This document shows, piece after piece, positions 1-64,000 of a DNA stretch of 64,000 nt. The DNA lies in assembly GCA_019914995.1 (NCBI GenBank), contig CM034127.1:11532001-11596000 (forward strand). Reading direction: 5' to 3'. Made by a program: the position numbers and the translations under genes. This DNA comes from Acanthochlamys bracteata. Taxonomy: Eukaryota; Streptophyta; Magnoliopsida; Pandanales; Velloziaceae. How positions within the stretch are numbered: position 1 is the stretch's first letter; each line of letters starts with the position of its first letter. The notes under the pieces were generated by a model, which was given only the letters and a program-made list of their open reading frames with translations, was not told the DNA's origin and did not search any database.

Positions 1-3000
1 TCATGTAGTAGATAAGAACAAGCGACTGAACAGTGAATTCGTTACGCATTAAAAGCTACATGAACAAGTGGCCAGAATTCCATGATGGTCTGAACAAAAG
101 TGAAGTATTGCTTATGATCATTAATAGTTTCTTTTGAAGTTCTGAAGTTTGGTAACAAACTTTTTCGTTTTTCAGAAAATGATAAAAAAAAATTAAAAGG
201 TTATGACAAAAATGCATGTAATACATATGGTTTTACAACTTTTAACAAAAGATGTTATTATTTGGAAAACGTTACCAAAACATAAACGCACATAACAAAG
301 CATCTATCTAGTAACTAGTCCAATACTTTTTTTTTGAACTAGCTAAACCACTAACGCAAAAGAAAAGAAAACAGAAACGCAACAAAAAAAGAAAAAGCAA
401 AAAAAGAAGACGACCAATGCACTAACAATAATAATAAGTAAATAAAAGATGGCATTAATCTTGTTTCCTTTTATAGTTGCATGCTCATTAGTCTTGATTT
501 CCGGAAAGATTCAAAAGTAGCTTTTTTTTTTCCCTATCTTCAAAACCATTAACAATTAATAATCTAATCACACCATTTTGATTCCGGTTATAATAAATCA
601 ATCTAACTTAGCATTACTTAATAATAACCTCCAAATTTGCACAAGTCTGATACTTTTGATTTATTGACTTTGTTATTAAAAGAAAAAATAAAGAGAAGAA
701 AAGCAAAGTAGGGGAATGATTTCTGCTCATGTTCTACTGCTCCATCCATTCTTTTTCCCTTATCTCATCGTTTAGGATTAGATTGGTGGGCCAGCGGAAC
801 CTATACGGCTGCGCCTCCCCGGGCCGGCAGCGCGTGCGCCAATGCCGGCCCCTCACCCACACAACAATCAACACACACATAAAACAGACTCTCCCTTTCT
901 TTCTTCTCAAACTTTCTACTCTTTATGCATTATAAAATCACTATATAAATTAATAATTAATTATAATATAATAAGTTAAATATATATTTATATTAAAATA
1001 TCAAATGTTAAGGAAGATGAATCATCAATCAACAAATTGAAAAGCCAACAGTTAAAAATTTTAAAACATCTTCTAAAAAATGAAAGGAAAAAAAAATTAA
1101 ACATTAATAAAAAGATAGAAAGACAACCATTCGAAAGTTCAAAATTCTTATTGGGGCATTATATATATGAATAAAAAATATTTGCTTGAAATATGATAAA
1201 AGATTAATCACATCATTCACAATATCAAATGTGAGAGATAAAAATAAAATATTCTAATAAAAGTTTTCATTTAAAGTGTAATACATGAGTTTATAATTAT
1301 TTTGATTTAGTAATTTTTTAAGACTAATTTGTCTTCTCGTAGAGCTTTTTTATTTTTCTTTTCACATAAATCTCTTATTTTTATATTTATCTTGCTCTTG
1401 TCTCAATTTTAATATTATTTACATAAAATTTTTGAATATATTTTGTGTTTTCGCTACGTCTATCGATAACCGAACATACTTTATATCTTTCAACACTCTA
1501 TTCTGTGCTCTTTTTATTTTGGAATTCCGTATATAACACACTACTAGTCTATTAGACAGATGCATAAATTGGTTGTTTTGAATGTTTCTATATTTTATTT
1601 TTATAATAATGCATTGTCCCTAATAAATTACATCCTACTAATATAGTTGAATAAAGATACATTTTTCTTTCTTATAAGTACTCTCGTATTCTCATAATCT
1701 TAAGATTCACTCCTTTCAAAGAATAATGCATTTATTCTTTGCTGTCATGACCACTTGATTGAATCACGACCGTTGGATTGTTTGATCCATTAATTTGAAA
1801 ATGAAGTACGCATAAAAAAAAGAGATGCCTATATTCTCTTTCAGATATGTTGTGTATGTCGAAATATAGTTCATACACATGCAAAGAAGCATGAGGTATA
1901 TACGCCTTACGTGTAATTTATACAAGTGCAACTATAATGTATATTTCTGTCACCTTCATGTTTTAACTCTCGTAACACATTTTTAAACAGTGTGAAGAAG
2001 GTTAAATTAATTTAGTTATCCACAGTGTCTCCCATGTGATTCCATCTTCATACAACCGACCATACAGCTAAGCTAATCATGATTGTTCTTCAACATAAAC
2101 ATTATATAGATGCAACACTTGATTATCAAATTTTTTTTTGTTCTCGCCCTAAGTTTGTCTTGCTTCAACGAGCATGCATTCCTTCCATAACTCATCAACT
2201 CCTTTGTTGATCATATGGGGTTTTTCAAATCAATCCCTTCATTCATGCTATTGTTGTTGTTGCTGTTAAAAATTTTTGGTATTGCATGTTGTTGTTGTCA
2301 GTAGTACTATTATACAAGGACAAGACAAAACCAGGCCTTTCCTTCTCCCAAAGAAAAGGAATTGCTTGCTTGGATTATTGTGGCAATTATTCATGCACAT
2401 GTATGTACATGCTTCAGCTTCAAAAACTTTATCTAAGTAGGTACTTGAACCTAGCAACCTACAGAGTATGAATGAATCAATGATGAATACGCACGAAACT
2501 TTCTTAGATATAACAAATTATAAAAAATAAAATAAAAGTTTTGGTATTGTAGAAGTGTTTTTTAATCGGTTTTTTGTTTTTGTTATATAATGTTAGGTGA
2601 TGACCGTGATGTATGACACGTATGCATTATTACAGATGAATTGAACCAATAATTCATGGCATCAACCTTTCCATAGGTCATTCAGAAAATTAACAGTCTT
2701 TTTTCTTCAACATTCAATTTAAGAGATTCTCCATATGTCAATGCAAAGTTTATTCATTCATTCAAATGATGATATGTAGCTTTTCAATACCTCAAAAAGC
2801 CATCAGAAAAAAAAGGAAAGCAGGTCTTCTGAACTATACAGATGTAAAAAAAAGTTATTCCTTCTTGCTTTATTTTCATTCATTTCATTTAACTGCATAT
2901 ATCTCTCAGTAGTAATGAAGACCTTTTATAACTGAACTCATTGAGTATTTAATCAGTTTCTGTTTTCATATATATACTTGATAGTAACATACTGAAAAAA

Positions 3001-4100
3001 TCAGTACTCTGAACTTTCTTTTTGTATGACATCAATTATCATCAAGCGTATCAACTGCATCATATCATTGAGAAATTCAAACTCTTCCTAATGTTTTGGT
3101 GTTGATGTTGAAGTGTCACTGGTAGAATACATCGACATAAAAGTATCAAACAAGTCCTTATAAGACAACCTACTTAATGTTTTTTGTCGTATAGGCGAAG
3201 TACACTGAACAATAAACTGAGGTAGATAACTAAATAGATAGATATTCATTCACTCACCTGTCGTCTTCCTTCCATAATCCATGCCTCTTCCACAAGCATG
3301 ACTTTAATTTGCCCACAAAGCAGCGAGGACCCAGCTGATGTCCTTATTCTTCAAATTCCAGCTAGATAGGGATGACCTGCAACCAAAATCTAGTTATGTG
3401 TATTCTAACACAAATTTAAAACATGCATACATACATTATATTCATCAAACTATCCCGAGTGCATGAGTTGTATAGAAGAATCTTTCCAAGTCTTTCACGA
3501 AATAAAAGTATAATACAACATGCCAATGGTCTCTTAATAAATGAATAAGGGACCAGTTCAGGATTCACCATTAAAAGCTAGAAACTGATTGGTTTGTAGT
3601 TCACGTATAATAATCTGATCGGATACATACTATAACAGTACAGTACTTTAGACAAACTTGAAGGCAGAGAGACAATATAGATTTGTGGAGAGACAACTGG
3701 TGTAAAAGATAAAAGAATTTCCAGGGCACATGTGATTAAGCATGGCTTTGTTAGCTGTCTGGTTTCATCATGATGATGATTCTTTTGTGAAGTAGTGCTC
3801 TTCTTATAAAATTTTTTTTAGTACAGGGTGATAGAATAAGTGGTCTAACCTTTGTTTTCGCTTTAATATAATACTGACCTCTGGAGCATCTTTGCCTTCC
3901 TACCCCATACATCATCATCATACTACTCTGAAACTGCATTGGACGAGAGACTAGGATTTGTTTGGCACGACTAGAGAGAGCTCAATATAATATTACGGTG
4001 AGAGTCTGTGAAGGAGAGAATCACCCTGGATGGATGAATGAGTTTGGGAATTTGGAGAGCTGTCTGCTTTGTCCAAGGAAACCGTGCCCTGCGAGGATGA
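1..4100. other. Gene-poor 5' region
   Basis: AT-rich sequence with many homopolymer runs and short spurious ORFs. I find no open stretch with intron signals or recognisable protein similarity on either strand. The one compositional outlier is a short GC-rich block near 780-860, described separately. The last few hundred bases are the promoter of the EAR-motif gene that follows. Confidence 0.6.
821..851. repeat. GC-rich perfect inverted repeat (hairpin)
   Basis: GGGCCGGCA at 821-829 is the exact reverse complement of TGCCGGCCC at 843-851, separated by a 13-nt GC-rich loop. It sits in an island of about 80 bases that is far more GC-rich than the surrounding AT-rich DNA. Its function is unknown; it could be a regulatory element or an inserted fragment. 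Confidence 0.7.
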
Positions 4101-4104
4101 AGAT

Positions 4105-4114
4105 TATATATAAA
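4105..4114 (+). promoter_or_regulatory. Probable TATA box
   Basis: TATATATAAA lies in a less AT-rich stretch and is followed about 35 bases later by a CT-rich leader. The putative leader ends at a GT donor near 4225 (TTAG/GTAAGA), so the EAR-motif gene probably has a long 5'-UTR intron running to about 5.4 kb. The transcription start near 4140 is inferred. Confidence 0.5.
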
Positions 4115-5599
4115 CTGGTGGGGAAGAAGTAGCGCATCAAACAAACTTCTCATAGATCTCTCTCTAACTCGAACAATCTGATCACAATAACAAAGGGACT
4201 TCTTCCTCTGAGGGCATCTATTAGGTAAGACATGCCTTCTTTTCTGTCTTCATCCTTCTATCCATGCAGCTAGTAGGCATGAAGTCCATGTCAGATTTCT
4301 CTCTGCTAGCTTTCTGATAAGTAGCATAACTTGTTATAGTCTGCCGAACGGAACAGCCTTGAGACAACTTTTCTTCTCCTTCAATCTTCTGAAATAGAAT
4401 AAGTCCGTTGTGTCAGCTCAAGATCCAAGTTGATTCCTTTCTCGTACCATCCTCTGCCTTTCTCTTCCTCATCTCAAGGTTTATCAAAAGACCTCACCGT
4501 CTGTTCCTCGTGAAAATTGTTACTGATCTGCAATCCTATCCTGAAGCCTGTACCTAAACAAGATTTCTTTAATCTGATTATTAGCTCTGTTTTTGCCGAT
4601 TTCCAAGCATTTCCAGATTCCGGCATTTGACATGCAATGGTCTGAAAACAGTTCCTTGGCAATTTATCTATAGCCTTTCTCCTTCTATTTTGCATTAGTC
4701 AATGCTAAAGCAGTAGATGAAGGATTGTTGTAGTTAGGAAGGATGGAAATCTACTTTTTTAAAGGGACAGCCCAGAATTAAGTACAATGGAGTTCATTTC
4801 CAAAAGTCTGGACCTGCAATTTTAATCTATCGTGCTCATTGCCTTCCACAATCAGAAATTGGTATCCACTCAACAATATGATGCAGCTAGAATCTAACAT
4901 CATATTAGTTAGATTTCTATTCCACTGTTTGAAGTACATATGAACTCATGCTTCCTTTTGAGAATCTCCCATGAACATCTCTTGAGCTGTCCAGCTTACT
5001 TGGATTCAGCAATAGAGGCTCCCACTTCTATGGTACCAATCTGAAAATTATTGCTTTTTGAAACGTTCTTTCCCAAGCTAAGAACAAGTTACAAGAACTC
5101 GGAAGAGTTATTGAATAAGGAATGCTCTTATATAGCATGTAAGTTAGAGTGACTCAGTGAAACGACCTCATTATTAAGAGTCCCCAATTTTTTTGATTAA
5201 TCTTATCTTGATATCATGCTTCCATCCAAAGTAATTGCTCCTAAGTGGCAATATGCGTTGTCTAGTTACTTAGGAAGACACTACTCTCATAGGTTAATGT
5301 TTAAGTTTTTGTTGTTTTCTTAAGTGCTCAATCACTTTCAATCACATGGACATGCCGCAGAAAAAGCTTCCAATGATAATCCTTTTATACCCTGTGACTT
5401 GCGTAAGGTTTCTCAGTATTGACAATTTAGTAATAACATGTACAGATTTATAGTAGAAGAGAAGGGATATGACTGACAGCTACATCCAAGGATCAAGTGG
5501 AAAACAGAGACAGAACTTGGTTCTCTTTCTTTAGCTTCTCAAAATAAAAAAGCAGACGGACAAAAAATAGAAAAATCCTGAAGCCTACTAAAAACTGTG

Positions 5600-6280
5600 A
5601 TGGATAGATTTCCGGAACAGTATGATAAAGAGAACATGAAGATGGCAATACTGAAGCATGAAGAAACCTTCAGGCAGCAGGTACATAACTTTTTTCGGAT
5701 GTTTACACACTCGTCAATCGGTAATTGTTGTTTTGCATATTTCAAGCAACAGAATTTTGACTTGCAGGTTCATGAACTCCATCGTCTTTACCGAGTTCAG
5801 AAGCTCCTGATGAGGGACATGAAGAATATGGAGCCGAGGAGGCAAAGGAAAAACGTTGATACGTTGAATCTAGAACATTCCAATCAAATGTTTTACAACT
5901 ACCAAGAGCAGAGGTGTCATCAAGCATTTGATCCAAAGATCCCAGCTGAAGCATTTATCAAGCGCGATGCTAGAGATGTCATGCTTGATAATGAATGTGA
6001 AGCGGATTTGGAGCTAACACTTGCCACAGGGAGTAGCAGGAGGAAGAGAGGAGCACTATCGCATAAGTCAGATTCTGGAGCAAGCTTTTCTTCCTCTTCT
6101 ACTGAATCCGGTATTCAGAAGCAAAACAGCGATATCTGGAGAATGTACCAAGCTCCAGAATTAAATATGGGCTTCAGAAATGAGAGGAAGATTGGTTTTG
6201 ATGTTGAAGAAAGAACGAGGCAGGATAGGATAGAGCAGTCTCCTTGGTTGTTTCAGTGTCTAAGTCTAAAAATGACATGA
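5600..6280 (+). CDS. Plant-specific EAR-motif protein with VHELHRLYRVQK box
   Basis: Two coding exons, 5600-5680 and 5768-6280, join in phase 0 to give 197 residues. The start is the ATG at 5600, which heads MDRFPEQYDK. The conserved box VHELHRLYRVQKLLMRD (28-44) is the hallmark of a small uncharacterised plant family related to the N terminus of DUF863 proteins. LELTL at 108-112 fits the LxLxL EAR repression motif, and a basic SSRRKRG follows. The C terminus, SPWLFQCLSLKMT, is also of the kind conserved in this family. A role as a nuclear co-repressor-linked protein is inference from the EAR motif. The intron is 87 nt and stop-free in frame, so retention would add 29 residues without truncation. 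The leader probably contains a long intron starting near 4225. Confidence 0.75.
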   Translation: MDRFPEQYDKENMKMAILKHEETFRQQVHNFFRMFTHSSIGNCCFAYFKQQNFDLQVHELHRLYRVQKLLMRDMKNMEPRRQRKNVDTLNLEHSNQMFYNYQEQRCHQAFDPKIPAEAFIKRDARDVMLDNECEADLELTLATGSSRRKRGALSHKSDSGASFSSSSTESGIQKQNSDIWRMYQAPELNMGFRNERKIGFDVEERTRQDRIEQSPWLFQCLSLKMT

Positions 6281-6382
6281 CTTACCAGGACTTAGAAGTG
6301 TAACTTTAAGCTACTAGTGCACTTGCTACCTACCGAGTGAAGCTCCACTGTTCAGTCTGATTCTAGTTAACTTTGGCAATTG

Positions 6383-6627
6383 GGCGTGTTTAAATGCGCA
6401 AAATTGAATTCCACAAAAGTAAAAGATGGGAAGTAAAGTTTTTAAAAAGTGGATTGAAAGTGAATTTAGTTTTTATATTTTAATTTTATTTGAAATAAAT
6501 TGAAAGTGGAAAGTGAATTTAAAAGTTAATATTATGAGTTCCTGAAGTTCTCCGTTCACAATTTAAATACGTGGACTCCAAATTTGAGAGTAAAAAGTAG
6601 AATTTCGGCATTTAAAACACGACCTTA
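6383..6627. mobile_element. MITE-like element with terminal inverted repeats
   Basis: The left end, GGGCGTGTTTAAATGCGCAA, and the right end, ending AAATTC...AAAACACGACC, are inverted copies over about 22 bases with a few mismatches. The interior is AT-rich and non-coding. It lies in the 3' flank of the EAR-motif gene. I could not define a target-site duplication, so the class is open. Confidence 0.55.
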
Positions 6628-8986
6628 TTTAAACCGTCTTCTAAATTCTAATTAAACCAACAGCCGGGCATCTTTGGAATAACAGACTTTGTAATACTTA
6701 GCTAGCACATGTTAACGGTAATTGAGATCAAAGACACTGATGTAAACAGATATAGCAAAATGCTGAAACTAGTTAATCGAAAGAAAATTGACAATAAGTA
6801 TCCATTTGTTAGAAAGGAATCAATTGCCTCGTGGTAGAATCGCTAATCATTGTCTGTTAAACACGTTCCTTTCTGATAAAAGTACAACACTGCTTTTTGC
6901 TGATAGTGCCTTTTCAGATCTTACCTTTGAAGATCTACACAGACAAATTTTGAAATAATAGAATCAAGAACTTTAGAACTCATCCCGTAAGAAAATCACT
7001 ACCAGCTTGACTACATGTCGTCTAAGTCAAATCCAAATCTGTCTCAAGCGTTGTCGCTTCTATTTTTGAAGGAAAACTTTTTATGTTATTTCCGCATCTT
7101 CTAAATTTCCAGCGGAATCGAGAAAACATCTATGTTGCACTCACTCGTTATTGAATTTGGGTACTTTCTTCCTAACCGTTTTCTATTTATTTTGTGAGCA
7201 AATTTCACAACTACAAGATTAAAAAGCAACCAACTTTCAAAACTTGGGAGCTTCATTTGTCTTCCCATGTGTTCAGACACATAAATTACTCTTGACTAAA
7301 ACGGAAGTCCTATGATCACCTTAATCTCTGCAGGAATCCCTTAAGGCATGAATGAATTATCAGTTTTCACAAGGAAAGGCTGGTCTACACTGTGATAAGG
7401 ATGCGTGGTCCTCATATGCCCCCATAATCATTAAAGAGAGATTCTTAGACTTGAATTCAATGCTAGAAGTCATAGAACATTTCCATCACAATCCTTGCTT
7501 AAGCTTAAAAAACAATAAAACTATGTATTCATATAAGCACTTAACTATGTAAAAGCTCCTTCAATGCTAAAACTTTACCCTTCCTACACCATGATAGCCA
7601 ATCCGCAAAATCTGCTTGCATACCATCCCGATTCTCTTCGCAGAGCTCCAACCCCCCTGATTACGAGTAGCTTGCTCAATCAATTGTTTAGTGCTGTTAA
7701 TCATTAAGTCTTATAGTAAAAGTAAAAGTACAAGTACATATGACAAGACCATCTAGTTTCAACACGCCATTTTCTCTCCTCAAACGAAAAAGCTCATCGG
7801 ATGCATTAACCTAACCAGCACTGTATGAAGTTGTTTGTATGATAAAGCAGGAGATTCTCCATCCATATAGCACCCTCTCATTGAATTGTTTTCTTATCTT
7901 CTGCTAGCTTTGCTTTTACCTCTCTGCTTTTTGGCTGGGTTTGCTTGCAATCCCCAGGCAGCATACAAAGAACAATAAGGCTTCGCCAAATATTACACTA
8001 AACTATCTCAAGTCGACTCGTTGGACCAAGCACCTTGAGTAACACCTTTGCATGGCAACATATCGATCGAGTACTCAGTCACATTCGGTAACACAGGCTC
8101 CTTCGCTTTCTTCTCTGGTCCAAGAGCAGCTACGTTAACGTTGAGTTTGTTGCATTCCTTAAGAGTGCATAGTCATCATCAAATACAACTAATGAGCTCC
8201 TTGTTTTTAAATATTCGAAATAAATTGCTTTCGTGTCCCATATTTCGAAGTTTCCATAAATTCTTGTTTGAACATTAAAAGAATAGCTCTTTCTTATGAC
8301 AAATATTCAAACTTCGAAAAGGACTCAGACGTGCTGATCTGATACCTCATCGCACATACACATATACAAACACTGACCAATAGCACCAAGATAATCAAGT
8401 AGCTCCGGACGCTGCATTTTCGCTCACTCAAACCCCATATTAAACAGACATAAGATGCAACAGAAGATGATAGGCACAATCTCATTACTATTGATTTGCT
8501 AGAAACAAAAAAGAGTTGCAAAGAAATACAAGTGAGCCTCAGCAAGTCAGGGGTACTCGAGTATTCAAACATCAACCAATGCCACAAGGATAACACGAGA
8601 GGACATCATGGATCCTTCTATTACAGGAAATTCTAGAACAATATATACTCCTTGACGTACAATTCACATGTTTTTTTACTCACACGTACAAGCATCTAAA
8701 ATAATCATTGCTTTCGTTCATCTTCTACACTATTTTTGAAGAAACTACACTAAATCAACTCTATAGTGCCATGTACAAACAAACAAAAATAAAATAACCA
8801 AAAGAACAAATCAACTGTGTTTTATTGAAACTATGGTTGCTACACACCACTGAAACTGAGGCTGCCCTTTACACCTTTGAAACTAAGGGCACCAACCTTT
8901 CTCACCCTAACAATCAACAAGAGTCTAAACCATGGCGCCGTATAAAGGAGGAAGGATGCAAGTCAAAACAGTCATTTTCGACTAGC
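6628..8986. other. Intergenic region, no confirmed gene
   Basis: Unique-looking sequence between the EAR-motif gene and the 3' end of the Mpv17-like gene. ORFs are short and without family resemblance. One exon-like open stretch on the minus strand at 8008-8129 is listed separately. Confidence 0.5.
8008..8129 (-). other. Exon-like open stretch, unidentified
   Basis: Read on the minus strand from a possible acceptor (GTTAACGTAG) at 8130, about 40 codons stay open to a TGA at 8008-8010. They include KKAKEPVLPNVTEYSID and MLPCKGVTQGAWSNEST. Composition looks like protein, but no partner exon was found upstream and I do not recognise the family. It may be a terminal exon of a decayed gene or chance. 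Confidence 0.2.
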
Positions 8987-10884
8987 TTAACTTGCTTTCT
9001 CTGTGTTAGCCATGCTTGTAAGGTAGATATTCCACAGGAACGCACAAGAATTGTTAACCAATGGCTGGCAAGAAGACCATAAGTACGATAAGGACCATGA
9101 CAAACCAACCGTGCAACACATTCAAAAAGTAAAAATGTGAAAATTAAAAATTTACCTGCAAACGGACAGGTGCAAATCTGTATGTCAGGAAGTCACACAT
9201 TGGCCAATAGACAAGTCCATTTACGATGGTTGGAATCAAATCTCTCTTCAATCTGGCAGCAATCTCGCCAGTGTTTTCACCTGGGATGGTCAAATATATT
9301 TGAAGAATCAGAAGCAATTAGCAGAAAGTGAAAAACATAAAAAGTAATGATACTGTAATATGACGCATCGTGTTGCTCAAATCATCCAAATAAAGAAATG
9401 TACATATTTAAAATAAACATTTTGCAGGTCTCCCAAACTATGGACTTATGCATGAACCTAGATTGCTCAATATCAATAGAAAATAGCAATTGACAAGTGG
9501 CAAGGACTCTCTATGTCTACCTAGTATCACATAGGAAACCTAAGAGCTCCTAAGCTCACAAGACAGGAAGACAATTGCTTATCACAATGAACAAAAGCTG
9601 GCACCAGAAAGCACAAAGCAAGAACAGGTAGCCTTTGATGTCATACTAAAATCTAACATTTAGTTCACTATCACAATTTAATACGCCATTCCACCAGAAG
9701 TTACAGAGTCAATACAATGTCAATTTGCTTTTCATACATGCAAAAGAAAATGTTAAACTAGTGCTAAAGCAATCATGTGGTTCTGGTACTTCCAAGTCAT
9801 GGGAAATAAAGGCTCCCATATATACCTTGAAGGCCTGCATTTATAGAGAAGAAGACAGTTGTCATGATAGGCCCATAAATAGTTTGCCCACACAACACTT
9901 TCTTCAAAGCATTCACAACATCCTGCTTAGGGAAGACTCTTGACATGAAATTGAACCATAAATGCAATGTTGGTCCGGCAACAAATAACCCATAACCACC
10001 CATCCGTGAGGTCCTTGCCAAATCAAGAGAATCTGATGAAGTAATCATCTGGTAAGCAAAGAATCATAATTAGCCAAAGTAGTGCGTCAGGAAACATTTG
10101 CACAACAAAAACGCCTTTAAAGTACTAACCCTCCATTATAATAACGTCACAGTGCGTCCTACACAACTAGGTGGCCAAGATTGGCCACGCATGTAACCAA
10201 ACAAGTATCAAAATCGATGAACAACGGTGCCGTGCATCTAAAATGGATTAAGACATGCATCGGTGCCAAGTATCAGCAGATTCGAGTAGAGCATAACTCC
10301 AAAAGATGACAACTTCCATCAAAACATGTTCCACCTATGTTTCACTTAAGAAGTCACAATTTTCAACAAGTTAAACATTATTCAATCCCCTTCGATGCAA
10401 TTCGTTACCTAGCTTGCTATAAAAATAGTAAAAGCTACATATGCGATTTTGTTTTGGATGAGATCATTAGCAACTAATCAAAACGAAAGTGGAAACAAAC
10501 CTGTGAAGTAATATCGGCAGCAGCGAACACGGTACCGGCGGTAACACCTTTCGTCAACACCGGCTTGGTCTCAAGCATGCCGAGATACCAATTGACAAAA
10601 CCAGTCTTAGTAGCCGTACCAGCTGTCGCCACGTAAGATATCGACCGCGTGGACGGCATAGATTCAGCCGCCGATGCCTTGAACTTCGTCGACATGTTCC
10701 TATACACAAAGTTATACTTCAAACTCGACGGCATCGTACTCTCGCACGTGCTCCGACTGATCGCCGCCGCATTAAACCCATCTCTCACGTGCGTTTTCAC
10801 GTGAGGCCCTCTCGTATTCACCATCAAAAGCTCGAGCGCTCGCCAGCGGCGGCCGTTGCGCAGAAATCCTCCGCTCATTTTCAA
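8987..10884 (-). CDS. Mpv17/PMP22 family membrane protein
   Basis: Four exons, 10884-10501, 10048-9826, 9280-9156 and 9064-8987, total 810 nt (269 residues). Family hallmarks appear in order: WYLGMLETKPVLTKGVTAG near the end of exon 1, then GPTLHLWFNFMSR and YGPIMTTVFFSINAGLQG in exon 2, then LIPTIVNGLVYWPMCDFLTY in exon 3, and a short tail ending NTEKAS. These hydrophobic blocks form the usual four-helix bundle of Mpv17/PMP22 proteins of mitochondrial, plastid or peroxisomal membranes. The first 90 or so residues are Ser/Arg-rich and poorly conserved, which suggests an organelle-targeting presequence. A second in-frame ATG two codons in is an alternative start. The molecular substrate of the plant members is not established. 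The gene diverges from the CK2 gene. Confidence 0.9.
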
Positions 10885-10995
10885 ATCAAAATCTTACGAT
10901 AGAAATTTTTTCAATTGAAATTTCAAAATTTCGGGGGAACAACTTTTTCTGCAAAAAGAAGTTTTAACTGATAAAAGCATTGAAACGAGAACGAA

Positions 10996-11005
10996 CTTAT
11001 ATAAG
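10996..11005 (-). promoter_or_regulatory. Possible TATA box of the Mpv17-like gene
   Basis: The symmetrical CTTATATAAG reads the same on both strands and sits about 110 bases upstream of the Mpv17-like ATG. That spacing would give a leader of roughly 80 bases on the minus strand. Assignment is by position only. Confidence 0.35.
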
Positions 11006-12559
11006 AGGTGGAGGAGATTGTCCGCAACCAGAATCCCTAATCTGTTGGGATGAGGACGTGGCAGGTGAAGGGAAAAAGCGTGACAGCTGGAAGGAAAGAG
11101 TTGGGTCACGTAGACGGGAGTCTGGGTTGGTGTTGTGTTGGGTTCGAGACAGCGTTAAGACGTGGATTGGCTTTTGATTAAACTTAAGAGGTCGTCGAGC
11201 CGGTATGCGTTTGTGTAACTAAGATTGATTCTAGATAATTGGAATCAGAAAAAGGCGGTGGAGTGTTTTAGTGAACCGTGACTTTTGGACCTAATCAAAA
11301 CTCGCTGTTTTAATTGACCAAATTGGTTCTAGACTTACATGTGCTGGCGACGGCTTAGAAATTTATAATTCAGAGTGGCTAGTATGTGGATGCGATCTCA
11401 GTGATCACGAATATTAGACTTGGTTTAGGTTTAGGTTTAGGTTTGGGTTTGGGCTCATAAAACATATACAAAGGAACCTAAAATCAGGAAAAATTATTGT
11501 CAAGTTTGGGCATAATTTGGTCCTAATTTTCTTTGCTAAACCTAGATTCAGCTTATAGAACTTAAGGCTCAAGCCCAACTGATGGGCCTCTCAAGTAATG
11601 GTCAATTGGATCAGCCAGCAACTCTGTTCCTCTACTAAAGAGGTAACCAATTTTTTAGTTAAATTAGACAAATTAAAATTGTTTGTTTTCTTATGATTTC
11701 TTGACTTCGAGCTTTTTTAAGCTCTTTAATCTTTTCCGGAACTTACTAACTCTACTAAGATTCTGGAAAGAAGAGCAATATATTGTATTAAAGAAACATA
11801 ATTTCTCAAATTATTTGATTAAAACGGAGAGAGAAGAGGTCGCTTCATCACTGATTTGGTTCCTAATAAACCAGCGAAAAGTAACGAATTCCTATTTGTA
11901 GCTTTTTATATTGATCTTTGTAATTATAATAATAACCACACAAAAGCGTGATATAAATCTCCAGCAAGCATGGCAAAGGTTAACAATATTACGCGAGATT
12001 AACTAAACTATTAATGTGATACTTTTATGCATTGTAAAGAAATTCTGGGTACGTATTCTTTATTTTTTTCTATTGAATATATCATAAAACATTAGTTTTC
12101 TATTTTGCAAGCAGAATAAATATTATTAACGTGTTTTTTAATCTTATCCTTTTCATCCATTCTACATTTTCTTTTTTGCTTTGAAAAAGAAGCTCATCTC
12201 CAAGCTTTTCTATTATTTCCTCGAAGCTAATTTTGATCCCTCAGCTCCACTTCTAACAAATTTCTCTCTCCCGAATTCTCCGCCGTCTCCTCATCTCCGG
12301 CCACCGGGTAAGGCGTGATCGATCTCTCGAATGATTTCTCTCGCCGCCGCAATCTCTTCACCTTCGTTTCCCTAACCCTAGCCGCTCTCTCCTCCACCCT
12401 TCTCCGTCCCTCCTCTCTTTCTCCCAATCCTATTCGTATCACTTCCCTTCAATGACAACAACAACACAACAACGATCGTAGCGAATGCAGCAAAGCTGAC
12501 GTTAGTCTCGCCTCTAGTCAAGCGATTTGTGTTAGGAATCAAAACTTTTCTAAACGGTG
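11006..12559. other. Divergent intergenic and CK2 leader region
   Basis: The interval separates the divergent Mpv17-like and CK2 alpha genes. From about 12230 the sequence becomes C/T-rich and GC-richer, as in a 5'-UTR, and contains the telo-box-like CTAACCCTAGCC near 12375, a motif common in promoters and leaders of growth-related plant genes. A possible leader intron donor (GG/GTAAGG) lies near 12308. The rest is AT-rich without a gene. Confidence 0.5.
11422..11453. repeat. Telomere-like hexamer repeat
   Basis: About five tandem copies of GGTTTA drifting to GGTTTG. The unit is one base shorter than the plant telomere unit TTTAGGG, so this is a degenerate interstitial telomere-like tract in the interval between the Mpv17-like and CK2 genes. 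Confidence 0.7.
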
Positions 12560-17583
<5,024 letters not shown>

Positions 17584-18400
17584 CAACTAAGCCTCTCATA
17601 GAGTTTGAAAACATTGTTATATATACTCTGGAATGATAACATTTGTTTGTGTCAGTCATAATCAAGTGTGCTCGTTTGCATTTGTATGCTTCAGATTATA
17701 GGAATTGTTAACATATTGTACTCAGTAACATGTACGTATTTGATTATTGTTCTATGAGTGATTCGGTACAACATAATTTTTCAATTACGGAATTGACAGC
17801 AAACTGGATTCCTCAACTTTGAAGGATCAGCAAACGCATATTCTAGTAAACACTTGAGAAGGTAGTAATGCGTAGTTAAAAGAAACAAAGGTCATTGCTG
17901 TTTGATCTTTCATCTGTTTGGACTTGTATAATGTCTAGACGGCTCTTTTGCGATTTGCATGCCAAAATCCAGACTTTGTAGTCATTCATAACTCTTTGCT
18001 TCTGTATAAAAAATAATACATTTGAATACTTTGCTGTGTATCTCACGCTGTTATGTACTTGAGAGTCACTTAGAGCTCCGAATGCTTTTTGTATGAAGTC
18101 AGTACCTGTAGTAGTTCCCATAAATATATCTCAGTCCACTATACCGAAGTAACAGCTTACAAGTCTAGTCTGCTACAGGATAAAACAGTTTACAAGGATT
18201 TTATCTCACAAAGGGGCTCAAATACAATTTTCTCTTGTCACTATTAATTACTTGTTCAACAACATATCTATTGGCAAGCTAGCTTGGTCAGACGCATTCA
18301 TGTCATCTTTAGTAGGTTCACCTACTCCAGAATCTTTCTAATTCCCTCAAGGAACTCAATAGTGCGAGATTGTTATGAAGCTGCAAATGGATTCCTTTCC
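17584..18400. other. Convergent 3' intergenic interval
   Basis: This interval lies between the 3' ends of the CK2 gene (+) and the LRR gene (-). It should hold both 3'-UTRs. No open reading frame of note was seen. Confidence 0.6.
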
Positions 18401-20606
18401 TCAACATCCAAAATCATAGGGGACGAGTCCTTGCAATTCTGGACCATTAAGCCTGCTGTTGTTATCAAAACTGAAACAAGATAAACATTCCCCAATAAGC
18501 TTTCAAGGCACTTTGATAATGTTATCATGTTGCATAAAGAAAGAGAGATCATATCACACCACGGTCAACTAGTATCGATCAGATACGTCCAGCTAGAAGC
18601 ATCCATGAAGTCTAACCACTTACAGCTATAGTATAGAGTGATTTACTGACAAGATATCAGGTATATGTAAATGTATTTACTACGTAGATAATAAATACAT
18701 TTTAATGAATCAGAAATTGTCATATGAAACTCTGTGATCATTAAATCCAACTTGCACTTCTGCACAGCTATGTCAACTCTGTATAGGTCACCATATTTAA
18801 ACCAACAAAAGTATGTGCAAGTAAAAAAAGGAAGTGAAGAACACAAGACTTGCAATATATGCAAAAAAGGCAAGAGTTACTAGCCATTCATAAAATAGTT
18901 GGGTCCAAAACCTCTATACACTTAACCTACTTCTGGCTAACGAAAGATCACTGGTTTTCCCCAGATCCATCAAACTGGAATATGATAAATATACACTTCA
19001 ACTGTAACAATTAATGAGGATATTGGATACTTTCACGTAATCAAGCAACCAATAACAAATGGCAGAAATAAGAGAGACCATTTGTGTGATTTTCATATAT
19101 AAAGCTTTAAGCAAAATCTTCTATATAGAGCTGTTGGAGTTTGGACATACCTCCAAAGTGGAAAGGTGGTGAAGGGACCATCGATTGGAATAGTTCCACA
19201 AAGATCATTATTCGAAACATCACTGCAACAATTGTAACAAACCACCTCAATATGGAATTCACTAACAGATACTATGGAGCATAAAGCATTCTCTGATATG
19301 TCATTCACATACAGGACTTTGAGGTTTGAAAGTTTTGCCAGCTCCCTCGGGATTGCTCCAGAGAGCTTGTTGTTGTTCAAGCGCCTGCAGCAACCGATTA
19401 TCAAATTGAGATCAGAAAAAAAAGTAATTTTTGATTGAGGATTTGATCAATAGAAGATCAGGAACATACAGGAAACGAAGTGACTTTAGCTTGCCCAAGG
19501 ATTTGGGAATTTCTCCTTCTAGCCAGTTCTCGTACAAATCAAGGCTGATTAAGTTCTTCAGGTTGCCCAACACTTCAGGAATCTTTCCTTCAAAATTGTT
19601 CTTGTACAGCTCTCTGCAGCCAAGCCAGTTGCCGATTGTCAGTGACAAATATAACACCTACTTTTAACAATGAAATTAACTAAGTTGGCAAAGAAAATAA
19701 AAAAACTAACCTCAACCCCAACCCCAACCATAAACTCTTATTCTTCTTAGAATGACGATATTAAATGACTTGCAAACCATACAAAAGTTGCAAGCAATAT
19801 CTAAAAATTGGTTTGAACCGTAGAGTAACATACAATTCAGCATCAATCAAAATAAATTCAAAACTAAAACAGAGGGAACTTATGGATATGATCATTTAAA
19901 AAAAAACTTCTTAATTTGCCAAACAACAACAACATAAAAACAACTAGTATATCTTCTTCTTCTTTCTTTTCTTTTTCTTTTTTCCTTCCATAAAAGAAAG
20001 AACCCACCAGATCAGTCACTCGACCAACATTTTTTTTTCCTTCAATCAAATTCATGTAGAAGAGAACTCACAGGTACTGGAGATGCTCGAGCTTGCCAAG
20101 CTCAGGTCCAAGAGGTCCAGAAATGTTCGAGTTCCCCAAATCCCTGCAGGCCAAAACAACACCAACACCAATTCCTGATCAAAATCTTCTTTTCAACAAA
20201 ATTTTTCAAAGAACTAATCTTTTAGTAACAGAGATGAAAAGAACAACAGTTAAAAAGAAGTATCTGTGACGCACAGTCGGATAACATGGTTCTGAGCATC
20301 ACAGGTAACATGGAACCATGTGCATGGATTCACCAGCGTTGGATCCCAACTCTGCAGCACGTTCGTTGGGTCTCTCAACCTTGTTCTCAACGTATGCAAC
20401 GCTTCCCCTGCAACAACAACAACAACAACAACAAAATAAAATTTCTTGCTACCCAAAAAAAAGTCAACAACGAAACAAAGATTATAACTTTAAACAGAAA
20501 ACTTGGTACCTTCAGAGTTGGTGGAGATGGCTGGTGAGAAGAAAAAGAAGAACAGAAATAAGAGCAGAGAGAAGAAAGAGATGCTTGATGTGGGAGAAAT
20601 CGCCAT
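18401..20606 (-). CDS. Secreted LRR protein, SERK-ectodomain-like (LRR1/LRR2 type)
   Basis: Seven exons, 20606-20510, 20407-20275, 20143-20072, 19613-19470, 19384-19313, 19222-19151 and 18470-18401, give 660 nt (219 residues). Exon 1 encodes a signal peptide (MAISPTSS, then a run of F and L). Exon 2 encodes the N-terminal cap, with [20 protein letters not shown] and HVTC. Exons 3-5 are exact 72-nt LRR modules (one of them 144 nt), and exon 6 carries [12 protein letters not shown]. The last exon, behind an intron of about 680 bases, encodes [20 protein letters not shown] and ends FGC. There is no transmembrane helix or kinase. This matches short apoplastic proteins such as Arabidopsis At5g21090, which resemble the BAK1/SERK ectodomain and are implicated in receptor signalling and defence. 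Oddities are the change to ...[15 protein letters not shown] in one repeat and a TTG microsatellite at one splice acceptor. Confidence 0.93.
20411..20436. repeat. (CAA)n microsatellite at a splice acceptor
   Basis: About eight CAA units. On the minus strand they read TTG repeats running directly into the CAG acceptor of LRR exon 2, where a pyrimidine tract would normally be. Its length may be polymorphic. Confidence 0.85.
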
Positions 20607-21903
20607 TAGAGAAGCAATGGAGAGATTTCAGAAAAAGATTTTGAGCTTTCTTTCTTTCTTTTATTGCTTTTGCCTTTTTTTGAAGAGGAAGAAGAAGTGG
20701 AGGAGTTTGAATGAACTGTTAACAGTCAACGTGGGAACAGGTAGAATAGCAGAGACGGTCTAAATGTTTAATTCTATAACACCACACAGGTTAATTAGCC
20801 AATAAATAAAAAGAATGTGGTTCTACAATCTGATAAATGTGCGCGTCGTTATTGAATTGGTTGATTGAATGCTTAAGTGGTTGTTGGTATTGCTGATGAG
20901 AATCTTAAGAGAGTCGGAAAGAGTGAGCAGCACGCGTTTGGTATGTGGACTTTAATTAAAACAAAACCAAAAACGAAAACAATGCGAACGTTTGTTTTTG
21001 CTTTACTTAGCTTTCCGTTTCATTTTTATTGTCTAGAGATTGATTGATGTTAAGAGCAGTTTCTGTGAAAGAAAATATTTGTTGTTGCTTTTGTCGATCG
21101 ATGTCAGATTTCAGAGGGAAGTAGTAGGACCCACCATAATGTCAGATTTTAGAGAGAAATAGTAGGACCGACCACAATGGAAACGGTTGGGTGGTGGATT
21201 TGTGAATCAGAGTGCACCGAAGAAACAACGCTACGGGATTTCAGGTCAATGCAATGAGGACCGCCTCCTTTTTCTTTTTTTTTTTTTTCGTTTTTCTTTC
21301 CTATGATATGATTCATTTTGGAATTTGGATTTCAAACGCGCTTGCTTGCTAGTGGGGAGTGCATTCATCTCATGAGCGTTTACTGCTCTTTGCCTGACAA
21401 TGAAGTGTAGTTCCATGTATAGCTTAATATGCGTCCATGTCAAAAGCAATAGTTGAATGCAGATGGAAACCGGGAGGATACTCTTTGAAGGGGTATAATA
21501 AGTTTGCCCATGTGTTAATTTGTAGCACTAACACCTAAGGGGTATCTGTGAGTTGGACATGGTATCAGTGAACAGTTTAGCTAGTCACAAAAGGAGATCA
21601 ACCAAAAGCCACTAAACAAGACATCTGAAAGCATCCAACCATGCAGCAAGACCAACTTGGGAACACATGCCGTATTTATGTATAACAGTTAACAGATAAG
21701 CATAGGCAAGATTACTAACAGAAGACGGTTTCTTTATCTACTATATAATTCATTTCATAACACATGACATGACACAGATACATCTAAAGCAACAAAGCCT
21801 AGGACCTTCAGCAACTTCCATAGACAACCACACCGCACTCATACATTATACAAGGAAGGTGGATCTCACATTTTCAAACTTGACTAAACATAAAAATCTC
21901 TTT
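20607..21903. other. Promoter region of the LRR gene, no other gene
   Basis: The minus-strand leader of the LRR gene lies just above 20606 and is GA-rich on the plus strand. Further up, two near-copies of a segment with the core GTCAGATTT(C/T)AGAG occur near 21103 and 21141, both ending in GTAGGACC(C/G)ACCA, a short tandem duplication. No coding sequence is supported. Confidence 0.5.
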
Positions 21904-22037
21904 CATGCCTCTTTCTTCAACTTGGAAAGCACTGATACAAGTCTTCTTTGAGGTGCTTGCAAATTCCCTTCATGCCTATTTCTTCAGATGGGGAAAACAC
22001 TGATACAATTCTGCTTTGGGGTGCTTTGCTTCAGCAT
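21904..22037. repeat. Tandem 67-bp duplication of a terminal exon
   Basis: 21904-21970 and 21971-22037 are imperfect direct copies, roughly 80 percent alike over the first 56 bases. The upper copy encodes, on the minus strand, the last residues of the zf-met2-like protein (AELYQCFPHLKK-stop). The lower copy, just downstream of that stop, would encode KHLKEDLYQCFPS-stop. The lower copy therefore lies in the 3'-UTR or just beyond. Confidence 0.8.
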
Positions 22038-24366
22038 GCTCCTTGCACTTTGTCTCAGAAGTGGTGCAGATGAAAGTCTGCATGCATACCTTGCACTGCA
22101 CCCAGACCAAAAGGAAGAGGAACTATTAAAAATATCGGAAACAACTATAAAATATAACTATAATAAATATACAAAGAAATTGGTGCCAACTGCACCACAT
22201 GCTAACATGAAAAGCAACACAACCATAAAGAATAGAAGCCCAAAAAAAAAGGATTTGGAAACATATCGGCTTGCATATATTTGTATGAAACTAAAACCAA
22301 ACAAACCTCAAAAGATCATAAGTTAGATGCCTTAAAACTCAAATTTTCCACAACAGAATGCAGTGCACCACTTCATATCGTATACAGAACTTCATCTTGG
22401 TTGTGGAAGATTTTGTTTCCCTCATCTTTTGCTTGGGAGTTCTTTCAAAGTATGAATAAGACAAGTCTCTGTTCTTTCAAATAATAATTTCTTGACTTTG
22501 TTATTCAGTAACTTGTGCCTTCAATTGTTCTCTGCCCTTCATCACCACTACCCAACTTAATCGTTATTCTCCAGCACCTCTTTGCAGTTTAGTAATGTCA
22601 TTTCTAACCTCCATAAGGTAAAATCATCTGTTCTTTGCACATCTAAAACTTCATCACACGACATATACTATTAGGTGTTTCTATTTACGGAAAATTTGCG
22701 GTGTGGTGTAAACCTAAATAGACACAAAATTTTTCAAAATACCTACAACAAAAGCTACACAGAATACACATAGAATAAAAGCTATGCAGTTTCATACCTC
22801 TATTGGTAGGTAACAAACAACAAAACTGCATAAAATTACACTGCATCCTTGTTCAGGACAGAACTTTACATTTATGTAGAATTTTCTATACTTTCTAAAA
22901 TACTAAATAAATTCTGTAGAATATTGTAAAAGGTTTATTGAAAACGTGAAATGAAAAGTTTTAAAACACTTATGTGGAACGTTCATCCAAACGCACCCTC
23001 ATTCAGGACAGAAAACTTCCAATTTTATTTTTATTAGAGTTGTTGATGGTCAAACAGAGAGGAGTCTTTTAATGTTAAAAAGATCTCACATGCAACTCCA
23101 AACATAACTGCCAAAAGGAAGTATTGTATAGGTTAGTCTAAACCTTTTTGGTAGACTTCACCATTCAAACATGCGTGTCATTTCAAAAGAAAATTTGAGT
23201 CACATTTAATTACGATTGCCGAGTTGTTATTCTAGCCTAATAAAAGTTGGCTGACTAAGTCTACCAAAGAAATGGAGGTACATGTGAGCTATTTATTGAG
23301 ATTGTTGTAGCCATACAAGCTAATCCTCAGTCATAGTCTGATTGGTCGACATATTATGAAATTTGTCTATACTAGAGATGGCAATTCTGAACCAAAAAAA
23401 TCTCACTTGAGGTGGGTATAATTGGTCAAACAATAATCAGAAAAAGAAATAAGCAAAACTAACTTGATACTCATCTAGCTATGCTTTTGATGACCCAATG
23501 GCTCAAGGGTATAAGCGCCAAAATAACTTAAGCATCTTTCTTATTGTAATATCAGAAATGTTGTCTTCTCTCAAAACCTAACTCCAATTTAGCATTCAAC
23601 AACCTTTACATAACCTACTTTCGGCCCTAATTCTAATGCTAGTTTCGTCCTCCAGAAGTACCACCTCCAACAACCATAGATGCACCCTCCCACTTAACAT
23701 ATTCGTTCTTCATCACCATCATCCAAGCTCAACAGAAACCAAAGAGCCTTAGGAAATGGGCATTCCTTTTTTTTCCCCTCCACCAAGCAAAGCGAAAACA
23801 ACTGATTTTTATTTTAGAGTAAGAGAAAAAAAATGCAAGAACCAAAACTACTCTGCTGATGACAACTACTCATAGATTTGAAGTTCTAGCCAATCAAACA
23901 ACAATAAGACATCAAAGGCAAGTCCAATCTCAATATCGCCGATAATGATACCATCAATTTTGATCAACAATTTCGATGAAATCATCACCCTTTAATTAAA
24001 GCATAATACTGCAAAACCTTCAGAGAAACTTATCCTATTGTCTACTGATCACCTATTTCTTCCAAAAACAAACCACCTTGTTCCACTTCGTAAACAGATC
24101 TGCAACAATCTAACAAGCTCTAACTATCAAACTTAATCGACTGCAAAAAAAACAATTGTGAAGTAAATAAAATTTACCTGGATAGTCATAGCCTTTTTGT
24201 TGGATTCCAGCTGGCTACCTGAAATAAATCATTTTTTTACAAATAAAAGTTGTAGAGAAAATTGTTGTTAGCATTAATTAAATGGAGAGAAACCTTTGGC
24301 GCCTTTTTGTTTCTCCATGTTGCGCTCGCGGGCCATCTTCGCTTTCTGCCCGTTGCCGCCGCCCAT
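21976..24366 (-). CDS. Small zf-met2/4F5-like zinc-binding protein (At2g23090 type)
   Basis: Three exons, 24366-24294, 24218-24178 and 22095-21976, give 234 nt (77 residues). The N terminus, MGGGNGQKAKMARERNMEKQ, and GSQLESNKKAMTIQ in exon 2 are the Lys/Arg-rich 4F5 (SERF-like) half. Exon 3 carries CKVCMQTFICTTSETKCKEH and AEAKH, with Cys and His spaced as in the zf-met2 finger, and ends AELYQCFPHLKK. The family is conserved in plants and animals, and its molecular role is poorly known. Intron 2 is about 2.1 kb and contains a MITE-like insertion. The exon-3 3' end is tandemly duplicated. Automated annotation could easily miss the gene because its exons are so short. Confidence 0.9.
22672..23000. 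mobile_element. Possible MITE inside an intron
   Basis: The segment starts TAGGTGTTTCTATTTACG and ends GTTCATCCAAACGCACCCTC. The ends are weakly inverted (GGTG..TTT against GGGTGCGTTT), and GTGTTTCTATTTA also pairs with TAAATAGACAC 25 bases further in. It is AT-rich and non-coding, and lies in intron 2 of the zf-met2-like gene. The limits are approximate. Confidence 0.35.
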
Positions 24367-24599
24367 CGCCGGTCACCGATCTCTCTTCCTCTTGTTCTCG
24401 GATCTCTTCAATGAAACGATCCAACTTTCCTGCAACTTTCGGTCTTTTATGCAACGCGCCTCGTTAGCTAGGAGACGAGGGTATAGCGGTAAGTTGTTTC
24501 TTCAGGAAAGGACGAAGGAGGCAAGTGTTTTATTGGATCGGGTACTGAAGTGCACTAAAAAACTCCTTGACCCGCTACGAGTGTCCAGACTTGTGTATT

Positions 24600-25380
24600 A
24601 GCGTTTGGTTCGGCTTTTTCCTTAAGCTTTTTTTAAAATTTTTATTTTACATTTTAATATATATTTTATAATTATTAAAAAATTTATTTAAAAATTTTTA
24701 AAATATAAAACATTTCTACATAATAAAATCTTTTTATTATATATTTTTATTTTTTGAAGTAAAAATAGAACTTATTTTTTAAAAAAATAAAAATATCTTT
24801 CATTTTAAAAAAATTTTATTTTATACGTAATTTCAAATGCACATACGTACGTGTTTATCTAAATTGTGAACTGAATTTTCAAAAATAAAATTTAAATATA
24901 AATATTTAAAAATATAGTTTAAAAATAAATTTAATTTATATATTTATTTTTATTAAAAATAAATTAAAATTTTAAAAAATTAAACTTATTTTATTTTAAA
25001 ATAAATTTAAAAGTAAAATTTTTAATAAATTAATGAATATAAAACTCAGGTGAACACGCCTTAAGTAGCACTAAAGCCACAACAACCAAAAAGGACAAAG
25101 AAAAACGAAAGCAAATACAATACTGCATTCTCGGAAAGTGTTTGAAATTACTTATAAAAATAAAATTTTTCTAAATAAAAATAATTTTATCTATTTTGAA
25201 AAAATAAATTCTATTTTTTTATTTTAAAAAAAATATATATAATACAAAAATCTCATTATATAAAATATTTTTACACTTTTTAAATTTTTAAATAAATTTT
25301 CTAAATATTTATAAAATATATATTAAAAAACGTAAAATAAAAAAATTAAAAAAAAATGCAATTCCAAACGATCCCTCAAT
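24600..25380. repeat. Cluster of AT-rich fold-back elements
   Basis: Two or three adjacent blocks of almost pure A/T with self-complementary ends. One runs from GCGTTTGGTTCGG (24601) to AATTTCAAATGC (24840). A middle block ends GGTGAACACGCC (25062). A third runs from GTGTTTGAAATTAC (25140) to GCAATTCCAAACGATCC (25376). The third resembles the island at 60122-60362. They look like MITEs of one loose family; target-site duplications are not clear. Confidence 0.5.
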
Positions 25381-25788
25381 CCAAGTCCTGATTCGTATCA
25401 CGAGCAACATAACAAAACCTTGCAAAACTTCAAGAAAAGGAAAAACGTAAAACTCAGACATGCAGACCTATTGTTGTAGGATTTGACAAGAAATATTGAG
25501 ACTCAGAAGCACCAAGTGAAGCTGAAGTGAAGAAGCAGACATACTTTCTGTTTGTAGCAATTAGCTAACATACTTTCTGTTTCACAAATCACAGCAAGTG
25601 AAATATCCAACCAGCAAAATCAGGATGTGCATGCATTACTAGCAAATGAAAGCACAACAAGATGAGGGCATGCTTCAGATTTTCAACAGATAGTTCTATT
25701 ACTTGAGGTATGCTTTTCTGACATCAAGAATTACATAGGGTGTTTCTGAACATTCTGTTTTCAAATCCGATTTCCTATTCGTTTAATA

Positions 25789-28779
<2,991 letters not shown>

Positions 28780-30091
28780 ATGGGTTCTGTTACCGGCTTT
28801 GATCCATGGGAAAAAGATCCGTTCTTTTCTGCTGCAGAAGAAGTACAGCAATCCTGCGACAGGTATTCAAAATTCTTGTTTTCGTTTGGGGATCTTTTTT
28901 TGGGAGTTGGGTTTTGAATTTAACGGATTTGTGATTGATTTTTATGTAGAATGGAGTCTGTTTATAGAGTTTGGATTCAAGAAGGCTGTCCGGGTTCTGG
29001 CGAGCTCCGGCAAGAACTAGTAACTAGCCTCGGCAGCGCAAAGTGGCAGGTGAGATTGTTTTATTAAATTTTTCTAGATTTGAGAAAAACTATATGGTTT
29101 TGCATCAAAATTGGATTTTGATGAGGTTCTACATGTGCCTCGTTTGAAAAATAATTTAGCTTGAGGAGCTTGAACAAGCTGTTGTTGCCTATGATGATGT
29201 CTCTTTGCCTGCTGAGGATACGGTGATTCGGCATGACCGGTTTTTTGAAGCGATTAGGAGTAGGATAGTGGAAGTTGAGAGCTCTCTGAGAGGATTTAGT
29301 GGTGGTCCGGGAGTGAGTAATTTCACTTGGGTGAATTTGGATAAGGGAGAGCGTGATGAGCTCGCAAGATTCTTGTCTGGTAATTTAAGAGAGATGGAGG
29401 ATGTAATGGCAGCTACTAGTACTAGCATGGATAGTTCATTAGATAGCTCAAAGAATTCTTTCCAGGTGGATGAGTTGAGCTCATCCAAAGTTGATGATGA
29501 AAGGGTTCATGATCACGAGACTTCTGCAAGTGATAGTTGTTATGTTCAAGAGTGGAAGATTTCAATTCCAAGCCAGTATGTCATGCGAGCATCATCAAGC
29601 GAGCATTCTAGGGAGTTTCCTGCAAAGATGCTCAACTTTTTGGGTTTCACGAATTTCTTTGAATCATCATCCTCAAAAATAGGGTGGTACAGCAGAGGGT
29701 TTAGGAAAGGGAAGACCAAGCTTGAAGTTGATTCAGCGGAAGGCATTCCTTTGACTAAGGATGAACTCAAACAGGTGAGTATGTGCTCTTATGTGCCCTT
29801 AGTTCCTATAGCTTTGCTCATTTGCTTTTGTAATTTTCAAGTTCCAACTTATCAATGCATTGATGGTTGAAGGGCCTGCATGGGTGCTGTGAAAGAAGCA
29901 AAGACTGCTTTGTTGGTTGTGGGGAGGATTGTTGTGATCGTAAACAGCTATATGGTTGGCTTGGAGCTTTTCATCGTCAGCTACAGAGGTCTCAGTATCA
30001 AATTCAATATGGCCGACCAATGCAACCACTTTGGGCTCTTCTTGCCATTATCTTGATTGGTGGGTTTCTTGGTTCCACTAACTTTTCGTGA
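28780..30091 (+). CDS. Syntaxin-6 N-domain membrane protein (syntaxin/t-SNARE-like family)
   Basis: Four exons, 28780-28862, 28950-29049, 29160-29774 and 29873-30091, give 1017 nt (338 residues). It begins MGSVTGFDPWEKDPFFSAAE. The N-terminal 110 residues follow the syntaxin-6/SYP61 N-terminal helical bundle (SAKWQLEELEQAV, then DDVSLPAEDTVIRHDRFFEA). The middle is Ser/Asp-rich. I do not see the heptad SNARE motif expected before the tail anchor. Instead there is a cysteine cluster, HGCCERSKDCFVGCGEDCC (269-287), then a short hydrophobic tail, PLWALLAIILIGGFLGS (318-334). It matches Arabidopsis proteins such as At4g30240 and At1g27700, annotated as syntaxin/t-SNARE family. A role in endomembrane trafficking is inferred from the N domain. 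Confidence 0.85.
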
Positions 30092-31246
30092 CTACCTTTT
30101 GGAGAAATTGCATTATGCTACAAGTTCTTTTCTCCATTAGCCTTTTTTTGGGAAAATGTTTTATGTTCATCTAGGTTTGATTTTTTTTTTTTATGCTCTG
30201 TCATTGTGATTCTATAGGTATGTTTTTGCTAGTGTATAAGTTATGTTCACTTAAAGTTAATACAGAATCATAGAATATATTTCCTTGGGAAGTGGCTTTG
30301 CCTAGGTTATATGTATATCAGTCTTTCCATCGCAACATCTCCAGAAACGAAATAGACTGAAAAAGCAATGTTATCAAGCTAGTATGGAAAGTAATACTTG
30401 AACCTGTCTCAGTACATTAGCATTATGTGTGCAACAAATTAGGTGTGTCTTGTGCTACTTAAGTTTGTCCATCTTTTACTCCTGTAGTTTTAAGATTTTA
30501 GAAATCTTTGCCTAGGTTTTGATTATTAGCTGTAAGTTAGATCCAACTGTCCAAAACAAAGAAGGTCATGTATAACAGTAAATTCGCTAGAGAAGAAATG
30601 TTACTATATTAGTTTATTAGTCTATTGAATCTTTTACTTCTGTGGATTGCCTTTTTTTTGGCTACTTTAAAGATTTTCACCAAGAAAATATGAGATAAAA
30701 GTTCTTCTGCTCAATCAAATAGAAGTTTTTTTTCCCTTTACCTTTTTCTTACTTTACTTTAGCAAAGAATGGCTTCTCTATACATATCAGGAATTTAGTT
30801 GTGGGTATGTTCATTTGTGAGATTAATTAGAATTTAGTTGGGTCATGGAGGGAGTCGCTGAAGTAATCAGAATTGCTTTAGTTTTTGTGTTTCTATGCTT
30901 TTGTGGTATGCATCACATGTCAAGTGAAAGAATCACCTTGCTATTATTTCTAACAAGTTGCTTGTTCAGGACCAACAGAACATCAGAGTTAGATGATCGC
31001 TAACATCAAGAGAAACTAAGATAAAAGAAAAAGTTTTCCTGCATTGGGCATAAGTAGCATAAGAAAATAAGGTTATTTACAATAAGCAAACTAGTATGTA
31101 TTTCAAGAACATGCAAAGGAATATCATAGTACAAGAAGTTAATTAGTACATAGTATCCTTGGTGGACAGTAACTTATGACTTTGAATGCACAAAACATCA
31201 AACAATTTATGTGATTCATACAAAATGGGTGTTAAACTATGATATG
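30092..31246. other. Intergenic, no gene seen
   Basis: The 3' flank of the syntaxin-like gene. AT-rich, without an open frame or a clear repeat. It ends at the left target-site copy of the LINE. Confidence 0.6.
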
Positions 31247-32288
31247 TATAGATCCTAGTAACAACAACAACAAACTAAGCTTTTATCTCACTTGAGTGGG
31301 ATCATCTACGTGAATCCGTTTTTTCTATTCTGTTCGATTACAAAACAGATCCAGTAAAAGATCTAATTCCTCTGAATCCTTCGCCATCACTCTAGGCCGA
31401 GTTAATTTTGGTCTACCATTTTTTTTCCTCAAGTGTTCAAATGGAGTTGGATCACTCTTGTGCACTGTAGCATCCTTAAATCTGTAGACATGCCCCAACC
31501 ACCTAGCTTATCTTTCCTTAACTTGTCGTCAATCGGCACGGCGGCTACTTGTTGACGTATATTCTCATTTTGTATTTTGTTCATTCTAATATACCCACAC
31601 ATTTATGTTAATATCATTATTTCTGATATATTTATTTTATGAATATCTTGAACTTTAATAGGTCAGCACTCACTCACTACTATAGAGCATTGCAGGCAAA
31701 TGCCTGTTCCAAAACTGACATTTTAGCTTTAAAGGAATTTTTCTATTATTCAAAATTCCATTAGCACCTCGCTCTTACATCCATCCTGTTTTAATTATAT
31801 GCATAACATCATTTTCAATTCTTCCTTCCTTATGAATAATTTAACTTAAATTTCTAAAACTATCACTTTACAGTATAGCTCAATCCTCTAAGGTGGTAAT
31901 AAAATTATCATTATTTTTATGTTTAGTAAAATAACAATGCATATATTGTGTCTTAATTCTAGTATTATATCTTAATCCTACTTAATTTAAAACTATTAGA
32001 TTCTAAGGTACTCCTCCAATATTATAGTTTATAGTTTAAACTCTTTTTATCTCATCAACTAAAACTATATTATCGGCGAATAACATATGCCACGATACTT
32101 CATCCTAAATATGTCGAGTGAGTTCATCTATTATTAAGACAAATAAGTAAGAACTTACCGCTGAAAACTTGATATAAACCTATAGTAATGGAAAGCTATT
32201 TACTAATATCGCCATTACAGTATATTCTATTGGTTATTTTCTCGTACATATCCTTAATGATCTTATCAAATATATAGATCCTAGTAAC
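31247..32288 (-). mobile_element. 5'-truncated LINE (non-LTR retrotransposon) with target-site duplication
   Basis: TATAGATCCTAGTAAC occurs identically at 31247-31262 and 32273-32288 and flanks the insert. At the left edge the insert begins with CAACAACAACAA, which read on the minus strand is a (TTG)n 3' tail as in RTE-like LINEs. Next comes a segment resembling the 3' end shared by many plant LINEs and Au-type SINEs (TTATCTCACTTGAGTGGGAT). Minus-strand translation near 32051-32115 gives DELTRHI-stop-DEVSWHMLFADNIVLVDE, the reverse-transcriptase active-site region with its F/YADD box changed to FADN. Stops and shifts are frequent, so the copy is dead. The 5' part of the element is missing. 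Confidence 0.85.
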
Positions 32289-33328
32289 TTATCAAATATT
32301 AAAATATAAGAAAAACTTAGAACTATAGGAAGAGAAGACAAAATTGCATATACAAGAGCTTATGCATGGAATTTGCAAATTGAATTGAATCTCCTGAAAA
32401 AGGTGCTACATCTCCATCCAAAGATTTTGTACACCATTGTGTTATAACACATCTCTTTATCAGTATTGAGTTGCTGGAATTTAGAGGAAGCACATATATG
32501 TCAGATGGCTTGCATAGGATTTCTTGCAACCAAACTAAATGTTGCCATCTTGGTAGTTATTCTTTTGTGGTGCACTTTCTGGCATCACTCGTGCATTTTG
32601 TCATTGTTTTTGGATCCTACCCTATCATGTGCATGCATTAAGTATTGTTTTAATCATATGAAAATATATTATTTTTTAATATCTGGAACTATGTAGGGTT
32701 CAGTCTTTTTCTCAATTAAATGTATGACATGCTTTGTTTGCCTCTTTTTGTCCTTGAAATTGAGAATTTAGCCATTTACAGTATGTTGGCCATATTCCGA
32801 AACTATTCCTATAAAGAGATTAGTTGATTGATCATAATTGATTGTATTTCAAACTTTCTCTTCCCATTCATACAGAGTCTCATCGCTTATCTTTTAACTT
32901 AAGACATAACTAATTCTGCTTTTATTCAAGATAAAACAATTTTGTTGCTGAATTTTATAAGACATTATGAGATGAAAAAGTTTTTTGTCCTCCCTGCATG
33001 GTTAATTAACGGTTAATTGCCATGCAGTGATCATTGGGACACGTGCATTATAGCAGAGGTTGGAATTTTTTGGATGGAACTCAATGCTGTCCAGGGTGCT
33101 TTCTATCTTCATCACATCCAAATGTCTGCAAATTCAACCTGCATAGAGAATACCCCATGTTTCATGAAAGTTGGCAACTTTGGATTAGCAATTTGAGATT
33201 GTCATTCTTTGTGCTATTCTTTGTAGTCAATTTGACTATGTATATAATGGGTTTATAAGCATCTCAAAAGTAGTGTTGATTCTGATAGATCATTCACAAA
33301 CACGTTCAACAGAGAAATGTAGTTAATC
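32289..33328. other. Intergenic, no gene seen
   Basis: AT-rich with short unconvincing ORFs on both strands. Nothing recognisable. Confidence 0.5.
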
Positions 33329-33522
33329 TTATATCAACCTTCGAGATTGCACTGCAATCATCTTCAATTGTTGACACTCTCTGGCATGGCCATTAGTATC
33401 AAGTACTGTATGCTTCTCCTTGCCTAGCAGAAGTGCTTTCCCAGGGTTCAGCCATGCTTTTTCCTTCTTCAATTTCTTAGCAGAATCTTCAAATCCTTGA
33501 TCTTTATTAGTAGGGTTCAGGA
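33329..33522 (-). other. Possible terminal exon of an unidentified gene
   Basis: Minus-strand reading from a good acceptor (CTGCTTCAG) at 33523 stays open for 64 codons to a TAA at 33329-33331. The peptide includes NKDQGFEDSAKKLKKEKAW, LNPGKALLLGKEKHTVLDT and NGHARECQQLK. Its charged, protein-like composition stands out from its surroundings. I found no matching upstream exon with certainty; ORFs at 33650-33937 on the same strand are candidates. It could be a genuine gene end, a relic, or chance. Confidence 0.3.
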
Positions 33523-34568
33523 CTGAAGCAGAATATATGTGGGGTTAGCTATGTTGCTAACTCCAACTGTAGGGCACATATTCTACAAAAGTTCTGGTCC
33601 TAGGCTTAGCATTTCATCTCCTTTATCAGAAGCAATGTGTGCTACTTTTAACTACAAACGATGCCTACATTTTATTCTCTCATGTGTCATCACAATCAGG
33701 TCTCTATCCAAGTGAACCTTCTCCGTGAGTTTCAAGTGTTGTAACCTTCTCTTTCGACGGCTGCATGTTCTGTATTTTTCGTTTGAACAAGAAGCACAGT
33801 AATATTCTCTGCTCAAGGCTGTGAGGAAAATAGGTGACATGAAGATGGAATAAACTTGAGAGTGCTGGAGAAAATTCTCCCCTAACAGCATAGGACACAT
33901 CGTTAGGTCGCATCAAATCGTTTGCGTAGACGAACAACCGGACATTTCATAAAAGAAAAAGAAAGAAAATAAGGAAGTTTATAGCGACATCAGAAAAAGT
34001 ATTGGTATTAATTTAAAAATGGTTTGGATTTTCAACAGATTGTTATGTTCTAAAATGAAATATATATTCACGTGGGAAACTTATAGTTCATATTTGATAC
34101 ACTAACTCTAAGGAAGTAAGGGTAAATCAAATAAAAATATAGCATACCAACTCACGCATGCATACCAACTACTAAAAGTTTAAGATTTTAACTATGAAAT
34201 AACATTTTATTTTTATAAAAGTGTTACACGATATAATGAGAATAATAATCATCTCCTGAGTTTTGTGTTTGCCTATCACCAGCACTTTCACTAGTGTCAC
34301 ACTCGCTACTATCAATAGAAACCAGAAAGAAAGAAAGGTTCACACTTTCATCATGAAAAAGTGTTCATTCAATTTCCCACAAGAACCTTGTCAGGTTAAA
34401 GTGAAAAAGAAAAACCATATACAAATCTCATTCATCACTTTAATACAAACTCAAGAATATACAAACACAAAATTACAAAAATAATAAAAAAAAAGATTAC
34501 AATTCAAAGGATTTAACTCTGTTTTTTTTCTTCCAAATTCTAAATTTACCAATTTAGTGGTAGTACTG
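33523..34568. other. Intergenic, no confirmed gene
   Basis: AT-rich, with overlapping short minus-strand ORFs near 33650-33937 that I cannot assign. The right part is the 3' flank of the serine-rich gene. Confidence 0.5.
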
Positions 34569-35555
34569 CTAGCTCTTTGTGATAGCAAGATCTTCCAACC
34601 ATTCAAAAATCCTGGTTTGTTTCATGCTAACATTACTACTAATTCTTCTAATTTCCAAATCAGAACTCTTCTTGTTGTTCTTCTTGTTCACGTCTTTCTT
34701 TTGGCTTCTTTTCTGTGAACGGTCACCAGTAGCATTAATCTTACAAGGCAATTTGGCATCAACAGATTCCGGCGAGCACTTACACGACAACCCGAAAAAC
34801 GTCGAGGGTGCCGAATTATTATGTGTCTTCTCTTTGTTCTTGTGTTCTTTCTTCTCCGGCTTAGTTGCTGCAGGAATGCGGCGTGCACGGAGATCACACA
34901 ATTCAATATCTGGAGTAGCAGCAACACCGAGACGAAAAAGCGTCCATCGAGGCGGCGAAGAAGAACTCGTGCTTCTTCTTCTTCTAACAGTAGTACTACT
35001 ACTGCTGCTACCATGCTTCGAGTTTCTCCGGAGTTGAGGACCTGGACTTGGGTAGTGAGAGAAGTAGTAGAAACTATTGCCTGCTGAGAATGAAGATGAA
35101 CGCAGATGGTGTTTGTTTTCGCTGCTGCCGGAAGATTGACTACGGCTTATTGTTCCACTACTACTTCCCTTGCTGCTGCTTCTGAATCCAAAGCTTGAAA
35201 CAGAAGAATGGCGTCGAAGGTTGTTAATGGTAGGCCCTGCGGAGTCGGAGAAGCTAACAGATGGACGGAAAGGAAGGAGTTGGCCTTGGAAGAAGACCTC
35301 GTCGGCTGCGCACATGTCGAGCTCTGAAACGCTGAAAACTAAGTCATGGTCATGATCCTCTCCTTCTTTGTTGTTGCTGTTTTGTTGATGTGATGAAGAA
35401 GAAATGCAGCTCTGTTTCTTCTTCTTGTCATCAAAATCAGAGGAAATGGGGAGATCAGAGAGAGACAATGCTTCTTCTTGTTCTTCTGATTCTTGTGATT
35501 CTTCTTCTTCATCAATAAAGAGCTTCTTCTTCTCGGTGATGTTCTCTTCTGCCAT
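34569..35555 (-). CDS. Serine-rich plant protein, MAKR/DUF1645-like (tentative)
   Basis: A single uninterrupted exon of 328 residues. The N terminus is acidic (EEEESQESEEQEEALSLSDL). Residues 75-100 contain VFSVSELDMCAADEVFFQGQ followed by LLPFRPS. This resembles the 'SADELFxxGxLLP' box of plant proteins such as membrane-associated kinase regulators and DUF1645 members. A long Ser/Arg-rich middle follows. PPRWTLFRLGVAATPDIELC (about 205-224) is another conserved-looking patch. The rest is Lys/Arg-rich and ends QTRIFEWLEDLAITKS. No signal peptide or membrane helix is visible. The basic stretches would suit membrane or nuclear association, but this is inference. The CTT/GAA-rich DNA creates long spurious ORFs on the opposite strand. 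Confidence 0.8.
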   Translation of the reverse strand: MAEENITEKKKLFIDEEEESQESEEQEEALSLSDLPISSDFDDKKKKQSCISSSSHQQNSNNKEGEDHDHDLVFSVSELDMCAADEVFFQGQLLPFRPSVSFSDSAGPTINNLRRHSSVSSFGFRSSSKGSSSGTISRSQSSGSSENKHHLRSSSFSAGNSFYYFSHYPSPGPQLRRNSKHGSSSSSTTVRRRRSTSSSSPPRWTLFRLGVAATPDIELCDLRARRIPAATKPEKKEHKNKEKTHNNSAPSTFFGLSCKCSPESVDAKLPCKINATGDRSQKRSQKKDVNKKNNKKSSDLEIRRISSNVSMKQTRIFEWLEDLAITKS

Positions 35556-35626
35556 TGTTGTTCTTCTTAGTTCTGTGCTGATCTATAATGAGAAAAGAGA
35601 GCAATTGGAGGTATACTTATAGTAGC

Positions 35627-35640
35627 GTGTGTGTGTGTGT
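35627..35640. repeat. (GT)7 microsatellite
   Basis: Seven GT units in the 5' flank of the serine-rich gene, about 70 bases upstream of its start codon. Confidence 0.85.
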
Positions 35641-36721
35641 ATCTGTATGTTTTTAGATTTCATGAAACTAAAATGTTGTTGTAATGCAAACTAGATTATT
35701 GGAATTTTGGAACTTTTAACTTTAGTGATGAGTGAAATTTTGAGTCTTCAGCATGCTGACAGCCTGACAATATGTGTAACTTTGTAGTGGAGTGGCCCTC
35801 TAGTTGGCAGTTGGAACTGTTGTAGGTGCTTTTGAACTTTTCTTTATTATCTGTAGGCTTTTTTTTAGGTGTTCACTTTTGTTGTAATCTGTTAACAGAA
35901 CATGTTAAACATAACCGAAAAATGTTTTTTGGCAAGTGCCTACAAAATTTTGGGGACTGAGCTTAAAAATCAAAGGCAGTCAAAGGTGACATAAAAGTTT
36001 TATAGACCTAACCGGAGTATGCATTTTGTATGTTAGTTTATATAGTATGTAGTTTGGTGTGTTAGAATAATCAGGGCCGTCCCGGTATTGGAGGCAGAGG
36101 AAGGTTTGTAGGGGTTCTTTATGCCTTTGCCTTGAGCTCTTCGAAGGACTACGAAAGAAAAGAAAGGTATATACATTAGAGCGTTCGAAAAGTAGTGCAA
36201 AAGTTGAGGTAAAAAAGTGAAGGGCCTTGAAGTGTGCTTGTCTTGAAATTATAGGGCAATGGCAAGTTGGAATTTGTAGTGATCGTCATTCACAGGGGAC
36301 ATGTGGGCTTATGCCCATTCTAAGGGACCCAACCCAACGATGATGACTTTTTTTTCTTTTAAGGACTCATAGCGTACATATTAAAGTTATGATAATCTGC
36401 ATTATAGTATCTCAGAGAAAAAAAAAGCTTACGAAGAGATTCATAAAATTTAAACTTAATATAATATAAAATTTGGGTCCAAATAAGTAATTAATCATGC
36501 AAGACAAGTGTTCGGGATCAGTAATTCTCAAGAAGAGAGGAAAAGTAATATTGTGATAGTAGCAAAATTATCATTTCTAATGTTAGTGATTTTATATTTG
36601 GTTTTTACTATAATGTACAAAGAAAATTGTATATAAATAAGAACCTCCTATTGTGTTGTGTCATGTAAACTCTGTTGCTCTAGACGAAAGAAGATCCAAG
36701 CCACATGACAACAACGTAAGA

Positions 36722-36872
36722 AGTGTGTTCTTTTCACCTAAAAAATAACTATTTTAATCAAAAATTAATTTCAAATAATTTTATATATTGTTTTATAATT
36801 ACTTATTTTAATAAGTTATTTCTTTGAAGATTATTTTTTAAAAAGTCATTTTTTTTACAAATAAACACATTC
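36722..36872. repeat. AT-rich fold-back island (MITE-like)
   Basis: Starts AGTGTGTTCTTTT and ends AAATAAACACATT, which are approximate inverted copies. The interior is almost all A/T. It resembles the other fold-back islands in the window. Confidence 0.4.
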
Positions 36873-39635
36873 AAGTGTCCGGTTTCCGAAGTCTCTTACA
36901 TATCACCGTGATTCATCTACTTCATATTTGAAAGTTTTACGCAGAGAACATTCTTCTTTCTAACAAGAGTAAAGAACTACTTGGAATACAATTGCACAAA
37001 GAAATGATCAATTGTTGTTGGCAAGCACCTTATCATGCTTGAACGTTCTCACTTTTTAATGATGATAATTATCTCATTTAAAAAAAACTTTGTTATGTAA
37101 TAATTCTCTAGCTAGAACATTCAAATACGTGCTTTTCCAAGTTCATAAGTTCTCAAGCATATACATAATAATCTTCTATCACATTCTTACCATCAATCAC
37201 AGACTCGATATTCGACAAATGAAAATTAAAACTTTTTTTAAATATATGACCAAATACTCCAAAAAAATTAAAAATATTCACAATGCTTCTTACGATCCTG
37301 GGAAAAAAAGTAAATTTTGATGCACGGTGCGACTCACATGGAAAATCTTAGTGTTTTGTCTGTTTTCTGCATGTCTTCACACCTGATCTTAACTTTTCCT
37401 ATGCACGTAACTTTCCTTCCTTTCCCAGGGCATTCCTTTCTTTCACTCCGCGGCTTTCATTCCATTCTGCATTCTCTATTCTCATCTCTTCCCATTGCTC
37501 AGATGTAATTGCTTACTCTAGTGCATGATTTGGTTGGTAATAAGTGGTGGCAATTTCGTCAAAAATGGTTCAAATTTCTATGCATTCAACTAGTCAACCT
37601 TCCTTTCTGATTGATACCGTCGGCGTTCAACTGTTAGTTATTGGTGTTCAAATTGGTACTGACCAACCCATTCTTGTGTTTGTAGTTTGTGACATTGTGG
37701 TTGAGTTGTTTCCTGTGAAAATTATATCTTTTCCAAGTTATGTAGTTTAGTTAGAGATATTTCTTTTCTAGTCACTATATATTGAACTCTGTGATGTATT
37801 CCATGAGCAAGACTTTGTGCTTGAAGGGCCTTCATGAAATCTTTTGCGTTTCTGAAGTAGTCTTTCTTTTCCTACTGCTAATCAATGAACTACTCCCTTT
37901 TTTTGTCGTCTGCAACTCTGTTTAAATGAGTATTGTGTCAAAATGTATTTTCGCCATCAACTAGTAAGCTTGAAAGGATAATCCACTAGTTAACTAGTAA
38001 TGCCGTCTTACCTTTGCCATTCTGTTTCTAAAGCGGCATGTTTAGTGATGTTATCATATAATTACAACCAATTTAGAATAACAACTTCCCATGTAAATTG
38101 AGTGTCTATGATCAATGGCATTGTTCACGTCATGTTGCTGTACCCAACCATGATTTCTTTTTTTTCTCTTGTTGGAAATTTCAACAAGCACATAGTAAAC
38201 ACTATACTTTCATATTTTTAGTAACTGACAATTTGTTTTGGTAGGTCTCACGGTTTATTTGGGGACATGTACCTGAAGAAACCTGAACTTAGTCGGGATC
38301 CTTTGTTTCAACTGTTTGTCTCTCCTGTTCCTCTAAAGTGACCTGTCGTGACTGCAGATGATTTGTTTTTTTATTTTTGCATTGAATGGGCTGTGGGAGC
38401 GAATGCAGTTGAGATTATCTTGAAGAACCCATGATCTGTGGGTTCCTTGCTTTGTTTACATTCATGTGACGTATCATTGAACTGGCTTATATCTGAATCT
38501 GACTGTGACAGGGTATAGCAATGCACTTAGTGAGAGCAGCTGTGAGTGAGGCCTGCTAAGAAATGGAAAATGAGATACAGAGACATAAAGAAGACAGAAA
38601 AAAGGAATAAGACGGCGTTTCCACGATGGTATTACTTATATTGTTATCTTTCTTGATCACCACAGAAGTGGGACATCCAAATTTTTGGAGTTTAATATAA
38701 TTAAGATAATAATAAACTCTTTTTTCTATTAGCTAAACATTAAGATCAAGTGTTTTATTTAACATGATAGCCATCGTAATGTAGTTGAAGCAGAAACTCC
38801 TGACCGTCCATTCTGATTGCATTTAAAAGGTGGCAGCTTTACCAGCTTGAACTATATTTTGGGTTCTTAAAAGTTACATGTAATTAGTGTTCAAGATAGT
38901 AACTAAAAGGTAAAAGAGGTCAGTTTTTAAAAAATAAAATTCTGGAAATTAAACGTGGTATGGTTTACTGAAATCACTCAGGAAGATCTTATGTTCTGTT
39001 TCTCACGAGGGCTCATGATTTTCCCATTTTCCAACCTTTATTTGCTGATGGAGTGTTTAGATTTTTCTACAAGGAAATCATCTTTATCAGTATCATTTAA
39101 GTTACGGTATTTCCTGTTTGTCATAACTAACATATTGCCATCAATTATGTAGTTGAGAGAAGTGGGCAATCTAACTATGCAAATGATCCTAATTATGTTA
39201 TTACTCTTTCATGAACACAAGAAGGTTGTTTTTGCTGCTGTTGCTGTTGTTGCTTCTTACTTGCATGTTGTCTTGTTCATAGCAGTGCACCTGATATATG
39301 TTAAGGTTGCTGGTAACTGTCCCAGGCTTCTTTTCCGAAGTTAGTGCTGAAATCAGTGAGCACTGTACTCAAGTTGATGAACACTCTACAGAAGCATTAT
39401 ATGAACTTGAATGAACATGTAAAATTGTTGATGAATAAAATCAGTGACAGACAGGTATAGATTCCGTTAGCTGAAACTTGACAAGTTGTTTTCCACTGGT
39501 GGATATGTTTAGCCCAACGTTTGGGTAAGAACATTTCGGTCTTTTACCTATTGGCTTAAATCCTGGGACACTAATTTGAGTTGATCCTATAAAATTTTAG
39601 GTGAACTCAAGCCAGAGAGCAACATGGGTTTCAAA

Positions 39636-39813
39636 GGCTGATTTGTTTACTTTTGAAAATTGATTCGAAACTGTTCCAAATTTCCAACAATTAACTTTTA
39701 GAAATTAAGTTAGTAAGAAATAAATTTATAAAATAATATAATAATTATTTAAAATAATTTTTTGGTAATACAAAATTATTTTCGGAGTCATCTTTTAACA
39801 AAAAAACAAGCCG
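39636..39813. repeat. AT-rich fold-back island (MITE-like)
   Basis: Starts GGCTGATTTGTTTACTTTTG and ends TTTTAACAAAAAAACAAGCC. The outer GGC(T)TGTTT / AAACAAGCC pair is inverted. The interior is AT-rich and non-coding. Confidence 0.4.
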
Positions 39814-41146
39814 GAAATGCGTCTGTACTGTTTAAGTGACTCCGACAACACTCGGAAGAATCCAATGGTACACAACACAAACTCCTTGATGATTCAACTG
39901 AAACCAGCTCATATCTTCTATCACGTTTTCAACTGTTTCATGTTTTCTTGTTCAGCTATTTATCTTATGACCTATCTTTTTCATGTTTCAATTAAAAAAG
40001 ATATAATACTGTGCTTTGCCGTTAATTTGTATTTATTTGTATATGAATGAAGTATGAACAAATGGAAATGCAACTTTAATTTTGAGATAATTTTTGTGGC
40101 AGAGGAACATATATGGTGCCCTTGTTTTTTATACGAGTGCATGAAATCCAAATTCCGGTACTAGGAGCTAATAACATTTCAACAATGTTACATAGTTTAA
40201 ATAATTCTCAAAATATTCCGTTTGAAGAATACGCCGACAGTTTTTCCTTTAGTTTTTCTCTTTCTTTTTAATGATGATGACTTTATATGAAATTTAGTTT
40301 AGTTTAGTATTGAATAAGGAGCAACTTTTGTATTCATCAATTTGCTTTATTCCCTCAAAAATATTCATTAATTTGCTTAAGCAGAAATAATATGAGAAAT
40401 AAATTTAACTAGGAAAATATGAAAAATGAAAGTTGGAAACATTGATGTAATACAACTTTCATTGATAGTGATCTTTTATATATGTAGTTGCATTTCAATA
40501 ATGGCAAATATATACGTCAACTGTTTGTTAAAACAAAAAAATTCTTTAATAGCCACGAGAAAATCACGCAGAATACAATTTTTGGAGAAGAGACAACAAA
40601 AACCATTAGCAAACAAACATAAATGTTACTTGATAAAGAAACTTAGTAGGATATAATAAGTTTAAATTTTCATATAAATTTAAACCGTCTGAGTCGGAAG
40701 CAAATTTTGCCTTTTTCTTTTCCTTATAATTATTATGTAAGGACTGATGATTACAAAATGTTATTGACAACTTGAAGAAAAAGAGAAATTAAATTTAATT
40801 ATTAAATATTCTTTAGTGACAAAAATAATGAATTTAGCAAAAATGAATTCCAGAAATTTTGAAAGAATCAAAGTTGTCCTTGTCCATTCAAATCAATTAC
40901 TTCTGTTTTTGTTTTCTATTATTAGAGAATTATGTCCTTACTCATGCAAAACCAATTTTAATGTTTTATATTGCAAATACAAATAATTTTAGTTACTAAT
41001 TTAATCCCTCAATTAACTTAATTCATCACTAACTTCTTCTCTTCTTTGTCCTCTGTAGATAAAATCCAAATACAGCTATTCTTCTTCTTCTTCTTCAGAA
41101 GCAGCAGCAGCAGCAGGAAACAATAAGAAAAGAGAACCTTTCTTTA

Positions 41147-44100
41147 ATGGTTATCAAACAACTAACAAGAACAAAACGAAGAAAAGCAACAATAACAGCA
41201 ACGGCAGATGGAGAAGAGTTGATTTCAGCGCACAACGTTAGAGTGGTAGGCGGAGATGGTACAGCAATCGTGCTAGCTCATGGTTTCGGCACAGACCAAT
41301 CTGTATGGAAGCACCTTCTTCCTCACTTGATTGAAGATGGTTACCGTGTTGTTCTCTTCGATAACATGGGAGCAGGACCAACTAACCCGGACTACTTCGA
41401 CTTCGATCGGTACGCTACGATTCGTGGGTACGCGCTCGATCTGCTTGATATACTACATGTGTTGCAGATTGGTTCTTGTATCTTTGTTGGTCACTCTGTT
41501 TCTGCTGTTGTTGGTGCTCTCGCTTCCATTTCAAGACCTGATTTGTTCTCTAAGATCGTTATGATCTCTGCCTCACCAAGGTTAGTGACTTATTTCCTAG
41601 TTCTCTCCTTTGTTGTTTGATATGTGGTCGGAATTTTGTTGGTTAAATTGATTTCGGGGATGTTGGTATTTGGAAATGAAAAAGATTTTATTTTTTTGGG
41701 AGTGGAAGTTGTGATTGATAAAAAATAACTGAAAATCTAAGGTGTCTACCTGTTACTTGAGTTCAGTTATTAGTTAAGAACATTTTCATTGTATTCTCTT
41801 ATCAAGTTCAGATGTGAAGCACCTATCTATTTCTTGGGGCAACCAGGCTTTCGCTCAGATATAATTCCTTTTTCGAAAACGATTGCCTTATAATTTAAAC
41901 TAAAACTTGGGCATCTTGTTGTACACGAAAATTTTTGGGACTAATTTGCTTTATTTCCTTCGTTTAATTTTATTTTTTCTAACTTTGGTTTAAGATTTTG
42001 TGTTTTGATATTTGTTCTTTATTAACCTTCTGGGTTTTTTGTTGTAGTTGCCGACGGAATCACCTTTCAGACAAGTGATAGTTGGTATTTGTAGTCGCCT
42101 TTTTATTTGGTAGATTCACCCAAAGACCCTTCTTTCCTTTTTCCCCCTACCATCTCCAAAGTTGTGAATTTTGTTTGTTTGTTTGCTTCTTTTTTTTTTT
42201 GGGTTAAATTGCCTCACGAAGTCGCTCATTGTCTGGATATATCCTTTTCTGAGGAAGCAATTTCTGGTTCTAGATATTTGAACTGGCATGCATTTTGGAA
42301 ATTGTTTGGCATCTAAATTTGGCAGTTTCCGTTTAACTGATTGACAATATGATGTTTAGTTTGAATTCTTAGCTGAAACAATTCATGGACTAATATATTT
42401 GAGCAATGGGAGTTTCCTTTTTGATATCTGTGTTCCTAGTTGTGCCTATTCTGCTTATAAGACCCACCCACAAATTTGATATCTAAATCATGAACTTGAG
42501 AATTATTGTGGAAAAAGCTGCTAATCTGCTTCTACAACAAATTGTGGAGTCTGCTGAGTTCATGCTTTTAATTACTTTTAGAACGTAGTTATGGTAGAGG
42601 ATGAACAACGGTCTTGTTTAGCTAAGTGTTGAAGTTGAAAAGACTTAGTTTGCTGTATGTGCTTACCAGAATGGATCTGGAAGAAATAAGGAGCAAGAGA
42701 AAGTGGAAACTGATTGTCCCAAAAGAAATGGGAACTGAGATTGTTGGTGAGGCCCATGTAGAGCTCTTCCTTGAGCTAAAGTGTTTTAAAGCAGTTGGAA
42801 ACTGATTGTTTACAAAAAAGCAGGAAACTTAGATGGTTGGGGAGGCCCATGTATTACTGTATCTTAAGCTAAAGTGTCGGTTCCTCGTCCTACCTGTCAT
42901 GGATCTTCTTAGTGTCAAGGGTGTGGTTGAGGTTTGATCTATTTGCTTTACAAAGACGGATATTTCATCATGAACCACTTATTAACTTGGAAAAATCTGT
43001 AGAGAGGTGATTTGAAAGACTCATTTTGTTGCTCTTTCTCATAGCGAAAGTAATATTAATCTTAACAAGATATGGACTTGGCAAATAATAGGTGTATTGA
43101 TAGTTCATACCTCCAGTGACATATCACTAATCACACCCAGAGTTCCTTTGCATGGTCAAGTTTCAGGACCGGTGCTTCTAAAATGATAAATGTGCTGTTG
43201 CTTTCATGTTACAGCCAAGAGTGCTTACCTAATGCAAATATGTATGCCATAATATACAATTGTGTGGAAAGGAGTGCACACTTGTCTGCACACTTGGAGG
43301 CAGGAGTAAAATTTTCTTTTTTTTTTTCAGATTGGGGGCCTGAATAATAGTAATTTCCTGCAAAAGGCCTGTACTTGCGTAACGATTAATTACCAGGGTC
43401 AAAATTGGTAAGTACCCTCAAAATGATTACGTGAACCTCTTCTTGCAGATTTAGGAAGAGTTGGTATCGATACACTTTAGTAAGACCACATTTGTCTAAT
43501 TGTGATGAACTGAATGAAGTGTGTAGCACAGTGTAGTCAGGTCTAAACAAACTGGCAGAATGCTGTCAATGTCCAACATGACGACTTGAGAAGAATTTTC
43601 ATATTGCAGTCTTGATGTTCATTAAATTGGGTAATCTGGTAGAAGGATAAAAAAGTGGAGGAATAGGCTCAATCAACTAGTGAATTGCGATGAATATGAT
43701 CTTGTTATTGCTTATTTACAAATTGCTTGATATCTTATAACTTGTGGTCTCTGGTTTTATTGCTTCTCACGCTATTTATAGTTCTGTCTTTTAAATGGTG
43801 GTAATGATCTCCTGTTTCACAAAGATATACTTGTAGGTTAGGTTATATGATTGACTTAAACAAAAGATTGCTGGGATAAAGGTTTGTAAGGGAAAAACAT
43901 ATTTCAGATAGTTGGGCTGATAATAATATCAACTTATTGTCTATACATTCAGATACTTGAATGATGTGGACTATTTTGGAGGCTTCGAACAAGAGGAACT
44001 GGACCAGCTTTTTGATGCCATGAAGGATAACTATAAGGCATGGGTCTCTGGTTTTGCACCATTGTGCGTCGGAGCGGACATGGAATCAGTTGCAGTCCAA

Positions 44101-44406
44101 GAATTCAGTCGGACATTATTCAACATTCGACCTGACATTGCCTTAAGCGTGTTGCAGATGATCTTCCAGAGTGATGTAAGGGAGATACTCCCTTTAGTTA
44201 CCGTCCCTTGTCATATCCTCCAGAGCACAAAGGACTTAGCAGTGCCTGTTGTGGTTTCTGAGTACCTGCACAGGAACCTCGGGGGAGAGTCTATTGTTGA
44301 AGTGATGTCTTCCGATGGACACCTACCGCAACTGAGTTCTCCAGACGTAGTCATTCCAGTTGCACTCCGGCATATCCGCTATGACATTGCTGTCTCCGGT
44401 CCTTAA
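41147..44406 (+). CDS. KAI2: KAI2-like alpha/beta hydrolase receptor
   Basis: Two exons, 41147-41580 and 43953-44406, are split by a 2.4-kb intron after ISASPR, the usual KAI2/D14 intron site. The product is 295 residues. The fold markers are [36 protein letters not shown] and the nucleophile elbow GHSVSA. The triad is complete: S117, D239 in STKDLAVP and H268 in [11 protein letters not shown]2 proteins bind karrikins and an endogenous butenolide, then recruit MAX2 and SMAX1-type repressors. The triad numbers sit 22 above those of Arabidopsis KAI2 (S95, D217, H246), so the protein carries an extra basic N terminus, [20 protein letters not shown]. Substitutions such as [10 protein letters not shown] before the elbow suggest a divergent paralogue. 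The start could also lie elsewhere, but no closer in-frame ATG precedes the conserved AHNVRVVG. Confidence 0.92.
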
Positions 44407-45527
44407 GTTCATGCCATCAAAGTGCAGCAACTCAGTAACCATGGCCCTGCTGCAGCCTGCATTTGTTATCTTAGCATATATATAACTCCTTTCGGTCGCT
44501 ACTTAAGTAGGTTTTTGTGGCAAGAGATATTAGATTATAACCTGCATTCAGAATAATGACCGTGTCATGATCATGCCTAGTATGTAATTCTGCTATAACA
44601 CTGTTGTTAGTAAGTGAAGTAAATAATAGCTCCAACCCATTCTAATTAAATTATCTTCTGTTATGAGTTATGACTTTCTTCTTATCTCTGTTTAGAAAAG
44701 TCATGGCTTATTTTTTATTCTAGTGACTGAGACTTTGGTCCATTTTCTTGGTTTAGTTCTTGATGTTTCTTTTCCTTTTTCTAGTAATGAAATGAGGAAA
44801 TTCGATGAAGCTCAAGTGCTCAACTTGAAACTCGAAATTTGTTGATTTTGGTATTCTCTGACTTAATGATCAATTTACTACTAGTACTTGTTTATTAACC
44901 GGTTAGCAAATTCATTAGTAACTTGTTTATTAATACTGGTTAGTAAATTCATTAGCAAGTCAAGTTCTTCTTCTTTCTCTCTTTGCTGAGTCCAAGTCTT
45001 TGATTTTACAACCTTAAAATAGCTTATCTTACTCGTGCTTATTTATAAATCATCTCGCTGTAAAACCAACCAAAACCTTGCAATACAACTTCACCTCAAA
45101 AAAAGAAAGAAAAAAGAAAAAGAAAAACCTCACTGTTTTTCCTTTCATGGCATTCTCACAAGCTCTTGACAAGAAATATGGTTCTCAATTTTCTCCTTAT
45201 GCAGCTCTCTAACGCCAAGCCGTCGCAACTAAAACTTGCAGCAGCATTGCCTTCGGACGTGTTTCAAACGCTCGTAATTTCACTTTTTTTTGTCAGATTT
45301 TGAGTTTCGAACAGTTCATATATTTTAATTACATAAAAAATTCAGAACTCTATTTTTACATACGGACTTCAGTTCCAACTTTCTTATTTGCACATTTTCT
45401 AATACAACTATATTTTTTAATTTTTAACACACTTCTAAAATCTATCAAAATATAAATACTAAACTCTATTTTTATTTTTATTTTTTATTTTTACGAAATT
45501 CAGTGGGCATTTGAAATACGCCTTTCT
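44407..45527. other. Intergenic, no gene seen
   Basis: The 3' flank of the KAI2-like gene, then AT-rich DNA. An ATG at 45148 opens a 21-codon frame (MAFSQALDKKYG) that may be a remnant of the upstream part of the zinc-finger pseudogene, but it shows no conserved motif. Confidence 0.5.
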
Positions 45528-45927
45528 TTGAAGAACCGTCCACACAAGTGTACAATATGCAACAAAGCATTCTCATCTTACCAAGCACTTGGTGGGCACA
45601 AGGCAAGCCACGAACTTCCTCTCAAGCGAAGAAGCTGGACTTGTGCAAATCCTAGTGCTAGTAGTACTATGAGTTCTGCAGCAGCTATGTATAGTGGTTC
45701 TGCAGGGGCAACTTTGCACCAGTGCTCGGTTTGTAACCCGTTGTTTTTCATCGGGACAAACTCTTGGAGGGCACAAGAGATGCCATTACTAAGAGTGTGG
45801 CGTTTCGTTGGAGGAGACTGCAATGAGAGATTTTCACCTCAACAGGTTGCCGAAGATGGTGGAGGATGAGGAAGAAGAAGATGAAGTGCAGAGCCCTCTT
45901 CCTGTCGATAAGAAACTTAGGATTTGA
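45528..45927 (+). pseudogene. C1-2i (ZAT-type) C2H2 zinc-finger pseudogene
   Basis: The first finger is intact: HKCTICNKAFSSYQALGGH with KASH, including the plant QALGGH core. The second begins HQCSVCN, but the frame then shifts; the +1 frame continues FSSGQTLGGHKRCHY and meets an in-frame TAA. Past that stop the same frame reads MRDFHLNRLPK and ends EVQSPLPVDKKLRI, matching the EAR-like and C-terminal parts of ZAT proteins. The N-terminal third, with start codon and nuclear signal, is missing. ZAT proteins are stress-response repressors. This copy has one frameshift, one stop and a 5' truncation, so it should not make a full product. Confidence 0.8.
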
Positions 45928-46764
45928 CTTGAATTTTCTTTCTTTTTCTTACCTCAATTATTTATTCGATTGATTGGTTTATTGGTTCTCTTATGTTTTT
46001 TAAACATTTGATCTTTTTTTTTTGCTACTTTAATATTTGTTCATTCAATGACTGTAATTTTTAGCTAGCTTCTAACATTCAAGAAGTTTTTTATGTGAAA
46101 GAACCACATCAAAATGCAAAAGCTGGCTCCATTCAATGCTCTTTTTGCTTGGAAGAACTGACGCGGAAGCTCAAATTAAAGTACTGCTTTCACATAAATC
46201 CCTGCATAACCATTTATGTGAAAACATATTATTACAACTGCAGCTTCATTGCCATAACCATAAGTTGATTTCATAAAGAAAATCAGAAAATTCATTAGTA
46301 GGATCAGAAGCTTTCTTCGAATTATTCCTTTATTGAATGAAAGGTTTGCTTGACAGATCAAGAACATGTTTCAGGAAACGAGATGAATTATTACAAATAG
46401 AATCCAAGGCATCTATGAGTTAAATTACAGGAAGATAGTGCTGCCTGAAGATATATCGGTTGTACATACTCGTTCCTTGGGCATTCAGCTGAATGCCCGA
46501 GGAACGAGTATGTACAACCGATATATCTTCAGGCAGCACAGGCTGCTCAAGAAACAATGCACTACCGACACTTAAAAACATAGCACTAGTAACAAATATA
46601 TATCTGCTTTGCATTGATAGTCAATTTCAGTCCTTGAAATGAAAAGAACAAGATAGACAGGCATAAAACCTTCCATGAGATGCAAGGTTCCTGAGTTTTA
46701 AAACATTCAACTCTGATACTTGAGTAGCCATTAGCAAATTCCTTGTCCAGAAAACACTAGTATG
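45928..46764. other. Intergenic, contains a long palindrome
   Basis: Unique AT-rich sequence apart from the 102-bp palindrome at 46438-46539, listed separately. No gene seen. Confidence 0.5.
46438..46539. repeat. Near-perfect 102-bp palindrome
   Basis: The 51-base arms are exact reverse complements except for one T/G mismatch (46478 against 46499), and there is no spacer: the centre is CAGCTG at 46486-46491. The left arm begins GTGCTGCCTGAAGATATATC and the right arm ends with its complement at 46539. Complementarity stops abruptly at both edges. As RNA it would form a hairpin of about 49 base pairs with a minimal loop. Confidence 0.95.
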
Positions 46765-47430
46765 CTATTGTGAAGCATGGTCCTTCAGATTATTCTTCAC
46801 GGATGTAAGAAGCCTTCTCTTATCACCATAATCCTTCTTATCATACTCAATCCCTTGGAAGGTATCTTGGACATTCGATACTGACTACCAAAGCCCCAAC
46901 CAAGACCAAACCCTATTCCGCAGCCTCCACCTGTTACTAGCATGTATCATTCAGAAAGTACACTAAATTAATCTTTTAGAGAGAAGAGTTGATTACTTTA
47001 AAGAGGACCTACGCCGAGACCAAGAGATGTGCAGAGGCGTCCCTGGAATTGCAGGAGAGGATTAGCAAGACAGAGAGTAAATACTTCAGTACAAAATTAC
47101 CAGAGCCCAGTCTAACAAAAGTTGAAAGGCTGAGTAAATCAGAATGCTTTGAGCAGGACTATTGAGCCAAAATGACGAGATGTAAATACCAAGCAGTCAT
47201 AAGAACATCCAGCTGAAAAAACTTAACTGACAAAACGGATTACAAAAATGCTTTACCTCCAAATCCCCATCCTAATCCAAAGCCACAACTGACCAAATCC
47301 TGAAAAATCAAAAGAGTAGACAACACAAGTAGTTAAAGAGGCCTTCATAGGATATTTCATGGAATTCATGCCAAAACTGACTAGGTAAAGATATACAAAA
47401 GCCAACACCAGTTCCGGTAAATACCTAACT
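46765..47430 (-). pseudogene. TGD5-like glycine-rich protein pseudogene
   Basis: Minus-strand pieces match the small glycine-rich TGD5 protein of chloroplast lipid import, recalled from memory: TGTGVGF near 47420-47400, then CGFGLGWGFG at 47299-47257, a 34-nt exon at 47042-47009 encoding LGLGVG, and an exon from 46930 with GGCGIGFGLGWGFGSQYR. A C-terminal stretch FQGIEYDKKDYGDKRRLL ends at a TAG at 46765-46767. The pieces do not share one frame. The 47257 exon is 2 nt shorter than expected, the 34-nt exon has one extra base, and the last exon lacks one base before FQGIEY, with a TAG met in the shifted frame. Good splice sites bound most pieces. It is probably a decayed gene; sequencing errors are the alternative. 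Confidence 0.6.
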
Positions 47431-49036
47431 AACTGCACAAGTCGACCAACCAAAAGATTTTCTAGTCAAATATGAAAATGGGAAGCCAGATGAATAGAAC
47501 CCAGGATAAATACATGCTTATTCCTTCAATTCACAAAACAACCCCAATCTCAACCCAAACTACAACGAAGCCTTTATTTCAAAGTATGGATATGTGCACA
47601 AGCACCTTTGCTCATCATTAAGCTCTACCAAAACCATATCTCTTATGCTTGGAAACAGTATAATTTGAAAATAGCTATTAATCATCTTACATCAAATTAT
47701 ACCAGGAAGCAACTGAAGCTATGAATTTTCTCAGTGGCCATTATGCTTGAACACTTGCAGAGATCAAAGAGTTACCCAAAACAACCTCAACTAATGATAA
47801 CATCTACTCCAAATTCACGTTTAATAAGTCGTACACAAGTAAAATGAGAGAAACATAAGTCATATTAAGCCTCCAAATTAGTGTAGACTCGAATTAGTAG
47901 CAGAAAAATCTAAAGATAATGATTAAGTGAAAAATGAGTTAGCTAATTCAAAATTAAGCCAACAATTCATTTAGAGTTAGACCAAATAGAACATTAACTT
48001 AGTGAGCTTAATTACCCACATATCTTTATAGTTTTATACGGCCTCGATGCTAGACTAGACATGTAGTTATATATGAATGATGCTAACTTTTAAATATTGG
48101 TTAATTAGTCGACTTCAAGCCAATTGCAGAGCTTATTATCTAACTCACATTATACCACTAAAGAATCAAAATCTTCAATGAATTACTTCTGCAATCAATC
48201 CATTTTACGTACCTAATTTTATGGTTAAAGCAGCTCGGTTAAGAGGCTTGGTTAAAACCACATCCGCAGATTCGTCCGAAAAGATTAGTGAGAGAGAAGT
48301 CTTAACTGAGAAGGATGTAGAAATATGTAATGTAAACCACTCAACCCAAGTTCAATGCTTTGGATCATGCAGTTTAGTTGTAGATATCATCGAGATAGAG
48401 AGAGAGGTAACAGAGAGAGAACAAAACTGAAGAAAATTTCACGGAGATTGATCGACGAAATTGAAGGCGAGAAGTTGATAGGATGGAGGTTGAAGAAGTT
48501 GAACTGTTGAAGTACGCTATCCGGTATGAGTCTGGTCTCGGTTGCAATTGGTTCCATCGAATTGATTACGAATTTCCACATACGACTCATCAATAGATGA
48601 CCTTTTTTCCACCGGAATTTTATAACGTACACGTTCAGCTGTTATTTACATACATTAATTCAATGACAACTACACCAAATTTTGTATAAGCCAATTTTAT
48701 AAGAATAAAATTCAATTAAAAATAAAATTTATAAAATAACATTCAAACTGATAATTCGAATATGTGATATAAAATCTAATTTAACTTTCGATAAAAATAT
48801 AATTTAGTCTAAACATTTTAAATAATAATTTAAATACTTTAACTTATAGAACTCAAAATCTGTAAAAATTAGACTTTTTTGAATTGAAATATTGCCAGAG
48901 CCCCGACAACCACACAAACTTGAGAAAAACTGAAAGATAATGGACTTCTTCAGACGTACTTGCCATCACCCACTTCACAGATTAACTCATTCATTTCCAC
49001 TTCTAATTGTTAATCGTTCTCTTGGCTGCCGCTTAT
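47431..49036. other. Intergenic, possible upstream exon of the TGD5-like relic
   Basis: A strong minus-strand donor (TTAG/GTACGT) near 48212 may end the untranslated first exon of the TGD5-like gene, whose leader would run up to about 48.5 kb. Otherwise AT-rich, with no coding frame supported. The right end is the 5' flank of the first 5-beta-reductase copy. Confidence 0.4.
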
Positions 49037-49074
49037 ATGAGTTGGTGTGGGCCGGCGCCGGTGGTGCCGCTAAG
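49037..49074 (+). pseudogene. Broken first exon of the 5-beta-reductase copy 1
   Basis: ATGAGTTGGTG-TGGGCC... aligns with the intact first exon of copy 2 (55736-55774, MSWWWAGAVGAAK), but has 38 instead of 39 nt because one base of the TGGTGGTGG run is gone. The donor after AAG reads CTAATC instead of GTAATC, so both frame and splice site are lost. The following intron-like sequence still aligns with the copy-2 intron and ends at CCAG before AAGATGATCG. Confidence 0.85.
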
Positions 49075-49132
49075 CTAATCTTCATCAACCAATTCCGTTA
49101 TTGCTTTCTCTATTTATGTTGTGCATGTTTGA

Positions 49133-50314
<1,182 letters not shown>

Positions 50315-51391
50315 AAGTTAGAACTAATAAGCTCGGTCTTTACTTTTCTTTGGAAGGTGAACTCTTTGCAGCTTTGATATGCTTGTACGTATGTCGTGTG
50401 TAATGTTTTATGTTGGCATGTACATGTCGCAGCAGTAAAGACAATAATGTGCATCCGCTCTGTATTCCCGTATCCAATAATAATACGGACAAGTTACAGA
50501 TATTCAAAACAAATAGATAGAAGTGCTAATTTAGATTGATAGATTGGTTTCAAATCGAATCATTTAATAATCGGATCAAATTCTTTTAATCTTAATCGAA
50601 CTCATGAATATATACGGATCAATTTGTCAATTTTAACCTAACTTATTTAATAAATTGATCAAATTCAGATCGAACCATTTATAATTAATATTTTAAATTT
50701 AAAATTTATACTTTTAAACTTGAGTGAAATTATAAATTTAGTTGATGTTCTTGGTATGATGAGTATTCATCAAGATATGCAATCCTTACTATTTTTTCGA
50801 TTCTTAAAATGTTCTAAAGAACTTTTGTATTTTTATTTTTTGAAAATATATTGTGACAGCTAAAATTTTATAATTATAAAGAAATAGTAATACTTTCGAT
50901 AGAAATTTTAACAAAACATAGATAGCTGATAAAATTTTTTTATAAAATATAAATTCGTCATTAAAAAAATACTTATATAGTAATATTTTCGATAATATTA
51001 TAATTCTTATTTTATATTAGAATAATAAGACATGAAGAAAATGACTGATTATAAATACAATATAATTTAATAATTTATAAATTATTATTATTAATTTTTT
51101 TATTACAAAATTTTCTTATAATGTAAAGAAAAATTACAAAAGACTCAAGATATAGCAATTCGGATTTGTGGGTCAATTTCGGACCGATCCGAGTTGACTC
51201 ATTTAAAAATTGGATCAAATTCGTTCAATCCTAATCAAGTTCATATATTTGTATGTGTCAAAATTTTTAATCCTAATCCTAATTAAATAGATCTGTTTTG
51301 AATTAAAATTTTTGATCGAATCATATATTGTCACCTCTACAAACAGGTGAGATGTTGGTGGGAGGTAAGATATTGTTCCAAAATTAAAGGG
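50315..51391. other. Intergenic, AT-rich
   Basis: The 3' flank of copy 1, then AT-rich DNA with repeated words such as GGATCAAATTC and CGAATCAT. These recur near 50560-50680 and 51180-51320 and suggest an old, degenerate repeat. It ends with the target-site copy AAGGG at 51387-51391 next to the LTR. Confidence 0.45.
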
Positions 51392-51580
51392 TGTTAGAAT
51401 TATAAGGACAATTTTGATGATAACAAAGAATTAAGAACTATGATTTATATAAAACTAATAATCTGAAAACAAGTCTGCAGGATTAGACAAACAAAGATTA
51501 TTTAATTTCAAACAGACAAGAACGACCATCATCTGACCAATGTTGTCTTTACTACATATCTTGACAGAGGACAAAGACAC

Positions 51581-51706
51581 TACGGGATAGAGGATGCCAC
51601 AGCCACATCACAGTCAGCTGCTCGATTGCTCGAAGCGGGACAGAGAACAACATACGGGACAGAGGATGCCACAGCCACAATTCAGTCAGCTGTTCGACTA
51701 CTGAAG
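51581..51706. repeat. Diverged direct repeat within the LTR, period 72
   Basis: TACGGGATAGAGGATGCCAC at 51581 recurs as TACGGGACAGAGGATGCCAC at 51653. Similarity continues for about 55 bases in each copy (CAGTCAGCTG(C/T)TCGA). Confidence 0.8.
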
Positions 51707-51990
51707 CATAAGAAGACTTCTCTGTTTCGAGACAGACCCTTACGTTCAACGGCAACGAAATTTTCCTTACTCCAAAAATTACCTACATTCACAACGGACT
51801 GAAGCATTTCAAACAGAAGATTCACAAGAGCTAAAATCATCTTCAATCTCACACAAAAGGAAAGCTCAATAATCAAGGAAAGAAAGCAGTCAAAATCCTT
51901 GATCAAGTAAAGCAGTCAACCTGCATTGCATTTATTATGGACATGCCATATCAACTCATCATCTCACCGAGTTTCAGACAGAAGCTTAGC

Positions 51991-52094
51991 TAAATTAAGC
52001 TTTCAACCGTTGGCAGCAAATTCAAACTTCTACAACGCATTCTAAATTAAGCTTTCAACCGTTGGCAGCAAATTCAAACTTCTACAACGCATTC
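51991..52094. repeat. Exact tandem duplication of 52 bp in the LTR
   Basis: Two identical 52-base units, each starting TAAATTAAGCTTTCAACCGT, abut at 52042/52043. Identity implies a recent duplication compared with the period-72 repeat upstream. Confidence 0.95.
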
Positions 52095-53023
52095 AATGCA
52101 ACGAAGACTTTGCACAAACACAGCTGAAGGACCACTGGACAACACCACTTCCCCTCTGACGTGAAGAACCGAGCGCCAACAGCAACGTTCCTCAACGGCT
52201 CCTGCACAGGAAAGAAACTCTATAAGAAGGGAGTCACAGCAACGAAGAAACGTGGTGGAGAAAGAGAGAAAAATAAAGAGAGAACATAAAGAAAACAGAA
52301 GTAAAGAAAACCCAAGCAAAAACAGAGATATACAAGAACTCTACCACTCTACACAAAAATATTTTACTGCTGATCACGAACTCCACTACTCCACACAAAC
52401 AAATCTTGCTGCAAATCATACTGAAGAAATCTCTCTCAGCAACCTCTCCGATCATCTCATTTGAATCACATCATAAACACTTAACATTCATGAGATAGAT
52501 CCGTGTTCAATTTTGGTTTATTTTCTTGTAACCTCTTTATCGATTGTAAAAAGGTGGTGCTGCAGCGCCTTGTAAAGAAAGCTTCGAGTAGAGCTTGGTG
52601 TAAGTTCTTAGACCTTGTAATAGTCTTTAGCAAATCGGCCCGAGGGGACGGCGTGTCCAAGAGGGTCGTTAGGGGTTGTCTTGGCGAAGAAATCCGATAA
52701 AGTAAGTGTGCTTGGCGAAGCACTTTGCTCAAGGTGTATTTGTAGCTTATTAAAGGTATAGTGAAGCTTTGGCTCTGGTGATAGAGCGACCGTGAATGTA
52801 GGCAAAAAAGTTTTGCCGAACCACGTTAAATACCATGAGCATTACTCTTTGTCACTTATGTCAGTAAACACTCTAACTCTCTCTGTCTGCAGGTTACAGC
52901 ATTGACACAGCCGGCTGTTAGCTCGCTGCCAGTAGGATAACAAACTTAACGAAAATTTTTATAGACTAACTCAATTCACCCCTCCCCTCTTGAGTTAATA
53001 TTGCAGGAATATCTAACAAAGGG

Positions 53024-53588
53024 CTTGTTAACCAAATTACCAATTCATTTTTTTTTTCAAGCTCACTTTCATTACAAAATAAATAAACACTTTAAACTAA
53101 ATTGTTTTTATCAAAATTTATTTCAAAATTATAATTTTAAATTTTAGTTTGAATACAAAAATAATTTCAATTTTAATTTTAATTTTCTTTTTTAAATTTA
53201 TTTAAAAAAAATGAGTTTAGTAAAAATAAACATGCCCGAAGCATGTCTTTGGCCGTTTGCGAGGTCTTTAAAAACTATATTTATAAAAAAGTATTTGTAA
53301 GTTATATTTAAATAAAGAACACATTTTTAGTTTTAAAATAAACTGAAACAAGATGTTTAATTGAAGAACTATTAAGAAATTAAAGAATAATATAAATAAT
53401 TAAAATATTTTGAAGTATATAATGTAAGATATATATTACATTTTATATTTCTTCATATATACTTTAATTTCATTATACTAATATATTTTCTATACATTTA
53501 AATTTAATATTTTTAATTAAATTTTTATAACTACGTTTCTGTTGTTAGAAACAGAAACAAAAAAGAAAGACTATTTTTCTTTCGCCAA
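53024..53588. other. AT-rich interval between two transposable elements
   Basis: Almost pure A/T with fold-back character. GGGCTTGTT at the left (touching the LTR duplication) and AACATGCCC at 53227-53235 are inverted, suggesting an AT-rich MITE next to which the LTR element inserted. No gene. Confidence 0.4.
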
Positions 53589-53596
53589 CTTCAGAC

Positions 53597-53979
53597 TATA
53601 GGTGCAAAAACGGATGGGCCGGGCTGGTCCGATCCGGTCCGGTTTCATTTCTCAGGATCCGGCCCGGCCTATTTATCCGATTTATATTTTAATTTTATAT
53701 AAAAAAATAGAAATTAAAAATTATTTTTAAAATAAAATTAAAAAATAAATATTTTTTATTTTTTAAATTTATTTTTTAGTAATATAAAAATATTTTTTAT
53801 TGAAATTTGATCTGGTCAACGAGCATTGACCGGTCAATATGAACAGTACCCAGGCAGGCGGGCCGTCTGGCAAGCCAACATAATCAGCCCGTCCTGTCCG
53901 TTGGACCGGCTCGATCCTGTCACTATTCACCGGACCGGGCGGACCGGCCCGTTTGGCCTGGCCCATTTTTACACCTCTA
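53597..53979. mobile_element. hAT-type MITE with 8-bp target-site duplication
   Basis: CTTCAGAC flanks the element exactly on both sides (53589-53596 and 53980-53987). The ends TATAGGTGCAAAAA and TTTTTACACCTCTA are terminal inverted repeats with two mismatches. An 8-bp duplication with T(A/T)(G/T)AGGTG-like ends is diagnostic of the hAT superfamily. The subterminal regions are GC-rich (GGGCCGGGC, CCGGTCCGG) around an AT-rich core. No transposase is encoded, so it is non-autonomous. Confidence 0.93.
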
Positions 53980-54131
53980 CTTCAGACTCCCGATAATCTA
54001 ACCCTAATTTCTTCTAAAAGTTTTCATCAAATTCGATCGACGATCGAGTTTTCATTGCAAATTTAATCATTTCTTTAATTACGGTTACAATAATCAACTT
54101 TGCCGATGGAATCATTCATTGAATTGTGGTA

Positions 54132-54311
54132 ATGGATCTCAATCCTTAGCTCAACTTGAGCTCAGCGGCTGGTGTTGGCGGTGATCTTGATGAAGTTTAC
54201 TTGCCCACACCCATAATCTACGATCCAACTCAGTACTTGAAAGATCTTGCAAGCAATGGTTTTGAGGAACTCTACGATCCACTTTCTCTAGCATCACCGC
54301 TTGATATCTAG
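54132..54311 (+). pseudogene. Unidentified gene relic with in-frame stops
   Basis: From the ATG at 54132 the frame reads MDLNP, a TAG, then LNLSSAAGVGGDLDEVYLPT and PIIYDPTQYLKDLASNGFEE, and LYDPLSLASPLDI before a second TAG. The composition is clearly protein-like. The preceding 130 bases resemble a leader (CTAACCCTAATTTC...) and the reading continues beyond with further stops. I do not recognise the family. No introns are apparent, so it may be a retro-copy. It lies just right of the hAT MITE. Confidence 0.4.
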
Positions 54312-55735
54312 TTCAATCTACCATCGATGCTACCGTACGACTAGGCTGAACATGCCTTAATCGACCTTGATGCTGATGATAGCTCACTGATTGAACCACG
54401 TCAGCACCAGCGGTGGCGGCTTAGCCATAGGTTCAAATCTTCTATGCTTACGCCGAATTACTGTAGTTTCGAATATGTTCTACCGTCATGTGGAAGTCGA
54501 TATTGTCGATGCTGTCATCATTGATTGTGATCTTTGTCTTCGGCAATAAAAAATTGTCGAAGATTGTAGTCATTGAAGAAGTAGAAGTACAAGCATTAGA
54601 TATTGATTTCAACTCGGATTGTGAGGAAGAATGAGAAACGGTGAAAAAGAAGATCTTCAATTTCGTTGAATGCTCCGTTTGTGAGCTCATTGGCTCCGTT
54701 GCTTCTCTTTCGTGACTTGGTAAAGAAGTGATTCGATCCAGAATGACGGTCGGGTCATCAATTTTTGGTTAGATCGAATCGATCTGGTTCGAATCTGACT
54801 ATACTAACTCTAATATGTGTGTTTTTAGATATTTTTATTTTATTCCTAATTATCTTCTTAGGAGTAGCGTCTAAATCCGCTATATATTGCGTTAAATAAT
54901 CATAAGATAAATTTATTATAATATCAGTAACAATATAGATGAGAAAGGAATTTTAAATTATTAATAAAATAACACATGTCAAGCTTATTTTGCTATTTGT
55001 GTAGTGAAAGATCAACTCTTTTTGTACGTACTCTCATAAACTTCTTCTTGTACAACAGTACAAGTCTATTATTTTTATGTAAAATATGAATTATATATGT
55101 TCAATCACTTCATTGAATAATAAGCGATTCAATGGCTATAAAAGCATATTTAAAATGCCCAAAACTTTAATTGCTTATGTCAAAATTAAAATTTCAAATA
55201 ATTCACGTATTTTTTATATTATAAAAATTAAAATTTTACTTTAATATTATTTTACACAAAACTTTAAATAAAATTAAAATATAAAAATTAAACTACATTT
55301 TAATTATTTTAATAAATAATTAAAATATAAAAATTAAGATTTACTTTTTATTTATTTTTAAAAAAAATTATTTTTTTATAAAATTTTGTTACGAGTGTTT
55401 AAAATACGTCGTTAAAAATGTAAAAAAAAAAAAAGAAAAATATTGATACGAGAAGAGTGTAACGAGTGTATGCTACTTTCCTTTTATCATACTTATCCTC
55501 CCTATACAAATAAAATGCCGACTACGGTGTACCTGTTCTTGGGTAGAATACACGTATACATGTTGTCGAACATATAGATTTTAATCTAATCTCCTTTATA
55601 TAACATGAGAATTCCACCAGCTAGGACAGACAGCTCCACAAAATACAAAACCAGAAACAAGCTTCTTCCGACAAGCTTCAGCAAATCTTATATTTTATAC
55701 ATATTTCCGATCGTTCTCTTCGCCGCCGGGTAACC
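54312..55735. other. Intergenic, AT-rich, 5' flank of copy 2
   Basis: Beyond the relic the sequence is AT-rich. A fold-back island lies at about 55145-55412 (CATATTTAAAATGCCC against GTGTTTAAAATACGTCG, inverted). The last 150 bases are the leader and promoter of the second 5-beta-reductase gene; a TATATTTTATAC stretch at 55689 is too close to the ATG to be a convincing TATA box. Confidence 0.45.
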
Positions 55736-57035
<1,300 letters not shown>

Positions 57036-58245
57036 GACTTTTGTCATTCTGTTCTTCCTCAAGAAGTGAATTCTTGCAGCTTTGATATGCTTGTAAGTAG
57101 GTTATAGTTTATTATATATGCAGTGTTTCATATATGTATTGCATCTCAACACGAATAGACATTTATGTGTTTTGTAAAATTGAAGGTTGTGTTTGTTGGC
57201 ATCTTCATTCAATAATATCAATTTGGTTGGGATCATATATTCATTTGGATTTTTTTTTCCTATCATAATGTCATGCTAATTATAATGCATGTGTTGTGAA
57301 TATGTTACTTGAAGGGAATCCATAAAGTTACTCCTAGAAGTCTTATTGTCTTGCTACTTTTGGTCTATTTAGTGCATGGAAGTAGATTTTTGTTTTTGTG
57401 TCATGAGTATCAAATTTCACTTTAGCATATTTAAGGTGATTGTCAAGGAGACATGAGAAGGTGTTTTGTCTGTTTTTCATGACTGGAAGCTTGCCCTTTG
57501 AAAGATATTAGTAATGGTATATATCAGTAAGTTAATGATATGGTGACATAATAGGTAAGTGTTTGGAGTATCAAAATATTCATAGGTGATCACATGAGTT
57601 ATGTTCTTCTTTGCGAGTTAGTAGAAGCATTCTTGTCTAAGTAAGGGCCTTAATCTCAATGGGTTGGAAGTGCTTGGCCAGTTGAGCCTCTTGCTTTTAC
57701 ATCTACTAGGTGATATGTGGCACTAGCCTCGAGTATAGCGGTGTTGAAACTTTCTTTTGTTTAAAAATTCCATGAAAGCATGCTTGAAATAATGTCATTA
57801 AGTTACATAAACCTCTCATTATTGAGCTGATTAATATATCTGTAATTGCTTATAAGTTTTCCAGGTTACCTTTCTGTGTAGCTAATTGTAGATATTGGGT
57901 TTCATTGCCCGTCTTTGAAGATGTAGTTGTCTACTGCAATACTAACTTTCATATTTCTTTGGACAAATAAAGGAACAAGTGTTTTTTGGATTCCATGTCA
58001 AGCAATTGTTGAGTGTTATTTTCAGCTTATGAAAAACTGAAAGTTACTGCTACTTTGGATTGGTAGCTTTTAAAGGCACACATGTATGGAGAAATAGTAC
58101 TGCTTTTTGAGTAATGAGAGCGGTACCTCTGATACACATTTTCTCCTTACGCTATTTTTAACGCCTCTGCTTCGTCGAACTTCATTATGCTGTTGTTAAC
58201 ATCTCTAGTCCATTCGGATTTCTTTCCAATACATGTTTTGTTTAG
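57036..58245. other. Intergenic, no gene seen
   Basis: The 3' flank of copy 2 and ordinary AT-rich sequence. No open frames of interest. Confidence 0.55.
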
Positions 58246-60118
58246 CAACGACGAAGGTGGCTGGTTGCAGGACTTATTCCAAGATGGTTAACAAATGGGG
58301 CTCTTACTCAACCTTTCCAAAGGGATATCAGTTTTGCTGATGCATATTATATGAATTCTCTTAAGGAAGATTGCCTTTTTAGCATTCAAGAATCCATTCC
58401 TGCATTCAAAGGTACGATTATATTAGTCGGATTAGGATTGAACAATTTATTATACCGGTCGATATATTCACTCAGGATAGTCATCATACGGTAAAGAGCA
58501 GTACCATGCTATCTTAATATATATAATCATCATTAAACATGTCAAGCCAAACGAAAAGTCCATGGTTAATGATCATAACCCAAACCTTCTAACAAAAAGT
58601 ACTTCCCACAGTCCCAACCTATCAATATTCTTCTCCAATTAAAATCAAGAACAGATTAAAACCTCCATCTCAGGTAATCAACAACTTAGCTCTCCATATA
58701 TAAATGAAGAACAAGACCTATGAGACTCGGAAGTAGCGATTTCACAATAATGATAATGGAAGAACCCACAGAGCAGTGGCAACGGCGGCGTCAAGGTCTT
58801 CTTCTTCTACGCGAAGAAAGAGACAAATACCTTACGGCGGATGGCGGAGCCGTCCCACTATGTCAGTGAAATGCCTTACAGTGATGACCCGGAGAATGTG
58901 CTTGCCATGACTGCACTCTGGACTGCCACCATGGCTCGCCCTGACGACACTGAGCTCCCTTTGGCTGGCGCTATACCCTGCGTGGTGCTCATTCTACGCC
59001 TAGCAGTTTTCGATCCTTCATGGCTTGGCCAGCACCAGCACATGCATCTACATTCTTTAATATGCTGCCCATGTTATCGGCTCATACACACTTCGCTTGG
59101 AAAGACTTGCTAAAGCTGCTGTTGAAGCAGGTGTTGTTCTGACGTTGGTTGAGCTACTCCGCGGACGTATCAGCTGGATCGCGCAACGTGTGACAGTGCT
59201 TGGTCTTAGGCATCTTGCTAAGCTAGCTACCACTCCACTTTTAAATCTGTTGCAAACTACGGCGGAGGTGAAGTGGTGCATCTAGCCATGGCTTCTGCTA
59301 GAGAGATCAACACTGCAGCGGCGAGGGAAAGAATGCCGTATCAAAATGATCTTATAACGAGGGGAAATGGAGGAAATGGAGGATCGGAGAGCGGAGGAGG
59401 GGACGAACTAGCACCACTGCTGGTCGGTCTATCTTCCCAGCTGCTTCACCACCGGAAACACTTCATGTTAGAATCAATCTGCAAGGACTCCAAATTCTTG
59501 ACGCTGGGGTTTATGCAATTAATTGCGCGGATGCCTTGACAACGGAAACTCTCCAGCAGCTCCAGTGCTGATGCGAATTCTCTGCAATAGAGAAACGGGT
59601 CGTGCAACAATATCCGGCCAAGCATTAGAGAGGTCGTCAAGAACCTCTGCAGCCTCTCCTGCTCTTCTGATTACTGCCACTACATTGGTATTGACTCCTT
59701 TGCTATTGCTTCTCAAAGATCAGAAAAAGGTAAAATGAACTTGGCAGCATCTTCAATGATAGATTTGGTAGAGCTACGTGATCTCGGGCTGAGGAAAAAA
59801 AGTCAGCAAGACTATTGCGGAAATGCTACTGGTTGCAGTTAACAACGGTGGAAGCTCTAGTAACGAAACTCAGCAGGAAGTTTTGAGAATCGTAGAGAGA
59901 GAAGGAAAGAAAAGGCCATGGACAAACGGGAAGCTAGTGAGAGATCTGCGGTAGCAACAAAGAAGAAGAAGAAAGGGAATGACAAATTCTGGGCTGGTGA
60001 GATACCAAAGGGACGGCAGAGAAGTACGTGAAGCACTGGAGTTGTTCACAGCTAAGAGAAGAGAAGAGAGAATGGTGCTATACAGCAACAGTGCTCAATG
60101 CAGGTTGTTGTTATATGA
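58246..60118 (+). pseudogene. ARM/TPR-repeat protein pseudogene
   Basis: A possible first exon, 58246-58411, bounded by TTTAG and GTACG, encodes WLVAGLIPRWLTNGALTQPF and is assigned here only tentatively. From 58840 the reading EPSHYVSEMPYSDDPENV, MTALWTATMARPDD and QHQHMHLHSLICCPCYR matches plant ARM-repeat proteins with a C-terminal TPR domain. A frameshift near 59083 is needed to reach ERLAKAAVEAGVVLTLVELL. Another near 59240 leads to NYGGGEVVHLAMASA. Further shifts and stops separate ICKDSKFL, LLLLKDQKK and, near the end, the TPR start ERMVLYSNSAQCRLLL (60070-60117). The rest of the TPR domain is absent. Many lesions make this a clear pseudogene. Confidence 0.8.
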
Positions 60119-60121
60119 CCT

Positions 60122-60362
60122 TTGGGCGTTTAGTATCGCTTAAAAATTAGCTTTTTAATTTTTAATTACATATTTTTTAATATATTTTTATAATTATTTA
60201 AAAAATTTGTTTAAAAAATTAAAAATATTAGAAAATTTTGATATAATAAAATTTTTTTATTATATATATTTATTAATTTTTTAAATTAAAAAAAAATTTA
60301 TTTTTTTTAAAAAAATATTTTTTATTTTAAAAAAATTTTATTTCAAAAGTAATTCCAAACTC
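60122..60362. repeat. AT-rich fold-back island (MITE-like)
   Basis: Starts TTTGGGCGTTTAGTATCGC and ends AAAAGTAATTCCAAACTC, an approximate inverted pair. The interior is almost entirely A/T and resembles the block at 25140-25376 in its end sequence (AATTCCAAAC). It directly abuts the end of the ARM/TPR pseudogene. Confidence 0.5.
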
Positions 60363-60651
60363 TAATTATGGCAACGGCCACAAGCGTACGATGTATTTCT
60401 CCTTATAATTCATTGAACTTTTCATTATATGATGCAGGAATAGCTACTTCAATTAATTTAATGGTAAAACATAAATACAGAATTTACCCATACTGAACCT
60501 ATAGTGGGTCTCATATTATGGGCTGGACTAGCAAACATCCACAGCCCAGATGAACCTCAAAATATCCAAACCAACCGAACCAGAGCAAGCAGTACATAAA
60601 TCAATCAACCAAAAACCTCCAAATGAAACCTTCCCTCCATTCCATTCATCC

Positions 60652-63090
60652 ATGGCGGATAAGCTCATCTCTCCTTCACCTCCTCCTCTCCCTCTTCGCG
60701 TTCCAATTCCTCCTTCTCCTCGCCCTCTCTTCAACACCAGCACCACCAACAACAACAACAGACCTCAAAAACCTTCTCCAGTTTCTTCTTCTTCCCCTCT
60801 ATCTCCTCTCCTCCACCGTCTCCAAACGGATTCTACCACTTCATCGGCCGCTGCCTCAGACCGTCGTGGGTCCCGCTTCCGTCGTCTAGGTCGCTCCTCC
60901 GATCCCAACCGCGGCCGTCCCTGGTCTTTCTCTTCTCCTCGTTCCAAATTCGCCTTCCACTCTCTCTCCAACTCTTCTTCTACAGTCATTGAAATTTTAA
61001 ATTCCATTTTTAACCCTACTAAAGCCGGCGATGCCGACGTCGCCGCTCCTTCTGATGTTCTTGGTGTAATTGAAGCTCTCGCCTTTCACGGACGTTCCGA
61101 TATTGCCCTCGAGGTATTCGAATGGGCTCGTGGATTTATAGGTGATGAAGCTCTTCTTTCCGGCCCGGTTCTTCCTGCTGTTATCCGGATTCTCGGCCGG
61201 CAGCACCTGCCTGATGAAGCTGTGAAACTTCTCGCAGCTTCACTTTCCTCGCCAGATGTTTTCGCTCGCACTGCGCTTATCTCAGCATTGGTGGGAAATG
61301 GACGGTATAATGATGCACTTAAAGTGTTCAACGAAATGCTCCAGGATGGATGCCGGCCCACGATCATAACCTACAACATCATGCTTAATGTATATGGGAA
61401 ACTTTTCCTTCCTTGGTCAAAGGTTTTGTCCCTTGTTGATGATATGAAGAAAGATGGTATCTTCCCTGACAGGTATACTTTCAATACTTTAATTAGTTGT
61501 TGTAAGCGTGGGTCGTTGCATGAAGAGGCTATAACCATATTTAGAGAGATGAAAGCTGCGGGGTTTAAGCCGGATAAGGTCACGTATAATGCGCTTCTTG
61601 ATGTTTACGGCAAGTCAAGGAGGCACAAGGATGCAGTGCGAGTGCTGAAGGAGATGGAAGAATGTGGTTGCCCGCCGAGTGTTCTCACTTATAATTCTTT
61701 GATTTCTGCTTATATGAAAGATGGGCTTTTGGAAGAGGCATTGGAGCTGAAGGAGCAAATGGAGCAGAAGGGGATTAAGCCTGATGTTGCAACTTATACG
61801 ACTCTTTTCTCGGGGTTTGAGAAGGCGGGCAAGGATGAGTATGCTATTAGAATCTTTGAAGATATGAAGAGCAAAGGTTGCAAGCCGAATTTGTGCACTT
61901 TTAATGCTCTAATCAAGATGTATGGAAACAGAGCTAAATTTGTGGAGATGATGAAGGTGTTTGAGGAACTGCAGGTGTGCGGCTTCACCCCAGATATTGT
62001 GACGTGGAACTCCTTGCTGGCAGTGTTTGGTCAGAACGGCATGGATACGGAGTTATCAGGGGTGTTTAAGGAGATGAAGAAGGCTGGTTATGTGCCAAAA
62101 AGAGATACTTACAACACCTTAATCAGTGCTTATAGTCGTTGTGGGTCCCTTGACCAGGCTATGGATATATATAAGAGAATGCTTGCTGCAGGAATTGGAC
62201 CAGATCTTTCTACTTACAATGCTGTCCTGGCTGCACTAGCTCGTGGTGGGCTTTGGAAGCAAGCCGAGACTGTTTTTGCTGAAATGAAGAGTTGCTGTAA
62301 ACCAAATGAACACACATATTGCTCGTTGCTTCATGCTTATTGTAATGGGAAGAATTTGAACAAACTGACTTCCCTAATGAATGATGTGTATTCAGGGGAC
62401 ATAGAACCGCACAATGTGATCTTGAAAACCCTTGTGTTAGTCAGTAGCAAGAGCAATCTTCTAGCAGAGACCGAGTGTGCTTTCTTAGAGCTTAGGAATA
62501 GAGGATGTTCTCTTGATATAACTACCCTTAATGCCATGGTTTCTATATATGGGAGAAGGCAAATGGTAGCAAAAGCAGAGGAGATTTTGAAATTCATGAG
62601 AGAAAGTGGATTCAGTCCTACAATAACAACCTACAACACTTTGATGAACAAGCATAGCCGGTTGGGGGACTTTGAGAAATGTGAACACATCCTTAATGAA
62701 ATTAAGGAAAAAGGTGTTCGTCCAGATCTTTATTCATATAATACTGTCATTTATGCTTATGGAAGGCAGGGAAAGATGCAAGAAGCTGCAAGAATATTTT
62801 CAGAGCTTCAGACCTCTGGTCTTAGGCCTGACATTGTGACATACAATACATTTGTTGCTAGCTATGTTACCCACTCAATGTTTGTAGAAGCTGTTGATGT
62901 TGTTCGTTATATGATTCAGCAAGGTTGTCGGCCTAATGAGAACACTTTCAACTCAATCCTTGATGGATTTTGTAAGCAAGGTAGGAAAGAAGAAGCTATC
63001 ATATTTATTCATAACCTAAGGAAAATCCATCCTGGAATCTCCAAGGAAGAAATCAATAGGTTATCTGAAAGGTTGGCAAATGCTCCTTGA
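60652..63090 (+). CDS. P-class pentatricopeptide repeat protein (At5g02860 type)
   Basis: One uninterrupted exon. The frame is open from 60550, but the start chosen is the ATG at 60652 (MADKLISPSPPPLPLRVP), which matches the start of the Arabidopsis protein I recall and gives 812 residues. The first 110 or so residues are Ser/Pro/Arg-rich and look like an organelle transit peptide. Then at least 15 tandem 35-residue PPR motifs follow, recognisable by TYN(T/A)L(I/L) and G(x)xPD repeats, for example GCRPTIITYNIMLNVYGK and GFKPDKVTYNALLDVYGKS. There is no E, DYW or SMR domain. P-class PPR proteins bind specific organelle RNAs for stabilisation, splicing or translation. The RNA target is unknown. 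The frame is intact and single-exon, as usual for the family. Confidence 0.95.
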   Translation: MADKLISPSPPPLPLRVPIPPSPRPLFNTSTTNNNNRPQKPSPVSSSSPLSPLLHRLQTDSTTSSAAASDRRGSRFRRLGRSSDPNRGRPWSFSSPRSKFAFHSLSNSSSTVIEILNSIFNPTKAGDADVAAPSDVLGVIEALAFHGRSDIALEVFEWARGFIGDEALLSGPVLPAVIRILGRQHLPDEAVKLLAASLSSPDVFARTALISALVGNGRYNDALKVFNEMLQDGCRPTIITYNIMLNVYGKLFLPWSKVLSLVDDMKKDGIFPDRYTFNTLISCCKRGSLHEEAITIFREMKAAGFKPDKVTYNALLDVYGKSRRHKDAVRVLKEMEECGCPPSVLTYNSLISAYMKDGLLEEALELKEQMEQKGIKPDVATYTTLFSGFEKAGKDEYAIRIFEDMKSKGCKPNLCTFNALIKMYGNRAKFVEMMKVFEELQVCGFTPDIVTWNSLLAVFGQNGMDTELSGVFKEMKKAGYVPKRDTYNTLISAYSRCGSLDQAMDIYKRMLAAGIGPDLSTYNAVLAALARGGLWKQAETVFAEMKSCCKPNEHTYCSLLHAYCNGKNLNKLTSLMNDVYSGDIEPHNVILKTLVLVSSKSNLLAETECAFLELRNRGCSLDITTLNAMVSIYGRRQMVAKAEEILKFMRESGFSPTITTYNTLMNKHSRLGDFEKCEHILNEIKEKGVRPDLYSYNTVIYAYGRQGKMQEAARIFSELQTSGLRPDIVTYNTFVASYVTHSMFVEAVDVVRYMIQQGCRPNENTFNSILDGFCKQGRKEEAIIFIHNLRKIHPGISKEEINRLSERLANAP

Positions 63091-64000
63091 TGATTTTTTT
63101 AAAATAGTCAGACGCCTAGGACCATACCTTGGTTAGCAAAGGGTTCACGCCATAGATGGCAAATCCAAGTCCGTCAAATGCACCAGTTCACCTGCTGGAG
63201 GTTTTACCTTCAGCTACATCTCTTGGAGATTCAGATTTCTTATTGCATAATTAGGAAATCCTGGTGTTTTATACATTTGTAACTATAAAATATGTTCATT
63301 CTATTTTATGACATAGTTCTTCAACATGCAAGATCATATAAGTTTCTCCATGAACTAGTTTTGTAACTAACAAAGCGATTAACTTTTCTGAACTCTGAGA
63401 CAAAGGCATTCAGAAGTAAATGTATTGCTACATTTTAAGAGTTAACATCGCTTGAATTCTTATATAGAAAAATTATTCATGCAGAAATCACTTTCATGTT
63501 GTTGACCTTTTAAAAAGTTCAATTGGGTTGCATGAATAAGCCTTTCTGTTAGTTATTTCAACACCATTGATTCCAGAGAAAGGATCTGCATGCTCTACTT
63601 GTTTGTCATTATTTTTCTCTTAAGTTATTGAAGTTCCCAGCACAAGCTTCAGGAGGAAAGTAATTAATTGTTCTTTTGAAGTCCATCTTGTAGATTGTTG
63701 AACTTGATTTCAACTTTTGGATCACTCACAGTTCTACTTGCGCATGTTAGAAATTTTGTGTAAAATTCTTCTCTTGGTTTAGCAGCCTTTCATACAGCAA
63801 TTCTCCAAATACCTATCCTGTGTTCCACATTAGGTTCTGGAAGGTGTCTGGGAGATCATGATGTAAAAGTTGCATGCTTCTTCAACAAATGATTTGAAGA
63901 GGTACTCACTGCTTCATATTCCATTTACGAATTTCCAGGGAGGTTCCTTGAGTTGCCTAAATGAATTGCTGAATGCAGTTGTTGGTTCCCCTCTTTTGTA
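63091..64000. other. 3' flank of the PPR gene
   Basis: Ordinary unique sequence, probably the 3'-UTR and following intergenic DNA. A possible 3'-UTR intron donor or further gene start is not evident. Nothing else is supported before the window ends. Confidence 0.5.

Follow-up and report, generated by a model that had tools for sequence, protein, structure and literature searches.

A near-perfect palindrome without a spacer in Acanthochlamys bracteata, probably a young inverted duplication made by template switching

The 64-kb window analysed here (the whole stretch, contig C2:11532001-11596000, plant DNA by its sequence) contains at positions 46438-46539 a palindrome of 102 bp in which two 51-nt arms meet with 0 nt between them. 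It might be asked how such a structure came to stand in ordinary plant DNA, which of its arms is the older one, and whether it does anything. Arm 1 (46438-46488) and arm 2 (46489-46539) are complementary at 50 of 51 pairs, the single unpaired position being T46478 with its partner G46499. The next pairs outwards are not Watson-Crick (46437/46540 A/A, 46436/46541 T/G, 46435/46542 A/G), so that homology ends abruptly at both edges. An earlier sequence-only reading had described a 102-bp palindrome without a spacer, with one mismatched pair and a sudden end of homology, and all of this was borne out. By chance about 7e-23 structures with at least 50 of 51 pairs and zero spacer would be expected in 64 kb.

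A scan for palindromes (net arm score of at least 20, spacer of at most 20) through 44 sequence sets, comprising 344,432 bases and many of them overlapping, returned 46438-46539 alone. The 35 sets from outside the window yielded none; their 253,352 bases (in which three short loci overlap locus L023, see below) are a small sample of the 195.5 Mb of the assembly (195,520,810 bases, 557 contigs) and give only a loose upper limit on palindrome rarity. Whole-genome DNA searches with the palindrome found no second place, near copies only being detectable in this way: the same searches also missed a 70%-identical single arm in a homeologous region, which means that diverged copies escape detection. 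A stretch of 28 bases across the centre had no exact match in viral contigs.

This homeologous region lies on contig C1 of the same genome (C1:12258198-12261645, compared here as locus L023) and was detected via the neighbouring genes, not via the flanks of the palindrome. In the whole-genome search one neighbouring-gene query of 431 bases matched C1 with 80% identity over its positions 31-431, and a second matched with 70-79% in four pieces. When window positions 42746-50316 were compared with L023, all 11 BLAST pieces were on the same strand and 10 of them in the same order; the only piece out of order was short and lay at the edge of the block. Between the common flanks the homeolog has, in place, one arm only, in the orientation of arm 1. 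The left flank is conserved (46276-46455; 68%, E 1.5e-11 by local BLAST) and this match reaches into arm 1. The right flank (46540-46764), between the palindrome and the 3' coding end of a gene for a glycine-rich protein, is collinear with the homeolog. A genome search with the left flank alone returned only itself at E values up to 10, and with the right flank alone the homeolog was missed. Since the left flank aligns at 68% by local BLAST, the genome search is evidently blind to such divergence. Over aligned noncoding sites the two regions are about 72% identical (228 of 316 equal, 88 different), and the comparison with this one outgroup places the exact edges of the insertion described below by small score margins.

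Arm 1 (plus strand) matches L023:3677-3720 in the same orientation with 70% identity over 47 columns. When shuffled arms were substituted at the homeolog alignment, not one in 500 reached the score of arm 1, while the score of arm 2 was equalled or exceeded by 165 of the 500. Removals of 40-60 bases were then tried, each aligned to the homeolog under three scoring schemes. The alignment scored 74 with nothing removed, 73 without arm 1 and 109 without arm 2. Removing 46491-46539 gave 119, the highest score of the removals tried, and this was the best removal in all three schemes (119 versus 115 for the runner-up in the first, 59.5 versus 57.5 and 76 versus 71 in the others). It leaves a gapless join of GCATTCAGCT to AGGCTGCTCAA against GCATTCGGCTAGTTTGTTCAA in the homeolog. 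The right end of this segment is the right end of the palindrome, and its left end lies inside a self-complementary AGCT at the axis (46487-46490; GGCT in the homeolog). A single net insertion of 49 bp is thus the best-fitting account of the whole difference between the two sequences, and no loss of flanking bases needs to be assumed. The arms are best explained if arm 2 (minus strand) is the newer of the two, an inverted copy of an older arm 1; arm 2 as the ancestral arm was rejected on the removal scores and the shuffled-arm test. An open frame running across the palindrome was discounted, arm 2 being on this account noncoding sequence that was recently copied in inverted form.

At the variable site the homeolog reads T. 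The T/G change therefore probably lies in arm 2, the new arm, its polarity being read from one homeolog. For the same reason deamination of a CpG in arm 1, turning C into T, was not retained as an explanation. Of the two earlier suggestions for the mismatch, a mutation or an RNA-level wobble, the first appears to apply. In RNA the pair would be a U.G wobble on the plus strand and an A.C mismatch on the minus strand. With 1 difference in 51 sites between the arms, against 88 in 316 noncoding sites between the homeologs, the duplication should postdate the homeolog split, unless later homogenisation has made the arms more alike. Arm divergence amounts to about 0.06 of homeolog divergence, with Poisson limits (about 0.001 to 0.3) too wide to date the event. 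The proposal of a very young inverted duplication is therefore supported by a one-armed homeolog collinear with both flanks and by arms that diverge far less than the homeologs do.

The explanation for this arrangement probably lies in a one-step, short-range template switch, a reading to which we assign a probability of about 0.8. During synthesis of the strand that reads GGGCATTCAGCT the polymerase would leave its template at the self-complementary AGCT, the putative switch point. It would then copy the strand of opposite sense backwards for about 49 nt, as far as 46438, and resume on its first template at AGGCTGCTC without the loss of a base. This would leave the old 51-nt arm with its reverse complement directly after it, and one transition, at the time of copying or later, would account for the T/G pair. 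Replication template switching as the physical process, together with its strand and direction, is inferred from the footprint, which could also result from fold-back synthesis in the repair of a break. A loop-less intrastrand turn is sterically awkward, and a switch to the opposite strand is therefore favoured. One point against a template switch is that the return point shows no microhomology. As the homeolog has GGCT, the self-complementary site need not predate the event.

Passages of PMC8794818 describe the same footprint for new microRNA stems and RNA genes in mammals, and passages of PMC7954356 describe short-range template switches in great apes. The palindrome shares with these four-point-model switches, including the birth of MIR633-type stems, a reverse-complement copy of tens of bases that adjoins its source, and a near-perfect stem formed in one step as judged against an outgroup with a single arm. 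Here, too, the ancestor-like outgroup has a single copy, and one pair of switches with defined edges and a gapless join suffices, although the margins are small. The present locus differs in being from a plant, in having zero spacer and in lacking a known RNA gene; a homeolog within the one genome serves as its outgroup, whereas in the cases treated in those passages this is a related species. In loose literature searches on plant inverted repeats the term template switch did not occur in the papers listed, which is no proof of absence. Perfect inverted repeats in many genomes are the subject of PMC13155455, whose passages contain no plant rate for comparison.

Palindromes without a spacer are difficult to sequence, and chimeras formed during copying can create them, so it might be suspected that the second arm exists in the assembly only. 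The homeolog indeed shows the form that the locus would take if this arm were absent, and a difference of frame in the neighbouring glycine-rich gene (see below) could be a small assembly error, so that local base accuracy is not assured. Yet the insertion is short and internal, unlike the fold-backs of missed adapters, which are long and terminal. On either side of it the sequence runs on collinearly with the homeolog, and the two arms are not identical, one base being different. The fold-back artefact raised by the sequence-only reading is therefore disfavoured, and we regard it as unlikely. A short palindromic foldback beside genes would also be the shape of a miniature inverted-repeat transposable element (MITE) or of the foldback terminus of such an element. 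The palindrome differs from MITEs in having no further near copy in the genome (diverged, dispersed copies would escape the search), no target-site duplication of at least 2 bp and no wholly empty site, since the homeolog keeps arm 1 as ordinary collinear sequence; one arm is thus ancestral local sequence, and a transposable origin is extremely improbable.

The genes on either side bear on what the palindrome might do. To its right, on the minus strand, lies the sequence coding for the C-terminal part of a small glycine-rich protein (46765-46946), which is presumably TGD5-like, after Arabidopsis TGD5, and whose C-terminus is conserved with the homeolog. Two candidate stop codons can be read, one at 46797-46799 in the frame of the glycine-rich stretch (46797-46946) and one at 46765-46767 in the frame of the homeolog-conserved C-terminus (46765-46884). 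As assembled these two parts are in different frames, while in the C1 homeolog they share one; a small assembly error, a difference in splicing or decay of the window copy may be responsible. In the sense of the gene the palindrome lies 257 or 225 nt past these candidate stops, respectively, and from its position it may be part of the 3' UTR. In or near the same gene is a dispersed repeat (about 47855-48107), which accounts for 28 of the 33 matches of the second neighbouring-gene query, these being 65-78% identical and scattered over many contigs; it is not covered by the pieces matching the C1 homeolog.

To the left of the palindrome is a disrupted copy of a C2H2 zinc-finger gene, presumably ZAT-like, on the plus strand (45064-45927, with 45456-45927 as the adjoining part). 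It is split by about 265 extra bases (about 45255-45529), the second finger being read in a different frame. The C1 homeolog (L023, about 2590-3140) has an open frame, and the duplicate in the window appears to be decaying. With both neighbours possibly in decay, constraint on the region might be weak and the palindrome might have been allowed to persist. Elsewhere in the window, 49169-50314 and 55836-57035 are two genes on the same strand with PRISE-like Rossmann domains, presumably of the progesterone 5-beta-reductase/iridoid synthase type and possibly tandem duplicates. A cluster of AT-rich imperfect inverted repeats (24628-25354; 76-83% complementary, up to 153 nt) is possibly an AT-rich foldback element.

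RNA transcribed across the palindrome would, according to the folding model, form a near-perfect 51-bp hairpin. The predicted energy is -97.1 kcal/mol for the plus strand (z -15.6) and -94.1 kcal/mol for the minus strand (z -16.4). The homeologous stretch folds in an ordinary manner (z +0.79), 159 of 200 shuffles folding at least as well. A stem of this strength, placed shortly past a candidate stop codon, raises the question of whether the palindrome could be a young small-RNA locus, a proto-MIRNA or siRNA hairpin formed by inverted duplication and co-transcribed with the 3' end of the glycine-rich gene. A precedent is available in Arabidopsis, where, according to passages of PMC1790633, young MIRNA and siRNA loci arise by inverted duplication; passages of PMC3237417 likewise indicate that plant inverted duplications can found such loci. 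The foldback with strongly paired arms expected of a plant MIRNA is present. An Rfam scan of the 64-kb window gave no family at the gathering score, although a match to a curated family is not required of young loci. Three stretches that between them cover the arm, searched through the genome with up to three mismatches, had 10, 0 and 2 other matches against 8, 0 and 2 for reversed-pattern controls, and sites in trans were thus not above background. Because the source is the adjacent noncoding sequence, small RNAs from the arms would be expected to match their own locus only. The idea of a proto-miRNA or siRNA hairpin, also put forward from the sequence, is accordingly plausible as far as structure goes, while neither an Rfam match nor an excess of near-matches over the controls was obtained. 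We consider such a locus quite improbable, and most likely the palindrome serves no selected function.

A narrower version would have a small-RNA hairpin at its birth: one template switch in the 3' UTR of the glycine-rich gene, and a stem yielding cis-acting small RNAs on one of the two homeologs. This is a speculative reading to which we give little credence. According to a passage of PMC1790633, DCL1 acts to a limited extent only on RNA that is perfectly paired, and the first products would then be expected to be heterogeneous siRNAs. The near-perfect foldback resembles those of plant MIRNA and siRNA loci such as MIR163, which the same passages trace to recent inverted duplication. Loci of the MIR163 type have a coding-gene family as their source, in contrast to the adjacent noncoding source found here, where no target in trans was found and any small-RNA role is putative.

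On the reading that we prefer, a template switch, the palindrome looks like a fresh example of an ordinary and already known kind of mutation. It would be a clean natural case in which a single copying error made a long, near-perfect hairpin out of ordinary plant sequence, and hairpins of this kind are the raw material for small-RNA loci. The one-armed homeolog in the same genome provides a built-in control for any effect of the hairpin on expression or methylation. Should the small-RNA reading be true, only one of the two homeologous genes would be affected in cis, and the unchanged homeolog would serve as its control.
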